Assembly (NCBI GenBank): GCA_026989935.1
Contig: JALSIN010000362.1
Span: forward strand, 1-50,582
Length of the DNA stretch: 50,582 bases
Direction: 5' to 3'
Source: Polyangiaceae bacterium
Lineage (GTDB): Bacteria > Myxococcota_A > Polyangia > Nannocystales > Nannocystaceae
Of the stretch, positions 1 to 50,582 are shown one piece after another (position 1 is the first letter of the stretch; each line of letters starts with the position of its first letter). The position numbers and the translations under genes were made by a program. A model generated the notes under the pieces. That model did no database searches. It worked only from the letters and a program-made list of their open reading frames with translations, and was not told where the DNA came from.

Positions 1-372
1 ACCCGACCAGGCTCACCGGTGCATCCAGCGCTGGTGGGGACGGGGACGCGCACCGGCACCGGCACGGACACCCGTGACCGTGGCCGAACCCGTCTGCGTG
101 CCCGTACCCGACCAGGCTCGCCGGTGCATCCAGCGCTGGTGGGGACGGGGACGCGCACCGGCACGGACACCGCGGCGGCTCGGGGCATCCAGCGCTCCGG
201 TTTACGGGGACGGGGACGGGGACGCGCACCGGCACGGATACCGCGGCGGCTCGGGGCATCCAGCGCTCCGGTTTACGGGGACGGGGACGGGGACGCGCAC
301 CGGCACCGGGATGGGCGCCCGTGGCCGTGTCGGTGACCGTGGCCGAACCCGTCTGCGTGCCCGTACCCGACC
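1..372. repeat. GC-rich imperfect tandem and dispersed repeats
   Basis: Two nested repeat families are visible. A 105-bp unit starts at 1 and again at 106, with only the first 60 or so bases of the second copy retained. A 71-bp unit is present as near-identical copies at 170-240 and 241-311. A 40-bp block at 74-113 recurs exactly at 333-372. All contain runs of GGGGAC and GCGCACCGGCAC. The block lies downstream of the dynamin-like gene that ends at 474, and 1-473 holds no gene I can support. Several frames are open here, which is expected from GC content and gives Arg/Gly/Thr-rich nonsense. Confidence 0.85.
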
Positions 373-473
373 CCGTTCGCCGGGGCCCGGGGGGCTCGCA
401 CGTTCGGGACGGCCTCGGCCGCCGAGGACCGCGCGGTCCCGGGCAGGCCCTGGCGGCGGGTCCATCGTTTGGG

Positions 474-3470
474 CTACGGGCGCGGGGAACGGGGCGGGGG
501 CTCGCGCCCGCTGGTCGCGCCGACCGAGGCCTCCCGTGGGGACGGGAGCGCGGCGGCCGACGCCCGGGCGAGGACCGCGACGACCATGGCGAGCCGGCGC
601 ACCCGGCCCAGCTCGGCGGCGCGCGCCTGCACCCGCAGGCGCGGTTCGAAGGCCGCGACCACCTCGTCGAGCGTCCCGGCGGCGTCCCGAAGGGCCGCTT
701 CGAGGTTCGCCGCGAGGCGGGTGCGAAGGTCCGACTCGCCCACGGCCGCCGCCTCCGCCGCCCCGGCCAAAAGGCGCGGGGACGGGCCTTCGAGGCCGCG
801 GCGGACCGCCGCCCGCAACGCCGCGGTGACGGCCGCCTCCGCCGCCGGCCGCAGGGGGCGGGGCCACCGCGAAAGGTCCGCCTCGAAAGCGCGACCGGCC
901 GCGCGGTCGAGGGCGTGCTCGAACCGGTCGAGCAACAGCCGCCCGTCCGCCTCGTGCCACGGGCCGAGCCGAGCCGAACCCACCCGCACGACGCCGACCG
1001 ACAGGAGCGCGCGCACCCAGGCGTCCGCCACCGGATCGACGAGCCGATCGGCGAGACGTCCGGCCGACCGCAGCAGGTCCTCCTGCGCCGCGCCAGCCGC
1101 CCGCTCGCCCAGGTCCTCCAGCGAACCGGACGGATCCGCCACGGTCTCGAGCGTCGTCGCCACGTGGCGCAGGCGACCGGCCAGCCCCGCGCGCTTGTGG
1201 GCGCGGCCGCGGGCGACCACCTGGCGCTCGAACCAGGCGACGAAGGCCCCGCGCCCCGGGTCGTCCGGCGCCCCTTCGACCGCCGCTTCCAAGAGCGCTC
1301 GGCCGCAGGCCGGAACGACCGCCTCGGCTGGCAGTCCAAGGCGCTCGCGGACGTGTGCGAGCAGGCGGTCGCGGTCGCCCGCCGGCACGGCGTCGATCTT
1401 GTTGACCACGACGAACACCGCCCGCCCCTGCGCCCGCAGCCGGGCGATCCGGTCGGCGTCGTGCGCACCGACGCCGCCCGTGGCCGCCAGCACCCACACG
1501 ACGGCGTCGGCCTCCGCCAGCCGCGCCTCGGCCACGGCCGCGTGATACGGCTCGAGGGCGTCGAACCCGGGCACGTCGCACAGCACCAGGTCGTCCCACG
1601 GCAGGTCGGGCCGCTCGACGCAAACGGAGCGGATCGACGCGGCCTGCGCCGGCTCGAGGTCGGCCAGGAACGACGGCACCGCCTCACCGTCCAGGGAGCG
1701 CCGGCGGCCGTCCCGGTACGCCACGACGGCGCCCGCGCGTTCGCCACGCCGCACCTTGGCGATCGTGTTCGTCGTCGCCAGCGCGCCCACCGGCAGCAAG
1801 GCCGCACCGACCAGCGCATCCACCAGGGTGCTCTTGCCCGCCGAGAAGCCCCCGGCGAACACCACCCGCACCGGCCCGGCGGCGGCCCGGGCCGCCGCCG
1901 CGATCGCCTGCGCCGCCTCCCCGCCCGCCGCGGCGAGGGGCCCCACCTCGAAGGCCGCCGCCGCCGCGAGCCCCTGCCCCAACGCGGACAGGCGCGCCAG
2001 GACCTGCTCGACGGCCGGCGCGGCCCCGGCACCGCCGTCCGGCCCCACGGCCGCCGCCTCGCCGCGCGCGAGGTACGACGGGTGCACCCGAGCCGCCAGG
2101 TCGGCGACCGCATCCAGATCGTCCAACGATGCCTCCTTCGCCCCCTCGAAGGCCGCCAGCGCCGCCACGGCCTCGCGCAGGTCGGGATCGGCCAGGGGAC
2201 TCTCGACACCCGGCACCGGCGCGGCGCCCTCGTCGGTACGGGCGGCCGGCGGCCGCGATTCGATCCCCGTGCGGGCGAGCACCCAGAGCCCCTCGGGCCG
2301 GCCGGCGACGGACGACTCGGCGGCGACCGCCTCCGCGAGCCACCCCGGCGCGTTCCCGGCCACCACGGCCACGTGGCACGCCTCGGCCACCAGCGCGGCG
2401 CGGGCGGCGGGGGAGGGGGCCCGGTCGAGCACCGCGCGGTAGGGGTCGAGATCGCCGGCGGACGCGGCCGGCGACCACGGCGCCCGGCGCGGGTCGGCCG
2501 CGGTACGGGCCCACAACAGCGCAAGGCGCGGGGGGAGGTCGCCGACCTCCACGCCCATCGAAGCCGCGAGTGCGCCGGCGGACCGGCCGGTGCGATGGGC
2601 GGCGGCGAGCACCGCGCACGCCCCCACGTGCTGGGCCGCCCGCCGATCGACGGCGCCCAGCGCCTCGACCCGCGCGGCCGCCGTGCGAACGTCGCCCGTC
2701 ACCGCGGCGACGAGCGCCTCGACGGCCAGGCACGCGAAGCGGGCGAGTTTCGCGGGCGCCGTGGCGTCGTTGGGCGACGCACCGGGCGCGGACGCCGGAC
2801 CGGCTTCGAGCCCACGCACCGCCCGGCGCCACCGGCCCGCGTCGAGCGCAAGGCGCATGCGCGCCGCCGACACCGCGGCGGCCAGGGGCTGGCCGAGGCC
2901 CCCCACCCCGCCGCCGTCGCCCAGGGCCACCGCCAGATCCCGCTCTGCGCGCGCCCGGTCGCCCGCCGCGGCCCGGACGACCCCGGACGCCACGAGCGCC
3001 AGGTCGCGGGCCTCGCCGTCGCCACCGGCGTGCCGCAGCGCCGCGCGCGTGCGGTCGAGGGCCCCTTCGACGTCCCCGCCGTCGAGGGCGTCGAGCGCCG
3101 CCGCCAGGTCCCGCAAGACCCCCTCCGGCGGGCCGTGCGCGCCCGCGCCCGCCGCCGCCTCGGACGGCACCGCCGGCACGTCGAGTCGCGTCCCCGCCGC
3201 CGACGACGCGGCCGCCGCCACCAGGCGCCACCGGGCCGCAAACCGCGCCCACGCCTCGGCGCGATCTTCGTCCGACATGGATCGAACCGCTTCGGCGTGC
3301 GCCGCCGCATCGAGCGCCCGGCGCGCCGCCAACGCCGCCCGCCCCGGGGCGGTGCCCTCCTCCTCCCGCCCGAGCACCCGCGCCTGCACGTCTTCGACGA
3401 GCCCCCCCACCCGGCGCGCCCATCGCCCGAGCCGCCGCCGCCCGCCGTCTCGCTCGTCCTTCCCGCCCAT
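474..3470 (-). CDS. Large dynamin-like GTPase with long helical N-terminus
   Basis: The 998-residue protein has about 530 Ala/Arg-rich residues that look helical and loosely TPR-like, then a dynamin-type G domain. Visible G motifs are G1 GGFSAGKST (about 540-548), G2-like TTNT, G3 DVPG (about 632) and G4 NKID (about 690). A helical C-terminal region follows, with one weakly hydrophobic stretch near the end. Bacterial dynamin-like proteins bind and remodel membranes using GTP. I chose the ATG at 3470 because GAGGGG lies about 11 bases upstream and it sits 5 bases after the stop of the preceding GTPase gene. An ATG at 3527 is possible but has no ribosome site. It is the third gene of an operon with 5215 and 6060. 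GTPase identity is secure; the membrane role is inferred from family. Confidence 0.88.
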   Translation of the reverse strand: MGGKDERDGGRRRLGRWARRVGGLVEDVQARVLGREEEGTAPGRAALAARRALDAAAHAEAVRSMSDEDRAEAWARFAARWRLVAAAASSAAGTRLDVPAVPSEAAAGAGAHGPPEGVLRDLAAALDALDGGDVEGALDRTRAALRHAGGDGEARDLALVASGVVRAAAGDRARAERDLAVALGDGGGVGGLGQPLAAAVSAARMRLALDAGRWRRAVRGLEAGPASAPGASPNDATAPAKLARFACLAVEALVAAVTGDVRTAAARVEALGAVDRRAAQHVGACAVLAAAHRTGRSAGALAASMGVEVGDLPPRLALLWARTAADPRRAPWSPAASAGDLDPYRAVLDRAPSPAARAALVAEACHVAVVAGNAPGWLAEAVAAESSVAGRPEGLWVLARTGIESRPPAARTDEGAAPVPGVESPLADPDLREAVAALAAFEGAKEASLDDLDAVADLAARVHPSYLARGEAAAVGPDGGAGAAPAVEQVLARLSALGQGLAAAAAFEVGPLAAAGGEAAQAIAAAARAAAGPVRVVFAGGFSAGKSTLVDALVGAALLPVGALATTNTIAKVRRGERAGAVVAYRDGRRRSLDGEAVPSFLADLEPAQAASIRSVCVERPDLPWDDLVLCDVPGFDALEPYHAAVAEARLAEADAVVWVLAATGGVGAHDADRIARLRAQGRAVFVVVNKIDAVPAGDRDRLLAHVRERLGLPAEAVVPACGRALLEAAVEGAPDDPGRGAFVAWFERQVVARGRAHKRAGLAGRLRHVATTLETVADPSGSLEDLGERAAGAAQEDLLRSAGRLADRLVDPVADAWVRALLSVGVVRVGSARLGPWHEADGRLLLDRFEHALDRAAGRAFEADLSRWPRPLRPAAEAAVTAALRAAVRRGLEGPSPRLLAGAAEAAAVGESDLRTRLAANLEAALRDAAGTLDEVVAAFEPRLRVQARAAELGRVRRLAMVVAVLARASAAALPSPREASVGATSGREPPPRSPRP

Positions 3471-3475
3471 GGCCG

Positions 3476-5215
3476 TCACCCCTCGATGCGGGTCCTCGCC
3501 CCCGCGCGCGCCCCGGTCCCCGCCCACCGGCGCCGCAGGTCGGCCAGGACCTGGGCATGCGCCTCGACCGCCGCCAGCGCCCGCCTGCGTTCGTCGGTCG
3601 TGGCCGACGCGAGCCGGCGCTGCGCGTGTTCGAGCTGGGCTTCGAGGTGGTCAATGAGATCGCTGCCCGCCAGCACCAGGTGCTCGTCGAGGGCGGCGCG
3701 GTAGCGATCGACGGCCGCCCGCAGCACACGGGCGAGCGCGGCGGCGGCCTCGTCGAGGGCGGCGGGGAGCTGCTCGCGCACGCGGGCCCGGGCCTTGCGC
3801 ACGGACTGCTCGCGCAGCATCACGGTGGCCAGGGGCCCGGCCACCGCCATCGTCATCCCGGCGGCCACGCTGCCGAAGTACATCAAGAACGTCCCGGCGA
3901 GCCCCACCGCCAGCGTGCCGGCCTCGATGGCCAGGGACGGCGGATCCACGTACACCGTCGGACCATACGCGGACAGGGCGAGATGGGCCTCCCCGAGCCG
4001 GCGCGCGACGCCGTCGCCCACGGTCCGCCGCGCGCGCCGCGACAGCCGTTCGAGTTCCTCGGCCAGTTGCTCCCCGCGCCGCCGCAGGAACAGCAGGCAG
4101 GCGTCGTGGATCGAGCCGGGCAGACGGTCGGCGAGGGTTTGCAGGCTCGCGACGTCCACCACCGCCCGGCAGCTCGTCTCGAGCTCGGCGCGAAACTCGG
4201 CCACGTCCCGTTCGAGCCGCTGCGCGAGCGCCTCCGCCGACCGGGCCAGGTCCGCCCGCGCCTGCGCGACGTCCCGATCCACCCCGGCCTTGGCCGCACG
4301 CAACGCGGCGAGCTCCGCGGCCAGGGTCTCGGGGGTAAGCGACAGCACCCGCCGCTCGATGGCCAGGTGGTGCTCCAGGAGCGCGGCCGTGCGGTCGAGG
4401 TCCGCCCGCGTCCGGTCGGGCAGCTTCGCCGCGTGGCGCACGGCGATCTCGATCACCGCCGCCCGCAGGTGCGCGTCCGTCCCCGCCGCCGCCGCGCGCG
4501 CGTCCACGAAGAAGACCCCGCCGTCCGTGGCCCGATCCCCGACCACCTGTCGCACGTGCGCCTCGACGGCGGCCCGCTCCTTGGGCGGCACCAGGTCGGT
4601 CCGCGTCACGACCACCACCAGCGCCGCCCCGGACGACCGCAGCCCGCCGAGGGCCTCCACGACGGCGGCCAAGAACGCCTGCTCGCTGCGCGCCATGGCC
4701 TGCGTGGCGTCGAGGACCAGCACCAGCACGTCCGCCGAGGGCAGCTCGGCGAGCACGGCGGCCGGGTCCGGCGCGCCCTCGTCCCCGATGCCGGGGGTGT
4801 CCACGACCTCCACTCGGGCCTCGTCCTCGGAGACCGGCCCCACGACCACGGTGCCCGGCGCCCGATCCCGCCCGCGCACCAGGGCCTCGAACCGGGCGGC
4901 GTCGAGCGGCTCGGCCATCCCGTCGTCCCCGACCAGGTGCGGCCCCGGCGGCACGTCGCCGCCGACGACCACCGCCCGCCGGGTCGTGGGCAACACGTCC
5001 ACCGGCACCACGGGCCGCCCGACGAGCGCGTTGACGACGGTGCTCTTGCCGCGCCCGGTCCGGCCCACGACGGCCACGCGCGGGCGCCGGGCGCGGAGGC
5101 GGCGGGCCGTGTCAGCGACGATCCGGTCGGCGAGGCGATCGAGCCCCAGCGCGCGCGCGACGGCGACGAGCCGGTCCACGTCCGCGGCGCGCAGGTCGGG
5201 GCGGGCGGCGGTCAC
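3476..5215 (-). CDS. Dynamin-like GTPase with C-terminal membrane hairpin
   Basis: This 579-residue protein has G1 GRTGRGKST at 51-59, a Thr pair at 77-78 for G2, G3 DTPGIGDEG from 139, and TRTD at 204-207 in the G4 position instead of NKxD. Long helices follow (about 250-420), then a hydrophobic hairpin at about 428-466 and a final amphipathic helical region. This is the layout of bacterial dynamin-like proteins with a membrane paddle. Start is GTG at 5215, overlapping the stop of the upstream M48-like gene as GTGA, so translation is probably coupled. It is followed 5 bases later by a second, larger dynamin-like gene. Bacterial dynamins often occur as side-by-side pairs that form hetero-oligomers, so the two probably act together. 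Confidence 0.92.
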   Translation of the reverse strand: MTAARPDLRAADVDRLVAVARALGLDRLADRIVADTARRLRARRPRVAVVGRTGRGKSTVVNALVGRPVVPVDVLPTTRRAVVVGGDVPPGPHLVGDDGMAEPLDAARFEALVRGRDRAPGTVVVGPVSEDEARVEVVDTPGIGDEGAPDPAAVLAELPSADVLVLVLDATQAMARSEQAFLAAVVEALGGLRSSGAALVVVVTRTDLVPPKERAAVEAHVRQVVGDRATDGGVFFVDARAAAAGTDAHLRAAVIEIAVRHAAKLPDRTRADLDRTAALLEHHLAIERRVLSLTPETLAAELAALRAAKAGVDRDVAQARADLARSAEALAQRLERDVAEFRAELETSCRAVVDVASLQTLADRLPGSIHDACLLFLRRRGEQLAEELERLSRRARRTVGDGVARRLGEAHLALSAYGPTVYVDPPSLAIEAGTLAVGLAGTFLMYFGSVAAGMTMAVAGPLATVMLREQSVRKARARVREQLPAALDEAAAALARVLRAAVDRYRAALDEHLVLAGSDLIDHLEAQLEHAQRRLASATTDERRRALAAVEAHAQVLADLRRRWAGTGARAGARTRIEG

Positions 5216-6060
5216 GGCAGGCCCAACCTCCGGGTGAGCCGGGCGTCGCAGCGGGCGAGCGACCAGCCGGGCAGGGCGTCGCGCGGCGGGACCTCGGCGC
5301 GCGCGTCGTCCTCGCCGGCCGCGCGGCGGCGCGTGGCGGACACGATGGCGCTGCGATCGAAGTCCGCGAGGGCCTCGAGGCGCAGGTCGATGGACGGAAA
5401 CCGCGGCCAGCCCGCCATGCGGCGGCCCGTGCGCTCGATCCACGCGAGGGCGGTGCGGGCGGCCGTAAGGTCGAGGGCCAGCAGGTGCCCGGCGCGGTCC
5501 GCCGAGAACGGCGCGACCTTCGTGAACGGGCCGAGCAGGCGCCGGGTCGTCCACCGCGGCACGGCCCGTCCGGCGGCGGCCAGGTGCGCGGTGAACAGGA
5601 TCCCGTGGTCGCACTGCAGGTGTCCGAGCCCGTGCCCCACCACGAAGGCCCGCTCGGCCGGACCCAGCTCGTCGAAGGCGGCCGGGTCGAACACGAGCCA
5701 GGACACCGCGCCGTGGAGGGTCCCCAGCGGCAACACCCCGGGCATGGCGGCGCCCTCGCGCACCACGCGGACGGCGGGGATCGGCGTGCGCAGGCGCTCG
5801 GCCCCCGCGGCCACGGCTTCGAGCAGCGCGCCGGGGACGGCCTCGGGGGGGGCGAGCACCGCCTCGGTCAGGCGGCGAACGAGCCGGGGCCATGCGCGGG
5901 CCACGCCGGCCACCAGCGGCCGCGCGACCTGCGAGGTGGACAGCCACGCCGCGCGCCGCAGGTCCACGCCGTAGGCGTAGAGGGCGCGGGCCATGCGCTC
6001 CTCGTAGGCGGAAAGCTCCCGCTGGCGCAGGAGCTGGCCGAGATCGGCGGCGACCGACAC
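5212..6060 (-). CDS. M48-like metalloprotease homologue with degenerate active site
   Basis: The 282-residue protein resembles the M48/HtpX peptidase core. The helix normally carrying HELGH reads VGHGLGHLQCDH at 141-152, so both zinc His (143, 147) remain but the catalytic Glu is Gly144. The later motif that normally reads ExxAD, whose Glu is the third zinc ligand, reads PFSAD at 184-188, giving Pro instead. It therefore looks like a pseudoprotease that could bind substrate or partners but should not cleave. No signal peptide or clear membrane helix is visible. It is first in an operon with two dynamin-like GTPases and overlaps the second gene as GTGA. Start GTG at 6060 has no Shine-Dalgarno but lies 9 bases after TGCTAGGAT. 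M48 assignment comes from motif context only. Confidence 0.75.
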   Translation of the reverse strand: MSVAADLGQLLRQRELSAYEERMARALYAYGVDLRRAAWLSTSQVARPLVAGVARAWPRLVRRLTEAVLAPPEAVPGALLEAVAAGAERLRTPIPAVRVVREGAAMPGVLPLGTLHGAVSWLVFDPAAFDELGPAERAFVVGHGLGHLQCDHGILFTAHLAAAGRAVPRWTTRRLLGPFTKVAPFSADRAGHLLALDLTAARTALAWIERTGRRMAGWPRFPSIDLRLEALADFDRSAIVSATRRRAAGEDDARAEVPPRDALPGWSLARCDARLTRRLGLP

Positions 6061-6069
6061 GGGACGTGG

Positions 6070-6078
6070 ATCCTAGCA
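6070..6078 (-). promoter_or_regulatory. Extended -10-like motif TGCTAGGAT
   Basis: TGCTAGGAT lies 9 bases before the GTG of the M48-like gene. The same TGCTAGnnT pattern precedes four other genes in this window. I see no clear -35. If it is the -10 box, the transcript would have almost no 5' leader. Confidence 0.45.
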
Positions 6079-6236
6079 GGCCCCGCGCGCCCCGGCCGCC
6101 GGGCGACCGGCTCCGCCCCCATCGCGGGAGGACCGGCCCGGAGTGCCCCGACGCACCGTCCGAACGCGGGACGGGTCCACGCCCCATCGCCGGGGCCGCA
6201 CCCCGACCGCCCGCACCGGCCCCGGGCCCCGATCGA

Positions 6237-6265
6237 TTGCCTGCACCGGCCCGGTGCGGTATCCC
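6237..6265 (+). promoter_or_regulatory. Sigma-70-like promoter with palindromic spacer
   Basis: TTGCCT (6237-6242), a 17-base spacer and TATCCC (6260-6265) stand 9 bases before the GTG at 6275. Bases 6243-6257 inside the spacer form a perfect palindrome, GCACCGG-C-CCGGTGC, well placed for an operator. The same TTGCCn-17-TATCCn layout occurs at 21135. Confidence 0.5.
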
Positions 6266-6274
6266 GCAGCCTCC

Positions 6275-8167
6275 GTGACCCGCGCCCCAACGCCCCGCCG
6301 CACGGGCGACGTCGGACACCTGCCCGCCGACCTGTGGCGCCGTTCGGGCCGTCCCCTGCGGGGGCACCTGTTGCGCGGCGGGCTGGCGGCCTTCGTGGCG
6401 TCGCTCGGGCTGCTCGCGCCGAGCCCGGCGGCCGCCGGGGCCTTCGCCCTCGCCGGCGTGGGGCTGTTCTTCGCGCTGCCGTGGTGGGCCGACCGGCGCC
6501 TGGGGGCGATCGGCGATCGGCTGCGGGCGCAGAAACACCACGAGGCGCTGGAGACGATCCGCCGGACCGAACGGGCCCGGGTGCTCGGGGCCCTGATGCC
6601 CCACGGCTGGGTGCACGCGGCCCGGGGGGGAGTGCTCCTGCGCGCGGGGGACGGCCGCGGGGCGGCGGCGGCCCTCGAGGCCTGTGGGCGGGTGTGCGGC
6701 CGCGCAACGGACCCGCGGATCGTCCGGGCCCGGCTCGAAGCGCACCTGGTCGCGGGCGATGCGGACGAGGCCGCGCGTCGCCTGTCCGAGCTGGGGCCCG
6801 GGCGGACCCCCGAGGACGAGCTGGCCGCGGCCGTGGTGGCGCTCGCGACGAGGGCGGGCACGAAGGCCGCAGGCGATCCACTCGAAGCCGCCCGGCCCGC
6901 GCTGGCGGCGACGGCCCGATGGCGGGCGGCCTTCGCCCTCTACGCCGCGCGCACCGGCGACGCGGACGAGGCCCGCACCCTGCTTGCGACCATCGAGGAC
7001 GAAGACGACACGGCCCGCGATCCGGTGGCCGCCACGCTGGCCCGCAAGGCCCGCAAGGCCCTGCGGGACCTCGACGAGAAGGCCGGGCGCAGACGAAGGC
7101 GGGGGCGCACCAAGGGGCGTCGGGCCGGGGACGCGCGGGCGGACGAGCGTGACGGCGGTGCCCCGGCCGGACGCAAGCAACACGCGAAGACGCGCAAGAA
7201 GGGCGGCAAGAAGCGCCGCAAGGATCGGCGCAAGGTGCGGCGCGAGCGGCGTAGGGCGGCCCGGGCACAGTCCTCCGGCGCACCGGCGAAAGGCGCCGAC
7301 GCGGCGACCGAACCCCGCGCGGCCCGAAGCGCGGACGCCGAACGGCAGGACCGGACGCCGGGACGGAACTCGATGGACGAGGCCCCGGCGACACACCGAT
7401 CCCCACCGCCGGCGCGAGGCAGAACCGACGGGGCGGCGGGCGATCGGACCGCGGCCGGGGACGGGGCCGAGGCGACGAGGGACCCCGCCGGGGCCACGAC
7501 GACCCCGGACGGCCGCCGACCCCGGCCCGGCTTCCGTGCGAACGAAACCACACGCCCGGCGACCGCCGCCTCCACGCGGCCGGACGGCACCGACACGGGC
7601 GGGGGCCCACGGGAAACGACCGCAGCGTCCGAGGAACGCGAGGCTCCGGCCTCGTTCGGGTCTACGTTGGGCGCTTCGGCGAGCACCGGTGCGGATCCCC
7701 GCCGCCGGGCCCCGGACACGCGGCCCTGGGACGCCGGATCGTCGGACCGCCCGGCGGGCGCGGGCGGGGACCGGTCTGCGAGCCCCACGGGTGGGGGAGC
7801 GGCTGCACCCGCCACCCCTCGGTTTGCGCCCCCGCCGCTGCCGGCCCTCCACCCGCCCCCGGCGGAGCGGCCGCCGGGGGATACGGACGCCCCGGCCCCC
7901 GGGCCGGCGCCGCCCCGCCCCCCGACCGCCGGGCGCGTACCGGAGACGCCCCCGAGCAGCGGCCCCCCGGGGGCCCGTCGGCCCGGCCCGGTCCCGGCCG
8001 CGACACCGCCGCGAACGGACGCGCCCCGTCCCCCGGCGGCGACCGGCGCCGGGCCTTCGGCGCCCGCGACCTCCATCGGGGCGGGGTGGCTGGACCTCCT
8101 CGACGAGGTGGACACGCTCGAGACGCCACCCCCCGGCCCGCCGGCGGGGACCGGCAAGGACCGGTAG
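6275..8167 (+). CDS. Membrane protein with helical repeats and long basic/proline-rich tail
   Basis: I do not recognise a named family. The 630-residue protein starts at GTG 6275, where the preceding sequence stops looking like coding and a promoter ends. Two hydrophobic segments near residues 35-75 suggest a membrane hairpin. An Ala/Arg-rich helical region of about 190 residues follows, with TPR-like spacing (GDADEAARRL, GDADEARTLL). Next come about 70 residues dense in Lys and Arg (KKGGKKRRKDRR), then about 280 residues rich in Pro, Gly, Ala, Thr and Arg that must be disordered. Third codon positions stay almost all G or C throughout, supporting translation to the end. It is divergent from the M48/dynamin operon across about 215 bases, so the two may be co-regulated. 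Confidence 0.7.
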   Translation: MTRAPTPRRTGDVGHLPADLWRRSGRPLRGHLLRGGLAAFVASLGLLAPSPAAAGAFALAGVGLFFALPWWADRRLGAIGDRLRAQKHHEALETIRRTERARVLGALMPHGWVHAARGGVLLRAGDGRGAAAALEACGRVCGRATDPRIVRARLEAHLVAGDADEAARRLSELGPGRTPEDELAAAVVALATRAGTKAAGDPLEAARPALAATARWRAAFALYAARTGDADEARTLLATIEDEDDTARDPVAATLARKARKALRDLDEKAGRRRRRGRTKGRRAGDARADERDGGAPAGRKQHAKTRKKGGKKRRKDRRKVRRERRRAARAQSSGAPAKGADAATEPRAARSADAERQDRTPGRNSMDEAPATHRSPPPARGRTDGAAGDRTAAGDGAEATRDPAGATTTPDGRRPRPGFRANETTRPATAASTRPDGTDTGGGPRETTAASEEREAPASFGSTLGASASTGADPRRRAPDTRPWDAGSSDRPAGAGGDRSASPTGGGAAAPATPRFAPPPLPALHPPPAERPPGDTDAPAPGPAPPRPPTAGRVPETPPSSGPPGARRPGPVPAATPPRTDAPRPPAATGAGPSAPATSIGAGWLDLLDEVDTLETPPPGPPAGTGKDR

Positions 8168-8367
8168 GCGGCGCGACCCTCGGTGCGGCCCTCGCCCCCG
8201 TTTCCCGCGGGCGCCGAAGGCTCCGGACCGCTCCCATGGGGCCGTGTCGCGGATCCTCCACACGGCGGCGCCCTTGCGCCCCCCGCCGAACGATCCGGAC
8301 CGCTTCCCGCGGGACGTACCTCGTCCACGCCCCGCCCGGTGGCGCCGTCGCCCGGCCTGGCCCCCGG

Positions 8368-8376
8368 TGCTAGCGT
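8368..8376 (+). promoter_or_regulatory. Extended -10-like motif TGCTAGCGT
   Basis: The motif ends 7 bases before the GTG at 8384, the distance expected between a -10 box and a transcript start, so the mRNA could be leaderless. Confidence 0.45.
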
Positions 8377-8383
8377 GCACGGC

Positions 8384-10021
8384 GTGAGCGACCCGTGTCC
8401 CGAGCGCCGCCCCGCGCGCCCCCTCGCACGCCTCGCGGGCGCCGTGGCGATCGTCCTGGGCGCCTGCCACGGCCCGGCGCCCCGCGGCCCCGCCCCGGAC
8501 CGGCCCGCGCCCCCGGCCGGCGCCCCCCGCACGGCCCCTCGCCTCGCGTTGCCGGCGCCGCTGCCACTGCCCGACGATCCGCCGCTGGTCGTGAGCGCGG
8601 CCTCGGTGGCGGAGATCCGCACCGACTGGGGCCGGTGGCTCCCCGACCTGCCCGAAGACGCCGAGACCGCGCGGGCCATGCTCGCCCCCCTCGGCCGCCC
8701 GGCCCTTGCGGCCGATCTGGCGCCCCACGTGGACCTGTCGCGCCCCTACGCCGTCGCATACGTGCACGACCAGTTCCTCGTCGCCGTCCCGATCCGCCGC
8801 GAGGCCGCCGACGCCGTGGCGGCACGCCTCGCCTCGCTGACCCCCGAGGGCCGGTTCGGCGCACGCAGGCTCGAACCCGCGGACGGAGACGGTGCCCGCG
8901 TGCGCGACCCCGTGCACCTGGTCTGGCTGGACACACGCAAGACGCCCACGCTGTACCTGGCCGAAACGCTGCGAGGCCTCGCCACCGGCCCGCGGCTCAC
9001 GGCGCGCTACGATCGGGCGCCCGTGTACGCCGCGTGGGACCGCTCGGCCGAGGCGCTGGTGGTCCTGCCCGAGCCGGCGCGGCCCCTCGCCGACCGCGTG
9101 GTCCTCGAGGCGAACCCGGCGGCGGGCCACCTCACGCTGCGGCTCACCGGCGTGGCGCCCGAGATCTTGCAGCCGCTCGACGCCCTGGCGCCGGCCGGCG
9201 GCCTCGGCGCCCTGCTCGGCGGCGACGCCCTCGTCTGGGGCCTGGCCGGCACCTACCGCCACGCCGACGACGTGGTGGCCCAGGTCGCGGCCGACCTGAC
9301 CGCGCGCGCATCCGGCATGAACTTCCTCGTGCGCTCCACGGCGATGGACCTGGTGCGCCGGGCCAACACGGCGCTTCGCACCTGGAACGGCCACCTCTTG
9401 TTCGGCGCCGCCCAGCCCGCCCCCCACCTGGTCGCGGGCTTCGGCACGGACGACCCGGCCCGCAGCGAGCGCGCCGTCTTGCACCTCGCGGCGGGCCTTT
9501 CCGACAACACGAGCCTGCTGCGGACGCTTGGCTTCGAGGTGCCGGGGATCCGGCTGCGCAAGCGCGTGGCCCGCGTCGGCGCCACGACGATCCACGAGAT
9601 CCTGATCTCCGACGTCCGGCGGCTCGTGGACCCTTCGGTGCGCCCGCTGCTCGACGGCGCGAACGCCCGGATCGCCGTGGCGTTTCCGCCGGACCACGGG
9701 GCGGGCCTCGCCGTGCTCGGACCGAGTCCCACGGCCCCCTTGCGCGCGCTGTTGGCCGGGCTTTCGGAGGCACCGGACCGGCCGGATCCGGACCGGATCC
9801 TCACCCTGCGCACCCGCCTCGACCCGAAGGCCCTGCGCACCGCCACCGCGGGTGACCGCCTGGACCTCGTCGGACTGCTGTCCGCCCCGACCGTCCCGGC
9901 CGCGCTGGAGGTGGCCGTGCGCCGCTCGAACACCACCGTCGAGGTGCGCGTGACGGCCCCGCCGCAACCCCGCCCGGTCAAGGCCGCCCTCCCCGCACCG
10001 GCCGGCGCGTCGAAACCGTGA
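8384..10021 (+). CDS. Large predicted lipoprotein of unknown function
   Basis: The 545-residue protein starts at GTG 8384. It has a basic N-terminus and a hydrophobic stretch ending in lipobox VLGAC, with the lipidated Cys at residue 28. A Pro/Ala-rich linker follows, then a long soluble domain of mixed alpha/beta character. I recognise no catalytic motif. Expected location is the inner or outer membrane facing the periplasm. A GTG at 8375 in the same frame is a possible alternative start. Its stop overlaps a GTG that opens the short lipoprotein remnant at 10018. The preceding membrane gene is on the same strand 216 bases upstream, a gap that holds only GC-rich sequence with short partial repeats around TCCGGACCGCT. 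Confidence 0.75.
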   Translation: MSDPCPERRPARPLARLAGAVAIVLGACHGPAPRGPAPDRPAPPAGAPRTAPRLALPAPLPLPDDPPLVVSAASVAEIRTDWGRWLPDLPEDAETARAMLAPLGRPALAADLAPHVDLSRPYAVAYVHDQFLVAVPIRREAADAVAARLASLTPEGRFGARRLEPADGDGARVRDPVHLVWLDTRKTPTLYLAETLRGLATGPRLTARYDRAPVYAAWDRSAEALVVLPEPARPLADRVVLEANPAAGHLTLRLTGVAPEILQPLDALAPAGGLGALLGGDALVWGLAGTYRHADDVVAQVAADLTARASGMNFLVRSTAMDLVRRANTALRTWNGHLLFGAAQPAPHLVAGFGTDDPARSERAVLHLAAGLSDNTSLLRTLGFEVPGIRLRKRVARVGATTIHEILISDVRRLVDPSVRPLLDGANARIAVAFPPDHGAGLAVLGPSPTAPLRALLAGLSEAPDRPDPDRILTLRTRLDPKALRTATAGDRLDLVGLLSAPTVPAALEVAVRRSNTTVEVRVTAPPQPRPVKAALPAPAGASKP

Positions 10022-10179
10022 CCGCACCCGCCTGTCCCCTCACCCTCGCGGAAGGCAACACGGGCGACCTGGGGGATCCGGCGACCCATCGCGCGACCCT
10101 ATTCGCGTCGCACCTCGAAGATTGTGGGGTACCCTACGGAAGCTACATCTTCAAATGGGTCGTCCAGGCGTTGCCGTGA
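10018..10179 (+). pseudogene. C-terminal remnant of a lipoprotein related to 12627-13580
   Basis: The 53-codon frame has TLAEGNTGDLGDPATHRATL and ends WVVQALP. The intact lipoprotein at 12627-13580 ends with TLSQGNSGDIGDPATHRAFL and WAVQILP at the same spacing. Only this last fifth survives. There is no signal peptide or linker. The GTG at 10018 overlaps the previous stop and may be accidental. Base composition is less GC-rich than the neighbouring genes, as expected of decaying sequence. It could alternatively be a short expressed peptide, which I think less likely. Confidence 0.7.
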
Positions 10180-10243
10180 GGACGGCCGGCGTCACGCCGC
10201 CCGCCTCGGGGCCGCCGGATTGGCGCCGGAGGAATGCCCACAC

Positions 10244-10271
10244 CTTTACATGAAATAATTTTCATGTAAAG
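10244..10271. promoter_or_regulatory. AT-rich perfect palindrome upstream of nhaA (probable operator)
   Basis: CTTTACATGAAA, a TAAT spacer and TTTCATGTAAAG form a perfect 12-base inverted repeat, 34 bases before the nhaA ATG. It is conspicuously AT-rich against its surroundings. TTTACA at 10245 with TAAAGA 16 bases later could be the promoter, placing the palindrome across it. A related sequence lies in the divergent promoter at 37064-37089. Confidence 0.7.
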
Positions 10272-10305
10272 ATGGTCTAGCGCGATCGCATTGCGCCCCC
10301 GACCG

Positions 10306-11670
10306 ATGCCCACCGACCCTTCGGCCTCCGCCTCCTCGTCGATGCCCCCCGAGCCGGCGTGGTTCGTGCCCCTGCGGCGCTTCGCCCGGCACGAGCTGTC
10401 CGGCGCGGGGGTGCTCCTGCTGGCCACGGTGGCCGGACTCGTGTGGGCGAACTCGCCGTGGTCCGCGAGCTACCAGGCGTGGCTGCACCTCGAGGTGACG
10501 GCGGGCGTGGGTCCCCTCGTGCTGCGCAAGTCCCTGCTGCACTTTGTCAACGACGGGCTGATGGGGCTGTTCTTCTTCGTGGTGGGCCTCGAGATCAAGC
10601 GCGAGGTCCTCGTGGGGGAGCTGGCCAGCGCCCGCAAGGCGGCGTTGCCGGCGCTGGCGGCGGTCGGCGGGATGGTGGTCCCCGCCCTCGTGTACCTGGC
10701 GATCAACCCATCCGGACCCGCGCGCGCCGGCTGGGGGGTTCCCATGGCCACGGACATCGCGTTCGCGTTGGGGGTGCTGGCCGTGCTGGGCCGCCGCGTC
10801 CCGCCCGGTCTCAAGGTCCTGCTGACCGCCCTGGCCATCGTGGACGACATCGGCGCCGTCCTGGTCATCGCGGTGTTCTACACGGAGCAGATCGCCGTGG
10901 GGTCGTTGCTGTTCGGGCTCGTAGGGGTCGTCGTGGCGCTGGGCATGAGCCGGGCCGGGGTGCGAAGCGCCGTGGCCTACTTCCTGGTGGGCACCGTCGT
11001 CTGGCTGGCGTTTCTAAAGTCCGGCGTACACGCGACCCTGGCGGCGCTGCTGATGGCGTTCACGATCCCCGCCCGCACCCGCGTCGAGGGGCGCAAGGTG
11101 GTCGCCCGCCTGCGTGCCGCCGCCGACCGGCTCGAGCGCGTGGGGGTCCCGAAGGGCCTCGGTCTCAACACCCACCCCCAACAGGACGTCCTCGACGACG
11201 TGGCCGATCTACACGAGGCGGCGACCGCGCCCCTGCAGGAGCTCGAGCACGCCCTCGTCCCGGTGGTCACCTTCCTGGTGCTGCCCCTGTTCGCCCTGGC
11301 GAACGCCGGGGTCTCCCTGGGCGGCGGCGAGGCGGCGGGCGGCCTCGGGGGCGCGGGCCTGGGGATCGTGCTCGGCCTGGTGGCCGGCAAGCCGCTGGGG
11401 ATCGCCGGCATGGCGGTGCTGGCGGTGCGCGCCAAGGTGGCGGACCTGCCCCCGGGCGTGACGGGGCGGCACCTGGTCGGCGTCGGCCTTCTGGGCGGCA
11501 TCGGGTTCACGATGGCCCTGTTCATCGCGGGCCTGGCGTTTCCCGACCCGGCCCGGCTCGCCTCCGCGAAGGTGGCGATTCTCCTCGCCTCGGCCCTGGC
11601 GGCAGCCCTCGCCCTGGCCGTCCTTTGGCGCACCGGGCCGGCACCAACCGACCCGCCGCGGACCCCGTAA
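10306..11670 (+). CDS. nhaA: Na+/H+ antiporter NhaA
   Basis: NhaA exchanges two external protons for one cytoplasmic Na+ or Li+ in the inner membrane, for pH and salt homeostasis. The 454-residue protein has about 12 hydrophobic segments. Visible signatures are DGLMGLFFFVVGLEIKRE at about 83-100, MATDIAFA at 147-154 (Asp150 matches the E. coli Asp133 region), the ion-binding pair VDDIGA with Asp180-Asp181, AGKPLGI carrying the conserved Lys, and GIGFTMALFIAGLAF near the C-terminus. Length fits the longer NhaA class. Start is ATG 10306; an in-frame TTG at 10291 is less likely. It faces the MGMT gene tail to tail. The palindrome at 10244-10271 is the probable control site. Confidence 0.96.
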   Translation: MPTDPSASASSSMPPEPAWFVPLRRFARHELSGAGVLLLATVAGLVWANSPWSASYQAWLHLEVTAGVGPLVLRKSLLHFVNDGLMGLFFFVVGLEIKREVLVGELASARKAALPALAAVGGMVVPALVYLAINPSGPARAGWGVPMATDIAFALGVLAVLGRRVPPGLKVLLTALAIVDDIGAVLVIAVFYTEQIAVGSLLFGLVGVVVALGMSRAGVRSAVAYFLVGTVVWLAFLKSGVHATLAALLMAFTIPARTRVEGRKVVARLRAAADRLERVGVPKGLGLNTHPQQDVLDDVADLHEAATAPLQELEHALVPVVTFLVLPLFALANAGVSLGGGEAAGGLGGAGLGIVLGLVAGKPLGIAGMAVLAVRAKVADLPPGVTGRHLVGVGLLGGIGFTMALFIAGLAFPDPARLASAKVAILLASALAAALALAVLWRTGPAPTDPPRTP

Positions 11671-11712
11671 GCCCCCGCGTGCCCACGAAGCGGCGGACGA
11701 CGGCATGAAGCG

Positions 11713-12225
11713 TCATGGGACCCACGCGACGCCCTCGTGGATCAGAAGACGCGCCTTGAGGGCGACGCCGCCGGTGAAGCCGCCCAGCCGGCGGCCCGCG
11801 GCCACCACCCGGTGGCACGGCAGGACCAGGGGCACGGGGTTCTTGCCGTTGGCGGCCCCCACGGCCCGCACGGCCCGCGGCCGGCCGATCGCCCGCGCCT
11901 GATCGCCATAGGTCCAGGTGGAGCCGTAGGGGATCCGGGCGAGCACCCGCCACGCCGCCCGCTGGAAGGGCGTCCCGAGCAGCCGCACGGGCAGGTCGAG
12001 CGACACGCGCACCCCGGCGAGGTAGGCCCGCAGCCGCTCGACGTGCGCCGGGACCCCACGGCCGGCCAGGAGCCGGGCGCCGTGCCGCCGCGCATAGGCC
12101 TCCGCGACCGCCTCGTCCCCCCCCAGCACGATCCGCACGATCCGATCGGCCTCGTCCCAGACCACCACCAGATCCACGATCGTCCCCGAGATCGGGCACA
12201 CCTGCCAGGACGGCGCGGTCCCCAT
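11713..12225 (-). CDS. ogt: Methylated-DNA--[protein]-cysteine methyltransferase
   Basis: This is a suicide repair protein that moves the alkyl group from O6-alkylguanine in DNA to its own cysteine. The 170-residue protein has the catalytic PCHRVV motif near 132-137, the preceding GTPFQRAAWRVL helix, the NG-containing turn (AANGKNPVPL) and a C-terminal GFTGG loop, all standard for the family. Length fits Ogt-type proteins without the Ada regulatory domain. Start is ATG 12225; longer upstream frames are read-through in GC-rich sequence. It converges on nhaA with 42 bases between stops. Confidence 0.95.
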   Translation of the reverse strand: MGTAPSWQVCPISGTIVDLVVVWDEADRIVRIVLGGDEAVAEAYARRHGARLLAGRGVPAHVERLRAYLAGVRVSLDLPVRLLGTPFQRAAWRVLARIPYGSTWTYGDQARAIGRPRAVRAVGAANGKNPVPLVLPCHRVVAAGRRLGGFTGGVALKARLLIHEGVAWVP

Positions 12226-12626
12226 ACGCCCAGCCTGCCTGCACCTCGCCGCGAAGCGCAACCCTGCCGCCGCACCGCGACGCAAACGGGCCCGCCCCCC
12301 ATCCCCGACACCCTGCAACCGGATCCCCCCGTGCCGCCACGGTGCTCGACGGAGCCGGTCGCCACCCCATCCGGCCCACCGAACCCCGGCCGTGGCAGTC
12401 CGTGACAGGGGCGCAGCGCACCACGTTGCGCCGTGCAACACTTGGGGCCCTGCGACGAGACGGGCACACGACCGAGTAGGGATGGGAACAATCTTGGGTT
12501 TGTCCGAACTACGCGGTTGGCCTCGCCGTTGCATGAGGCTGCCTGCGAACCCAGCGCCTCGGCGCGCGAATCCATCAACCCATACCAACCCATACCAACC
12601 CATCCACTACCATCGTTCGAGGTTCC
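12226..12626. other. Divergent intergenic region with short tandem repeat
   Basis: No gene is supported in these 401 bases between the MGMT gene and the lipoprotein. They contain a small hairpin, GTTGC-5-GCAAC, at 12425-12439. Three direct copies of AACCCATACC-like 10-mers lie at 12577-12605, close to the lipoprotein start. The right half is less GC-rich than average, consistent with promoter sequence, but I see no convincing -35/-10 pair. Confidence 0.6.
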
Positions 12627-13580
12627 ATGAAACTGGAAAGGCATCACCGGATCATCGACCCCCTGCACCCCCTTCGCTTGGCGCCATCCCGAGGCGGCGC
12701 GCACCGGTTCCGCCCCGCGCTGTGGGCCCTTTGCACCCTGGTCGCCGCCTGTGTCCCGGCCTCCTCGGTGGAGGAGAGCACCGGAACGTCCCAGGGCAGC
12801 GGGGACACCGGGGGCGACACGGACGGCTCGGCCACCGACGGCAGCACCGGCGGCAACGACGGATCGAGCACCGGCGGCGGCAACGGGGACTTCGACATGT
12901 GCCCCATGCCCGTGGGCGACCTTTCGGCCCCCATCGAGGGCATGTTCGACGTCCGCGAAACGGGCGGCGGATCGATCGTGAACCTGGGCTCCTTCGATAT
13001 GCCCATGCGGGCCTCGTGCGTGGTCACGACGAACGACCACCAGGCCGGGCGTACCGACCTTGCGGCCGACTGCGTGCTGCAGGCGGGCGACCCCGCCACG
13101 GCGGTCACGATCACCATCGAGCACGACGGGCACGAGGCGTTGCCCCTCGCCCCCGGCGATGCGTTCGATCTCGCCTGGTCCTATACAGCCCCCGACTTCG
13201 ATCAAGGGGCCCTCGTGGCCGCCATCTACGACCAGGTGCAGGGCACCGAGCGCCTCCTGTGGGCCGGGGCCGAGACCAACGGTGATTGGGCCCCGGTCAC
13301 CGGGCCACTGACCCTCGACGGCAGCCCGTGGACCTCGGAGCCCTGCGCCCACGAGACGCTCGACCCGGGCGGGGACATCTGCGAAGTAAGCTACTTCCCC
13401 ATCGAGTTCTCCCTCGACGGCGCCTCCGTCACGCTTTCGCAGGGCAACAGCGGGGACATCGGAGACCCCGCCACCCATCGGGCGTTCTTGTTCCGGGCCG
13501 AAGAGGTCGCCTATTGTCCACCCGTTGGCACCGACGCGCCCACCACGGCCTTCGACTGGGCGGTGCAGATCCTCCCGTAA
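12627..13580 (+). CDS. Predicted lipoprotein with Gly/Ser/Thr/Asp linker
   Basis: The 317-residue protein has a long basic N-terminus, a hydrophobic segment and lipobox LVAAC with Cys42. Residues about 48-90 are Gly, Ser, Thr and Asp with repeats such as GDTGGD and DGSTGG, a linker style common in Nannocystaceae surface lipoproteins. The remaining 225 residues form a Cys-containing beta-rich domain that ends WAVQILP. Function is unknown; the protein is probably exposed at the cell surface. ATG 12627 is preceded by GAGG at suitable spacing. A decayed relative of the C-terminus lies at 10018-10179, indicating at least two copies locally in the past. A hairpin follows at 13611. Confidence 0.85.
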   Translation: MKLERHHRIIDPLHPLRLAPSRGGAHRFRPALWALCTLVAACVPASSVEESTGTSQGSGDTGGDTDGSATDGSTGGNDGSSTGGGNGDFDMCPMPVGDLSAPIEGMFDVRETGGGSIVNLGSFDMPMRASCVVTTNDHQAGRTDLAADCVLQAGDPATAVTITIEHDGHEALPLAPGDAFDLAWSYTAPDFDQGALVAAIYDQVQGTERLLWAGAETNGDWAPVTGPLTLDGSPWTSEPCAHETLDPGGDICEVSYFPIEFSLDGASVTLSQGNSGDIGDPATHRAFLFRAEEVAYCPPVGTDAPTTAFDWAVQILP

Positions 13581-13610
13581 CCCCTACGGCCGCCCTCGCG
13601 CGGGCGGCGG

Positions 13611-13669
13611 GCGGGCCGCAAACCCGGGCGGGCGTAGCTTCGGCCCTCGCCTCGGGTTCTGCGGCCCGC
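13611..13669. terminator. Hairpin between convergent genes
   Basis: GCGGGCCGCAAACCCG (13611-13626) pairs with CGGGTTCTGCGGCCCGC (13653-13669) with one inserted base, a very stable stem. It sits between the converging lipoprotein genes ending at 13580 and 13692, so it probably terminates both. No clear U tract is present. Confidence 0.55.
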
Positions 13670-13691
13670 GCGCCCGCCCCGTGGGGCCCCC

Positions 13692-14543
13692 TCACGGGCG
13701 CCGGGCCGACGACGGCAGCTCGAACAGCCCCGACGGGGGCCGCAGGTTCGCAAGCGCGACGCGGGCGAGTACGCCGGGGTCCGCGTCCGCCAGGCGGTCG
13801 AGGATCTCGGCGGCGGGACGGGCGGCCAGGTCGGCGAAGTCCTCGGAGGGCGGCGCGTCGTCGGGGATCGGGGGCAGGTCGAAGGCCCCGTCGGCGAGGG
13901 CGGGGGCCCGGTCGATCCGAACGGCCTCGGCGGACACCAGCGGGCCGCGGTAGCGCAGCGCAAGGCCCGCCTCCTCCCACAGGCACAGCGACTGGGCCGC
14001 CACCCGCAGGGCGAGACAGTCCAGCCCGGCGACCGTCTTGCGGTTGCCGCGGTGCTCGGCGCGGGCGGCGGCCACCTGCTCGTGGAAGCGCCGCACCGCC
14101 TCGGCGATCCGGCGGCGCTCGGTGGCGGGGGCGGCGGCGTAGGCCTCGGCCCAGGCCGCAAACGGCAGGCGGCGGGCGAACGTGGCGCCGTCGGAGGTGG
14201 TGGTCACGATCCCCGCCGGACCGACGATGGTGGTGGCCGTGCGCACCAGCGGCGCCCCCCCGTCGAGGGGCACCCGCACGGTCCAGTTCTCGCGCGCGTG
14301 GATCCCCGGCCGGGTCATGATCTCGAGCGTTCCTTCGATCCCGGCCGGACCCTCCAGCCGGTAGACCACCAGAAGGGGCCCACCCGTGCCGGGCACGAGC
14401 GCGCGCAGGAAGCCGGCCGGGTCCGCCGGCACCACCGGCGCCGGGGCCGGGGCGGGGGCGGACGCCGGCGGCGGCGGCGGCTCGCTCCCGCAGGCCGCGG
14501 CGAGGAGGGCGGCGACGGCGAGCGGGGGCCGGAGCACGGTCAC
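13692..14543 (-). CDS. Predicted lipoprotein, unknown function
   Basis: The 283-residue protein starts at GTG 14543, overlapping the stop of the NtrC-type regulator gene as GTGA. It has a short signal with lipobox LAAAC (Cys18) and a Pro/Ala linker at about 22-38. A soluble domain follows with a predicted beta-rich first half (a run of strands around LLVVYRLEGPAG) and a helical second half. I see no enzyme motif. Being translated from the regulator's message, it may take part in the signal that the regulator answers, for example as a periplasmic sensor, but this is only context. Confidence 0.78.
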   Translation of the reverse strand: MTVLRPPLAVAALLAAACGSEPPPPPASAPAPAPAPVVPADPAGFLRALVPGTGGPLLVVYRLEGPAGIEGTLEIMTRPGIHARENWTVRVPLDGGAPLVRTATTIVGPAGIVTTTSDGATFARRLPFAAWAEAYAAAPATERRRIAEAVRRFHEQVAAARAEHRGNRKTVAGLDCLALRVAAQSLCLWEEAGLALRYRGPLVSAEAVRIDRAPALADGAFDLPPIPDDAPPSEDFADLAARPAAEILDRLADADPGVLARVALANLRPPSGLFELPSSARRP

Positions 14544-15937
14544 CCGGCCCCCCGTTGGATCCCGAGGCTGCGCATCTTCTTGTGCAGGTGGCTGCGTTCT
14601 ACCCCGAGCGACTCCGCCGTCCGAGAAACGTTCCAATCGAACCGCGCGAGGCGGTCGAGGATGAGGGCACGCTCCATGCGCTCACGGGCCTCACGCAGGG
14701 AGAGGGTGGGGTCGAGCGCCGCCGGATCGAGCGCCGCCGCCTCGACCGCCGGCGCCCCCCGGACCTCCGGCGGCACGTCGTCCGCCTCGATGGCGTCCCC
14801 GGACAGGATCACCATGCGCTCGACGACGTTGCGAAGCTCCCGCACGTTACCCGGCCAGTCGTAGCGTTCGAGCAGGGCGAGGGCCTCGGGCGCGATGGGC
14901 TTGGGCGCCATGCCGTTGTCGAAGGCCACCTGGTCGATGAAGTGGCGCACGAGCACGGGAATGTCCTCGCGGCGGCTGCGAAGCGGCGGCACCTCCACGG
15001 GCACGACGGCCAGGCGGAAGTACAGGTCCTCCCGAAACGCGCCTTCGCGCACGAGGGCCTTGAGGTCCCGGTGCGTGGCGGCCAGCACGCGCACGTCCAC
15101 GCGGATCGGGCGGCGTCCGCCCACGCGCAGGATCTCGCCGCTTTGCAGCACGCGCAGCACCTTCGCCTGGGCGTCCGGTGCCATGTCGCCCACCTCGTCG
15201 AGGAGCAGCGTGCCCCCGTCGGCCACCTCGAACAGCCCCTTCTTCTGCGCGACCGCCCCGGTGAAGGCGCCCTTTTCGTGGCCGAACAGCTCGCTTTCGA
15301 TGAGGTTCGGGGCGATCGCGGCGCAATTGACCTTGACGAAGGGCTGCTCGCAGCGCTGGCTCGACTCGTGGATCGCCCGGGCGACCAGCTCCTTGCCGCT
15401 GCCGCTTTCGCCCACGATGAGCACTCTCGCCTGGGTGGGGCCGACCTTGCCGATCTGGTCGAGCAGGCCGCGAAGCGCCGCGCTCTCGCCCACCAGCGAC
15501 CGCCGCACCCGGGCGCGCAGGCGCCGGATCTCGCGCTCGGCGGCGTACTGCCGCAGGGCGTTGCGTACGCTGACGAGCACCCGCGCACGGTCCAGGGGTT
15601 TTTCGAAGAAGTCGAAGGAGCCCAGGTGCGTGGCGCGGACGGCCTCCTCGAGGGAGGCGTGGCCGGAGATCATGATGACCGGACACGGCAGCCCGCCGTC
15701 GGGGGCCGCCATCTTCTGCATGGCCGAGATCCCGTCCATGCCGGGCAGGCGCACGTCCATGACGATCGTCTCGATGGGCGGCGCCTCGCGCAGCCGGGCG
15801 AGCGCGGCCTCGGCGGTGGCGGCCTCCTCCACCTCGACCCCCTCCCCCTCCAGCAGCATGCGAAGGGCCCGGCGGATGTTGCGCTCGTCGTCCACCACGA
15901 GCACGCGGCCGGCAAACTCGGGGTCGTCGGGCGGCAC
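14540..15937 (-). CDS. NtrC-family sigma-54-dependent response regulator
   Basis: The 465-residue regulator has three parts. A receiver domain (about 10-125) carries acidic DDE at 16-18, phospho-acceptor Asp61 in VMDVRLPG and Lys113. An AAA+ domain has Walker A GESGSGKE at 176-183, the sigma-54 contact loop GAFTGA at 223-228 and Walker B LLLDEVGD at 245-252. A Fis-type helix-turn-helix lies at about 425-460. All key residues are present, so it should activate sigma-54 promoters when phosphorylated. No histidine kinase gene is adjacent, so it is an orphan here. GTG 15937 is chosen because the receiver domain begins just after it. The downstream lipoprotein gene overlaps its stop. Sequence before the start is non-coding for 340 bases. 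Confidence 0.95.
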   Translation of the reverse strand: MPPDDPEFAGRVLVVDDERNIRRALRMLLEGEGVEVEEAATAEAALARLREAPPIETIVMDVRLPGMDGISAMQKMAAPDGGLPCPVIMISGHASLEEAVRATHLGSFDFFEKPLDRARVLVSVRNALRQYAAEREIRRLRARVRRSLVGESAALRGLLDQIGKVGPTQARVLIVGESGSGKELVARAIHESSQRCEQPFVKVNCAAIAPNLIESELFGHEKGAFTGAVAQKKGLFEVADGGTLLLDEVGDMAPDAQAKVLRVLQSGEILRVGGRRPIRVDVRVLAATHRDLKALVREGAFREDLYFRLAVVPVEVPPLRSRREDIPVLVRHFIDQVAFDNGMAPKPIAPEALALLERYDWPGNVRELRNVVERMVILSGDAIEADDVPPEVRGAPAVEAAALDPAALDPTLSLREARERMERALILDRLARFDWNVSRTAESLGVERSHLHKKMRSLGIQRGAG

Positions 15938-16277
15938 GGCCCGCAGCTTACGCGCCCGGTCCGCCCGAAACGAGCCCGGCCCCCGGCCTCCCGAGGGCGA
16001 CACCGGGGCGGCCGGAGCGCCGCACGCCGCGCCGGGCCCCGGCACCGGCGGTCGTCCTTCGTGGCGGCCGCAGCCCCTGCACGCACGGCGTGGGCGCACC
16101 CGCCCGTCGCCGCCCGTACCGGCCGATCCGCGCACGCATGCATGCACGGCTCGGGCCCCGACGCGGGCGCGACGCCGCCGCCCGGGCGACGGGGGGAGAA
16201 CCGGACGGGGACGCCGGCCACTCCCCTGCCGCGTCGTCCGGGCGACGACGCCCACGAGCCGCCTGCGACCAGGTGTC
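15938..16277. other. Gene-free GC-rich spacer
   Basis: I see no gene, clear promoter or terminator between hisS and the response regulator. The only notable sequence is GCACGCATGCATGCACGG around 16131-16148, a short self-complementary stretch. Confidence 0.5.
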
Positions 16278-17690
16278 TTACCGGCCTGGCTCCGGCCGGG
16301 CGCGACCCGCAGCCTCCGAGGGCTCGGTCCGTGCCGCCACCCAGGCGGCCGCCTCGGCCTGGGGCACCGTGGCCTGCTCGCCGCGGGCGAGATCCTTGAC
16401 GGTCACGGCGCCGGCCGCGGCCTCGTCGGGCCCCACGATGGCCGCGAAGGGCGCGCCCACGGCTTCGCTGGCCGCGTAGGCGAGTTGCTTCTTGAGCTTG
16501 GCCTCGTCCGGGTAGACCTCCACGCGGAGCCCGCCCGCCCGCAGGGCCGCCGCCGCCGCGAGCACGGTGCGCCCGGGGACGCCGAACCAGCACAGCACGA
16601 CGTCCGGCCCCACGCGCAGCGGCGGATAGAGGTCGCGCTCGTCGAGCACCACCAGGATCCGTTCGAGCCCGATGGAGCAGCCCACGGCCGGAACGTCCTG
16701 CTTGCCGAAGATCCCCACGAGCCCGTCGTAGCGGCCGCCGCCGGCCACCGAGAAGCCGTAGCCGGTCAGGCGCACCTCGAAGATCGCCCCCGTGTAGTAG
16801 CCGAGGCCGCGCGCCAGCGCCGGGTCGAAGCGCACGCGCCCGGCGGCCTTCGTGACCGCGAGCAGGTCGAGCAGGTCCGCCAGCTCTCCGGCCGCCGCCG
16901 CGCCCTCGCCCAGGTCCGCGGCGAACGCCGCCAGCGACGCGCGTGGATCCTCGGCCCCCTCGGCCCGCGCCACGCGATCGAGCAAACGGGCGGCCGCCTC
17001 GGGCGCCACGCCCCGCGCGTCGAGTTCCGCGCGCACGCCCTCGGGGCCGATCTTGTCGAGCTTGTCGAGGGCGGTCAGGGCGGAGGTGCCGAGGGCCTCG
17101 GGCACCCCGGCCGCGGCGAGCACGGCGCGCAGCAGCCCCCGGTGGTTGAGGTGGATCGCCACGTCGTCGAGCCGAAGGGCCGCGAGCGCCTCGGCCACGG
17201 CCGACAGGACCTCCGCCTCGCAAAGCCGCCCCGGCGAGCCGACGGCGTCGATGTCGCACTGGTAGAACTCCCGAAAGCGCCCCTTGCCCGGCCGGTCCGC
17301 GCGCCAGACGGGCTGGATCTGGTAGCGCTTGAAGTAGCGCGGCAGCTTCGCGCCGTACTGGGCCACCACGCGGGCCAGCGGCACGGTCAGGTCGTAGCGC
17401 AGGGCCTCTTCGGACAGGTCGTCGGCCGAAAGGGCCGCCGCGTCCGCGCGCCGCCCGAGGGCCCGTGCGAGCGCCTCGCCGCGCAGGAGCAGGCGGTAGA
17501 TGAGCCGCTCGTCCTCGCCGTACTTGCCCGACAGCACCGCGAGGCTCTCCACGGCCGGCGTCTCCAGGGGCACGAAGCCGTAGCGCTCATACACCTGCCG
17601 CAGGACGGACACCACGTACGCCCGCCGCGCGACGTCACGGGGCAGAAAGTCCCGCATGCCCGACCGCGGCTTCGTGCTCGGGCGGCTCAC
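16278..17690 (-). CDS. hisS: Histidyl-tRNA synthetase
   Basis: This class II synthetase charges tRNA-His. The 470-residue protein shows LRYDLTVPLARVVAQY at about 98-112, motif 2 (RYQIQPVWRADRPGKGRFREF, 122-142), the histidine-specific stretch ARGLGYYTGAIFEV at about 293-306, GGGRYDGL at 318-324 and motif 3 GCSIGLERI at 338-345. A C-terminal anticodon-binding domain follows. It is some 45 residues longer than the E. coli enzyme. Start GTG 17690 overlaps the ileS stop as GTGA, so the two synthetases are translationally coupled, with ileS upstream. Confidence 0.97.
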   Translation of the reverse strand: MSRPSTKPRSGMRDFLPRDVARRAYVVSVLRQVYERYGFVPLETPAVESLAVLSGKYGEDERLIYRLLLRGEALARALGRRADAAALSADDLSEEALRYDLTVPLARVVAQYGAKLPRYFKRYQIQPVWRADRPGKGRFREFYQCDIDAVGSPGRLCEAEVLSAVAEALAALRLDDVAIHLNHRGLLRAVLAAAGVPEALGTSALTALDKLDKIGPEGVRAELDARGVAPEAAARLLDRVARAEGAEDPRASLAAFAADLGEGAAAAGELADLLDLLAVTKAAGRVRFDPALARGLGYYTGAIFEVRLTGYGFSVAGGGRYDGLVGIFGKQDVPAVGCSIGLERILVVLDERDLYPPLRVGPDVVLCWFGVPGRTVLAAAAALRAGGLRVEVYPDEAKLKKQLAYAASEAVGAPFAAIVGPDEAAAGAVTVKDLARGEQATVPQAEAAAWVAARTEPSEAAGRARPEPGR

Positions 17691-20600
17691 GACGGCGACC
17701 CTCCGTCGGCCCGGGCAAGCCCCAGGACCAGCCGCATCCCGTCGATCACGTCCTCGCGCACGTGCGGGCGGGCCCGCACGGCCGCCTCGGGCGGCCGGTC
17801 GATCCGCTCGGCCAGGGTCTCACCCGCCACGAAGCGCTCGTGCGCGGGTCGGGCGAGGGCCTCGCCGAGCGCGCCCTCGGCCCACAGCGCCAGGTGGATC
17901 CGGTCGGACACGTCGAGATCGGCCGCCTTGCGCAGGTTCTGCACGCGGTTGACCACCTCGCGCGCCCAGCCCTCGGCGCGCAGCTCGTCGGTGATCTCCG
18001 TGTCCAGCGCCACGGTGACGTCGCCGTCGGTCTGGGCCACGGCGTCGCCGGCGATCGCCCGCGTGACCAGGATGTCGTCCACCGACAGCACCTCCCCGGC
18101 CACTTCGACCGAGCCGCGCTCGACGGCGGACCGTACCTCCTCGGACGAAAGCGCCGCCACGGCCGCGGCCACCGCCTTCATGCGCTTGCCCAGCCGTGGA
18201 CCCAGGCGCTTGAAGTTCGCCTTGGCGCCGTAGTGGACGAACGAGGCGTCGTCGGCCCGGACGGCCAGCGCGTGCACGTTGACCTCGGCGCGCACGTCGT
18301 CCCCGAAGCGCTCGACCGCCGCGCGCACCACCGGGTCGGCCGCCGCCACGGTCAGGGTCGCCAGGGGGCGGCGCACGGCCACCTGGGCTTTTTCACGCGC
18401 AGCCAGGGCCAGGGCCACCACCCGGCGCACGATCGCCACGTCCCGTTCGAGGGCCGCGTCCACGGCGCCGGCGACCGGCTCCGGGAAGGACCGTTCGTGG
18501 ACGCTGGCCGCCCCATCGCCGAGCCCCACGTCCTGCACCAGGCGCAGGTAGAGCCACTCGGAGGTAAACGGCAGCACGGGCGCGATGGCGTGCACGATCG
18601 TCACGATCGTCGCGTACAAGGTGGCGAAGGCCTCGCGCTGCCCGGCCTCGTCGTCCCGCAGGCCGCGCCAGAACCGCCGCCGGCTGCGGCGGATGTACCA
18701 GTTGTTGAGGTCGTCGCACATGCGCTGGTACGCGGGCACCACGCGGTCGAGGTGGTAGGACTCGTACGCCTCGCGGATCTCCGCCAGGAAGCTCTGCGTT
18801 CGGCTGCGGATCCAGCGGTCGAGCGGGTGGGCGGGCGTCGCCGCCAGGTCCGCGGCCGACGGTACGAATCCCTCGGCGCGGGCGTACGTCACGAAGAAGC
18901 GGTAGGCGTTCCACAGGGGCAGCACCGCCGTGCGGACGGTGTCGCGCACCCCCTGCTCCGAAAAACGCATGGGCTCGGCCCGCACGGCGGGGCCGCTTAC
19001 GAGATAGGCCCGCAACGCGTCGGCCCCGTAGCGATCGATGACCTCGTTGGGGTCGGGATAGTTCTTGAGCCGCTTCGACATCTTCTTGCCGTCTTCGGCC
19101 AGGATGAGCCCGTTGACGATCACGTTCTTGAACGCCGGGCGTCGAAACAGTGCCGTCGCCAGGACGTGGAGCGTGTAGAACCAACCCCGCGTCTGGTCGA
19201 GCCCCTCGGCGATGAAGTCCGCGGGCAGGTGGTCCTCCACGTAGCGCTTGCGCGTCTCGTCGAAAGGGTAGTGGTTCTGCGCGTAGGGCATGCTGCCGGA
19301 CTCGAACCAGCAATCGAACACCTCGCGCACGCGCCGCATGGTGCCGCCGGGGGTCTTGTCGGACGGGAAGGTGATGTCGTCCACGTAGTGCCGGTGCAGG
19401 TCTCGGATCGTTCCGGGCGCGAGGCCGGCGCGACGCTCGAGCTCGGCCACCGAGCCGATGCAGACCATGTCGGACGGATCCTCGTCGCAGCGCCAGATGG
19501 GCAGCGGCGTGCCCCAGAACCGGTTGCGCGCCACGTTCCAGTCGCGCGCCTCGGCCAGCCAGTTGCCGAAGCGCCCCCGGCCGACGTGCTCGGGCACCCA
19601 GTGGATCGTTTCGTTGTTCTCCACGAGCATCCGCCGCAACGGTTCGACCTTCACGAACCAGGTGGACAGCGCCATGTACAACAGCGGTTGCTCCGTGCGG
19701 TAGCAATGTGGATACGGGTGGACGATGGTGTCCTGGTCCACGAGCTTGCCTTGCTCCTTGAGCATCCCCACGATGACCTTGTCGGCGTCCTTGGCGAACA
19801 TGCCGGCGAGATCCGGCACGCGCTCGTCGAAGACCCCCGACAGGGACAGGGGGTTTACGATGGGGAGGTTCTCGCGCCGGCCCACCTCGAAGTCGTCCTC
19901 GCCGAAGGCCGGCGCCTGGTGCACGATCCCCGTGCCGGCGTCCGTGGAGACGTAGTCGGCCGCCACCACGCGGAAGGCGGCGGCGTAGCCGTCCTGCGGC
20001 GTGCGATAGCGCTCGAAATAGGGAAACAAGGGCTCGTACGGGCGCCCTGCGAGGTCACGCCCCGGGACGCGGGCGAGCACCTCGTAGGGGCCGACCTTCC
20101 CGGCCTCGCGGTAGGCCGAAAGCCGGCTTTCTTCGAGGTAGGCCACCTCCCCCGTGTCCTCGAAACGCACCTTCGCGTACACAAGGTCGGGGTGGACGGC
20201 CAGGGCCAGGTTCGACGGCAGGGTCCACGGCGTCGTGGTCCAGGCCCACAGGAAGGCGTCCTCGTCCGCGAGCTTGAACCGCACCGTGATCGACGGATCC
20301 TGCCGCCGCTTGTGCCCCTCCTTGCGCGTGACCGGGTCGCGCTCCTGCGGCCCCTGGGCCACCTCGAAGTTCGAAAGCGGCGTCGCCAGCGCCGGCGAGA
20401 CCGGCTGGACCCGGTAGCCCTCGTAGACCAGCCCCAGGTCCCACAGCCTGCGAAAGACCCACCAGACGCTCTCCATGAAGGCGGGATCCATCGTCTTGTA
20501 GTCGTCTTCGAAGTCCACCCAGCGCCCCATGCGCCGCACGGTGGCGCGCCACTTCTCGACGTACTTGAGGACACCCGCGCGGCACGCCTCGTTGAAGGCC

Positions 20601-20980
20601 GCGACACCGTGGGCCTCGATGTCCGCCGCGCCGGCAAGCCCCAGCTCGTCTTGCACCAGCGACTCGATGGGCAGCCCGTGGCAGTCCCACCCGAACCTTC
20701 GCTCCACCGCGAAGCCGCGCATCGTAAAGTATCGGGGCACGATGTCCTTGATCGTCCCCGGCAGGATGTGCCCGTAGTGCGGCAGGCCGGTGGCGAAGGG
20801 CGGGCCGTCGAAGAACACGTAGGCCGGGGCCTTGCCCTCGCGCCAGGCCCGGGCGCCCCACTGCAAGCTCCGCTCGGGCACACCGTTGTCCTCCCAGATG
20901 CCCAAGATCTCCTCCTCGAGCGCAGGCAGGTCCAGGTGGGCGGGGGCGGCCCGAAACGTGGGGCGGTCGGCGTCGGCCAT
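17687..20980 (-). CDS. ileS: Isoleucyl-tRNA synthetase, type 2 (eukaryote-like)
   Basis: This class I synthetase charges tRNA-Ile. The 1097-residue protein has HYGH (68-71) as the HIGH motif, GWDCHGLPIE nearby, an editing insertion, and KMSKRLKNYPDP around residue 632 as the KMSKS motif. The form HYGH plus KMSKR followed by LKNYPDP is typical of the type 2, eukaryote-like IleRS. That class is generally far less sensitive to mupirocin than type 1, which is family knowledge rather than something shown here. ATG 20980 has GAGGAGA at good spacing. hisS follows with a 4-base overlap. Confidence 0.97.
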   Translation of the reverse strand: MADADRPTFRAAPAHLDLPALEEEILGIWEDNGVPERSLQWGARAWREGKAPAYVFFDGPPFATGLPHYGHILPGTIKDIVPRYFTMRGFAVERRFGWDCHGLPIESLVQDELGLAGAADIEAHGVAAFNEACRAGVLKYVEKWRATVRRMGRWVDFEDDYKTMDPAFMESVWWVFRRLWDLGLVYEGYRVQPVSPALATPLSNFEVAQGPQERDPVTRKEGHKRRQDPSITVRFKLADEDAFLWAWTTTPWTLPSNLALAVHPDLVYAKVRFEDTGEVAYLEESRLSAYREAGKVGPYEVLARVPGRDLAGRPYEPLFPYFERYRTPQDGYAAAFRVVAADYVSTDAGTGIVHQAPAFGEDDFEVGRRENLPIVNPLSLSGVFDERVPDLAGMFAKDADKVIVGMLKEQGKLVDQDTIVHPYPHCYRTEQPLLYMALSTWFVKVEPLRRMLVENNETIHWVPEHVGRGRFGNWLAEARDWNVARNRFWGTPLPIWRCDEDPSDMVCIGSVAELERRAGLAPGTIRDLHRHYVDDITFPSDKTPGGTMRRVREVFDCWFESGSMPYAQNHYPFDETRKRYVEDHLPADFIAEGLDQTRGWFYTLHVLATALFRRPAFKNVIVNGLILAEDGKKMSKRLKNYPDPNEVIDRYGADALRAYLVSGPAVRAEPMRFSEQGVRDTVRTAVLPLWNAYRFFVTYARAEGFVPSAADLAATPAHPLDRWIRSRTQSFLAEIREAYESYHLDRVVPAYQRMCDDLNNWYIRRSRRRFWRGLRDDEAGQREAFATLYATIVTIVHAIAPVLPFTSEWLYLRLVQDVGLGDGAASVHERSFPEPVAGAVDAALERDVAIVRRVVALALAAREKAQVAVRRPLATLTVAAADPVVRAAVERFGDDVRAEVNVHALAVRADDASFVHYGAKANFKRLGPRLGKRMKAVAAAVAALSSEEVRSAVERGSVEVAGEVLSVDDILVTRAIAGDAVAQTDGDVTVALDTEITDELRAEGWAREVVNRVQNLRKAADLDVSDRIHLALWAEGALGEALARPAHERFVAGETLAERIDRPPEAAVRARPHVREDVIDGMRLVLGLARADGGSPS

Positions 20981-21134
20981 GGTGGGCGTCTCCTCGTTGC
21001 GGGGTGCATCCCCCGTCCCGGCGCCCGGGTCAAGTCCCGCAGCCCCGCGCCCGCGTCCGCCCGGGGCGCGGCGGCCGCCGCCGGCGGGGCCCGGGCAACG
21101 CCCAAAGACGGTCCTGGCGGCCGTTTTCGCCCCG

Positions 21135-21163
21135 TTGCCGCTTTTCCGGGCCGGCGGTATCCT
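21135..21163 (+). promoter_or_regulatory. Sigma-70-like promoter for the lipoprotein at 21189
   Basis: TTGCCG (21135-21140), 17 bases, TATCCT (21158-21163). Transcription would start near 21170, leaving a leader of about 20 bases before the ATG. The layout matches the one at 6237. Confidence 0.5.
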
Positions 21164-21188
21164 GCGCTCGCTTCCAAGGGTCCCCACC

Positions 21189-22442
21189 ATGCCAACGTGT
21201 CCTTCGTCCGTCCCAGCCCCCCGCTCGTCCCGTCTCCCCGCCCTGGCGACGCTCCTTGCGCTAGGCGTGTCCACAGCCGCCTGCAACAACACGAAGCCGG
21301 GCGTCGCAGAGAAGTTTCCCTTCCGTGACGCGTGGAGGACGGAGATCGACACCGACTTTCCCTACCTCGACGGCGACGGGAAGGCACAGATCACCTCGAT
21401 CATCATCGGCGGCCGCACCTTCTCCGACAACTTCGCCAACCGCGGCGACGTCATCGTCAAGTTCACCGGGCCGGACAACCGCATCAAGGTCGAGGTGCGA
21501 CGCTTTACCTTCGCGCCGGACGTGGACGGCGCCAAGGCGGAATTCGACAAGCTGTGGCTTTGGGCCTACTCCGAAAGCCCGTCGTCGCCCAAGCCCCCCG
21601 AGCCCGACGACGACTCCCTGGAACCGCCCCCGGACCCGGCGGACGAGTCCCTCAACTGTGAAAACGGCTGGATGGATGGGTGCGGCATCCGCATGTACTA
21701 CTACGGGCAAGCGCAGCCCTCGCGGGCCGGTGCCGACATCCGCGTGACGCTGCCGGCGAGCTACCGGCACAAGGTGGACATCATCACCGAGGACAACGCC
21801 TTCGACGACGACTACCTCGATCGCGGCAACGTGTGCGTGGAAAACGCCAACCAAAGCGCGCTGTCCACCACCACGGAGAGCGGCCGCGTGTACATCCTCA
21901 CCTCCCGCGATCTCACACCGGGGCCCCTGTGTACACCGGCGCAGATCGAGGCCTGCGAGACCTGGACGGACGACAACGACAACCCCGCCGCCTGGCATCC
22001 GCAGTGCCCGTGCCAGTCGTTCGGCAGCCTGAACCTGTCCACGTTCGACGCCGGCGCCGCGAACATCACTGCGGACATCCCCGCCACCCTGTGGGCCTCG
22101 ATGAACCTCAAGAACGACGACTCCCCCGAGGCGGCCGGCGACTGCACGGCCACCATCGACCCGGCCTTGAACCCGGAGATCGACCCGACCACGGCGGACG
22201 TCCCCTACAAGACCCGCGGCGAGATCAACCATCCCTCGGACGCGGCGATCCAGGGCGGCGGGTTCAACATCCAGATGTCCTCGGCGCAGTGCGCCGTGAT
22301 CGCCTACACAGAAGCCCCCAACGACTACGTGGGCAAGGACAACAGCACGGACCAACCCGAGGAGGTCCGGGGCAACCTCGAGGTGTGCTCGGGGTGCCTT
22401 GCGGGCATGACCTGCGAAGACCTCCTGCCCTGGACGAAGTAA
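21189..22442 (+). CDS. Cysteine-rich predicted lipoprotein
   Basis: The 417-residue protein begins at ATG 21189 and has a signal ending in lipobox STAAC with Cys32. The mature part is acidic, with a Pro/Glu/Asp-rich stretch at about 127-155 (PPEPDDDSLEPPPD). It carries many Cys residues, including pairs near the C-terminus (CSGCLAGMTC), suggesting disulfides in an exported protein. I find no enzyme motif and cannot name a family. It is divergent from ileS and converges on the ALDH-like gene. The hairpin at 22465 follows it. Confidence 0.85.
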   Translation: MPTCPSSVPAPRSSRLPALATLLALGVSTAACNNTKPGVAEKFPFRDAWRTEIDTDFPYLDGDGKAQITSIIIGGRTFSDNFANRGDVIVKFTGPDNRIKVEVRRFTFAPDVDGAKAEFDKLWLWAYSESPSSPKPPEPDDDSLEPPPDPADESLNCENGWMDGCGIRMYYYGQAQPSRAGADIRVTLPASYRHKVDIITEDNAFDDDYLDRGNVCVENANQSALSTTTESGRVYILTSRDLTPGPLCTPAQIEACETWTDDNDNPAAWHPQCPCQSFGSLNLSTFDAGAANITADIPATLWASMNLKNDDSPEAAGDCTATIDPALNPEIDPTTADVPYKTRGEINHPSDAAIQGGGFNIQMSSAQCAVIAYTEAPNDYVGKDNSTDQPEEVRGNLEVCSGCLAGMTCEDLLPWTK

Positions 22443-22464
22443 CGGGCGCGCCGCCCTCCGTACG

Positions 22465-22487
22465 CGCACCGGCGATGCTCCGGTGCG
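22465..22487. terminator. Hairpin between convergent genes
   Basis: CGCACCGG, a 7-base loop and CCGGTGCG form a perfect 8-bp stem between the lipoprotein stop (22442) and the ALDH-like stop (22540). It lacks a U tract, so its terminator role is tentative. Confidence 0.4.
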
Positions 22488-22539
22488 ACGCCGGCGGGGC
22501 CCCCGGATCGGTCGGCGGGGCGGCAAGCGCCGCGTCGCA

Positions 22540-23580
22540 TCACACCGGGCGGGGCTCCGGCAGGCCGGGCGGCAGCCGGTCGGTCAGCAGCGCCCCGAGG
22601 ACCGCCGTGACCCCCGGAGCGATCAGGTCCCGGTCGTCGGGACCGAGCGCCCCGCCGAGGACCACGAGCACGTCCGCCCCCCGGCGCCGCACCCGGGCCA
22701 TCGCCGCCTGGACCTGCCCCGCGTCCGCGGGTACGAGCACCAGCATCGGACCGGCCCGGGGCCGGTCGAGGGCCTCGGCCGGCGCGGTGAAGAGCGCGGG
22801 CGCGAGGTAGGTCCGCGGATCTCCCGCCCGTGTAAGCAGCGCTCCCGGCACGAGCGTCTGCACCCCGTCGGCCTTCGACCAGGCCTCGATGCAGGCCAGG
22901 TAGGCGTCCCGCGTCACGGGATCGACCGGCCCCGAGAACACCGTGGGGTCGTCCGGCGGCCCGATGAGCGTCTCCACGAACAGTCGGCGCAGATAACGAG
23001 TCAGGCGCGCGGGATCGCCTTCGACCCACGCCAGGCGCACGGCCCGGGGATCCCGACCGCTGCGCCGCAGGCAAGCCCGCGCAAGCACATAGGCGGCAAG
23101 CTCCCGGTCCGCCCGCGCGCGCACGAAGGCCACGCGCTCGGCGGCGCGGGGGGGCCCGATGAACGCGGGGTCGTCCTCCGGGGCCGGTCCGGCCCCCGCC
23201 AGGGTAAACAGCGACGGCAGGCGCTCGGCGAGCTGTTCGAGCAGTGTCCTCGCAGGGCCCTCGGCGGGCGGATCCCAGGAAAAGACCACGGCGCGACCGG
23301 CCAGGAGAGCGCGGCAGGCCACGACCCAGGCTTCGAAGGGCTGGTCCGCACGCTCGTGGACCCGCGCGTGCGCGCCGTCGGCCGACCGCTCCGGCGGCGG
23401 GTGCGCGAGCAGGTCGTCCAGGCCGGCCAGCAACCGACCCACCACGCGGGCTCGGTCCCACGCAACCGCGGACAAGCGTTCGGTGAGATCTTGCGCCAAG
23501 ACGTCGCTCCACAGGGCCACGTCCCGGCGCAGGCGTTCGACGGCGGTTCGAACCCGGTCCCCGGACACCACCACACGCAC
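22540..23580 (-). CDS. Shortened aldehyde-dehydrogenase-like protein lacking catalytic Cys
   Basis: The 346-residue protein follows the order of landmarks of the ALDH fold. An N-terminal helix region leads to PFEAWVVACRALLAGRAVVF, matching the segment where ALDHs read PLW..ALAAGNTVV. Next come ERLPSLFTLAG (LP..GV..VVTG), ADRELAAYVLARACLRRSGR (the helix before the GQxC loop), and GPPDDPTVFSGPVDPVTRD (GDPLD..TDVGPL). RTYLAPALFT matches GYFVEPTVF. At the nucleophile position the sequence is GRDP, so the Cys is absent, and family length is about 480. It is probably a non-catalytic or degraded ALDH-like protein. GTG 23580 directly abuts the stop of punA. The assignment rests on remote pattern matching. 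Confidence 0.55.
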   Translation of the reverse strand: MRVVVSGDRVRTAVERLRRDVALWSDVLAQDLTERLSAVAWDRARVVGRLLAGLDDLLAHPPPERSADGAHARVHERADQPFEAWVVACRALLAGRAVVFSWDPPAEGPARTLLEQLAERLPSLFTLAGAGPAPEDDPAFIGPPRAAERVAFVRARADRELAAYVLARACLRRSGRDPRAVRLAWVEGDPARLTRYLRRLFVETLIGPPDDPTVFSGPVDPVTRDAYLACIEAWSKADGVQTLVPGALLTRAGDPRTYLAPALFTAPAEALDRPRAGPMLVLVPADAGQVQAAMARVRRRGADVLVVLGGALGPDDRDLIAPGVTAVLGALLTDRLPPGLPEPRPV

Positions 23581-24432
23581 CTACGGGGGCGTTCGCAACA
23601 GACCCGACAACAACCTCACCACCTGCGCCCGCACCGCTTGTCCCGTCGCCTGCACCTCGTCGTGGGAAAGCGCGTCGGCGCCGGCGGCGTTCGTCACGAC
23701 GGCGAGGGCCGCCACCTTCGCGCCCAAGAACCGCGCGGCGAGGGCCTCGTAGGTGGTGGACATCCCCACCACGTCTCCGCCGAGGATCCGCAAGGCGGCG
23801 GTCTCGGCTGGCGTCTCGTACTGGGGACCGCGCGCATGGGCGTAGACGACCTCGGGCAGGTCGGGCTCGTCCGGCCCGTGCGCGAGGCGCTGGATCGCCG
23901 CCCGCAGGCCCCGATCGTACAGGTTGGAGCAATCCAGGAAGTGCGGGCCCACCAATGGGGTGGGACCGAACAGGTTCATCTGGTCCCTCACGAGAGCCAC
24001 CTGGCCGGCGTGAAGATCCGGGTCCAAAGCCCCCACGGCGCAGGTGAGGACGACCCCGCCCGGCCGCGCGCCGACGACGGCGACCAGGGGGGCCACGCAC
24101 ACCGCGATGGGGTGGCCCTCATAGGGGTGGATCCGCCCCGTCTGGATCGCGACGCGCATCTCGGTGGTCTCGATCTCGGAGACGGACGGCACCCGAGCGT
24201 GCCCCGTCCGAAGCGTCCCGAACACCAGGCGGCCGCCGTGCCCCTCCACGCGCGGCGTCGGCAGACCCAGCTCGCGCAGCGGGACGTCGTGCTCGACCGA
24301 AAGCCCCAACGACGGATCGTCCGCCAGTCCGGCACCGATCCCCGAGCCGCCGACCACGTACCAGTCCGCGGCGGGATCCACCCCGCGGTCGGCCAGCGCC
24401 CGCAGCACGGTGTCGGCGAAGGAGCGGTCCAC
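23581..24432 (-). CDS. punA: Purine nucleoside phosphorylase (family 2)
   Basis: The enzyme splits purine nucleosides with phosphate into base plus ribose-1-phosphate in purine salvage. The 283-residue protein has VGGSGIG (phosphate loop) at about 27-33, RIHPYEGH (about 99-106), GPQYETPAE near 200-208, VGMSTTYEALAA around 220-231 and TNAAGADALSHDEV near 246-260, all typical of the trimeric PNP class. Start is GTG 24432, 9 bases after the kinase stop. The ALDH-like gene starts immediately after its TAG. The order dnaB, kinase, punA, ALDH-like gene suggests a shared transcript for at least the last three. Confidence 0.93.
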   Translation of the reverse strand: MDRSFADTVLRALADRGVDPAADWYVVGGSGIGAGLADDPSLGLSVEHDVPLRELGLPTPRVEGHGGRLVFGTLRTGHARVPSVSEIETTEMRVAIQTGRIHPYEGHPIAVCVAPLVAVVGARPGGVVLTCAVGALDPDLHAGQVALVRDQMNLFGPTPLVGPHFLDCSNLYDRGLRAAIQRLAHGPDEPDLPEVVYAHARGPQYETPAETAALRILGGDVVGMSTTYEALAARFLGAKVAALAVVTNAAGADALSHDEVQATGQAVRAQVVRLLSGLLRTPP

Positions 24433-24441
24433 GAGGGCAGC

Positions 24442-25494
24442 CTACCGCATCGCCATCATCACGGCCACGGTCGCGCCCACCCCGAGCGCCACACCCAGCA
24501 CGACCGCGACCAGCGTGACCGAGCGCCCGCGCCGGAAGACCGGCTCGCCGAGGTCGTCCGCCGGCTCGACGGGGCCGTCCGATCGCGTGGTCCGCAACGC
24601 CGGGGGCACGGGGGTAAGCCGCCGTACCTCCACGTGTCGTGGCGGTACCTGCGCGCCGAGCCGCTGCGCGATGGGCCCGAGCAGCGCGACGAGTTCGTCG
24701 AAGGTGGGCCGCACGTCGGGTCGTCGGCTCATCATGCGCCGGCACAGGTCGCTAAGCTCCGGATCGAACCCTTCGATCTCATACTTGAGCTGCGGGCGCT
24801 CGGCCTTGAGATGGCGGCGCACCACCGCGGTGTAGTGGTCGTCCGCCCCCCCCTTGCGAAACGGGGGGTAGCCCGAGCACATGTGGAACAGGCTGCACCC
24901 GAGGGCGTAGACGTCCGCGCGCGCATCCACCTCCTCGCCCATCGCCTGCTCCGGGGCGAGGTAGTCAGGGGTCCCCACGAACACGCCCGTGGCGGTGATC
25001 GAGAGGTCTTCCTGCAGCGCCTTGGCGAGGCCGAAGTCCGTCACCTTCACCTCCCCCTGGCGCGTGACCACGAGGTTCGATGGCTTGACGTCCCGGTGCA
25101 CCACACCGGCGCGCTGCGCCTCGGCCAACCCCACCGCCGCCTGCCGGATGATCTCCGCGGCGTCGCCGGGATGGAGCGGACCGCGCCGCTTGATCATGGC
25201 GCCCACGTCCTCGCCATCGAGGTACTCCATCGCCAAGAACGGTCGATCCTCGTGCTGCCCGATGGCGTAGACCTGCACGATGTTCCGGTGGTTCATCGCC
25301 GCCAGCGCGCGCCCCTCCCGCAGGAAGCGGGTCTTGAACTCGTTGGACTCCTGGTGCTTTCGTCCGAGGATCTTCAGGGCGACGCGCCGGTTGAGCTGCT
25401 CATCGAACCCCTCGTAGACCTCGCCCATCGCCCCCTTGCCGAGCAGGCCGACCACTCGAAAATGACCGATGTATTCCGGCAGCGCGTCGGCCAT
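24442..25494 (-). CDS. Hanks-type serine/threonine protein kinase, membrane-anchored
   Basis: The 350-residue protein has a complete kinase domain: glycine loop GKGAMGEVY (19-27), Lys41 in ALKIL, catalytic HRDVKPSN (133-140), DFG (153-155) and APEQ (180-183). The activation segment contains Ser and Thr (SITATGVFVGT). A roughly 50-residue linker follows, then one transmembrane helix at about 325-345 ending MMAMR. The kinase is cytoplasmic and there is almost nothing outside the membrane to sense with. I chose ATG 25494; an ATG at 25515 adds seven residues. TGCTAGAGT lies just upstream, so the kinase may have its own promoter besides read-through from dnaB. Confidence 0.94.
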   Translation of the reverse strand: MADALPEYIGHFRVVGLLGKGAMGEVYEGFDEQLNRRVALKILGRKHQESNEFKTRFLREGRALAAMNHRNIVQVYAIGQHEDRPFLAMEYLDGEDVGAMIKRRGPLHPGDAAEIIRQAAVGLAEAQRAGVVHRDVKPSNLVVTRQGEVKVTDFGLAKALQEDLSITATGVFVGTPDYLAPEQAMGEEVDARADVYALGCSLFHMCSGYPPFRKGGADDHYTAVVRRHLKAERPQLKYEIEGFDPELSDLCRRMMSRRPDVRPTFDELVALLGPIAQRLGAQVPPRHVEVRRLTPVPPALRTTRSDGPVEPADDLGEPVFRRGRSVTLVAVVLGVALGVGATVAVMMAMR

Positions 25495-25505
25495 GGGTGA
25501 CGCCG

Positions 25506-25514
25506 ACTCTAGCA
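25506..25514 (-). promoter_or_regulatory. Extended -10-like motif TGCTAGAGT
   Basis: It ends 11 bases before the kinase ATG at 25494 and would give a leader of only a few bases. If the ATG at 25515 is used instead, this motif would be coding. Confidence 0.35.
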
Positions 25515-25704
25515 TGGGGCCCGCGCGGGAGCACGCCCCGCCCCGAAGCCCTCACCACACCCTGCGTCGGATCCCTCGGCAACGACCAACCTCCGGGCCC
25601 CCCGGGGTTCTCTGCGCAGGGCACCGCTGCGGCCCCGGCGGAGAGCCGCCGCCCGGGGCGGCTACTCGGCTCGGTCCGCGGTCGGCTGGATCCCCCGCCC
25701 CTCG

Positions 25705-27114
25705 TCAGACCGGTGCGCTGCCGTACTCAGCCGGGTTCTCGAAGCGGGTGTGTTCCCCGATGAACACCAGGTGCACCGTTCCGATGGGCCCGTTGCGCTG
25801 CTTGCCGATGATCACCTCGGCCTTGCCGGCCACGGCCCGGCGCTTCTCCTCGTCCGTCTCGTAGCGCTCGGGCCGGTAGATGAACAAGATGACGTCGGCG
25901 TCCTGCTCGATGGCGCCCGACTCGCGCAGATCGCTAAGTTGCGGGCGGTGGTCCGCCCGGCTGTCCACCGACCGATTGAGCTGGCTGAGCGCCACCACGG
26001 GCAGGTCCAGCTCCTTCGCCACCGCCTTGAGGCCGCGGGAGATCTCGCTGATCTCCTGCTCGCGTGAATCATAGCGTGACCGCGCCCCCCGGCAGAGCTG
26101 AAGATAGTCCACCACGATGAGCCCCAGCGGCTTGCGAAAGCTCGACTCGCCCTCGGCAGGCGGCGGAAACAGGTCGGTCCGCTGGCGAAACCGTCGCGCC
26201 CGCGCACGGATGTCGAGGATCGTCGGCGCCGCGCTGTCGTCCACGAACAGGCGCGCCTTCGACAGGCGTGTGCCCGCATTGACGAGGTTCTGCGCCTCCG
26301 CGTTGGATAGCTGCCCGCGCCGGTAGCGGCTCGCGTCGATGCGGGCCTCCGCGCACAGCAAGCGATCCACGAGTTGCTCGGCGCTCATCTCCAGGCTGAA
26401 GAACAGCACCGGCAACGCCCCCTCGCCGTCTGCACGCGGCATGCACACGTTCTGGCAGATGTTGAGGGCCAGCGCCGTCTTCCCCATCGACGGGCGCGCC
26501 GCCAGGATCACCAGGTCGCCCGGCTGGAAGCCCCCGGTCATCTCGTCGAGCTTCGTGTAACGCGTCGGCACGCCCGTGATCGTCGAGGGCAGGCCGCTTC
26601 GCTCGCGCATGGCGGAGAAGCGCTCGAACACCAGGTCCTTGACCGGCCGCACCTGGGACCCGCGACCAGCCTGCCCCACCTCGAGCACGCGCCGTTCCGC
26701 CTCGTCCACGAACGAACCGAGGCTCTCGATCCCCACCCGGGTCCCCTCGTCGGAGATCTCGGCGCACACCTGGACCATCTTCCGCGCCCGTCCGAGATCG
26801 TGGAGGATCTTGGCGTACTTTTCGACGTTGTGCGGCCCCGTGTAGCGCGACACGAGCCGCCCGATGCCCTCGATCCCCCCGACCTTGCCCAGGTCCCCGG
26901 ACGCTTCGAGCGAACGCTCGAGCGTCATCGGGTCGATCGGATGCCCCGCGTCCCCCAGGCGCACCGCGGCTTCGTAGATCGCCCGATGCCGCGGGTCGAA
27001 GAAGTCCTCCGGTTCGAGGAGGCTCTGCACGTACAGCAGCGCCTCGTTGTTGAGCAGGATGCCGCCGAGGACGGATGCCTCGAGGTCGGCGTCGTAGGGG
27101 AGCTTCCCGGACAT
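25705..27114 (-). CDS. dnaB: Replicative DNA helicase DnaB
   Basis: This hexameric helicase unwinds the replication fork. The 469-residue protein has the N-terminal DnaB domain (PYDADLEASVLGGIL from about residue 6) and the RecA-like helicase domain. That domain carries Walker A ARPSMGKTALALN around 207-219, Walker B LIVVDYLQL around 326-334, LSQLNRSVD and SDLRESGAIEQDADV. Length is normal and no intein interrupts it. ATG 27114 has GGAGGG five bases upstream. It lies just beyond the terminator of the rpsF-rpsR-rplI operon, a gene order widely conserved in bacteria (rplI-dnaB). Confidence 0.97.
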   Translation of the reverse strand: MSGKLPYDADLEASVLGGILLNNEALLYVQSLLEPEDFFDPRHRAIYEAAVRLGDAGHPIDPMTLERSLEASGDLGKVGGIEGIGRLVSRYTGPHNVEKYAKILHDLGRARKMVQVCAEISDEGTRVGIESLGSFVDEAERRVLEVGQAGRGSQVRPVKDLVFERFSAMRERSGLPSTITGVPTRYTKLDEMTGGFQPGDLVILAARPSMGKTALALNICQNVCMPRADGEGALPVLFFSLEMSAEQLVDRLLCAEARIDASRYRRGQLSNAEAQNLVNAGTRLSKARLFVDDSAAPTILDIRARARRFRQRTDLFPPPAEGESSFRKPLGLIVVDYLQLCRGARSRYDSREQEISEISRGLKAVAKELDLPVVALSQLNRSVDSRADHRPQLSDLRESGAIEQDADVILFIYRPERYETDEEKRRAVAGKAEVIIGKQRNGPIGTVHLVFIGEHTRFENPAEYGSAPV

Positions 27115-27156
27115 TCGAGCCCTCCGAGTCTAGGATGCTTCACCACGCATGAGATA

Positions 27157-27220
27157 GGCTGCGCGCAAAAACGCGGAGCGGACCGCCCCCTTCGGACGAC
27201 CCGCTCGTTTCCGCGCAGCC
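27157..27220 (-). terminator. Intrinsic terminator of the rpsF-rpsR-rplI operon
   Basis: On the minus transcript a stem GAGCGG/CCGCTC (27206-27201 with 27181-27176) is extended by CGCGGA/TCCGCG and followed directly by CGTTTTTG. An outer pair, GGCTGCGCG at 27157-27165 and CGCGCAGCC at 27212-27220, also closes the structure. It begins about 20 bases after the rplI stop. Confidence 0.75.
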
Positions 27221-27239
27221 ACGCGCGACCAGCGCAAGA

Positions 27240-27683
27240 TCACACGCCGATCACATTGACCTTGAGGGCCACCTCGATGTCGGGCGAGAACTTCACCGGG
27301 ACCTCGAAGGTCCCCGTGGTCCGGATCGGCTCGGCGAGCTGGATGAACTTGCGATCGATCTCGATGTTCTGCGCCGCGAGCGCCTCGGCGATGTCCTTGT
27401 TCGTGACCGAACCGAACAGCTTGTTCTCCTGGCCCGCCTTGCGCGCGATGGAAACGCTCACACCTTCGAGCTGCGCCGCCATCGCCTTGAGCTGCTCCGC
27501 CAAGCGCGCCTGCTCCCGGGCGATGGCCCGCCGGTGGTGCTCCACCTGCGCCTTGTTGCCCCGGGTCGCGGCGAGCGCGAGCCCCCGCGGCAGCAGGTAG
27601 TTGCGGGCGTAGCCGGGGCGGACCTTGACGATGTCCCCCGCGCGCCCGAGGTTTTCGATGTCTTGGGTCAAGATGATCTCCAT
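27240..27683 (-). CDS. rplI: 50S ribosomal protein L9
   Basis: The 147-residue protein begins MEIILTQDIENLGRAGDIVKV and has GYARNYLLPRGLA, the hallmark of the N-terminal RNA-binding domain. A long connecting helix (QVEHHRRAIAREQARLAEQL) and a C-terminal domain with KLFGSVTNKDIAEAL follow. Length matches E. coli L9. It is the last gene of rpsF-rpsR-rplI, with a GAAGG ribosome site, and is followed by an intrinsic terminator. Confidence 0.98.
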   Translation of the reverse strand: MEIILTQDIENLGRAGDIVKVRPGYARNYLLPRGLALAATRGNKAQVEHHRRAIAREQARLAEQLKAMAAQLEGVSVSIARKAGQENKLFGSVTNKDIAEALAAQNIEIDRKFIQLAEPIRTTGTFEVPVKFSPDIEVALKVNVIGV

Positions 27684-27700
27684 GACGCCCGCCTTCGTTG

Positions 27701-27898
27701 CTAGTTGACCGTAAAGGGCAACAACGCCAGGAGCCGTGCCCGCTTGATCGCGCGGGTGAGTTGCCGCTGCTGGTAGGCCGAAAGGCCGGACACGCGAGCC
27801 GGCACGATCTTGCCCCGGTCCGTGATGTAGTTCTTGAGGAGTTGGGGGTTCTTGTAGTCGAAGACGAGTTCGTCCTTCGCGGCTTTCTTGTCGCTCAT
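27701..27898 (-). CDS. rpsR: 30S ribosomal protein S18
   Basis: The 65-residue protein has the core [20 protein letters not shown] and [29 protein letters not shown], diagnostic of S18, which pairs with S6 on 16S rRNA. It lacks the N-terminal Cys-containing extension of the longer, zinc-binding type. ATG 27898 overlaps the rpsF stop by four bases (ATGA) and has AAGGAG inside the end of rpsF. Confidence 0.97.
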
Positions 27899-28407
27899 GA
27901 CGGCTCCTTTTGCTCGTTGTCCTTGGCCTCCTGCTCGGCCTTCGCAGCGGCCTCGGCCTCGCGCGCGGCGGCCTCGGCCTTCTGCCGGGCCACCTCCTCC
28001 GGGTCCGGCCCGGGGTCGGCCACCTGCGCCAGCAGGTCCTCGGTGACCTCGCTCGGCCGGGCGTCCGGCACGATGTCCTCATCCACCTTGACCGTGTGGT
28101 AGCGCAGGACCGTGTCGAGGTTGCGGAGGTTGCGCTCGAACTCGGCGACGGTGTCCGATCCTCCGAGGTACCGCCAGTAGAGGTAGATGCCCTTCGTACA
28201 ATGGCCGATGGGATACGCCAGGATCCGCGTGCCCCAGCTATCCACCTTGATGAGTCGGCCTCCGGCCTTTTCGAGCACCCCGACCAGGCGCTTGACCAGG
28301 TCCAGGATCATGGATTGGTTCAACTGTGGCCGGACGATGAAGACCGTCTCGTATTCGCGCATCGTACCGCGGGCGGCGCGATACGAGCGTACGGCGGGTT
28401 GGGTCAT
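27895..28407 (-). CDS. rpsF: 30S ribosomal protein S6 with acidic/charged C-terminal extension
   Basis: The 170-residue protein has the S6 fold ([13 protein letters not shown] at about 19-31, [21 protein letters not shown] at about 58-78, [17 protein letters not shown]). E. coli S6 is about 130 residues. Here a C-terminal tail of about 55 residues is rich in Glu, Ala and Lys ([25 protein letters not shown]), likely a charged helix, and there are 15 extra residues before MREYET. The ATG at 28407 is preceded by AGAGGAGA, a strong site; an internal ATG at MREYET would match the usual family start but has no comparable site. Confidence 0.97.
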
Positions 28408-28420
28408 GGGTCATTCTCCT

Positions 28421-28456
28421 CTTGGTCGTTCGGCCCCCGCAGTGGGCGGGAGCAAG
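28421..28456 (-). promoter_or_regulatory. Candidate S6:S18-binding leader element
   Basis: In the rpsF leader, CTTG and CAAG close an outer stem. Inside it CCCGC-CCACT-GCGGG forms a hairpin, and an unpaired GGCCGAACGAC strand carrying CCG lies on the 3' side, just before the ribosome site. The known autoregulatory S6:S18 motif has this arrangement of outer stem, inner hairpin and 3' CCG bulge. The match is by eye only. Confidence 0.35.
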
Positions 28457-28551
28457 GGTGGAAGGAAGGGGGGCGATCCATACGCCGGTGCGGTCCGCCG
28501 GGCAAGCCCCCGGGGACGACCCGGCCGCGCATCGTGCGCAGCACCGGATCG

Positions 28552-30750
<2,199 letters not shown>

Positions 30751-30798
30751 TGCAGTCGTTCCTTGCGAGATGGACCGGGACCACTCACGATCCCGGGC

Positions 30799-31380
30799 TC
30801 AGGTTCGGTTGAATTCGTTCATCGCGGCCGAGACGCCGCGCGCCACGACGGCCTCGACGGCCTGCCACCCCCGGTTCAGGATCGCGGGCAGCTCGGCGCG
30901 CTCGACCGCCGAGAACGCCGACAGCACGTAGGCCGTCACGTCGCCGCCCGCCGGCGGCCGGCCGATCCCCACCCGCACCCGCACGAAGGCCCGCGTACCG
31001 AGGTGGGCGATGATGTCGCGCAGCCCATTGTGACCGCCGTGGCCGCCCCCCGCCTTGACCGCCACGCGCCCGAACGGAAAGTCCAGCTCGTCGTGCACGA
31101 CGACGATCCGCTCGACCGGGACGCGGTAGAATTGCGCCGCCCGCCGCACCGCGATTCCGCTGCGGTTCATGTACGTCTGGGGCAGCAGCGCCACGATCTT
31201 CCGGCCCTCGACCGTCCCCGCCGCCACCTTCGACGACCACTTCTCGCGCCACGGGACCGGGCCCGGTGTGCCGCCCACCAGGCCCTCGGCCACCACCATG
31301 GCACCGGCGTTGTGCCGGGTGCCTTCGTAGCGCGGCCCGGGGTTTCCGAGGCCGACCACGAGGTGGGGCGAGACGTGCAT
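30799..31380 (-). CDS. pth: Peptidyl-tRNA hydrolase
   Basis: The enzyme releases peptides from stalled peptidyl-tRNA. The 193-residue protein has VVGLGNPGPRYEGTRHNAG at 8-26 with catalytic His23, the substrate Asn motif QTYMNRSG at about 68-75, HDELDFPFG with its conserved Asp, and GGGHGGHNGLRDI. All expected active-site residues are present. It follows rplY by 30 bases, continuing prs-rplY-pth, a widely conserved order. Confidence 0.97.
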   Translation of the reverse strand: MHVSPHLVVGLGNPGPRYEGTRHNAGAMVVAEGLVGGTPGPVPWREKWSSKVAAGTVEGRKIVALLPQTYMNRSGIAVRRAAQFYRVPVERIVVVHDELDFPFGRVAVKAGGGHGGHNGLRDIIAHLGTRAFVRVRVGIGRPPAGGDVTAYVLSAFSAVERAELPAILNRGWQAVEAVVARGVSAAMNEFNRT

Positions 31381-31410
31381 GACGGACGGTCACGGTGCGA
31401 TCCGCGGAAG

Positions 31411-32016
31411 TTACGAGCCCTTCGCCTCGCCGGCGGCGGTCTTGCTCACCTTGGGCGGCCGCACGTGGGCGAGCGGTTGTTCGGGGCGCTCGAGCACGGT
31501 CAGGCCGGGAGCCGACAGGTCCGAGACCCGGAAGAAGGCGCCGGCTTCGAGGGGTGTTACGTCCACCACGATGGCCGCCGGCACGTCCTGCGCCGGCACC
31601 CGGACGCGAACGGTGCGCCGGTAGGTCTCGAGCTTGCCGCCGGCCGCCACCCCCTTGGCGCGGCCTTCGAAGCGCAGCGGCACCACGCGCTCGATCTCCG
31701 CCGCCGGGTCCACCCGCATCAGGTCGATGTGCAGGTACGTGTCGCGGATCGGGTCCTTGTCCACGTCGGCCACGACGCAATCGCAGGTCTCCACCACGTC
31801 GTCGCCGTCGCGGATCTCCACGCGCAACAGCGAGTTGCGCCTGCGCTCCGGATCGAGGGCGCGCTCGAAGGCGCGGGGATCGAGGCTGACGGCGAGGTTG
31901 TCCTTGCCGCGGCCGTACACGACCCCAGGGGCCATACCGGCCGCGCGAAGCCGCCGGGCCGGTCCTTTGCCGCGTTTCCTACGAATCTGGACGGTAAGCG
32001 TTCCGTGTGCACTCAT
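31411..32016 (-). CDS. rplY: 50S ribosomal protein L25/general stress protein Ctc
   Basis: The 201-residue protein binds 5S rRNA. It has the N-terminal L25 domain (RKRGKGPARRLRAAGMAPGVVYG at about 13-35, DTYLHIDLMRVDP at about 92-104) plus the C-terminal TL5/Ctc beta domain, making it the long form. Start ATG 32016 is close to the family consensus. The 186-base gap to prs is GC-rich, could fold, and shows no gene. pth follows 30 bases downstream. Confidence 0.95.
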   Translation of the reverse strand: MSAHGTLTVQIRRKRGKGPARRLRAAGMAPGVVYGRGKDNLAVSLDPRAFERALDPERRRNSLLRVEIRDGDDVVETCDCVVADVDKDPIRDTYLHIDLMRVDPAAEIERVVPLRFEGRAKGVAAGGKLETYRRTVRVRVPAQDVPAAIVVDVTPLEAGAFFRVSDLSAPGLTVLERPEQPLAHVRPPKVSKTAAGEAKGS

Positions 32017-32202
32017 GGTTGCGTCTCGGTGAGGTGCCCTCGGGTAGGTGCCGCGTGCGCGGCTCGCCGCCGAGGAGCGGTGCGTGCGGGGCCGCCCGCA
32101 GGGCGCGCCCCTGTGGTGGTGTGAGGGTTCGGCCGCCGGCCCGCGCCACCCGAGGGCCCGCCCGGCCGGGGGGCGGACCTTAGGCGCGCGCGCCGCTGGC
32201 CG

Positions 32203-33153
32203 TCAAGTGTCGAAAAGGCTCGAGATCGAGTCTCCGTGGTGGATGCGCTTGACCGCCTCCCCCAGGAGGTTGCCGAGGCTGAGGACCCCGAGGCGGGCGC
32301 AGCGCGCAGGGCGGTCGCCCTGGTCGATGCTGTTGGTGACCCAGACCTTGGAAAGGGCCGAATCGTTGATGCGGTCGATGGCCGGCCCCGACAGCACGCC
32401 GTGGGTCGCCACGGCGTAGACCGCCTCGGCCCCGTGCTCGAGCACCGCCTGGGCCGCGTTGCACAAGGTCCCCGCGGTGTCGATGATGTCGTCGATGAGG
32501 ACGGCGCGCTTTCCGCGCACATCTCCGATGAGGTGGTGGACCTGGCTCTGATTGGGGGCGTCGCGGCGCTTGTCGATGATCGCCAGCGAGCAGCCGAGCG
32601 CCTTGCTGTAGGCGCGAGCGCGCTCGACACCGCCGGCGTCCGGCGAGACGACCACGGTGTCCGGCCCGCAAAGCCCCTCCCGGTCGAGCTTCTCGACCAG
32701 CACGGGGGTGGCGTAGAGGTGGTCGAACGGGATATTGAAGAACCCCTGGATCTGGCCCGCGTGCAGGTCCACCGACAGCACCCGCGTGGCTCCGGCGGCC
32801 GTCAGCAAGTCGGCCACGAGCTTGGCCGAGATCGGCGTGCGCGGCTTGACCTTCCGGTCCTGCCGCGCGTACCCGAAGTAGGGCATGATCGCCACGATGC
32901 TGCCCGCGCTCGCCCGCTTGAGGGCGTCGATCATGATGAGCAGCTCCATCAGGTTGTCGTTCGGCGGGCTCGAGGTGGACTGCACGATGAAGCAGTTGAC
33001 GTTGCGGACGTTTTCGCCCACCTCGACGAAGATCTCCCCGTCGGAGAAGCGCGAGACCTTCGCCACGCCCTGCGGCACGCCCACGTAGCGACAGATCTCC
33101 GCCGCGAGGGAAGGGTTCGAGTTGCCCGAGAAAATCGCGAGGGTCTTGTTCAC
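32203..33153 (-). CDS. prs: Ribose-phosphate pyrophosphokinase
   Basis: It makes PRPP from ribose-5-phosphate and ATP for nucleotide, His and Trp synthesis. The 316-residue protein has FSGNSNPSLA near the start, RFSDGEIFVEV, PYFGYARQDRK (ATP site), VDLHAGQIQGFF and the PRPP loop VLIDDIIDTAGT around 219-230. Length is typical. GTG 33153 is chosen because the conserved N-terminus starts right after it; the longer frame upstream would run through the tRNA. It lies 29 bases after tRNA-Gln and is probably transcribed from the tRNA promoter. Confidence 0.97.
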   Translation of the reverse strand: MNKTLAIFSGNSNPSLAAEICRYVGVPQGVAKVSRFSDGEIFVEVGENVRNVNCFIVQSTSSPPNDNLMELLIMIDALKRASAGSIVAIMPYFGYARQDRKVKPRTPISAKLVADLLTAAGATRVLSVDLHAGQIQGFFNIPFDHLYATPVLVEKLDREGLCGPDTVVVSPDAGGVERARAYSKALGCSLAIIDKRRDAPNQSQVHHLIGDVRGKRAVLIDDIIDTAGTLCNAAQAVLEHGAEAVYAVATHGVLSGPAIDRINDSALSKVWVTNSIDQGDRPARCARLGVLSLGNLLGEAVKRIHHGDSISSLFDT

Positions 33154-33181
33154 GGCGGGTTCGCTGGGGAAGGGGGCGGGC

Positions 33182-33257
33182 TGGCTGGGGCGGTAGGATT
33201 CGAACCTACGTATGTCGGTACCAAAAACCGATGGCTTAACCACTTGCCGACGCCCCA
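33182..33257 (-). tRNA. tRNA-Gln (UUG)
   Basis: The 76-base gene on the minus strand has acceptor TGGGGCG pairing with CGCCCCA, discriminator G and encoded CCA. The anticodon stem TCGGT/ACCGA encloses loop TTTTGGT, giving anticodon TTG. The T arm is GTAGG-TTCGAAT-CCTAC. It closely follows the bacterial tRNA-Gln pattern. A consensus promoter lies about 30 bases upstream, and prs lies 29 bases downstream. Confidence 0.97.
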
Positions 33258-33289
33258 GTGGCGGCGTCACGAGCCGCAAGCCGCGCGGC

Positions 33290-33318
33290 GTTATAAGAGG
33301 GGGCCATGCAGGTGTCAA
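33290..33318 (-). promoter_or_regulatory. Consensus sigma-70 promoter of tRNA-Gln-prs
   Basis: On the minus strand TTGACA (33318-33313), a 17-base spacer and TATAAC (33295-33290). Transcription would start near 33283, about 25 bases before the tRNA. It is one of the best promoter matches in the window. Confidence 0.85.
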
Positions 33319-33430
33319 CGCAGGGACGGCGGTCGAATTGCGTTGTTTGCGCTTTTTGTTCGGGTTCGGGTGCAACTGCGCGCTTGCGCGCATCGTTGCG
33401 CGCCCGCCCCGCCCGCCGGTGCCCGATCCC

Positions 33431-33459
33431 TTGAAGGGCCTTCGTCCCAACCGTATGAT
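33431..33459 (+). promoter_or_regulatory. Sigma-70-like promoter for the kinase-ATPase gene
   Basis: TTGAAG (33431-33436), 17 bases, TATGAT (33454-33459). The leader before GTG 33537 would be about 70 bases. Confidence 0.6.
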
Positions 33460-33536
33460 CCGCACCGCAAAACTGGCCCTTTCGTCTCCTGGGCGCGAGG
33501 GCCCAAGATGGCACCGCGAGCGCTGAAGGCGGCGAC

Positions 33537-36500
33537 GTGACCTCGACTTCACCCACGGAACCGACGACCCCTTGCCGGGCGTGCGGTACGTCCGTTCCGC
33601 AGGGCATGGCCGTCTGTCCCGCCTGCGGCGAGGACGTGCCGCTCGCGGGCGTCGTCATCGCGGGCAAGTACCGGATCACGGACCTCATCGGCGAGGGTGC
33701 CATGGGGCGCGTGTACCGCGCGGAACAGATCCCCTTGGGCAAACCCTTCGCCGTCAAGGTCCTGAGCCCCCGCCTGCTCAGCGACGCCGAAAGCAGCGCC
33801 CGCTTCGCCCGGGAGGCCCACGCGGCGGCCAACCTGAACCACCCGAACTGTGTCTCCGTCGTGGACTACGGCCAGGACGAGCGCCTGGGCGCCTACATCG
33901 TGATGGAGTTCATCGAGGGCTCCTCCCTCGAACAGATCATCGCGCGGGACCACCCGCTCGACCGCTCGCGCGTGGTGGACTTCACCCTCCAGATCCTCGA
34001 CGCCCTGTCCGAGGCGCACGGCCTCGGGATCCTCCACCGGGACCTCAAGCCCGAGAACATCCTCGTGCAGCGCCTGCGCACCCACGGCGAGCTGCTCAAG
34101 GTCGTGGACTTCGGCATCGCGCAGCTCATGAACGCCGAGGAGGCCCAGCACCTTACGCGCCAGTCCGTCGTCTGCGGCACCCCGGAGTACATGTCCCCCG
34201 AGCAGGCGCGGGGCCTGCCCCTCGACGGCCGCAGCGATCTGTACGCCGTTGGATGCATCCTCTACCAGATGCTCACGGGGCGGCCGCCGTTCGAGCGGGC
34301 CTCCGCGGTCGAGGTCCTCCACTGCCACCTGCACGAGGCTCCGATCCCCCCGAGCCGGCTGCTGGGCACCTCGCCCGACGCCCTCGAAGCGATCTGCCTG
34401 CGCGCCCTCGCCAAGAACCCCGACGACCGTTTCGAGGACGCCCTGGCGTTTCGCCGCGCCGTGCAGGCGGCCGCGCGGGCGGGCACGGCGGCCCGCGCCT
34501 GTCCTGCGTGCGGCGCGCAGGTGGATGCGGCCGCGCGCTTCTGCTCCTCGTGCGGGGCGGCCATGGCGGCGGCGCCGGCCGGCAAGGCCCACAAACGCCC
34601 CACCCGGCGATCCGGTCTGAACCTCGTGCGGGGGACGAGCGAGACGACCGCCGACCTGCTGCGGCGCACGTTCCCGCTGCCGCTGGTGGGCCGGCGCGGC
34701 CTGCTCGACCGGATCGGGCGCATGTTGGCCGACGACGCCTGCGGCCACCGCGGCCTCGTGCTCGCGGGCCCGGACGGGATCGGCAAGACCCGCCTGGCCG
34801 ACGAGGCGGCGGCCCTGGCCGAGGCCCACGGCTACCAGGTGTTCTACGTGGGGCGCGACCCGACCCTGGCCGATGCGCCGCTTTGGCCGATCCGCGCCAT
34901 GGTGGGCCAGATCCTCGGCCTCGACCCGGCCACGTGCACGACCGTGGATCTGGGCCGTGCGGCCAACCTCGTCGGGGTGGCGGTCGAGGCCCTGCCGGGG
35001 CTGGCGGAGTTGTTCGGCCTCGAAGGGCCGGCGGCGCCGCTCGAGCACCGCGTGCGCCGGCGCGAGTGCGAGGCGAGCGTGCTGCAGGCGTTGCTCGCCG
35101 GCGGCGGCGCGCGGACCTTCCTGGTGTTCGACGACGTGGACCGCTACGACCCGGCGAGCCGCCGGATCCTGCGGCGCTTCGCGGCGGCGGCCGCGCCCCA
35201 GGCCGTCCGCACCTTGTTCCTGACCGCCGAAGCGGACGCCTCGTGGATGGGCGTGGACGTCGCCGCGGTGGATCGCCTCGACCGTGACGAGATCCAGCGG
35301 ACCCTGGTGACCGACCGGATGCCCGCCTCGGTGCGGGCGATGGTCGAGCGGGCGTTGGCGGACCAGCCACGCATCGCGCCGATCGTGTTCGACCTGCGCC
35401 TTCGACTGCTGCTCACCGGCCGGGAGGACGTCCTCGACGGATCCACCGAAGACCTGGCCGCGGCCCGGATCGGCGCCCTGTGCGAGGACTCCGTCGCGGC
35501 GCGGGTCCTCGCCGCCGCGGCCGTCCTCGGCGAGCGCGTCCCCGAGGCGGCGTTGCTCGCGTTGGTGGACGGTTACGAGGGCGTCACCCGCGGCCAGGCC
35601 GCCGAGGCGTTGTCGCGCCTGCACACCGAGGGGGTGCTGCTCGTGGCCGGCCAGGGCGAGCGGGCGTTCGCGCACCGCGTGCTACAGCAGGCCGCCTACC
35701 AGCGCCTCGGGCGGAACGACCGGGCGCGGCTGCACCGCCGGGCCCTCCTCACGCACGACTTCCGCGGGCGCTTCGATGCGACGGTCCGCGCCCGGCACGC
35801 CACGTCGGGCCGCTCCGACCGTGTCTTCGCGGCGCTGGCCGAGGCGGCGCGGTTCGCCGAGGCCTCGTTCGACGACACGGGCGCGGCCGACCTCGTCTTC
35901 GCGGCGCTTTCGGTCCCTCCGTCGCCCCAGACCCCGGCCGACGCCCGTGCGGACCTGGCCGCCGGTCTCGGCCGCTTCAAGCTCGACCCCGCCCGCCGAC
36001 GCCGGGCGGAGGCGCTCCTCGACCGCACGCTCGAGGCCGACGGACCCGACGTGCGACCGAAGCTCGCCGTGGCCCTCGGTCGCCTCTGCCTGTCCGACGG
36101 CCGTTTCGAGGACGCCATCGAGCGGTTCCACGACGCCCTCGGGCCGCTCATCGCCCAGGGCGCGCTCGAACGGATCCTGGCGGTCTACCGCCACCTCGGG
36201 CTGGCCCACGTGCGGGCCGGCCGGGTGGACAAGGCCTTCGCGGAGCTCGAGGAGGGGCTCGACCTTTGCACCCTCGGCGAGGGCCCGGCCGCGACGACGG
36301 AGCTTTCGCTGTGGCGCTACTTGCTGGCGATGGCCGAGGCGGCCCGCGTGGCCGGCCGGCTGGGCCAGGCTCGGGACTGGGCCGAGCACGCGCTCGCACA
36401 GGCCGAGCGGGGCGACGACGGCGTGGGGCGGATGCGCTGCCACGCCCTGCTGGCCTGGCTCGTACGCGAGCAGGGGCAGCGCGCCCGCGCCCGCGTGCAC

Positions 36501-36710
36501 GTGGTCAGCGCCCTGTCCGAGGCGCGGCACTTCGGCGACCGGCTGACCACGGCCGAGCTGCTCCTCGAACGGGCCCGACTGGCCGCGGCCGACGGCGACC
36601 TCGACACCCGGCGGCAGTCCCTCGCCGAGGCCGCCCGCCTGTCGGATCTCCTCGGCTGGCGTGCCGGTGCGAACCACGCCCGCAAGCTGCTGGCCGACCT
36701 CGACGCCTGA
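33537..36710 (+). CDS. Zinc-ribbon Ser/Thr kinase fused to AAA ATPase and TPR-like repeats
   Basis: This 1057-residue protein reads in order: a zinc ribbon with Cys13, 16, 27 and 30; a complete Hanks kinase with GEGAMGRVY (52-60), Lys74, HRDLKPEN (167-174), DFG (191-193) and SPEQ (220-223); and a second zinc ribbon with Cys322, 325, 336 and 339. An AAA/STAND-like ATPase follows with Walker A GPDGIGKT (411-418) and Walker B-like FLVFDDVDRYD (about 523-533). The C-terminal third is helical with TPR-like units (DGRFEDAIERFHDAL, GRVDKAFAELEEGL, GRLGQARDWAEHAL). Kinase-ATPase-TPR fusions are common in Myxococcota as cytoplasmic signalling proteins. All kinase residues are intact. GTG 33537 is chosen because it opens the first zinc ribbon. 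It converges on the winged-helix gene with 10 bases between stops. Confidence 0.93.
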   Translation: MTSTSPTEPTTPCRACGTSVPQGMAVCPACGEDVPLAGVVIAGKYRITDLIGEGAMGRVYRAEQIPLGKPFAVKVLSPRLLSDAESSARFAREAHAAANLNHPNCVSVVDYGQDERLGAYIVMEFIEGSSLEQIIARDHPLDRSRVVDFTLQILDALSEAHGLGILHRDLKPENILVQRLRTHGELLKVVDFGIAQLMNAEEAQHLTRQSVVCGTPEYMSPEQARGLPLDGRSDLYAVGCILYQMLTGRPPFERASAVEVLHCHLHEAPIPPSRLLGTSPDALEAICLRALAKNPDDRFEDALAFRRAVQAAARAGTAARACPACGAQVDAAARFCSSCGAAMAAAPAGKAHKRPTRRSGLNLVRGTSETTADLLRRTFPLPLVGRRGLLDRIGRMLADDACGHRGLVLAGPDGIGKTRLADEAAALAEAHGYQVFYVGRDPTLADAPLWPIRAMVGQILGLDPATCTTVDLGRAANLVGVAVEALPGLAELFGLEGPAAPLEHRVRRRECEASVLQALLAGGGARTFLVFDDVDRYDPASRRILRRFAAAAAPQAVRTLFLTAEADASWMGVDVAAVDRLDRDEIQRTLVTDRMPASVRAMVERALADQPRIAPIVFDLRLRLLLTGREDVLDGSTEDLAAARIGALCEDSVAARVLAAAAVLGERVPEAALLALVDGYEGVTRGQAAEALSRLHTEGVLLVAGQGERAFAHRVLQQAAYQRLGRNDRARLHRRALLTHDFRGRFDATVRARHATSGRSDRVFAALAEAARFAEASFDDTGAADLVFAALSVPPSPQTPADARADLAAGLGRFKLDPARRRRAEALLDRTLEADGPDVRPKLAVALGRLCLSDGRFEDAIERFHDALGPLIAQGALERILAVYRHLGLAHVRAGRVDKAFAELEEGLDLCTLGEGPAATTELSLWRYLLAMAEAARVAGRLGQARDWAEHALAQAERGDDGVGRMRCHALLAWLVREQGQRARARVHVVSALSEARHFGDRLTTAELLLERARLAAADGDLDTRRQSLAEAARLSDLLGWRAGANHARKLLADLDA

Positions 36711-36720
36711 TCGACGCCCG

Positions 36721-37053
36721 TCACGCGCCGGACGGCCGGCAGCCGAGGGCCGCGAGCAGGTCGCCGACGGTCCGGTCCCGCTCCAGCGGGTGGCGCAGGG
36801 GAACGGACACGTCGATCTCGTAATGGTTGCGCCGGCCGGCCTTGCAACGCCGCACGACCCCGGCCGCTTCAAGCTCGGAGACCAGGCGGTGCACGGCACG
36901 CTCCGTGATTCCCACCCGGGCGGCGATCTCCCGCAGGGTCAGGTCCGGATCGCGCGCCATGCAGTACAGCACGTGAGCATAGTTGCTCAGAAAGGTCCAG
37001 CTCGAGGGACGGTCGGCCCTGCTCCCGGCGTTCGAGTCGCTTGACACGGGCAC
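36721..37053 (-). CDS. Winged helix-turn-helix transcriptional regulator
   Basis: The protein is about 110 residues. The DNA-binding core reads HVLYCMARDPDLTLREIAARVGITERAVHRLVSELEAAGVV, a clear helix-turn-helix with recognition helix TERAVHRLVSEL, followed by a wing (RRCKAGRRNHYEI). I see no metal-binding or ligand domain. Start GTG 37053 lies 6 bases after a perfect -10 (TATAAT), so the message may be leaderless; GTG 37047 is the alternative, and an in-frame TTG at 37098 would overlap the promoter. It is divergent from the secretion operon and probably controls that operon and itself through the AT-rich sites between them. Confidence 0.85.
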   Translation of the reverse strand: MPVSSDSNAGSRADRPSSWTFLSNYAHVLYCMARDPDLTLREIAARVGITERAVHRLVSELEAAGVVRRCKAGRRNHYEIDVSVPLRHPLERDRTVGDLLAALGCRPSGA

Positions 37054-37069
37054 GGAGACATTATATACA
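37041..37069 (+). promoter_or_regulatory. Plus-strand promoter of the secretion operon
   Basis: TTGACA (37041-37046), 17 bases, TATACA (37064-37069). It overlaps face to face with the regulator's promoter at 37060-37088. Confidence 0.55.
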
Positions 37070-37088
37070 TGAACTTGTTTTCTGGCAA
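37060..37088 (-). promoter_or_regulatory. Minus-strand promoter of the winged-helix regulator
   Basis: TTGCCA (37088-37083), 17 bases, TATAAT (37065-37060). The -10 ends 6 bases before GTG 37053. Confidence 0.75.
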
Positions 37089-37107
37089 CCTTTTTCAAGA
37101 AAACAAG
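37064..37107. promoter_or_regulatory. Operator-like AT-rich sequence with inverted repeat
   Basis: Bases 37064-37089 match the nhaA palindrome 10245-10270 at 18 of 26 positions, including TACATGAA and TTTTC at the same spacing. Overlapping it, CTTGTTTTCT (37074-37083) and AGAAAACAAG (37098-37107) form a perfect 10-base inverted repeat with a 14-base spacer. Both cover the -35 of the regulator promoter and the -10 of the secretion operon promoter. Confidence 0.6.
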
Positions 37108-37148
37108 AATTGTCCAGCGCCGTCCGATCTCCAGGCCTCAGCTCCGAC

Positions 37149-39209
37149 GTGTTGGCCCGCTCCATCGAGCTGGCGGCTCGCGCCGTGGGCGCACCCATCG
37201 CCGCGCCGCGTGCGCGTACGGCCGCCGGTGACCCCGGCGAGGAGGACGCGATGGTCTCGGTTCGCCGGGCGGCCCGCGCGGCGGGGCTGGTGGCCTGGCC
37301 CCTCGAAGGGCCGGACGCGACCCCCATGGACGGGACCTGCGCGCTGGCCGCACTGCCCGATGGCGGCGTCCTGGTGGTCCTGGGGCGCTTCGGCCGACGC
37401 CTGCGCGTCGCACGCATTCATGACCACGGACATCGGGTCCTCCCCATGCGCCCTTCCGCGCTCGCCCGTGCGGCCCGAGGGGCCCGCTGGACCGTCCTGG
37501 CGCCCCGCCTGCCCCTCGATGCGATCTCCTGCACCCTGCGCCCCGAGCTGGCGCAACGGCCGTGGCTGCGGCTTCTGACCCTCCTGGCGCTCGACCGCCG
37601 CGACCTGGGGGTCGTGGCGATCTACGCCGTGGTGGTCGGCGCCCTGTCCCTGGCCACGCCCGTGGCGATCCAGGCCCTGGTCAACACGGTGGCCCTGGGC
37701 TCGGTGCTCCAGCCGCTGGCCGTGTTGAGCTTCTTGCTGCTCGGAGTCCTGGGCCTGCAGGGCGTCCTGTCCGTGTTCGAGACGTATGTCGTGGAGATCC
37801 TCCAGCGCCGGATCTTCGTCCGCGTGGTCGAGGACTTCGGCCGGCGCCTGCCCCTGGCCCGCGCCGACGCCCTCGACGGTCACCACGCCCCGGAACTGGT
37901 GCACCGCTTCTTCGACGTGGTGACCGTGCAAAAGACCCTGGCGTCCCTGCTGCTCGACGGTCTGGCGCTCGTGCTCCAGACCGGAGTGGGGATGCTGCTG
38001 CTGGCGTTCTATCACCCGCTGCTGCTGGCCTTCGACGCGGTCTTGGTGTCCCTGCTCGCCGGCGTGCTGCTGCTCGGGCGCGGCGCGCTGGCGACGGCGC
38101 TGGCCGAATCCGAGGCCAAGTACCGTGCCGCCGCCTGGATCTCCGACCTGGCCCGAGCCGCCCACCTGGTGCGGGGCGACCGCGCCCGCGGCCGCGCCGA
38201 CGCCGTGACCGCGGGTCTTTGCCGCGACTGGCTCGACGCCCGCGCCCGCCACTTCCGGCTGCTGCTGCGGCAGATCGCGGGCGGCGTCGCACTGCAGATC
38301 CTCGCCCTCGTGGCCCTGCTCGGTGTCGGCGGATGGCTCGTCATCGTCCGCCAGCTCACCCTGGGGCAGCTCGTGGCGGCCGAGATCGTCGCCACGGCCA
38401 TGGCCGCCGGGTTCGCCAAGCTGGGCAAGAACCTGGAGAAGCTCTACGACCTGGACGTGGGCGTGCTCAAGCTCGGCCGCGTGGCGAACCTCCCCGTCGA
38501 GCGCGCGGGCGGCGAGCCCCCCGCGGACGGCGGCCCCATGCGCCTGGCCCTGCGCAAGGTGTCCCTGTCGCGCGGGGGGCACCCGGTGCTGCGGGACGCC
38601 GATCTCACGGTCCCCGCGGGGGCGCGCCTGCGGCTGGCCGGACCGCCGGGGGCGGGCCTGAGCACGGTGCTGGAACTGCTGGCCGCGTTGCGCCCGCCCG
38701 ACGCGGGCTCGGTACGCTTCGACGGACTCGACGTGGCCCGCGCCGACCTGGGGGCCCTGCGGGACGGCATCGCCCTGGTCCGCGGCGGCGACCCGTTCCT
38801 CGCCGGGAGCCTCCTGGACAACCTGGCCCTCGCCGCCCCCGAGCCCCTGCGCGAGCCCGACGCCCGGGCCCTGCTGCGGACGGTGGGGCTGGAGGCCGCG
38901 GTGGACGGGCTGCCGGAGGGGCTCGACACGCCGATCCAGCCCTCGGGGGCGCCGCTTTCGGCCAGCCAGGCCCGGCGCCTGGCCCTCGCCCGCGCGCTGG
39001 CCGGGCGACCTCGCCTGCTCCTCCTCGACGGAGCCCTCGACGGCCTGGGGCTGCCCGAAACGACCTTCGAGGGCGTCTTGCGGGCGGTGCTGGGGCCGGG
39101 CGCGCCCTGGACGGCGGTGGTGATCACGGACGATCCGAGGGTCGCGGCCCACTGTGACCGCCGGGCCTTCCTGCGCGGCGGCCGGTTGCAGGAGGGGGTC
39201 GCGTCGTGA
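37149..39209 (+). CDS. ABC exporter subunit with degenerate nucleotide-binding domain
   Basis: The protein is about 686 residues. An N-terminal soluble domain (about 1-140) sits where peptidase-like domains occur in such exporters. Next are five or six membrane segments (about 152-420), then a C-terminal ABC domain with altered motifs. Walker A is GPPGAGLST (498-506) with Leu504 instead of Lys. The Q-loop position has Gly (VRGGDPF, 544-550). The signature is LSASQ (603-607). Walker B is LLLLDG (623-628) with Gly instead of the catalytic Glu. The H-loop is VITDD with Asp661 instead of His. It should therefore not hydrolyse ATP by the usual mechanism. The frame is intact, so this is not simple decay. 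The start is uncertain: GTG 37149 has no ribosome site and TTG 37110 is possible. HlyD and TolC genes follow with GTGA overlaps. Confidence 0.88.
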   Translation: MLARSIELAARAVGAPIAAPRARTAAGDPGEEDAMVSVRRAARAAGLVAWPLEGPDATPMDGTCALAALPDGGVLVVLGRFGRRLRVARIHDHGHRVLPMRPSALARAARGARWTVLAPRLPLDAISCTLRPELAQRPWLRLLTLLALDRRDLGVVAIYAVVVGALSLATPVAIQALVNTVALGSVLQPLAVLSFLLLGVLGLQGVLSVFETYVVEILQRRIFVRVVEDFGRRLPLARADALDGHHAPELVHRFFDVVTVQKTLASLLLDGLALVLQTGVGMLLLAFYHPLLLAFDAVLVSLLAGVLLLGRGALATALAESEAKYRAAAWISDLARAAHLVRGDRARGRADAVTAGLCRDWLDARARHFRLLLRQIAGGVALQILALVALLGVGGWLVIVRQLTLGQLVAAEIVATAMAAGFAKLGKNLEKLYDLDVGVLKLGRVANLPVERAGGEPPADGGPMRLALRKVSLSRGGHPVLRDADLTVPAGARLRLAGPPGAGLSTVLELLAALRPPDAGSVRFDGLDVARADLGALRDGIALVRGGDPFLAGSLLDNLALAAPEPLREPDARALLRTVGLEAAVDGLPEGLDTPIQPSGAPLSASQARRLALARALAGRPRLLLLDGALDGLGLPETTFEGVLRAVLGPGAPWTAVVITDDPRVAAHCDRRAFLRGGRLQEGVAS

Positions 39210-40522
39210 ACGTTCGGGTGTCGGGTACGCCCGTCGCCTCGGCGCTCTCGGCGGCCGGTTCGCTCGACGCGGCACGGGTGCTGGCCCGTAGCCTGGTCGC
39301 GGGCACGATCCTGGCCGTGCTGGCCCTCGTGTTCGTGCCCTGGCAGCAAAACGTGCCCGGCCGCGGTCGGGTCATCGCGTACGCCCCCGTCGAGCGCCGC
39401 CAGCCGATCGAGGCCCCCATGACGGCCCGGGTGGTGCGCTGGTACGTGCAGGAGGGCCAGCGCGTGGAGGCGGGCGACGTCCTGGTGGAGCTTTCGGACA
39501 ACGACCCGGCGCTCGTCGAGCGGCTCGAACGCCAGCTCGAGGCCGTCGAGGCCCAGATCGACGCGGCGACGCTGGCCGTGGCGGTGGCCGAGGCCAAGAT
39601 CGCGGCCCTCGAAAGCGCCCGGGCGGCGGCGGTTTCGGGGGCCACCTTGCGCCGCGAGATCGCCGAGGACCGGCTGGCCGGCGCGCGACGCAAGGTGGAC
39701 GCGGCCCGGGCGGCCCTGCGCACGGCCGAGCTCAACCGGGGCCGCCAGCGACGCCTGCACGAGGCCGGCCTGGCGTCCACGCGGGCGCGGGAACTGGCCG
39801 AGTTGAAGGTCGAGACGGCCCGCGCGGAGCTGGACCAGGCGCTGGCCGCCCTCGACGCCGCCGAGCGCGAGGTGGCCGCCCGTGCGGCGGCTCGCGACGA
39901 GAAGGCCGCGAGCCTCGGGGCGAAGCTCGAAGAGGCCCGCCGATCCCTGCAGAAGGCGCGGTCGGACCGGGCCAAGGCCGAGGCCGAGCGCACGAAGATC
40001 GAGGTGGCGCTGGCCCGACAGCGAACCATGCGCGTCCCGGCCCCGCGGGGGGGCACGATCTTTCGCGTCGTGGCGCGGCAAGGCGGGGAGATCGTCAAGC
40101 AGGGCGACCCGCTGGCCGTCCTGGTACCGGACACCGAAGACCGCGCCGTGGCCCTTTGGGTGGACGGCAACGACGCCCCGCTCATCACCCCGGGGCGCCA
40201 CGTGCGGGTGCAGTTCGAGGGCTGGCCGGCGGTGCAGTTCGTGGGGTGGCCCTCGGTGGCGGTGGGGACCTTCGGCGGGACCGTGGCCTTCGTGGACGCC
40301 ACCGACGACGGCAACGGGCGCTTTCGCGTGGTGGTGGTGCCCGACGCGAACGAGCCGTGGCCCGATCCCCGCTACCTGCGCCAGGGCGTGCGGGCCAACG
40401 GCTGGATCCTGCTCAACCGGGTCCCCCTCGGCTTCGAGCTGTGGCGCCAGTTCAACGGGTTCCCGCCGGCGATCCAGGCCCCGGGCGACGGCGGCGGCAA
40501 GCGCAAGGAGGGCGAGCCGTGA
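39206..40522 (+). CDS. HlyD-family membrane fusion protein
   Basis: The 438-residue periplasmic adaptor links the inner-membrane exporter to the outer-membrane channel. It has one transmembrane helix at about 28-46 and a barrel/lipoyl half (PIEAPMTARVVRWYVQEGQRVEAGDVLVEL, about 68-97). A long Ala/Arg/Glu coiled coil (about 100-265) follows, then the second lipoyl half (MRVPAPRGGTIFRVVARQGGEIVKQGDPLAVL). A beta-barrel C-terminal part ends in a Gly/Lys tail. GTG 39206 overlaps the ABC gene stop as GTGA, showing tight co-expression. Confidence 0.93.
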   Translation: MNVRVSGTPVASALSAAGSLDAARVLARSLVAGTILAVLALVFVPWQQNVPGRGRVIAYAPVERRQPIEAPMTARVVRWYVQEGQRVEAGDVLVELSDNDPALVERLERQLEAVEAQIDAATLAVAVAEAKIAALESARAAAVSGATLRREIAEDRLAGARRKVDAARAALRTAELNRGRQRRLHEAGLASTRARELAELKVETARAELDQALAALDAAEREVAARAAARDEKAASLGAKLEEARRSLQKARSDRAKAEAERTKIEVALARQRTMRVPAPRGGTIFRVVARQGGEIVKQGDPLAVLVPDTEDRAVALWVDGNDAPLITPGRHVRVQFEGWPAVQFVGWPSVAVGTFGGTVAFVDATDDGNGRFRVVVVPDANEPWPDPRYLRQGVRANGWILLNRVPLGFELWRQFNGFPPAIQAPGDGGGKRKEGEP

Positions 40523-41958
40523 GCCGGCCGGGCAGGCCGGGTGGGCTGGGGCGACGGCTCGCGCGCCTCGTCGCGCTCGCGCTCCTGATGCTGCCCGGTA
40601 CCACCGTCGCGGCGCCCGGTCGGCGGGCGCTCACCCTGGCGGAAGTGCTCGACACGGTGCGCGGGCGCCACCCCGCCGCGGCCGCCGCCGGGCACCGGGT
40701 GGCCGCCGCCGAGGGCGACGCCCTGGCCGCGCGCGGCGGGTTCGACCCGCGCCTTTCGGTGCGCGGCCGGTGGATGCCCGTGGGCTACTATCGGAACGGT
40801 CAACTCGACGTGGCCCTGCGCCAGCCCACGCCCCTTTGGGGGCTCGATCTGGAGGCGGGGTACCGGCTGGGGCTCGGGACCTATGCGGTGTACAAGGGCG
40901 ATCTGCAAACCCTGTCGGCGGGCGAGGTGCGGGCCGGGCTGTCCGTGCCCGTCTGGCGCGACGGGCCCATCGACGACCGCCGGGCGAAGGTGGCCCGGGC
41001 GGCCCGCAAGCTCGACGAGGCGGAGGCGAAGGCACGCGCGAAGGCCCTGGAGCTGGCCGGCAAGGCGGCGGACGCCTACTGGACGTGGGTGGCGGCCGGG
41101 CTGCGCCTGCGGATCGCCCGCGACCTCTTGGATCTGGCCCGGCGGCGCGCGGCGGGGCTCGCCGCCCAGGCGGAGGCGGGGGCGATCCCGGCGATCCGGC
41201 TGACCGACAACGAGCGACAGGTGCTCGAACGCGAGGCGAAGGTCGTCGCCGCCCGGCGCGCCTTCGAGCAGGCGGCCGTGGCGCTCTCCCTGTACTACCG
41301 GGACGAAAACGGCCGGCCGGTGGTGCCGGATCCGGCCCGCCTCCCGGCCCGCCTGCCCGCGCCCCCGCCCCCGCCGCGGGACCTCGACGCGCTCGTGCGG
41401 CGGGCGCAGCGCGATCGGCCCGAGGTCCACGCCATGGTCGCGCAACGACGGGCCCGACAGGTCGATGCGCGTCTGGCCCGCAATCGCCTGGCCCCCGAAC
41501 TCCGCCTGGCGGGGTTCGTGTCGCGGGACTTCGGCCAGGGGCCCGCGTGGCTGGCCCCCACGGAGCTTTGGGTCGGGGCGACGTTCGAGATGGCCCTGCC
41601 CCTGCGCACGGCCCGGGGACGGCGCCAGGCGGCCCAGGCGCGGGTACGGGCGGTGGACGCGGAGTTGCGCGGGCTGCAAGACGGCATCGGGGCCGAGGTG
41701 CGCGCCGCGGCGGCGGCGCTGCGGGCGGCGCTGCGCCGCGTGGACCTGGCCCGGGCGCAGGTGCGAGCGGCCCGCATCCTGGCCGAGGGGGAGCGCCGGC
41801 GCCTCGCCGAGGGCGCGAGCGACCTGGTCGTGGTGAACCTGCGCGAGCTGGCCGCCGCCGACGCAAAGCGCCTGGAGGTGGACGCCGTGACGGACGCCCA
41901 CCGGGCCGCCGCGGCCTTGCGCGTGGCCAGCGGGCGCTGGCCCGCTCCGGGGCGGTGA
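40519..41958 (+). CDS. TolC-like outer membrane efflux protein
   Basis: The 479-residue protein has a signal peptide (RRLARLVALALLMLPGTTVAA) and two repeats of the outer-membrane-factor fold. The first begins LTLAEVLDTVRGRHPAAAAA; both halves have long Ala/Arg helices (EVRAAAAALRAALRRVDLARAQVRAARILAEGERRRLAEGASDL). It would form the outer-membrane and periplasmic channel of the type I exporter. GTG 40519 overlaps the HlyD stop as GTGA, with AAGGAGGG upstream. It is the last gene of the operon; a repeat-rich non-coding region follows. Confidence 0.9.
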   Translation: MSRPGRPGGLGRRLARLVALALLMLPGTTVAAPGRRALTLAEVLDTVRGRHPAAAAAGHRVAAAEGDALAARGGFDPRLSVRGRWMPVGYYRNGQLDVALRQPTPLWGLDLEAGYRLGLGTYAVYKGDLQTLSAGEVRAGLSVPVWRDGPIDDRRAKVARAARKLDEAEAKARAKALELAGKAADAYWTWVAAGLRLRIARDLLDLARRRAAGLAAQAEAGAIPAIRLTDNERQVLEREAKVVAARRAFEQAAVALSLYYRDENGRPVVPDPARLPARLPAPPPPPRDLDALVRRAQRDRPEVHAMVAQRRARQVDARLARNRLAPELRLAGFVSRDFGQGPAWLAPTELWVGATFEMALPLRTARGRRQAAQARVRAVDAELRGLQDGIGAEVRAAAAALRAALRRVDLARAQVRAARILAEGERRRLAEGASDLVVVNLRELAAADAKRLEVDAVTDAHRAAAALRVASGRWPAPGR

Positions 41959-42048
41959 CGGACCGAATCGAGGCGACGTTTGGACGCTTCGAGCCCAAGG
42001 TGGCCGCAGGCGCGGGCAGGGGGCGGAGGGGCGGCCCGTGACGTGCCC

Positions 42049-42335
42049 AGCGGACGATGCGATGGCGCTCGACGCTCGACGCGCGGCCGGCGGACGGGCC
42101 TTCGGGCCCGTGGCGTGCCGGGCGAACGGTGCGACGGCGCTCGACGCTCGCCCCGCGGCCTGCGGACGGGCCTTCGGGCCCGCGCCGGGGCGCCGAGCGG
42201 ACGATGCGATGGCGCTCGACGCTCGACGCGCGGCCTGCGGGCGCGCGCGGGGGCGCCGAGCGGACGATGCGATGGCGTTCGACGCTCGACGCGCGGCCTG
42301 CGGACGGGCCTTCGGGCCCGCGCGCGGGCGCCGGG
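42049..42335. repeat. Four-copy minisatellite with UUCG hairpins
   Basis: Four copies start at 42049, 42121, 42196 and 42259, each opening with a variant of GCGGACGATGCGATGGCG and containing CTCGACGCTCG. Copies 1, 2 and 4 contain CGGGCC-TTCG-GGCCCG, a 6-bp stem with the very stable C(UUCG)G loop. Copy 3 lacks that part. Spacings are 72, 75 and 63 bases. The role is unknown; structured RNA, DNA secondary structure or mere slippage are all possible. Confidence 0.85.
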
Positions 42336-42592
42336 CGGCCGCCGCTGCCCCGCAACCCTTGCGTAAGGGGCGGACGGTTCTCGGGGCCGGGCGGCCCGCG
42401 CGCTCCTGGTGAGCGCGAGCGAGGGCCGCCGGGCGCGCGATCCGTCGAAGGCGCCGGGCCGTACCCCCTCGCCAGCGCGCCGGCGTCTCACCGCAAGGGA
42501 CCGGCTCCCCCCCCTCCCCAGGACGGGCCGGGCGGCCGGTTGCGCAGCGCGCGCGGCGCCGGTTCCCCGGCGGGTTGCGCATGGCCGATTTG

Positions 42593-42601
42593 TGCTAGGG
42601 T
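42593..42601 (+). promoter_or_regulatory. Extended -10-like motif TGCTAGGGT
   Basis: It lies 47 bases before the first M16 gene. TTGCGC at 42575-42580 could be the -35 at a short 15-base spacing. Confidence 0.45.
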
Positions 42602-42648
42602 CCGCCGCGTTTCGTAGGACCCCCACCGTCACGAAAGTGGACCGAACC

Positions 42649-44076
42649 ATGATCCGACCGCTCGCTCCCGTCGTTCGCACCCTCGCGACGCTCGCCCTCG
42701 CCGGCACGTTCGTCGCCCCATCCGCGTCGGCCGCGCCCTCGAAGGACAAGGCGGCCCCGAAGAAGGTCAAGGCCGAAAAGCCGAAGGCCAAGAAGAAGCG
42801 CAAGAAGGGCGACCTGGAGATCGATCTGCCCGTCGAGACCTTCACGCTGGACAACGGCCTTCGCGTGATCGTGCTCGAGGACCACTCCACCCCGGCCTTC
42901 GCCCTGTCGATCGCCTACAACGTCGGATCGCGCGACGAGCAAGAGGGGCGCACGGGCTTCGCCCACCTGTTCGAGCACATGATGTTCAAGGGCTCGAAGA
43001 ACGTCCCGGACGGCGGGCACTTCAAGTACATCCTGGGGGTGGGCGGCGAGATGAACGCCTTTACGAGTGCGGACGTCACCCAGTACTATGACGTGGTCCC
43101 GAGCCACTATCTGGACATGGTGCTGTGGCTCGAGTCCGACCGGATGCGCTCGCTCGAGGTGACCGAGGAGAACTTCGAGAACCAGCGGGCGGCCGTCAAG
43201 GAAGAAAAGGCCATGCGCGTGGACAACGCGCCATACATCGGGGTCATCCTGGACGTGTTTGCGGACCTGTGGAAGGGCACCGGCTACGGTCACCCGACCA
43301 TCGGAAGCCTCGAAGACCTGAACGCGGCCGAGACGAAGGACGTGCAGGCCTTCTTCGACCGCTACTACGTGCCCAACAACGCCGTGATGTCCATCGTGGG
43401 CGACGTGGAGCTGGAGGAGGTCAAGCAGAAGGTCCAGCAATACTTCGGGGACATCCCGCGCGGGCCCGACCGCGAGAAGTTCGAGCCCGTCGAGCACGTG
43501 CAGGAGAAGGTCGAGATCGAGCGCGAGGACAAGCTCGCCCGGCAGCCGTTGTATCTCATCGGCTGGAAGACCGTCCCCGAGTACCACCCGGATGCCAAGC
43601 CGCTCGAGTTGCTGGTCAACATCCTGCTGCGTGGCGACTCGTCGCGGATCACCCGCATCCTCAAGGACGAGAAGAAGCTCGTCATCGCCTCATTGCCCAT
43701 CGGCAGCCTCGGCGGCGGGCGCGACGCCGGGATGGCCAGCGCGGCCTTCATCCCGGTCGAGGGCGCCTCGTTCGACGAGATCAAGAAGGTCGTGGTCGCC
43801 GAGGTCGAGAAGGTCAAGAAGCGCGGCGTGTCGAAGAAGGAGCTGCAGAAGGCGATCAACCAGCTTACGGTGGACACCGTCGAGCAGCTCGCCACGAACC
43901 TGGGCCGCTGCATCATGACGGCCCAGCACGAGCTGTTCTACGACGATCCCAAGCACATCCTCACCGACCTCGAAGAGTACCGCGCCGTCAAGGTCAAGGA
44001 CCTCAAGCGCGTCGCCAACAAGTACCTGACCGACAAGTGGGTCACGGTGGCCGTGATGCCGAAGAAGGACAAGTAG
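42649..44076 (+). CDS. M16 family zinc metallopeptidase (catalytic subunit)
   Basis: The 475-residue protein has a signal peptide (TLATLALAGTFVAPSASA) and a Lys/Ala-rich linker at 31-53. A pitrilysin-type domain follows, with the inverted zinc motif HLFEH at 106-110 and the third ligand Glu at about 186 (VKEEKAMRVDN), so it should be active. It is probably periplasmic. Length is that of a single M16B subunit, which normally pairs with a non-catalytic partner; that partner is the next gene, 40 bases downstream. ATG 42649 gives a standard signal peptide; GTG 42637 is an alternative. Confidence 0.95.
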   Translation: MIRPLAPVVRTLATLALAGTFVAPSASAAPSKDKAAPKKVKAEKPKAKKKRKKGDLEIDLPVETFTLDNGLRVIVLEDHSTPAFALSIAYNVGSRDEQEGRTGFAHLFEHMMFKGSKNVPDGGHFKYILGVGGEMNAFTSADVTQYYDVVPSHYLDMVLWLESDRMRSLEVTEENFENQRAAVKEEKAMRVDNAPYIGVILDVFADLWKGTGYGHPTIGSLEDLNAAETKDVQAFFDRYYVPNNAVMSIVGDVELEEVKQKVQQYFGDIPRGPDREKFEPVEHVQEKVEIEREDKLARQPLYLIGWKTVPEYHPDAKPLELLVNILLRGDSSRITRILKDEKKLVIASLPIGSLGGGRDAGMASAAFIPVEGASFDEIKKVVVAEVEKVKKRGVSKKELQKAINQLTVDTVEQLATNLGRCIMTAQHELFYDDPKHILTDLEEYRAVKVKDLKRVANKYLTDKWVTVAVMPKKDK

Positions 44077-44116
44077 CCCTCCGCCCCCCTCCACCAACCC
44101 ACGAAGGAAACACGCC

Positions 44117-45676
44117 ATGACGATCTCCGCCCTCTCCGACGCCCCGCACCTCGTCCGAAGCGGCCGCTGGATCCTGGCCGCAGCCTTGCTCGCCACCGGC
44201 TGCAAGAAGCAGGCGGACACCGCGACCCCGGAACCCGCCGCGCCGCCCCCGGCCGAACAACCCGCCCCGGAGCAGGCCAAGGCCCCCGAGCGCGAGTATC
44301 CCGATCCCCCGCCCCCGTCCGATCCCAAGCCGGTCAACTTCCCCGAGGTCCAGGAGTTTCGCATGGACAACGGGCTGAAGGTCTACGTGGTGGAAAACCA
44401 CGAGGTGCCCGTGGTCTCGGCCCGCCTCGTGATCAAGGCCGGCACCATGGACGACGAGCACGTGGCGGAGTTTACCGCGGACATGCTCGGCGAGGGCACC
44501 AAGAGCCGCTCGAAGGCCAAGATCGACGAGGCCATCGAGTTCGTCGGCGGCAGCCTGTGGGCCGGCGCCGGGGTCCACGCCACCACGGTCAGCGCCCGCG
44601 CCCTCAAGAAGGACCTCAAGCTGGCGCTGACCTTGATGGCCGACGAGATCATGAACCCGGCCTTCCCCGCCGACAGCCTCGAAAAGCTCAAGAAGCAGGC
44701 CAAGACCTCCCTCGACTCGGCCAAGGCGGACCCCGGCACCCTCGCCTCCACCCTGTTCGACATGGTGGCCTATCCGGAGGGGCACCCCTACGGCCGCCCC
44801 TTCCCCAAGCCCGAGGACATCGACAAGGTCACCGTGGATGACCTCAAGAAGTTCCACGCGACCTTCTACCGCTCGAACAACGCCTATCTCATCCTGTCGG
44901 GCGACATCACGAAGGAGGACGCCCAGCCCCTGCTCAAGCGCACGCTCGGCAAGTGGAAGCCGGTCGATCCCAAGGACCTTCCGCCGAACCCGCTCAACAA
45001 GTTCACGAAATACGACCTGCCCCAGGACCTCGTCGTCCACCTGGTGGATCGACCGGGGTCCGCCCAGGCGGAGATCCGCGTCGGGAACCTGGCGCTGGCA
45101 CGCAACCATCCCGACTGGATCAAGCTCGAGGTGGCCAACGCCATCCTGGGCGAGGGGTCGAACGGCCGTCTGTTCATGGACATCCGCGAGGAGCGGGGCC
45201 TAACGTACGGGATCTACTCGCACGTCGCGTCCGGCCAGGCCCCCGGCACCTTCGTCATCTCCACGCGCACGAAGACCAAGAAGACGGCGGACATGATGAC
45301 CGCCATTTTCGAGCACATCGACAAGATCCGCGACGAGAAGCCCACCGAGGAGGAGTTTTCCACGGTGCAGCGCAAGCTGACGGGGAAGTTCCCCCTGGAG
45401 ATCGAGACGGCCGATCAGGTCGCCGGCAAGGTGCGGACGATCCTCGAGTACAACCTGCCGAAGGACTACTACCGCACGTACCGTGACAACGTGGCGGCGG
45501 TCACCCCCGAGGACGTGCGCACCGTGGCCCGCAAGTACATCCACGCGGTGCCGCACATCGTCATCGTGGGCAAGGCCAAGAAGATCGAAAAACAGATCAA
45601 GAAGGCCCTGCCCACGGCGAAGATCGTCAAGTACAACACGGACCTCGAACGCATCGACGGCGCCAAGAAGGGGTAG
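44117..45676 (+). CDS. M16 family non-catalytic partner, lipoprotein
   Basis: The 519-residue protein has lipobox LATGC (Cys29) and a Pro/Ala/Glu linker (about 34-75), followed by an M16 domain. Where the catalytic subunit has HxxEH this protein reads EHVAEFTADML, so no zinc site remains. It keeps RGLTYGIYS at about 357-365, the Arg/Tyr motif that non-catalytic M16B partners supply to hold the substrate. It is therefore not a broken gene but the expected partner of 42649-44076, here anchored to a membrane by lipid. AAGGAAAC precedes ATG 44117. A terminator follows. Confidence 0.94.
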   Translation: MTISALSDAPHLVRSGRWILAAALLATGCKKQADTATPEPAAPPPAEQPAPEQAKAPEREYPDPPPPSDPKPVNFPEVQEFRMDNGLKVYVVENHEVPVVSARLVIKAGTMDDEHVAEFTADMLGEGTKSRSKAKIDEAIEFVGGSLWAGAGVHATTVSARALKKDLKLALTLMADEIMNPAFPADSLEKLKKQAKTSLDSAKADPGTLASTLFDMVAYPEGHPYGRPFPKPEDIDKVTVDDLKKFHATFYRSNNAYLILSGDITKEDAQPLLKRTLGKWKPVDPKDLPPNPLNKFTKYDLPQDLVVHLVDRPGSAQAEIRVGNLALARNHPDWIKLEVANAILGEGSNGRLFMDIREERGLTYGIYSHVASGQAPGTFVISTRTKTKKTADMMTAIFEHIDKIRDEKPTEEEFSTVQRKLTGKFPLEIETADQVAGKVRTILEYNLPKDYYRTYRDNVAAVTPEDVRTVARKYIHAVPHIVIVGKAKKIEKQIKKALPTAKIVKYNTDLERIDGAKKG

Positions 45677-45697
45677 CCCCCGACGGTGCCCACCCGG

Positions 45698-45733
45698 CGC
45701 GCCCGGTCTCCTACACGAGGCCGGGCGCGTTTG
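45698..45733. terminator. Intrinsic terminator after the M16 pair
   Basis: CGCGCCCGG (45698-45706) and CCGGGCGCG (45721-45729) form a perfect 9-bp stem with a 14-base loop, followed by TTT. It lies about 20 bases after the M16 stop and may also serve the converging gene ending at 45767. Confidence 0.7.
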
Positions 45734-45766
45734 CGTCGAGGGGCACGCCGGACGGGGCCCGGGCCC

Positions 45767-46672
45767 CTATGGCAGCGGCTCGACGCTGCGCGCGGGCACC
45801 GGGCTCGGAGGATCCCCGCAGCTCTTGGGACGCACGAGGCTCGTCGGGCGGCTGCGCACCACCAGGCGCACGGGGCCGTCGCCGGTCGAAAGTCGCACGA
45901 TGGTGCGGTCGGCGCCGTCCTGCTCGACGGCCACAGTTTCGTCGGGCAGCAGCCGCCCCGCGCGCGCCAGCCACCAGGCGATCGCAACCTGCACGGCCGC
46001 CGGCCGGCCGATCCGGCCGCGGTAGCGATCCGCGAGGGCGCCTTCGTCCCCGCGCGCGAAGGCGGCCAGGCGCGGCGCGTCCTTCGGTTCGAGCCAGCCG
46101 AAGATCTCCCCCCGCGGCAGCACGATCGCCGTGGCCGCGAAGCGGTGGCCGCCCAGGTGGCTCGTGCCCAGCACGCAGACGCCGCCATGGCGCGACAGCG
46201 CCGCCGCGAAGCGCACGCCGAACCGGGCGCAGCAGGCGTCGCGGCGGCCGTGCACGCACACCAGCACCACGGGGGCCGACTCGCGCCGAAGCGGCGGGGC
46301 CGCGGGACCGCCGGCGAAGAATGCGGCGCAGGCCTCGGGGGTCAGCGCGACCGGGTCCGCCGAGGCCATCTGCGGCGTGGGCCCGCCCGTGCGCGCGAGC
46401 AGGGCGCGGGGGGGCCCATCCGTGGGCGGTGCCGCCCCGACGGCGCGAGAAAGCTGCACGCGCACGGACGGCTCGGCGCGCGCCCAGTCCGCCAGCGGCG
46501 CGAGGGCGCGGGGCCAGGCGACCTCCTCGGGGATGGTCGCCGGCCACGGTCCGGGCTGGGGCAGCACCAACAGGTTCTCGGTGGCCTCCGGAGCCGTGCC
46601 GAACAGCGGCTCACGCGCGGCGCGGGCCGCCACGGCGCACGGCGGCGAGAGATCGCGGTCGGCGGCGGTCAC
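45767..46672 (-). CDS. Sucrase/ferredoxin-like family protein
   Basis: The 301-residue protein has CVHGRRDACCARFG at about 174-187 and TSHLGGHRFAATAIVLPRG at about 204-222. Both are hallmarks of the sucrase/ferredoxin-like family (thioredoxin-like fold; some members bind an Fe-S cluster through these Cys and His). The Cys and His expected for a cluster are present. The N-terminal part has further Cys (PPCAVAARA) and a Pro/Ala-rich middle. Biochemical role in bacteria is poorly known. GTG 46672 is divergent from glmS by 77 bases. Confidence 0.85.
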   Translation of the reverse strand: MTAADRDLSPPCAVAARAAREPLFGTAPEATENLLVLPQPGPWPATIPEEVAWPRALAPLADWARAEPSVRVQLSRAVGAAPPTDGPPRALLARTGGPTPQMASADPVALTPEACAAFFAGGPAAPPLRRESAPVVLVCVHGRRDACCARFGVRFAAALSRHGGVCVLGTSHLGGHRFAATAIVLPRGEIFGWLEPKDAPRLAAFARGDEGALADRYRGRIGRPAAVQVAIAWWLARAGRLLPDETVAVEQDGADRTIVRLSTGDGPVRLVVRSRPTSLVRPKSCGDPPSPVPARSVEPLP

Positions 46673-46749
46673 GGGTGGGAGTGTAACCCCGCCGCCCTCG
46701 CCGGGCCGCGGGCGGATCGGTCGGCCGTGGCGTATAGTTCCTTGCCTCC

Positions 46750-48591
46750 ATGTGCGGGATCATCGCCTACACGGGCGCGCGCGCCGCCTACCCGATCCTC
46801 GTCGAGGGGCTGCGCCGCCTGGAGTACCGGGGGTACGACTCGGCGGGCGTGGCGGTGCAGGCCCCGTCGGGCGCTCCGACCATCGTCCGCGCAGAAGGAA
46901 AGCTCCACCGCCTCGAAGCCCGCCTGCGGGACGAGGCGCCGGACGGCAGCACCGGCATCGGGCACACCCGGTGGGCCACCCACGGCCCCCCCACGGAGCG
47001 AAACGCCCACCCCCACCGCTTCGGCAAGGTGTGCGTGGTGCACAACGGGATCATCGAGAACCATCGTGCGCTCAAGCAGACGCTGCGCGACGCGGGGCAC
47101 ACGTTCGACTCCGAGACCGACACCGAGGTGTTCGCCCACCTCATCGACCGCGCGGTACGCACGGCCCCGGGCCGCCCCCTGGCCGAATCCGTGCGCGAGG
47201 CCCTCGGCGCCGTGCGGGGCACCTGGGCGCTTTGCGTGCTGCACGACGACCATCCCGGCCGGGTCGTGGCGGCCCGTCACGGGGCCCCGCTCATCGTGGG
47301 CCTGCCCGAGGACGACGGCGAGCCGGAGATCTTCGTAGCCTCCGACGTGGCCGCCCTGCTGCCGTACACGCGCCGGGTCGTGGACCTCGAAGACGGTGAC
47401 GTGGTGTCCCTTGCGCCCGACGGTGCCACGATCGTCGATGCCACCGGCACGGTCGTCGAGCGCCCCGCCCGCACGGTTCCCTGGAGCCCGCTGGCGGCCG
47501 AGAAGCAGGGCTTCAAGCACTTCATGCGCAAGGAGATCCACGAGCAGCCGCAGGCCATCGCCGACACGCTGCTCGGTCGCGTGCGCCTTTCGGACGCGGA
47601 TGCCGCCCTCGACGAGCTGCCCGACGCCGTCTTCGCCGCCCGGCGGATCGTCGTGGTGGCCTGCGGCACCTCCTACCACGCCGGCCTGGCCCTGCAGTAC
47701 CTGGCCGAGTCCCTCGTTCGGATCCCCGTACGCTGCGAGGTCGCCAGCGAGTTCCGCTACCGCGACCCCGTGCTGCTCGACGGCGACGTGGTGCTGGCGA
47801 TCTCCCAGTCGGGCGAGACGGCCGACACCCTCGCGGCCGTCGCCGAGGCCAGGCGCCGCGGTCGAACCGTGGCCGCCGTCTGCAACGTCGTCGGTAGCTC
47901 CCTGGCCCGCACGGCCGACGCCGTGGTCTACACCCACGCCGGCCCCGAGATCAGCGTCGCCTCGACCAAGGCCTTCACCACGCAGCTTACGGCGCTGTTG
48001 CTCCTGGCCGTGGCGCTCGGCCGGCGGCGCGGCACCCTGGACCCGGCGCGGGCGCTTTCGATCCTCGAGGCCCTGCGCGCCGCCCCCGAGGCGATCGGCC
48101 GCGTCCTGGCCGGCGAGGAGGCGATCCGCGCCATCGCCCGGCGCTACGTGGACGCGCGCAACATGCTGTACCTGGGGCGCGGCCTGGGCTACCCGGTCGC
48201 CCTCGAAGGCGCCCTCAAGCTCAAGGAGATCTCCTACATCCACGCCGAGGGCTACCCCAGCGGCGAGATGAAGCACGGCCCCATCGCCCTGGTGGACGCC
48301 ACCTTGCCCGTGGTCGCCATCGCCACCCCCGGCCCGGGCTACGAGAAGGTCCTGTCGAACCTCGAGGAGGTCCGCGCCCGGGGCGGGCGGATCGTCGCCC
48401 TGTCGGCCGCCGGCGACGAGGCCGTGGCCGCCCTGGCCGACCACGTGATCCCCGTCCCCGAGGTCCACGAGGCCGTCGCCCCCATCGTGGCCACGGTGCC
48501 GCTGCAGCTTTTCGCCTACCACGTGGCCGACGCCAAGGGCACGGACGTGGACCAGCCGCGCAACCTCGCCAAGTCCGTCACGGTGGAGTAG
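46750..48591 (+). CDS. glmS: Glutamine--fructose-6-phosphate aminotransferase (isomerizing)
   Basis: It makes glucosamine-6-phosphate from fructose-6-phosphate and glutamine, the first step to UDP-GlcNAc. The 613-residue protein starts MCGIIAYTG with nucleophile Cys2, then RRLEYRGYDSAGVA and GHTRWATHGPPTERNAHPH of the glutaminase domain. Two SIS isomerase domains follow (VVACGTSYHAGLALQYL, AISQSGETADTL, EGALKLKEISYIHAEGYPSGEMKHGP) and the conserved end DQPRNLAKSVTVE. Length is normal. TATAGT at 46733-46738 ends 11 bases before the ATG, so the leader is short; no ribozyme is present. Confidence 0.98.
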   Translation: MCGIIAYTGARAAYPILVEGLRRLEYRGYDSAGVAVQAPSGAPTIVRAEGKLHRLEARLRDEAPDGSTGIGHTRWATHGPPTERNAHPHRFGKVCVVHNGIIENHRALKQTLRDAGHTFDSETDTEVFAHLIDRAVRTAPGRPLAESVREALGAVRGTWALCVLHDDHPGRVVAARHGAPLIVGLPEDDGEPEIFVASDVAALLPYTRRVVDLEDGDVVSLAPDGATIVDATGTVVERPARTVPWSPLAAEKQGFKHFMRKEIHEQPQAIADTLLGRVRLSDADAALDELPDAVFAARRIVVVACGTSYHAGLALQYLAESLVRIPVRCEVASEFRYRDPVLLDGDVVLAISQSGETADTLAAVAEARRRGRTVAAVCNVVGSSLARTADAVVYTHAGPEISVASTKAFTTQLTALLLLAVALGRRRGTLDPARALSILEALRAAPEAIGRVLAGEEAIRAIARRYVDARNMLYLGRGLGYPVALEGALKLKEISYIHAEGYPSGEMKHGPIALVDATLPVVAIATPGPGYEKVLSNLEEVRARGGRIVALSAAGDEAVAALADHVIPVPEVHEAVAPIVATVPLQLFAYHVADAKGTDVDQPRNLAKSVTVE

Positions 48592-48756
48592 ACGCGTCTG
48601 CGCGGTCGTCCCGCGCCCCCGCCCCGGCGGTGCGCCCCTCTGCCCGGCGCCCGGCCCGCAGAGGGCCGGCGGGCAAGGGCGCATTCCCTGCGGGGGCCGA
48701 CGGGGGCAAGGGGCGGCCGCCCCCGCCCGCGACGGGATGGGCTCGCGCCCGGGCCT

Positions 48757-49266
48757 TCAGGAAGCGGGCTCGAGCCGGCCCCCGCGCCGCACCAGGTGGC
48801 CCGATCGCCCGCCGCCCTTTTCGACCAGCTCGACGGACTCGATGGCGAGCGACCGGTCGAGGGCCTTGCACATGTCCACCACGCAAAGGGCCGCGCCGGC
48901 GGCGGCGCACAGGGCCTCCATCTCGGGCCCCGTCCGGTCCACGGCCGCCACGGACGCCTCGATGTCCACCCAGGGACCGGCCTCGTCGGGGCGGACCGCC
49001 ACCTCCACGCGCACCACGGCGATCGGGTGGCACAGGGGCACCAGGGCGGGGGTGGCCTTCGCGGCGCCGATCCCCGCGAGGCGGGCGGCGGCGCACACGT
49101 CCCCCTTGGCGACCTCGTTGCGGGCGATGCGGGCGACCGTCTCGGCCTGCATCCGCACCCGCGCCCGCGCCCGGGCGAACCGCCGGGTGACGGGTTTGTC
49201 CGCCACGTCCACCATCCGCATCCGCCCCTGCTCGTCGAGATGGGTCCAGGCGTCGCGGTCGCGCAC
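48757..49266 (-). CDS. moaC: Cyclic pyranopterin monophosphate synthase MoaC
   Basis: MoaC converts the MoaA product to cPMP in molybdenum cofactor synthesis. The 169-residue protein has MVDVADKPVTRRFA at about 18-31, the substrate loop PLCHPI near 76-81, TGPEMEALCAA near 112-122 and DMCKALDRSLAIESVEL near 130-146, all expected residues present. GTG 49266 lies 6 bases after TGCTAGCCT. No other moa/moe gene is nearby. It converges on glmS across 165 GC-rich bases that can form hairpins but show no gene. Confidence 0.96.
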   Translation of the reverse strand: MRDRDAWTHLDEQGRMRMVDVADKPVTRRFARARARVRMQAETVARIARNEVAKGDVCAAARLAGIGAAKATPALVPLCHPIAVVRVEVAVRPDEAGPWVDIEASVAAVDRTGPEMEALCAAAGAALCVVDMCKALDRSLAIESVELVEKGGGRSGHLVRRGGRLEPAS

Positions 49267-49272
49267 GGGGCG

Positions 49273-49281
49273 AGGCTAGCA
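49273..49281 (-). promoter_or_regulatory. Extended -10-like motif TGCTAGCCT
   Basis: It ends 6 bases before the moaC GTG, the distance expected for a leaderless transcript. Confidence 0.5.
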
Positions 49282-49404
49282 CGGCCGCGGCGCCACGCGG
49301 GCCGCACCGGAAAAGTCCGCCGCTGCCCTTTCCGCGCCTTTTCCGGCCGTGATATGCCTGCCCGCGGCACCGGGCGGACGACCGCCCGCAAGGAGCGAAC
49401 CCCC

Positions 49405-50582
49405 ATGATCATCGGCGTCCCCAAGGAGGTCACCCCGGGCGAGCGGCGCGTGGCCGCCACGCCCGAGACGGCCACGCGGCTTGCGAAGCTGGGTTTTTCC
49501 GTGCGGGTGCAGGCGGGCGCGGGCGCGGCGGCGGGCTACGCGGACGCGGCCTACGAGGCCGCGGGCTGCGAGATCGTCCCCACCCCGAAGGACGTGTTCG
49601 GCACCTGCGACGTCGTGCTCAAGGTGCGGCCCCCGGGCCCGAACCCCGACGCCCTCGGGGCCCACGAGGTGGACATGATGCGTTCCGGCGCCACGCTCGT
49701 GTGCTTCCTGTGGCCGGCGCAGAACGAGGCCCTCGTCGAGCGGCTGCGCGCCAAGAAGATCATCGCCTTCGCGATGGATCAGGTGCCGCGGATCACCCGC
49801 GCCCAGAAGATGGACGCCCTTTCCTCCATGGCGAACATCGCCGGCTACCGGGCGGTGATCGAGGCCGCCCACGCCTTTCCCCGCTTCTTCACCGGCCAGA
49901 TCACCGCGGCCGGCAAGGTGCCGCCGGCGAAGGTCCTCGTCATCGGCGCCGGCGTGGCCGGCCTGGCCGCCATCGGCGCCGCCCGGGGCCTGGGCGCGGT
50001 GGTCCGCGCCTTCGACACGCGCCCGGTGGTCAAGGAGCAGGTCGAGTCCATGGGGGCCGAGTTCCTCGAACTCGACTTCGAAGAGGACGGCACCGGGGAG
50101 GGCGGCTACGCCAAGGTGATGTCCAAGGCCTTCATCGAGGCCGAGATGGCGCTGTTTCGCAAGCAGGCCGAGGAGGTGGACATCATCGTCACGACCGCGC
50201 TGATCCCGGGCAAGAAGGCTCCCGTGCTCGTGACCCGCGACATGGTCGAGTCCATGAAGCGCGGCTCGGTGATCGTGGATCTGGCGGCGGAGCAGGGCGG
50301 CAACTGCGAGGTGACGAAACCGGGCGAGCGCGCCGAGCACGAGGGCGTGGTGATCCTCGGCTACACGGACCTGCCGTCGCGCATGGCGAGTGTCGCGAGC
50401 CAGTTCTACGGCATGAACCTGGTCCACTTCCTGGACGAACTGGGCGGCGCAGAGGGCTGGAACATCGACCTCGACAACGAGGTCCTGCGCGGCGCCGTGG
50501 TCACGCACGACGGCGAGCTTCTTTACCCGCCGCCGAAGATCGAGCCGTCGCCGGCGGCCAAGAAGCCGGTGGAGAAGCCGCC
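49405..50582 (+). CDS. pntA: NAD(P) transhydrogenase alpha subunit (partial, runs off window)
   Basis: The transhydrogenase couples hydride transfer between NADH and NADP+ to proton movement; this subunit binds NAD(H). The first 392 residues are visible: MIIGVPKEVTPGERRVAATPET, RAQKMDALSSMANIAGYRAV around 132-151 and the dinucleotide fold KVLVIGAGVAGLAAIG around 173-188. FDTRPVVKEQVESMGAEFLELDF and DLAAEQGGNCEVT follow. It resembles alanine dehydrogenase, but RPVVKEQ and the length favour transhydrogenase. The last residues (PSPAAKKPVEKPP) look like a linker, so the subunit is either the short split form ending soon or continues into membrane helices. AAGGAGCG precedes ATG 49405. The window ends before the stop. 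Confidence 0.95.
   Translation, partial: MIIGVPKEVTPGERRVAATPETATRLAKLGFSVRVQAGAGAAAGYADAAYEAAGCEIVPTPKDVFGTCDVVLKVRPPGPNPDALGAHEVDMMRSGATLVCFLWPAQNEALVERLRAKKIIAFAMDQVPRITRAQKMDALSSMANIAGYRAVIEAAHAFPRFFTGQITAAGKVPPAKVLVIGAGVAGLAAIGAARGLGAVVRAFDTRPVVKEQVESMGAEFLELDFEEDGTGEGGYAKVMSKAFIEAEMALFRKQAEEVDIIVTTALIPGKKAPVLVTRDMVESMKRGSVIVDLAAEQGGNCEVTKPGERAEHEGVVILGYTDLPSRMASVASQFYGMNLVHFLDELGGAEGWNIDLDNEVLRGAVVTHDGELLYPPPKIEPSPAAKKPVEKP

Follow-up and report, generated by a model that had tools for sequence, protein, structure and literature searches.

The window analysed here is one whole contig of 50,582 bases from a 4.47-Mb draft genome, and the three genes of interest lie at its left end. All three are encoded on the minus strand in the order M48-fold gene, d1 and d2 (Table 1). 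The stop codon of the M48 gene overlaps the GTG start of d1 in the tetranucleotide GTGA, and d1 and d2 are separated by a gap of 5 bases. A sequence-only reading of the same DNA had described the locus as a one-strand operon with this overlap and this gap; both are indeed present in the sequence, and the arrangement is conserved well beyond the window genome. No useful promoter or terminator signals were found at the locus. Tandem repeats, imperfect and with a unit of about 71-72 bases, occur at positions 122-306 and 42033-42324 of the window; one of these repeats lies at the contig end, where the assembly probably stopped.

Table 1. Genes and motifs at the left end of the window.
Feature	Positions	Strand	Basis
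Putative pseudo-M48 protein, 282 aa, GTG start	5212..6060	-	ORF; M48 fold; 27 family homologues
HGLGH at the HExxH position, Glu to Gly (codon GGG), residues 143-147	5620..5634	-	sequence
PFSADRAG at the E-x-T-C-D-R-A-G position; third zinc ligand Glu to Pro	5488..5511	-	sequence
d1, 579-aa dynamin-like GTPase with hydrophobic tip	3476..5215	-	Dynamin_N; IniA and BDLP1 relatives; GTGA overlap
d1 hydrophobic hairpin-like stretch, residues 430-466 (within a hydrophobic run at residues 427-467)	3818..3928	-	hydropathy
d2, 998-aa dynamin-like GTPase with TPR-like alpha-solenoid front of ~500 residues	474..3470	-	Dynamin_N; TPR relatives; model
Protein with hydrophobic N-terminal segment, TPR-like part and long low-complexity tail	6143..8167	+	syntenic homologues; hydropathy

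Profile searches of the window M48 protein against Pfam and NCBIfam matched no model. An AlphaFold2 model built from 36 relatives was of high confidence (pLDDT 93.9, pTM 0.92). With this model Foldseek gave only weak matches, at best E 6e-3, the top ones being Ste24p, BepA and ZMPSTE24, and a structural ranking with VIA placed M48 enzymes at the top (3c37, Z 9.8; BepA, 9.7; Ste24p, 8.2), the related BlaR1 ranking below them. In the tree, the protein falls inside the M48-dynamin clade. It carries HGLGH in place of the HExxH of active enzymes, and the third-ligand Glu of the ExxAD region is replaced by Pro184. The same two glutamates are missing from 27 of 27 homologues of the window family; as these come from independent genomes, a sequencing error can be dismissed. 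The first His is also lost in most family members, and no transmembrane segment was predicted in the window protein. It thus shares the fold and the DRAG segment of peptidase family M48 (HtpX, BepA, Ste24, OMA1) but differs in the lost catalytic Glu and third zinc ligand and in being missed by the Pfam model. Relatives outside the window family match Peptidase_M48 (PF01435) at E values of about 1e-26 to 1e-28, and in those next to d1 both HExGH and the third-ligand Glu are present. Judged from sequence and model, the window protein is an M48 protein in fold and not in chemistry, that is, a predicted pseudoprotease; the earlier description of an M48-like protein without catalytic Glu was correct.

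Both d1 and d2 match Dynamin_N above the curated Pfam cut-off (E values of 1.2e-18 and 8.6e-17, respectively) and show the sequence features of the dynamin superfamily, namely G1, the switch Thr, G3 (DxPG) and G4. The motifs read GRTGRGKST, DTPG and TRTD, a variant G4, in d1, and GGFSAGKST, DVPG and NKID in d2. By sequence, the nearest solved dynamin-family relatives of d1 are IniA and BDLP1, from which d1 differs in its operon. BDLP1 and the Campylobacter DLP1/2 pair are among the nearest solved relatives of d2 by profile, and the d2 model also matches that pair. The d2 front has TPR repeats as sequence relatives and is helical in the model. The dynamin with a membrane hairpin and the larger dynamin with a helical front that had been read from the sequence can thus be recognized in d1, with its hydrophobic hairpin-like stretch, and in d2. 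In the tree, the d2 proteins of the window family form a fully supported group with long dynamins that bear TPR repeats; the latter come from four loci of other Myxococcota, where they follow an intact HECGH M48 gene and d1.

To describe the spread of the M48-d1 pairing, loci were scored with local profiles in draft genomes, with gene calls taken from open frames. Relatives of the window M48 protein were found in 61 of the 284 sampled genomes of the phylum, and a profile of the intact M48 members reached 60 of the 284 at E < 1e-55. Named relatives, Sorangium cellulosum and Polyangium sp., identify the phylum as Myxococcota. Among the 67 loci on contigs that continue for at least 1.9 kb, to which this count was limited, d1 directly adjoins the M48 gene in 66. 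The sequence-only reading had named the lack of any association outside this genome as a refuting outcome; the opposite is the case. Within the window family the M48 gene is present in 27 of 29 genomes, both exceptions being incomplete, and in all 19 good genomes. In the first locus set, the site was broken in 27/27 loci of the window family and intact in 39 of the 44 loci outside it (broken in the other 5). Since HExGH and the third-ligand Glu are retained by most relatives outside the window family, the coupling of M48 to dynamin is the general condition and the broken M48 a derived one. A broken M48 as the defining feature of the system is therefore rejected, since intact relatives share the operon. 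Intact M48 genes clustered with two to four dynamin genes were also found in Cyanobacteria, Chloroflexota, Fibrobacterota and Clostridia; such clusters are rare outside the phylum (1/146 in the cyanobacterial sample and 3/245 in the Clostridia sample, centre genome counted).

Over all loci, the three-gene form was found with 28 broken and four intact sites, the broken ones coming mostly from one family, and the two-gene form on contigs with room with 47 intact and four broken sites. A three-gene order confined to broken M48 forms was rejected, as four loci (L143, L145, L158 and L162) combine it with HECGH. The expectation that gene order would be conserved and the Glu lost in most members was thus borne out in part: the order is conserved and 28 of the 32 three-gene loci have lost the site, but most loci of the first set outside the window family have kept it. 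Neighbourhoods that keep HExGH, including the four intact three-gene loci, are common, and the broken M48 could not be upheld as the mark of the system. In a later locus set, five more three-gene loci had broken sites (HHCGH, HQLGH twice, QQCGH and RECGR), and a sixth broken locus (L258, RECGR) had no adjacent d2. When kinship was considered, the association between the broken state and d2 was not significant, with three independent pairs and with L258 mis-entered as d2-bearing. Kinship explains much of the association between broken M48 and the three-gene form. In the first locus set, no conserved downstream third gene was detected outside the window family. In genus g195, d2 is located elsewhere in the genome, away from M48-d1; a loss of d2 in this genus was accordingly rejected, and strict co-transcription of all three genes is unnecessary.

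The broken sites differ in kind. They are mostly [HSAQ][GA]LGH-like in family f1, HQLGH with all three ligands kept in f8, HHCGH in f5, QQCGH in f15, RECGR in f7 and mostly RQLGH-like in f50 and f41; HQLGH loses only the catalytic Glu, while RECGR keeps it and loses both His. When the catalytic columns were masked, the broken state required at least four changes on the M48 tree, which also rejected a single origin of the Myxococcota broken forms (p-AU 0.006, likelihood lower by 49.7 units). With a smaller d1 tree a single origin was not rejected (p-AU 0.11), and the case for independent losses is therefore built on the M48 tree together with the diversity of the substitutions; the long branches that follow catalytic loss call for caution in reading it. 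The window-family M48 proteins sit on a very long stem branch, with 2.4-2.8 changes per column, which indicates much change since the loss and fits a change of role. For close pairs, dN/dS values (NG86) were 0.18-0.37 for the pseudo-M48 proteins, 0.12-0.34 for d1 and 0.15-0.40 for active M48 proteins. As the pseudo-M48 values resemble those of d1 and of intact M48, the protein is still under selection. In two loci with HQLGH (L253 and L254), the catalytic Glu is changed to Gln and the three zinc ligands are retained, which suggests that these forms might bind metal without catalysis. An M48 protein in a clostridial dynamin cluster (L232:9073-10125) reads SECGR and ADITADRAG; both His and the third ligand are lost, the latter position being occupied by Asp.

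The pairing, the gene order, the M48 fold, the repeated loss of the zinc site, the constraint and the core status in the family are matters of observation. That a broken site persists together with fold, gene order and constraint in several myxobacterial lineages suggests a non-enzymatic partner of the dynamins. We favour, with a probability of about 0.5, a membrane-remodelling module in which d1 and d2 form a heterotypic pair and the M48-fold protein is a non-catalytic regulatory or scaffold subunit. In such a module, d1 would be anchored by its hydrophobic tip, and d2 would bring in a second GTPase as well as a TPR-like arm. As a pair they would tether, repair or remodel the inner membrane. 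Encoded directly ahead of d1, the M48-fold protein would bind the dynamins or a client and thereby control d1 and d2. Its ancestor was an active M48 protease of the kind that is still found with d1 in most Myxococcota; there, d1 or some other protein of the envelope may be what the protease processes. Physical interaction, a site at the membrane and a non-catalytic role are what we infer for this module, and by the same inference an adaptor in membrane remodelling is the most likely function of the pseudo-M48 protein. The Campylobacter pair Cj-DLP1/DLP2, a tethering heterotetramer (PMC6104087), resembles d2 in profile and fold, and, like DynA/DynB and LeoABC/Eleos, has in common with the locus two different dynamin-like GTPases encoded by adjacent genes. 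The locus differs from these known pairs in the TPR-like front of d2 and in the constant M48-fold partner of d1, no such partner having been found reported for them.

The nearest analogy is mitochondrial OMA1, an M48 protease that regulates the dynamin OPA1 by cleavage (PMC8027119). An M48 fold is coupled to a dynamin-family GTPase in both cases. The likeness is one of arrangement and does not imply common descent. An active M48 enzyme cuts the dynamin in the mitochondrial system, whereas the zinc site is lost in the window protein and in its whole family; the topology differs as well, given the lack of a predicted transmembrane segment. Conceivably, the M48 protein normally cuts a dynamin or its regulator under stress, and in the window lineage the protease has become a pseudo-copy with a dominant-negative or inhibitory effect, which keeps d1 uncut by occupying the cleavage region. 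The intact HExGH/E site beside d1 in most relatives is consistent with this idea, as is the OMA1 precedent itself, but the pseudo-form replaces the active form in the operon. Furthermore, a second, active M48 copy with dynamins was not seen in the window family: nine other M48 loci in seven of its genomes are solo paralogues with no dynamin beside them. We consider this reading as a whole unlikely. On a wider scale, one may imagine that bacteria have a regulatory M48-dynamin module of their own, found widely in Myxococcota and patchily in Cyanobacteria, Chloroflexota, Fibrobacterota and Clostridia, that is functionally parallel to OMA1-OPA1 and whose protease several times became a pseudoprotease controlling the dynamin pair by binding alone; this picture is offered tentatively and is rather doubtful as a whole.

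A role in defence was also considered, either against phages or against membrane damage, as in Eleos (LeoABC) or Bacillus DynA. The PADLOC profiles LeoA and LeoBC match d1 and d2 with E values of 1e-11 to 1e-18, and the M48-multi-dynamin clusters outside the phylum are rare and patchy and have some defence-like neighbours. The Leo matches, however, span mainly the generic GTPase and stalk. Moreover, the place of the locus is fixed in the window family: a divergent gene lies upstream, the gene for RNase HII follows downstream in most genomes, and the other flanking genes include those for TsaD, PlsY, RecR and histidine biosynthesis. None of 50 flanking ORFs from 11 family loci had a PADLOC match at 1e-10, and the enrichment near defence genes that had been anticipated was therefore not found in the window family. 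A locus present in all good genomes beside housekeeping genes and free of defence neighbours gives the defence idea no support in this family, and this context points to a core function in the cell and away from a defence island. We regard a defence function as improbable. The divergent gene (6143-8167, Table 1) has homologues in the same place in most window-family loci, and its product is a possible partner or fourth component.

It is likewise improbable that the M48 protein is simply in decay, or that it serves some unrelated purpose and has no more than a transcript in common with the dynamins: dN/dS is well under 1, the gene always adjoins d1 and, among the family genomes, is missing only from two incomplete ones, and the model is confident and compact, despite the long branches after catalytic loss and the first His gone in most family members.

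The components are of known kinds; their stable combination and the repeated conversion into a pseudoprotease look new. In the open-access literature searched, we found no paper coupling a bacterial M48 protein or metalloprotease to dynamins. Few regulators of paired bacterial dynamins are known. An M48 partner that is constantly present, but whose site is active in most lineages and lost in several, provides a natural comparison of proteolysis with binding as means of dynamin control, and the M48-dynamin pair gives the OMA1-OPA1 logic a counterpart in bacteria, open to testing in culturable myxobacteria.

Two further arrangements were seen among the relatives. Clusters from Clostridia, Fibrobacterota and Cyanobacteria (L180, L177, L182, L174, L169 and L173) combine two to four dynamins with an intact HECGH M48 gene, and small zinc-ribbon, CD225 or DUF2752 proteins are sometimes interspersed. 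In family f22 (L043, L044, L048, L056 and relatives, 12 loci), a gene for an FHA-like and coiled-coil protein directly precedes M48-d1 in the same orientation.
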